DNA of 64,000 bases from Liolophura sinensis (taxonomy: Eukaryota > Mollusca > Polyplacophora > Chitonida > Chitonidae), in contig NC_088306.1 of NCBI RefSeq assembly GCF_032854445.1, forward strand, positions 18,387,764-18,451,763, read 5' to 3'. The position numbers and the translations under genes are program-made. The notes below the pieces were generated by a model. It was not told the DNA's origin, searched no databases, and saw only the letters and a list, made by a program, of their open reading frames with translations. Below, one piece after another: positions 1 to 64,000 of the stretch (positions within the stretch are counted from its first letter, which is position 1; each line of letters starts with the position of its first letter).

Positions 1-269
1 ATTTTGTGACATTTATTTGCCTCTTAAAAAAATCACTTTTTTGTGGATGAAATTTAAGGCCAATTACGGTAATTATATTCAAGTCTTCCAGAATCACCAG
101 GAACTCTTTCTTTTATGCTAACCAAAAATGAAACTCGCAGCAAAATATGTACAGTATATTCATTCGTTTTTTGGATTGTTGTTGAAAGCTGTAATCAAGA
201 ACTTTCTCTTATACGATAATGGACAGTTTTATGAATGGAGAAAACCTGTTACTTGCAACTTTTCCACTT

Positions 270-477
270 ATATATTTTATTTATTTGATTGGTGTTTTAC
301 CAATATTTCTTAAATAGAAACCTATGACCATCTGCACGTTGCTGGAAGACATTCCCACGTATAGCCACAGAGGAAGCCAGCATGAGCTGGACTTGAACTC
401 ACAGCGACCACATTGGTGAGAGACTCCTGGGTCATTACGCTGCGCTAGCGCGCTAACCAACTGAGCCACAGAGTCCC
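270..477 (-). repeat. SINE family A, internally deleted copy with TSD
   Basis: The copy lies head-right: a tRNA-like head (reverse complement of GGCTCAGTTGGTTAGCGCGC) and a T-rich TTTATT tail at the left. It is flanked by a 12-bp direct repeat ACTTTTCCACTT at 258-269 and 478-489. Part of the central domain is missing. Confidence 0.85.
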
Positions 478-640
478 ACTTTTCCACTTCAGACATGCAT
501 CATACTGGCAGATCCCCAAAGAACTTCATGTAACATCACACAAGCACATCCTAACATGAACATCCAAATAAAAATAGAAACAGAAACATACACAGATGAT
601 AGCAAACATGTACATGTACAAGTACATAAACTCAACTTAC

Positions 641-723
641 TTTTTCCTCTCAGCCCTCCATTTAGCTACATCTTCAGGACTTTCAAATTTCCAGATTTTC
701 TTGGCCAACCCAGTTTTGTGTTG
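641..723 (-). CDS. NUFIP1: NUFIP1-like exon 4 (start of PEP motif)
   Basis: Encodes QHKTGLAKKIWKFESPED followed by VAKWRAERK. It ends in phase 2 at donor GTAAGTTG. The expected continuation of the motif (N-Y-P-T in vertebrates) would be in the next exon, which I cannot find between 1 and 640, so it probably lies outside the window. Confidence 0.82.
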
Positions 724-3492
724 CTACATCAAACAAACATACGTTTTGTTCAGTCTTTAAAGAATACTTCCTTTTTTACAATCATTATTAGTCAGTTTAG
801 TCAAGCATGTATTCATATATACAAGTGGTGCTACAACTTGCAAATCACCAACACTCACAGATGTAGGCGATGGTAAACACACATGGAAAGTGTGACTGTG
901 TTAATTTCCATACCTTTTGTCAGAAATCTTCTATGTTTATTTGAAAACAGCATGACCCTTTTGGACTGAGATAAGCAAAAAGTTAATACAAAGCAAACTA
1001 GGGTGAACTAATTTTACTACATATAGTTGAAGAACTACAGACAAAAAGATTTGCATTGTTTCTGGACAGACCAGTTGAGTTATGATACTTGCAATGGTTC
1101 CTGACAAACTTACCAAGCTGTAATGACTTTGCACTGGTTGTTGACAAACTCAAAAAGTTATAATGATGTTGCACTGGTTGTTGACAGACCTAACAGTGAG
1201 TTAGTGCTTGGGGTTTAGCTTTGTACTTAACAATTTTTCAGTCATATGACAATGAAGGTATCCTTCGAGTGCATGTAATGTGCATCCTTGTTGCAGGACG
1301 GATTTCCACCACTCTTTTATCTAGTGCTGCTGCACTGACATGCCTTACCGAAGGCAACTAAGCCGACCTGCCCGGGCCATTATACTGATACGGGTCAACC
1401 AGGCGTTGCACTATCACGTTCATGCTGAACGCCAAGTGAGTCTTAGGTGTGACTCGACCCAGGATTGACCCTGGATCTATTGCTCCTGAATCGGATGCTC
1501 AACCAACTGTGCTAGCGGTGAAGTGACAGACCTAACAAGTCATAATGATATTGCACTGGTTGTTGACAAACTAATAAAGTCATAATGAAACTGCACTGAT
1601 TTTTGACAGACTTACGAAGTATTAATAAAGTTGCACTGGTTGTTGATAGGCTTACCAAGTGTAAATGAAGTTGCACTGGTTGTTGACAAACTTACCAAGT
1701 TATAATGAAGTTGTACCAGTTTTGGAGCAGCAGTGTATGGACATCCCTCAACTTTACACTGAAAAAAAAAAAACAACAAGAAAGATTTTAAAAAGATCAA
1801 ATTGTAAAATAACGAGAACTAAATTCAGTATAAACCTTAAATAAACCTCATTTTTCAGAACTTGATCAGTGAAAACAGATGTAATTGACAGTTAACTAGA
1901 TTTTCAAACAAACTGCTATGTACAGTTGTGAATATATTTGGTCTGTACATATGTATAAAAAAACCCAGCAAGGTTAAATGACGTTCTAAAGTTTTAGCCT
2001 TGCTGGACCTGAATGAACCACTCTTTCTAGCTGAATACACATGTATCTACCTTCTGATGCGCTCCTATGTGAATGTCATAGCCTTCCTTAGTTTTGAAGC
2101 CTTTATCACAAATGTCACAGTAAAAAGCATTGTTCTCTGCCAGATCTCGCTTGTCCACTTTTGGTTTATTCTGCTTCTGAAAATAATACAAGAGACAGTA
2201 TACAGTATACTAATAACATAACTGAAGATGTTTCAAACCAAGAACATTGATATAATTGGGCCAATCAGATCTGTCCTTGACCACAAGGGGTGTGAGCTCA
2301 AATCCATATCTAGCTTCATGGTTGTGGCATCAAGATAAGAGGGGTTTTTTTTTCAGGTACAGAAGATGATTCAATAACAATATAATCCCTATGTATTTAT
2401 ACAAAGTTGATAAAATTTTATAACGGCAGTATAATTAGCTGCAATACTATTATAGCGTTCAAAACTTTAATGCGATTGAAGGACAGATTAAGTGACTAGC
2501 TACTGCACAGAGTTCTACTTACACAATACCTACATTTCCCTATTTTGTAAATTTATTTACTTGATTCATGTTCACGCCATACTCAAGAACATTTCATTTA
2601 TATGAGGGCAGCCAGCATTATGGTTGGAGCAAACCAGGCAGAACCTAAGGAAATCCACGATCACCCACTACTTTGTGTTAATGCCTGATGCAAAATTTCT
2701 CACCATTTTATTTGCTCTTATGAGATATACATAATGTGTAGTTCACAACAAAGGGAATGTTTGCAGATCTGCCAGTATGATGCATGTCTCAAGCCAATTT
2801 ACACAATCAAACAATATTACATGGTCCATGCTAGTCATCTCAGAGGTAATTCTGCGAGATAAATGATCTCCCTTCTTATTTAACATTCTAACATTTACCT
2901 TGTCTACCCACCATATGAATGTGAGAAATATAAATTATGGAAGTAGTACATTTGACGTTGGTGAATAAGCCAAGTTGGCATTTCAGTTTTTAACTGTACA
3001 CATTATTGTATCCAAGAAGATGACTAGGTTATTGATCATACTGATCAGTCAGGTTTCTTGTTCGAATCCAAAACATGACTTTGTTGTAGTTTTAAAACTA
3101 AAATGAAATAAATAAGTCATCACAACAGTAACAATTTCACAGACAGTGAACGAGGCGAACTTTGGTACCCTTTTCTCCTGTTTTCTATTCGCATTATTGC
3201 CACCTGGACTGCAAGGGTTGCTGTGTCTTGGATGTTGATGTAATAGCTTGGGTCTGTGATCTTGATAAAACGCACCCCTCGGTGGGCCCCCTGGTCTAAC
3301 AAATCTCTGGAATGGAGGGGGTCCATGAGGTATTATTCCGGGTGGAAACGGGCGGTGCGAACGAAAAGGGCCGGGTCTTCCCGCAAAAGGCCTCATTGGC
3401 CGGTGCATTCCATCAATGGGAAAAGGCCTCCGTACCTGGCCATTTCCACCAAAGAACATTCCCCTCGGAGGGCCTCTAGGAAAGAATGCCAT
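641..3492 (-). CDS. NUFIP1: NUFIP1-like protein, 5' part of gene (exons 3169-3492, 2051-2176, 1696-1758, 641-723)
   Basis: The four exons read in a consistent frame. The N-terminus is rich in Pro, Gly, Arg and Phe (MAFFPRGPPRG...). A zinc-finger exon carries FYCDICDKGF and a downstream His (IGAH). A third exon encodes CKVEGCPYTA, a second Cys pair, and a fourth encodes ESPEDVAKWRAERK. This order (disordered N-terminus, C2H2 finger, KC..EGC segment, then the P-E-x-x-x-x-W-R-x-E-R motif) is that of NUFIP1. From knowledge of the family, NUFIP1 is a nuclear RNA-binding factor that bridges the R2TP chaperone and SNU13 during box C/D snoRNP assembly; the W-R-x-E-R stretch begins the SNU13-binding PEP motif. 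The start is chosen at MAFF (A at -3, G at +4). The C-terminal half is missing because the gene runs off the left edge. The exon 1 donor (GTACCA) is weak and uncertain. Confidence 0.85.
1034..1700. repeat. 40-bp minisatellite built on a NUFIP1 exon end and 5' splice site
   Basis: Unit markers GCACTGGTTG occur at 1131 and 1171. After removing the SINE and one TSD copy, the next (1553) is again 40 bp on. On the minus strand units read exon-like CATTATAACTTG followed by GTAAGT; donor-like copies (CTTG or CTTC, then GTAAG) recur at about 1110, 1611, 1651 and 1690. About eight units, decaying to the left. Confidence 0.88.
1196..1523 (-). repeat. SINE family B, with 14-bp TSD, nested in minisatellite
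   Basis: The tRNA-like head is at the right (reverse complement of the AGCACAGTTGG type) and the tail GCTTGGGGTTTAG type is at the left. It is flanked by TGACAGACCTAACA at 1182-1195 and 1524-1537. Removing it restores the 40-bp array register. Confidence 0.92.
1696..1758 (-). CDS. NUFIP1: NUFIP1-like exon 3 (CKVEGCPYTAAPK)
   Basis: This is 21 codons in phase 0, preceded by a T-rich tract and CAG, and ending AACTTG before donor GTAAGTTTG. It corresponds to the segment that directly follows the finger in vertebrate NUFIP1. The exon's last ~25 bases and its donor are the repeat unit of the 40-bp minisatellite to its left (1034-1700). Confidence 0.88.
2051..2176 (-). CDS. NUFIP1: NUFIP1-like zinc-finger exon
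   Basis: This is 42 codons in phase 0 at both ends, with acceptor TATTTTCAG and donor GTAGAT. It encodes a basic lead (KQNKPKVDKRD) and the finger FYCDICDKGFKTKEGYDIH followed by a second His five residues later. This matches the single diagnostic C2H2 finger of the NUFIP1 family. Confidence 0.9.
2535..2650 (-). repeat. SINE family A fragment
   Basis: Degenerate tail and core of the family (ACGCCATACTCAAGAACATT) followed by the GCAGCCAGCATTATGG segment. The head is missing. Confidence 0.65.
3169..3492 (-). CDS. NUFIP1: NUFIP1-like exon 1 (start codon)
   Basis: Encodes about 108 residues of low-complexity sequence rich in Pro, Gly, Arg, Phe and His, typical of the disordered NUFIP1 N-terminus. 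The reading frame stays open to 3049, so the donor is not fixed. A GTACCA donor at 3168 gives phase 0, which fits the next exon. An upstream in-frame ATG near 3546 exists but has a less convincing context. Confidence 0.7.
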
Positions 3493-3762
3493 GTTACCTT
3501 TAAGTAAGCACAGTTTTGAACAATGTCGGTTATTAAAATTTGTCAAAACTTAGATTTACATTCAGTGACTTCGCCAGCCATGAGCGCTTCCTGAACATGT
3601 GCGCGTTGAGGTCAAGGCCATCAAAGTTCCGAGGTAAACCATAATACTCTATTTTCATTGGTCACATTTCGAACGACCCAGTAGATTTGACCAACCGCTA
3701 TAAACGGATTTCTTTTTCTGCCACACAGAGATTCCGCTGTAAACACAGAGTCAACGAGCAAA
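3493..3762. promoter_or_regulatory. Probable bidirectional promoter, NUFIP1-like / ANKRD42
   Basis: Only 270 bp separate the two divergent start codons, so both 5' UTRs and core promoters must lie here. An inverted CCAAT box (CATTGGTC) is visible near 3656-3663 and no clear TATA box is placed for either gene. The region is locally richer in CpG (for example TTTCGAACGACC, AACCGC) than the surrounding introns. Promoter function is inferred from layout. Confidence 0.6.
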
Positions 3763-14011
<10,249 letters not shown>

Positions 14012-14867
14012 ACAGTTGTCCTGAATGAGAAATTCGCGTCGTTTGTCGTGAATGAGAAATTCTCATCAGTTGTCATGCGTGAGAAATTCTCATCAATTGT
14101 CATTACCTTTAGAATTGTGGCCATTACCTTTAGAATTGTGGCCATTGTTGCTCAGATCTGTATGTATCAAAAGTTAAGCGCACTCTCGACTCCTGTCTCA
14201 TTTTATGTTGTGTTGTCAATGACCTTGCAAAGTACACTTTTTGTGGGAGTTTCTTGGTCATTCCGTTGTAAAGATTTTCTTACAACAACTGGTCAGCAAC
14301 AGTTGAAGGTTGAAATGTAAGTACTGTTGGTTCAGTTGCTGCTGTGAGTCAGGAGTTGAGTCAGGTGTCGAGGCAGGTGTTGGGTGTCGGTGTCAGGTGT
14401 CAGGCAAAGAAGCAGTGTTGTTCTGTTAATTAACAACAAATACAGTCAAATAAGTAAGTGATGTTGTCATACGCCTTTGTGAGAAAAGTACAACTGTATA
14501 CTTCCAGGTGAACATATGTATTAGAATGGCTTTTCACTCAGTGAACTTTTGTATTGATGATGGCAATTGTGTCATGTCCGTTGTAGTCAAACATAAAGTC
14601 TGTTTCAGACTTTTTTTTGATCTCTGAATTTGGGAATTTAAAGCCATCAAATTTGCATGAAAGCCGCACTAAGAGTGCATTGGTTGATGTAATGACAACA
14701 GAGGTCAGTGCACTTGGAACTGTTACAGTATAACATTTGTGTAGACAGTAAACTACATGTGCATCTACAGTATAATGTTCTCCATGATTTTCCACTTGTG
14801 GATCTCCATGAGGCTTTTAGCGGTTCAGTACCATTTACCTAGCCTTCATCTGCTGTAAGTGTCCTCT
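14012..14867 (+). other. Probable 3' UTR and flank of ANKRD42
   Basis: Sequence after the stop contains a short tandem repeat of ~30 bp (14030-14100, unit around GAATGAGAAATTC) and a 21-bp duplication (14101-14146, CATTACCTTTAGAATTGTGG). No convincing AATAAA was found close by, so the transcript end is not placed. Confidence 0.4.
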
Positions 14868-15075
14868 GTGTCAGAGTGGTTAGTGTGCTAGCACAGCACA
14901 TGAATCGATAGCCTCTCACCGATGTGGTTGCAGGGAGTTCAGATCTAACTAATGGGGGCTTTCTCTCTGGGTTCTATCTGGGAAGGTCTGTCAGCTACCT
15001 GCGGATGGTTGTGAGCATCCCAGTTTCCTCCCACTATAATTCTCTCTGCCGTTGTATAATTAAACTATTCTTGAG
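14868..15075 (+). repeat. SINE family A, diverged copy
   Basis: Head GTGTCAGAGTGGTTAGTGTG, core GGGAAGGTCTGTCAGC, and tail similarity to ~15075. Confidence 0.7.
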
Positions 15076-16160
15076 AAAGTTGATAAACTCACAAACACCA
15101 GTAGCTCCTTTTTTTCATTCAAAGCTGTAAAGACTTGAACATAAATAGCAAGCTGTTTAGCTTCTCACAGCCTATTTCGTTCAAATCAGGCGATTTTCGA
15201 AGGTATTGTATCGTTACAATCAGATATCATTCGCTAAATGTCTATGTTTTTTTGTTTTATCTTTTTATTATAGAAGCTTTCAGGTCAAATTTAGCACACA
15301 TACATGGTGGGTTTTTGCATTGATATTTTTTCATCATTTATGTGAGAAATGTACAGGTATCCTCGGACCTTGTGTTATTTAGTTCAAGGTACTGTCACAT
15401 AGTTTAAACACATATAGGTTATAAGGCAGGCCAATTTATTACCTTTTGGACTTACTGTTTTATGAATTTAATTAACATATTTATATACATATGCATACTG
15501 TGATATACAGTTTACCTTCATTATATAAATATACACATTTGATGTTTAGCAATGTGAACTATAATTGTTAATATGGATATATTTATGGTATTTCATTCTA
15601 AATTGTAAAATTTGTACATTTTAAAATGTTCGTGGATTCCAAACATACAGATGTTTGTTTATAATGTTTGAGGAATTTTTCACCCTCAAGACTGATTTCA
15701 GACTTGTTTTTGAAATCATAGTATAATGTAGCACGGGGAAGATCTAAAGACTTCAGTGCATATAAAATTTGTTTTGGAATTGGCGTCAGTTTCAGGTAGG
15801 ACATTTACTTATAGATGTATCAGCAATCAGTGTACTGTTTGTTTCTTTTTTTGTTTTGTTTTTTTTAATTCTTTCATTGCTAATTATATTTTTACTTGTT
15901 GCCGTCCAAATCATTGTATAATCAGCTCATTAAACGTGACCTGCAAAACTATTTTCACTATATTTAAAGTTTTTTCTACATATTAATAGACTGAACCCTT
16001 GATCAATGAACTGAGGTTCTTGTCACCAAGAGAAAAGGACAGATAAACTCATGTTGTGGTCATTAAAAATATTATATGAACATACTAAATTTTTATTTCT
16101 TTGTTTATTTGATCACTGTTTAACATGCCATATTCCAGAATATAACACGTTTTTCATATG
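15076..16160. other. Intergenic, nothing recognised
   Basis: AT-rich sequence with no exon-like segment, no protein similarity and no strong repeat that I could define. It may include the distal ANKRD42 3' UTR. Confidence 0.4.
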
Positions 16161-16166
16161 TTTTCA

Positions 16167-16432
16167 GGCCTCCGTGGCTCAGTTGGTTAGCGCACTAACG
16201 GAGCGTGATGACCCAGGAGTCTCTCACCAATGCGGTCGCTGTGAGATCAAGTCCAGCTCATCCTGGCTTCCTCTCCGGCCGTAAGTGGGAAGGTCTGCCA
16301 GCAACCTGCGGATGGTTGTGGGTTTCCCTCGGGCTGTGCCCGGTTTCCACCCACCATAATGCTGGCTGCCGTTGTATAAGTGAAATATTCTTGAGTACGG
16401 CGTAAAACACCAATCAAATAAATAAATAAATA
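16167..16432 (+). repeat. SINE family A, full-length copy
   Basis: Complete element: tRNA-like head with an A box at GGCTCAGTTGGTTAGCGC and a B-box-like GAGATCAAGTCC. A ~150-bp central domain follows (GGGAAGGTCTGCCAGCAAC ... GCTGGCTGCCGTTGTATAAG), then ATTCTTGAGTACGGCGTAAA and an (AAATA)n tail. A good reference copy for this window. Confidence 0.88.
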
Positions 16433-16809
16433 AGAATGGGAAACTCGTGTTCAGGCTTTACAAAATAGCCTTAGTTCCAGTGGAACACATCATTTTCTTT
16501 CGTCTCTGCAGAGTGTAATAGTGCAATAATTGCTCAGGTCTAGGAATAACCAGTTTTAATGGGAGGCTTATGGATGTTTTACACAAATGGTCCAAATGGC
16601 AGTAGAACACATTCATTTCTTCTGTGACAGTGCAGTGCTCATGTACTGCTTAGGTATTTTATGAGTCCATATACACCGATAATGGTGACGCAATAAGAGG
16701 AAAGCACAAAAAAGTTCCTAGCTTCAAACCGCTTTTTCTACAGAAGGGAAGGAGTTGTATGAGATCCCCGTTGTCAGTTGCAAAAACCGATGAGTGCCTG
16801 GGGAAATCA

Positions 16810-16955
16810 CCTACCTGTGGCAAGCTACTTATGAACTGGTCTGCCAACAACCGGGCTCTGCCCGATTCCCTGCCACCGTAATGCTGGCCTCCGTCACATA
16901 AGTGAAATATTCTTGAGTACAGCGTAAAATGCCATTCAAATAAACAAATAACCGT
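16810..16955 (+). repeat. SINE family A, 5'-truncated
   Basis: Contains only the 3' half: ACAACCGGGCTCTGCCCG through GAAATATTCTTGAGTACAGC and AAATAAACAAATAA. Confidence 0.75.
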
Positions 16956-17145
16956 ATGAACTTTTCCATGTGGATGTACACCATACTGGTGGAAAAAAAA
17001 AAAAAGTGTTCTTCAACCAGGGTCCCACAAGCAGTGAGAGAGGGTGCACAACTGGGTTTAGAAGCTTCTCCTTGTGTATCTCGGAGATTGAAAGGTAAGA
17101 CCAGCTCCTAACTGACGGCTGGATATATACGATTCCACAAAGTCA

Positions 17146-17346
17146 ATTCCACAAAGCCCCTGTCTGATCTAAGTCAAAAGTAAAGATCTCATCACAGTGC
17201 TTAGATTCTTGTACTGAATGTGGACACCTTTGTCTTAAGGTAACATTGAGGTGGTCAAAAATTTAATTTATAAAGCCCTAAATTAAGCTATAATACCCAA
17301 TCTCAAATTTGGACCTCGATCAAAAATGGCTCTGGAATCAAGCCCA
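17146..17346. mobile_element. MITE family D
   Basis: Left end CAATTCCACAAAGCCCCTGT and right end AAAAATGGCTCTGGAATC are imperfect inverted repeats. Interior GTGGACACCTTTGTCTTAAG is shared with the other copies. Confidence 0.65.
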
Positions 17347-17466
17347 GATAATGCATGACAGGAAGAGATTCGATGGGATTAAATGTATGTTGTTCAGCGG
17401 ATGTGGCCTAAAATCAGAACCCTCTGACAGTTAAGCATATCTACTGCAACTAAAATACATATTCAA

Positions 17467-17570
17467 ATTATTTATTTATTTATTTAATTGGTGCTATATG
17501 CCATGCCCAAGAACATTTCACTTACACCACGGTCACCAGAATTATGGTGGAATGAAACCATGCAGTCCAG
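17467..17570 (-). repeat. SINE family A, tail fragment
   Basis: TTTATTTATTTATTTAATTG followed by CCAAGAACATTTCACTTA; the head is missing. Confidence 0.65.
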
Positions 17571-17707
17571 CATGAGATGAATTTGAGATGAAACGAGATG
17601 AATAACTTGAGTAAATTAGTTATGATGTGGTAAAACCAAACAAAAAATATCAAATAGATTTGCATGAAAACACGGAGCTGTTGTTGAAAAGTGTACTAGC
17701 AATCAAG

Positions 17708-17935
17708 ACCAGGGATCAATTCCACAAAACCATTTCTGACAGAATTTAAGAACTGCTCTTAGTTTTTAATACTGGAAGTTGAAATTTGGACACATTTGCC
17801 TCAAGATAACATTAAGGACGTGGAAAAAATTTTAATTTCTAAGGCCTAAAAATAAACTTGAAGATCATATTTCAAATTTAAAATTTTTAAAGTCAGAAAT
17901 GGCTTTGTGAAACCGTCCCCAGTATTAGAATAAGA
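17708..17935. mobile_element. MITE family D
   Basis: Left end ATCAATTCCACAAAACCATT and right end AGTCAGAAATGGCTTTGTGA are inverted repeats. Interior TTTGGACACATTTGCCTCAA. Confidence 0.7.
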
Positions 17936-17976
17936 TTTTCTTTTTTTTGCCATTTTTACAATCTTTGGCTTTGATC

Positions 17977-18195
17977 CCAGGCCCCAGGATCACAAATTAA
18001 TCTTGGACGTAAGTCAGAATTTCAGTCAATAGAATTGTATGTTCCTTTCCTTTATTTTAGGTGAAATTTGTTTTACAATAACTCACCCACAATTTATGTT
18101 GCTATGCAGTACTTTGACTTTGTTGCGTAAGAAATAACAATTTTATAGTGATGTGAAATTTTGACTCAAGCCTCATATTGCTTCATGATCCCGAC
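17977..18195. mobile_element. Palindromic element F
   Basis: CCAGGATCACAAATTAATCT at left and TTCATGATCCCGACCTGG at right are imperfect inverted repeats. Related sequence occurs at 41690-42236. Confidence 0.5.
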
Positions 18196-18374
18196 CTGGA
18201 GGCAGATGCTCTTACCAATAGGCCACTGAAGCATTCAAGAAAAGAACGGTGCTCAGATTGTAGTCTGACTGAACCACTGACTTCTCCAGCAAATTACACA
18301 CCAAATTCCTAAGGGGTGTCACATTTGACCATTAAGAACACACCACAAATATTTAGGTGGACTTGTTAAAATAT

Positions 18375-19622
18375 TTTATTTGCACCATGACTGACAAAAC
18401 AGAATCTTATTGAGCTGATAAGAAAAAAACTGGATTTGTCTTGAGTATATTTCTGGTAACAACTTTTCAAGAAACTGGCATAAAAAAAAAAAAGAAAAGT
18501 GTGAACTAGAGACAACATTTCAATTTTTTTCAAACTTCACCTTCCTAAAAATTTTACTCCAGTCCGAGAAATGCTGAATGAAAGTTAACAAGCACCAAAT
18601 ATTGAAAATACGACGACTGCACACTTATGGCACAGATTTAATTTCCGAGCAGCATTTCTCAGACCAAACTGTTTCCTATTTATTTTTTTTTGATTACGGA
18701 TCAGAGCAAACCCTTTGCACAGTTCAAAGAGATTTGGGTTAAAAGACAATCTGTACAGTTTTGTATTAAACGTTGTTGGAGCTGAGAGTCCTAACATCAC
18801 AGATACATGTATATTCCCTTACATCAAACAAAAACATGGCAGTGTTATTATCATCAGCCATTCCACAGGCTGAAAGAACGAGACAAACATAAGAACAACG
18901 AAAAAAAAAAAGGTCAGGTAATATTATATATGAATACACTACCAGTTTACATTTTTAATACGGACGATTGGCACTTGGGGGAGCCACCTGTCTGAACAAA
19001 CAATGGTGGCTTCTCTAAACTAGAACACACATTTTTAATACAGCTACTGCAACATGGCGGTGTGACACATGAAAATTGGTGGCATGGATAAATTTAAGTC
19101 CAAAAGATTTATTCAACCAAATTTTTTCACTGAAACTTATCAGAGCCATCAAAATTAGTCCATCCTTCCAAACCCAGAACATGTACAGTATGTTGCTATT
19201 ACGATAAAATATCGTAAAAAAAAAAAAAACCCGAACTAAATACAGAAATCATGCTGCGTATCATACAGTGAGCTTGGCTAGACACAAAACCTATATCAAA
19301 AACATATCAGACTATGGCAATTCAGTTTTAATTATGAGTATAAAAACACGGTAATAATGAGAATTACTGACACCTTCCATCAGTTCAGAAGTAAGATTCG
19401 CTGAATAATCCATACGAATGTGGAAATTAAAATCTTCGTTGAATAACGTCTGTCTTTCGTCTCCAGGCCCAATGCGCATAAATATAACCAAACCTGGAGA
19501 GAAAACTACTGGTGCACATATCCCACCCTTCTGGAAATGTGCTCCTTGATTAAGAATAGAAAAAACCCTAACCAATATATATTGCCATTTTTTTCCTCTG
19601 TGTTTTAAATTGTTGAAATTCT
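18375..19622 (-). other. Probable 3' UTR of the COL4 gene
   Basis: Sequence downstream of the stop with no other gene. On the minus strand AATAAA occurs at 18679-18684 and again at 18375-18380. Either could end the transcript, giving a 3' UTR of ~0.95 or ~1.25 kb. Extent is inference. Confidence 0.4.
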
Positions 19623-59228
<39,606 letters not shown>

Positions 59229-59439
59229 CTGGAACAAAAAAAAAACAAAACAGAAAAACCATGAGGAATAATACAACACTATATTTTAGCCTTTTTACAA
59301 GATTTACAGCAAGTAAAAGTGAACTTGTGGCCAGTCATAAACTGTCTGCTCGCACGGTGCTTGATCCTGCATACCTCAATAAAATCTAAACGTCTCAGAA
59401 GTTGTATCAATTTTAGTCAAAAGCTGCAAATGAAATGGG

Positions 59440-59700
59440 GGTCTCTGAGTCAAAGTGGTTCACGTGCCATCTCGGTGCAATGAACCAGAAGCCTCTTACT
59501 AATGTGGTCGCTGTGAGTTGAAGTCCAGCTCGTGCTGGCTTCCTCTCCAGCTGTACGTGGGAAAGGCCTGCCAGCAACCTGCCGATGGCTGTGGATTTCA
59601 ACCAGGCTCTGCCCGGTTTCCTCCCACCCAAATGCTGGCTACCGTCGTATAAGTGAAATATTGTTGAGAGTGGCTTAAAACACCAATCAAATAAATAAAT
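59440..59700 (+). repeat. SINE family A, diverged full-length copy
   Basis: Head (CTCTGAGTCAAAGTGG), B box (GAGTTGAAGTCC), core and AAATAAATAAATG tail. It lies just 5' of the first COL4 exon in the window. Confidence 0.8.
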
Positions 59701-59750
59701 GAAAGCACATGATACGGTACTGGCTCTATGTCCATTTGAAATATGGAGTC

Positions 59751-60100
59751 AAGTGATGGAGTGAGTGAGTGCTTGGGGTTTAGTGTCGTACTTAACAATT
59801 TTTCAGTCGCAAGATGACGAAGGAATCCTTAGAGTGCATGTGATGTGCCTCCCTGTTGCAGGACGGATTTCCACCGCTCTTTTATCTAGTGCTGCTTCAC
59901 TGAAACGACTTGCCAAAGGCATGTAAGTTGCCCCGCCCGAGCCATTATACTGATGCGGGTCAACCAATCGTTGCACTATGCCCCTCCATGCTGAATGCCA
60001 AGTTAAAACTTCCTCTTTTAAGGTGTGACTCGACCCAGGATTGACCCTGGATCTACCGCTCCCGAAGCGGACGCTCTACCAACTGTGCTATCGGGGCCAG
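59751..60100 (-). repeat. SINE family B, full length with 14-bp TSD
   Basis: Reference copy: (GAGT)n tail end at left, tRNA-like head at right (CCAACTGTGCTATCGGGGCC). It is flanked by TGAAATATGGAGTC at 59737-59750 and 60101-60114. Confidence 0.92.
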
Positions 60101-60114
60101 TGAAATATGGAGTC

Positions 60115-61967
60115 GACAAATCATTATGACAAATATCACATGCTGTGCGGACATGTTTCACACATTTACTCAAAACTCAGTTTTTCTTCACCTTTCACTA
60201 TGTTTTTATAGTTTTCATTTTCCACTTTGTCAATAATTAGTCAAGTTTTGATGAGAACTTTCACCCGAAGTTTCTATGCTACTTTGATGAAATCAATCAC
60301 ACACACACACGCATACTCTGTTAACCCTGCCTGCAGGTCTGCCCCTGTTTTTACATACTCTGTTACCATTCAAACCCATAACATATTAAACTTTTCTAAA
60401 TGTCAGCCTGTCCAGCAGGAAAGTTCAAAAGATGTGTAAAGATAGCAATCCTAGGTTTCTGGGTGGCAGTTGATAGGACTGAAGTAGCTCTGTGCAAGTC
60501 TACTGGCACAAATGGTGTCTATTAGCCCAGAAAAATGAAGATGAACATGAGGCAATGAGTTATCTCCCTTCCTCTCACCGCTGACACATGTCAAACATCA
60601 TAGGTCACATTTCTGCAATACCTGTGATACAGCTTGTGAACCCAATAATATCTCATACTAACTTTGATGTATACCAAGCATACAGAAGGAGAACAACTTG
60701 GGGAAAAAAAGTGTTCTTGAAAACTTTAGTATAAATGTTCAATTTTATACCTACTGGTCACATGAGTAGGCCTATATATAGGCCACACTGCTGACAAAGT
60801 GTCTGTGAAAAGCCCCCTCTGCTACCATTCCCAAGGGCCTACCCTAACCCCCACCCCCACCCATAAACAGACCCAGAAGGGCACCTTTGGGCACCCAGGC
60901 ATTAGCTCCACATGTTCACAGACTTTTGTCATTAAGCATCATCAAGGAGGCAGAAAGGGGGTGGCCTGGTACTGGACATGTTTATAGCTACAGGAGGCTT
61001 CTGCCTATGCAGAGGGAGAATGGGGTGGGGGTGGGTAGGATAGGATGAGGGTGGAGGATGCACTAACTCCTTGGAATGCAATGGGAGGGGGAACGGTGGG
61101 GAATGAGAACACATGGGCAGTGTTAGGGGTGAGAAGTGACAACACATGGCATACAAAACTGGCTTTATCTCTTTTTGGATTATATTTCAGCCTTTAATGT
61201 TAAACAATGGGTTCTTGTCTACCATGTTAATCTGGTGGGGGTGGGGGGTGGGGAGTGGGTGTGGGTGGGGTGTTGAACTAGCAATGTATAGAGACCAAAT
61301 ATAAGTGTCATGTTGGACATCCGACATTCGTACACCATTCGTTGTCCGTAAAGGGCGTTCCAAGTTGATAATCAAGATCCATTTCCAAAACAATGTTTAA
61401 CACTAGCTCCCAAATACAAAGGTATGTAAGAAATTATGCAAATAGGAAATAAAACCGGTAACACAAGAGAAAAGCGGTCATCAGTTTTCAATGATGCTGG
61501 GCAGACAGTTGATATTCCATCAGTGACTTGACTTAAATGACTTTTTTTAAGAAAGAAAAAGCTACACAGCTATTTTCCAACATCAAGCAGAATTAAACTA
61601 TATTCAAACACTGTATCAAAATTAATGTAAAATGAAAGCTTTTTAACCCCCAAAAATGTATAAGTAAGAAATAATCAGTTTCCAACATCTACCAAACAAA
61701 TCTAAACTATATTTCAACATAAAATGTGGAATAAAACGAATACTTTTTAACCAAAACAAATATGAAAGGTTATTAACATATAATATATTGTAGCAAATGT
61801 ATCCATGGAGTTATCAAAATTGTTTTAATTGGTTATTAAGATACATCGTTTCAGGTGATTAAATTTAAATTTTAAATGCAAAGTTCAAAGCTGATAATTT
61901 CGGTAAAAAGTCAGTATTTTGCTTGGTATGAAATGTGTACACATATATATTCTGTCATTCTATTTAC
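60115..61967. other. First intron or upstream region of COL4, nothing coding recognised
   Basis: No signal-peptide exon could be supported here on the minus strand. The region has a short (CA)n near 60297, a C-rich stretch at 60840-60900 and G-rich stretches at 61000-61110 and 61235-61275. Confidence 0.4.
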
Positions 61968-62245
61968 ATGTTTGCAAAGCGTTTATTCTAGCGTATTGTG
62001 AAGGCATTATTTTGTGTTGAATCCCTGAAACTGGCCAATGTAGTTGCAGAAGCCCTGAAACTGGCCAATGTAGCTGTAGAAGCCCTGAAACTGGCCTATG
62101 TAGTTGTAGAAGCCCTGAAACTGGTCAATGTAGTTGTAGAAGCCATGAAACTGGCCAATGTAATTTTGAGTCCAAACTCGAAATGCGCATAAATAGTATT
62201 CAAAGTTGATTTTTCATATGTGAAAAGGTTGAGACATTGGGGTAT
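61968..62245 (+). mobile_element. MITE family C carrying an internal 30-bp expansion
   Basis: Begins TTTGCAAAGCGTTTATTC and ends GTGAAAAGGTTGAGACATTG. The segment GAAGCCCTGAAACTGGCCAA, single-copy in other family members, is repeated about five times at 62032-62165. Confidence 0.7.
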
Positions 62246-62289
62246 ATAATATGAGGCCGATATCAAGTGAATATTTTCACAATGTTTCT

Positions 62290-62357
62290 AACAGGCTAGC
62301 CTTTCAGTATGGGTTTTAGCCTTTCAGTGTGGGTTTTAGCCTTTCAGTGTGGGTTTT
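62290..62357. repeat. 21-bp repeat, 3 copies
   Basis: AGCCTTTCAGTGTGGGTTTT three times, next to the 3' end of a MITE C copy. Confidence 0.88.
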
Positions 62358-63206
62358 AAAGCCTGATTGGCCTGGCTAAAGTCTCACTTAAGTCACAGTT
62401 TCAGTTCATGTAACAAAGAGACTTTATTCAGTACCTGAAGTTCCTCACTATTTCAAATTTACTACAGAAATTCCTTGTAGGTTCTAGGTTCAATACAAAT
62501 GGCTAGCAGCAAAAATTAAAAGAAAAAAATACCCTCCGCCCTTGACTCATGTTTAATTTGCAAGGTCTGCGATTAATTTTTCTTCCCTGGTCCCATGTTC
62601 GGGCTCAGCCATGGACAGCCCTTCTTGGCTTACAAGGTGCAGTTAGATTATAATTAACTTGGATGGAAATTCCTCAGGAAATTGTAATGGCTTAAGCAAG
62701 TTCAGTTTTAGCGGGGTAGGGTTGGGGTGAGCTGAGAGAGAGAGCTATTGAAGACTTCCCTTTTTTTTTTGACTACTGCCTGACCCCAGTGGAGAGTTAA
62801 GACTTCCGTTGCGGAAACACGGGAGCATTAGCAACCTTAAGAAATCACATGAACAAAATCCATGCTTTCCATTCAGTGGGTGAGAAAAAGACAAAAAAAC
62901 AATGGGTGTTCTGATTCATAAAATCGTGACCTGTTGTAGAAATCAGGTCCAAGTTTGGCTGGGTTTAGAACAAGTGCAAGACTCCCTGTACAGTGAGGAG
63001 GGTCATGAAGGTTGGGATCAACAGGAGGAATAAAACCACCTCATGACATTGTCACAATTATCAGAACACGTGTCCCAGTGTATGAAGGTATGTGGACATA
63101 GTTTATCAAAACTACTGGTCCATCTAGTCAATATACACCATGACACTTTCAATGCGAGTCAAACATATAATTGGCATGGTTTTATAAATAAATTTCTAAA
63201 TACTGG
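62358..63206. other. Unrecognised sequence
   Basis: No exon-like segment, tandem repeat or known element was seen apart from a short T-run near 62760. Confidence 0.35.
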
Positions 63207-63427
63207 AGCCAATTCCATAAAGCCATTTCTGACTTAAGTCACAATTTAAAACCTCTTCACAATGCTCAGTTTTGGGTACTGAAAGGTAAAATTTGGACAC
63301 CTTTGTTTTACGATGAAGCTACTGGAGAGGACAAAATTTTACTTTCCAAAGCCGAAAAATAAGCTCTAACGGACTGTACTTCAAATTTTGACTTAAGTCA
63401 GTAATGGCTTTGTGTAAATTGGTTCTA
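63207..63427. mobile_element. MITE family D, best-preserved termini
   Basis: AGCCAATTCCATAAAGCCAT at left and GGCTTTGTGTAAATTGGTTC at right. Together with the inner TGACTTAAGTCA on each side this gives terminal inverted repeats of ~36 bp. Confidence 0.75.
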
Positions 63428-63603
63428 GCTCAGTTATACTTAGGGCAGGGCAGTAGTTTACTCCAGTCTCTCTGGTTTCCTCCACCCTTAATCCTTAAGT
63501 GCATCATTCAAGTTAAACATTCTTAAGTGCATACGTAAAATAACTATTACATAAATAAATAAATAAATATATTGACATCGTTAAAGGTATCAACAAATGA
63601 ACA

Positions 63604-63950
63604 AACATGTACCATTTATGAGTCAGAACATCAAAGACTATTCTATTTCCAACTTTGTAACATTTTGACCAGATTTCTAATTCTTTCAGAAATCCCTACC
63701 CTTTCATAGCCGTGTCTCTCTACTTCACACGGCTTTCTTATTCCACCATCTTGCAAGTCCGAAGACACACATGCATACAGAATCCCAGAAGCTGTCGTGC
63801 ACTTCGCCTCCTCCTCTGACTTTTCGCGCACTACTTTTCAATGGCAACACAAACTTTTTCCCACCAGAACATCAAAGACTATTCTATTTCCAACTTCCTA
63901 ACATTCTGACCATCTTGCCTAATTTTTCTACAAATCCACCCTTTCACTAC
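63604..63950. repeat. Diverged direct repeat ~85 bp, 260 bp apart
   Basis: ATCAAAGACTATTCTATTTC occurs at ~63631 and ~63869, followed in both by CCAACTT, TAACATT and TGACCA. Confidence 0.8.
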
Positions 63951-64000
63951 TTAAAAATTTCAGCTCTTCTGAAAAGGTATTTCATAAATATTTTTACATA

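Follow-up and report, generated by a model that had tools for sequence, protein, structure and literature searches.

Are splice donors preferred sites for tandem duplication? The question arises from a 64-kb stretch of genomic DNA (G000:C12:18387764-18451763, hereafter the window; assembly total 609 Mb) in which three minisatellites overlap the end of an exon and its 5' splice site. The initial annotation suggested that exon/donor junctions are preferred nucleation points for such arrays, or that ladders of donors are tolerated or selected. TRF and copy alignment bore out its description of 40-, 38- and 46-bp arrays (arrays 1, 2 and 3) built on an exon end plus donor, and they do lie in two genes, both on the minus strand: a NUFIP1-like zinc-finger gene at the left end of the window, recognized by profile match, and a collagen IV gene (Table 1). 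The units are also unrelated, as claimed; by eye they have little in common beyond the splice consensus.

Table 1. Features of the window and junction-associated arrays in other collagen genes. Positions in colIVb, fibA and colC4 use joined-region numbering in transcript orientation; a slash in a sequence marks the exon/intron junction.
Feature	Location	Strand	Details
Array 1, distal part past insertion	window 1050..1194	-	TRF 1089-1186; extension to ~1050 by eye
Dispersed repeat within array 1	window 1196..1523	.	ends by eye; probable target-site duplication at flanks
Array 1, exon-proximal part	window 1524..1695	-	40-bp copies of exon end + donor, into intron
63-nt exon, NUFIP1-like gene (CKVEGCPYTAAPKLVQLHYNL)	window 1696..1758	-	donor GT at 1694-1695
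Collagen IV alpha gene	window 19635..57961	-	31 called Gly-X-Y exons (57961 to 23379) + NC1 exons
Array 2, unit CAGGATCTTG/GTGAGTCAGCAAGTGTGGTGTCCTCATA	window 21590..22426	-	38 bp x 22.1, 90% matches (TRF)
First NC1 exon, collagen IV alpha	window 22417..22529	-	ends GQDLG, donor GTGAGT; C4 domain PF01413
Array 3	window 24187..24464	-	46 bp x 6.0, 97% matches (TRF)
Collagen IV Gly-X-Y exon	window 24451..24579	-	donor CAG/GTAAGA; Collagen PF01391 in spliced piece
31-bp x 8.3 array, no exon sequence	window 31732..31989	-	ends 3 nt before acceptor of exon 31595-31728
44-bp-based array, no exon sequence	window 43918..44662	-	starts ~15 nt past donor of exon ending 44678
Donor-spanning array	colIVb 24331		46 bp, 19 exon nt
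Donor-spanning array	fibA 63972		44 bp, 11-12 exon nt
Acceptor-spanning array	colIVb 40102		92 bp, 11 exon nt
Acceptor-spanning array	colIVb 43811 (43587-43811; L005 3587-3811)		~64 bp, 26 exon nt
Acceptor-spanning array	fibA 17561		78 bp, >=7 exon nt
Acceptor-spanning array	colC4 18807		66 bp, 13 exon nt
Array without exon sequence	fibA 23563		begins right at the GT

In the NUFIP1-like gene, the array-1 unit matches the last ~20 nt of the 63-nt exon, a stretch that also codes for a putative zinc-finger histidine. The exon-proximal donor completes CKVEGCPYTAAPKLVQLHYNLQH in the spliced protein, and a NUFIP1 family match follows (PF10453, E = 3.8e-5). The zf-C2H2_jaz Pfam match in that protein covers only the finger upstream of this exon; the exon itself is a putative C2H2 finger, read from its sequence letters. 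Going into the intron, the copy donors are TTG/GTAAGC and TTC/GTAAGT and are then lost, according to copy alignment and donor scores. TRF reports array 1 as two 40-bp segments, 1089-1186 (82% matches) and 1524-1713 (78%). The array is in two pieces because a dispersed repeat has inserted inside it, and it therefore predates that insertion. A direct repeat of ~14 bp, found by eye, flanks the inserted element (1182-1195 and 1524-1537), and window positions ~1195-1400 have at least 39 near-full-length matches elsewhere at 88-91% identity (40 scored of 2615 candidates).

In array 2 the first copy takes in the final 10 nt of the NC1 exon and its donor. When the exon-proximal donor is used, the C4 match bridges the two exons (PF01413, E = 1.2e-25, profile 6-64), and 13 distinct NC1 sequences from collagen IV structures align with the spliced piece. 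The first copy of array 3 includes 14 exon nt, and all five intronic copies retain CAG/GTAAGA; here the exon-proximal donor keeps the Gly-X-Y register (GESG/LPGVDG). In genome searches array 2 was single-locus, as was array 3 apart from one weak 69% match elsewhere. None of the matches listed for the array-1 unit lay outside its own locus, in a search that was swamped by the dispersed repeat. The related copies at many loci that mark a mobile element or introner were thus not found for any of the three arrays in these searches.

Homology supports all three exons, so more than GT-like motifs is involved. The zinc-finger histidine, the NC1 motif GQDLG and the Gly-X-Y register each find their correct continuation only with the exon-proximal donor. 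Splicing at the second donor breaks protein continuity in arrays 2 and 3, and gives a frame shift or a stop in array 1. Extensions to later donors hit a stop at all five lengths in array 3; in arrays 1 and 2 (four lengths each) they do so from the third copy onward. Unit lengths of 38, 40 and 46 bp are not divisible by 3, and an in-frame length comes up only every third copy. In RNA, the first donor would probably be the one used, judging from the reading frame. These exon ends code for conserved residues, which makes the exon copy the simplest candidate for the founder.

The initial annotation also had each array growing from the real donor into the intron. The orientation is as described, but it is imposed by geometry: any tandem duplication across a junction places the extra copies 3' of the first donor (or 5' of the last acceptor). 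Each array is plainly a repeat, and three exon-end arrays in one window are not clearly above what would be expected of a minisatellite-rich genome. We sampled 195 kb from four other collagen regions, one holding two genes; together with the window gene this made six genes. Exons were called by Gly-X-Y pattern, splice score and phase; the caller favours compatible phases, and four of 190 neighbouring pairs were phase-incompatible. We added two NC1 exons to colIVa by hand and merged overlapping calls in colC4 (two pairs).

Tandem duplication over exon/donor junctions has indeed occurred repeatedly and independently: it was also found in colIVb, in fibA and, outside the collagens, in an ankyrin-repeat exon on C1 (L027 1582-2027; 31-bp donor-spanning array, ~25 exon nt). 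Four further collagen arrays span acceptors. The exon finder accepted one array copy in colIVb as an exon (43738-43764); we rejected this pseudo-exon, which is a copy bearing AG plus exon-start sequence, and it stands as a warning for annotation. Each of the five scored donor arrays holds a copy within ~1 bit of the real site.

This wider set bears on the suggestion that donor ladders are under selection, serving as spare or regulatory splice sites or as alternative donors like those of human IFI6. In all five intronic copies of array 3 and at 13 of the 21 array-2 ladder positions, the copy donor equals or exceeds the real donor in score, as such retention would have it. However, the unit lengths and the stops met by extensions argue against use of these sites, donor scores show decay among the copies in array 1 and colIVb, and in two of the four acceptor arrays, colC4 and fibA 17561, the copies no longer have AG at the site aligned with the acceptor. 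With donor ladders also not clearly enriched genome-wide (below), we consider selective retention very unlikely.

The duplication rate at junctions was measured on 194 exons of the six collagen genes, leaving out array 1 and the ankyrin array. Raw repeated 30-mers were found at 5 of 195 donors, 5 of 195 acceptors, 16.7% of intron interior and 0.5% of exon interior; exon interiors are nearly repeat-free, as expected under purifying selection. Every inner copy of an array enters the raw intron figure again, and that figure also includes the 19 kb between the two fibA genes; this makes the raw comparison with introns a biased one, and we therefore turned to first-copy and founder measures, with the gap left out. 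In the first-copy test, the 30-mer centred on a junction had to be the first copy of a local repeat (the last copy for acceptors). Four of 194 donors and four of 194 acceptors were spanned (2.06% each; 95% interval for 4/194, 0.56-5.2%), against 2.77% of 98,546 intron-interior positions by the first-copy test and 2.92% by the last-copy test (P(>=) = 0.79 and 0.82, respectively). Three other stringencies agreed with this outcome. Outside the window gene, the same test gave 2/161 donors and 4/161 acceptors.

Local alignment gave a similar picture. At a score of at least 28 and better than 60 non-cognate junctions, 4/193 donors, 4/193 acceptors and 17/456 random intron anchors were positive. With any score allowed, 6/193 donors and 9/193 acceptors beat all 60 non-cognates (3.2 expected), which leans the other way. 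For the founder expectation, the periods of 60 arrays add up to 3,646 nt and the intron sequence to 135,680 nt, which puts 5.2 donors within a founder unit.

The enrichment of array edges at donors that the initial annotation had predicted was checked in the six collagen genes by whole-array permutation, with exon-internal collagen repeats and periods <20 left out. It was not found: donors had 5 array edges vs 3.57 expected (P = 0.28), and acceptors had 5 vs 3.49 (P = 0.27). Outside the window the counts were 3 vs 2.94 for donors and 4 vs 2.92 for acceptors, while the window collagen IV gene alone had 2 donor-edge arrays vs 0.60 (P = 0.12). A variant in which the 19 kb separating the two fibA genes was wrongly taken as intron, and colIVb 43587-43811 dropped, gave P = 0.12 for donors, 0.26 for acceptors and 0.078 for both. 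The permutation leans toward an excess without significance (both sides together, 10 vs 7.06 expected, P = 0.17), which counts against a reading in which arrays straddle junctions by chance. Within intron-internal arrays, sense vs antisense donor sites numbered 3 vs 30 at the lowest cut-off and 0 vs 7 at the next; arrays with sites in half their copies numbered 1 vs 1, too few to draw on.

Donor ladders were also counted as words across the genome. Triples of AGGTRAG at 26-56 nt spacing numbered 7321 (3569 + 3752) and those of the reversed word 2956; a control word, TGGAGAR, gave 5723 and its reverse 1847. Single-word counts in a 259-kb sample were 134, 51, 132 and 44 in the same order, which makes the ratios of triples to single words 55, 58, 43 and 42. 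There is no clear excess of ladders over word frequency by this control, which is rough because an exon-rich collagen sample holds many real donors (counts away from exons and arrays are 49 for AGGTRAG and 87 for TGGAGAR); the matches cluster in few arrays, and a mild excess could hide. Among the first matches listed (C1, first 1.38 Mb) were eight ladder loci, five of them given to Pfam; one starts at a recognisable exon end (the ankyrin case) and none was seen at the other seven.

Preferred nucleation at donors, through R-loops, U1-bound sites or another splice-linked fragility, is quite unlikely in light of these counts. Three clear cases in one window and the donor-edge excesses in the six genes and in the window gene point toward it, neither excess being significant. 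Against it, acceptors are spanned exactly as often as donors, the donor rate does not exceed the first-copy rate of introns, neither the donor rate nor the donor-edge count outside the window stands out, and AGGTRAG ladders show no clear enrichment over word frequency. Donor specificity was absent and a preference for nucleation was not detectable in the sampled genes, with an enrichment of up to ~twofold compatible with the interval. Since sampled splice junctions duplicate at about the rate of any intronic base, no special mechanism is needed.

False tandem expansion during assembly would be another way to produce such arrays. The assembly does contain an apparent mitochondrial concatemer, probably an artefact (seven COX1 matches ~15.5 kb apart on C99, with one more on C632), and the frame breaks in one NC1 exon (window 20861-21067, disrupted after FCNINNV, by assembly indels or local decay). 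However, the array copies bear copy-specific substitutions, those of array 1 have diverged and an inserted repeat divides them, and the same anatomy recurs at unrelated loci. We regard an assembly artefact as extremely unlikely.

Each junction recurs head-to-tail, the protein reads on without a break from the first donor, and duplication affects donors and acceptors alike, neither above the intron background. Very probably, then, the arrays are ordinary intronic minisatellites whose founding unit fell by chance across an exon/intron junction, of the type named mirages in amphioxus. The evidence base is a small sample, with exons all from collagens apart from the NUFIP1-like gene and one ankyrin exon. 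Local tandem duplication, by replication slippage or break repair, may strike anywhere in a gene. A duplication at a junction would be tolerated because one intact site stays joined to the exon, and it would survive with that exon-proximal site still in use. Surplus copies would then become intron, lengthen by unequal exchange and decay neutrally; those of arrays 2 and 3 appear to be partly homogenised. The founding event and the neutrality of the copies are what we infer from this pattern.

We take the host to be a mollusc from its haemocyanin, so the cephalochordate host of published mirages, which is no part of their structural definition, is not matched here. Eight haemocyanin beta-sandwich units (PF14830) are consecutive on C8 (8/8 candidates), and we presume such tandem units to be molluscan-type haemocyanin. 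A search of the genome gave no GFP match, a weak hint against a lancelet given that the same search gave nothing in any control genome either.

Contrary to the earlier view that no such class had been described, amphioxus mirages match it. They are presented, in the passages available to us, as minisatellites over exon/intron boundaries that affect both 5' and 3' sites, with Adh3 units of 10-72 bp, AG/GT kept in many but not all copies, and edge copies unlike inner ones (PMC3087553, PMC3902484). The definition given there also includes undisturbed normal mRNA splicing, length polymorphism and somatic instability (PMC3087553, PMC3902484); lancelet PGBD5 and TnC are added cases (PMC3902484). The likeness is close. 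A unit joining exon and intron across the real boundary is seen in the three window arrays, in two donor and four acceptor arrays elsewhere in the collagens and in the ankyrin exon. Both boundary types are affected, many but not all copies in donor and acceptor ladders keep their splice signals, and unit sizes overlap the amphioxus range as far as those passages give it. Undisturbed splicing would apply here on the strength of frame and domain continuity in one assembly. Unlike the published cases, ours are in a mollusc and come with a measured background rate, which is absent from the amphioxus passages.

Two other known systems are less close. The minisatellite of human IFI6 (6-16) is cited as providing multiple splice donors (Turri et al. 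1995, via PMC4526556). As here, its units carry donors at an exon end; by that account downstream units are used as donors, whereas their use in our arrays would be predicted to cause a frame shift or introduce stops. Introns gained when AGGT is tandemly duplicated in the genome, as reviewed in PMC3443670, likewise involve copying of splice-site-like sequence. In that review an exonic duplication gives rise to a new intron, whereas here the duplication copies a junction and yields no evident new intron. Among the papers listed in a literature search, titles and abstract openings gave no description of boundary minisatellites in molluscs or chitons, which is weak evidence of absence. What is new here is the mollusc host and a measured rate with a control; the class itself is already in print.

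Mirages have been little used since they were described, and they are now seen outside lancelets with a controlled rate. If the rate of ~2% per side found in 194 collagen exons holds across genes, the genome would by extrapolation contain thousands of duplicated splice sites. Such a rate makes predictions about intron gain, pseudo-exons and annotation testable genome-wide. We suggest tentatively, as a possibility we would not favour over its opposite, that boundary minisatellites are a general by-product of minisatellite-rich animal genomes and not a lancelet oddity, with thousands of duplicated sites available as raw material from which exon extensions, pseudo-exons and new introns could arise. 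A polarity rule may be part of this, with extra intronic donors tolerated intact and extra upstream acceptors tending to lose their AG; the counts behind it (5/5 donor arrays, 2/4 acceptor arrays) are too few for a test.

Several further features came to light in these regions. A second collagen IV gene lies at G000:C12:18484197-18518791 (L003-L006), on the opposite strand from the window's collagen IV gene and divergent from it. Within the latter, a 42-bp x 78 array (window 25847-29134, TRF) occupies most of one intron. Elsewhere, a 52-bp array (L029 1772-2033) has a unit that holds CTCCCCTTTTATAG/GTAAGAA, an acceptor-like run followed by a donor, which resembles a recursive splice site.
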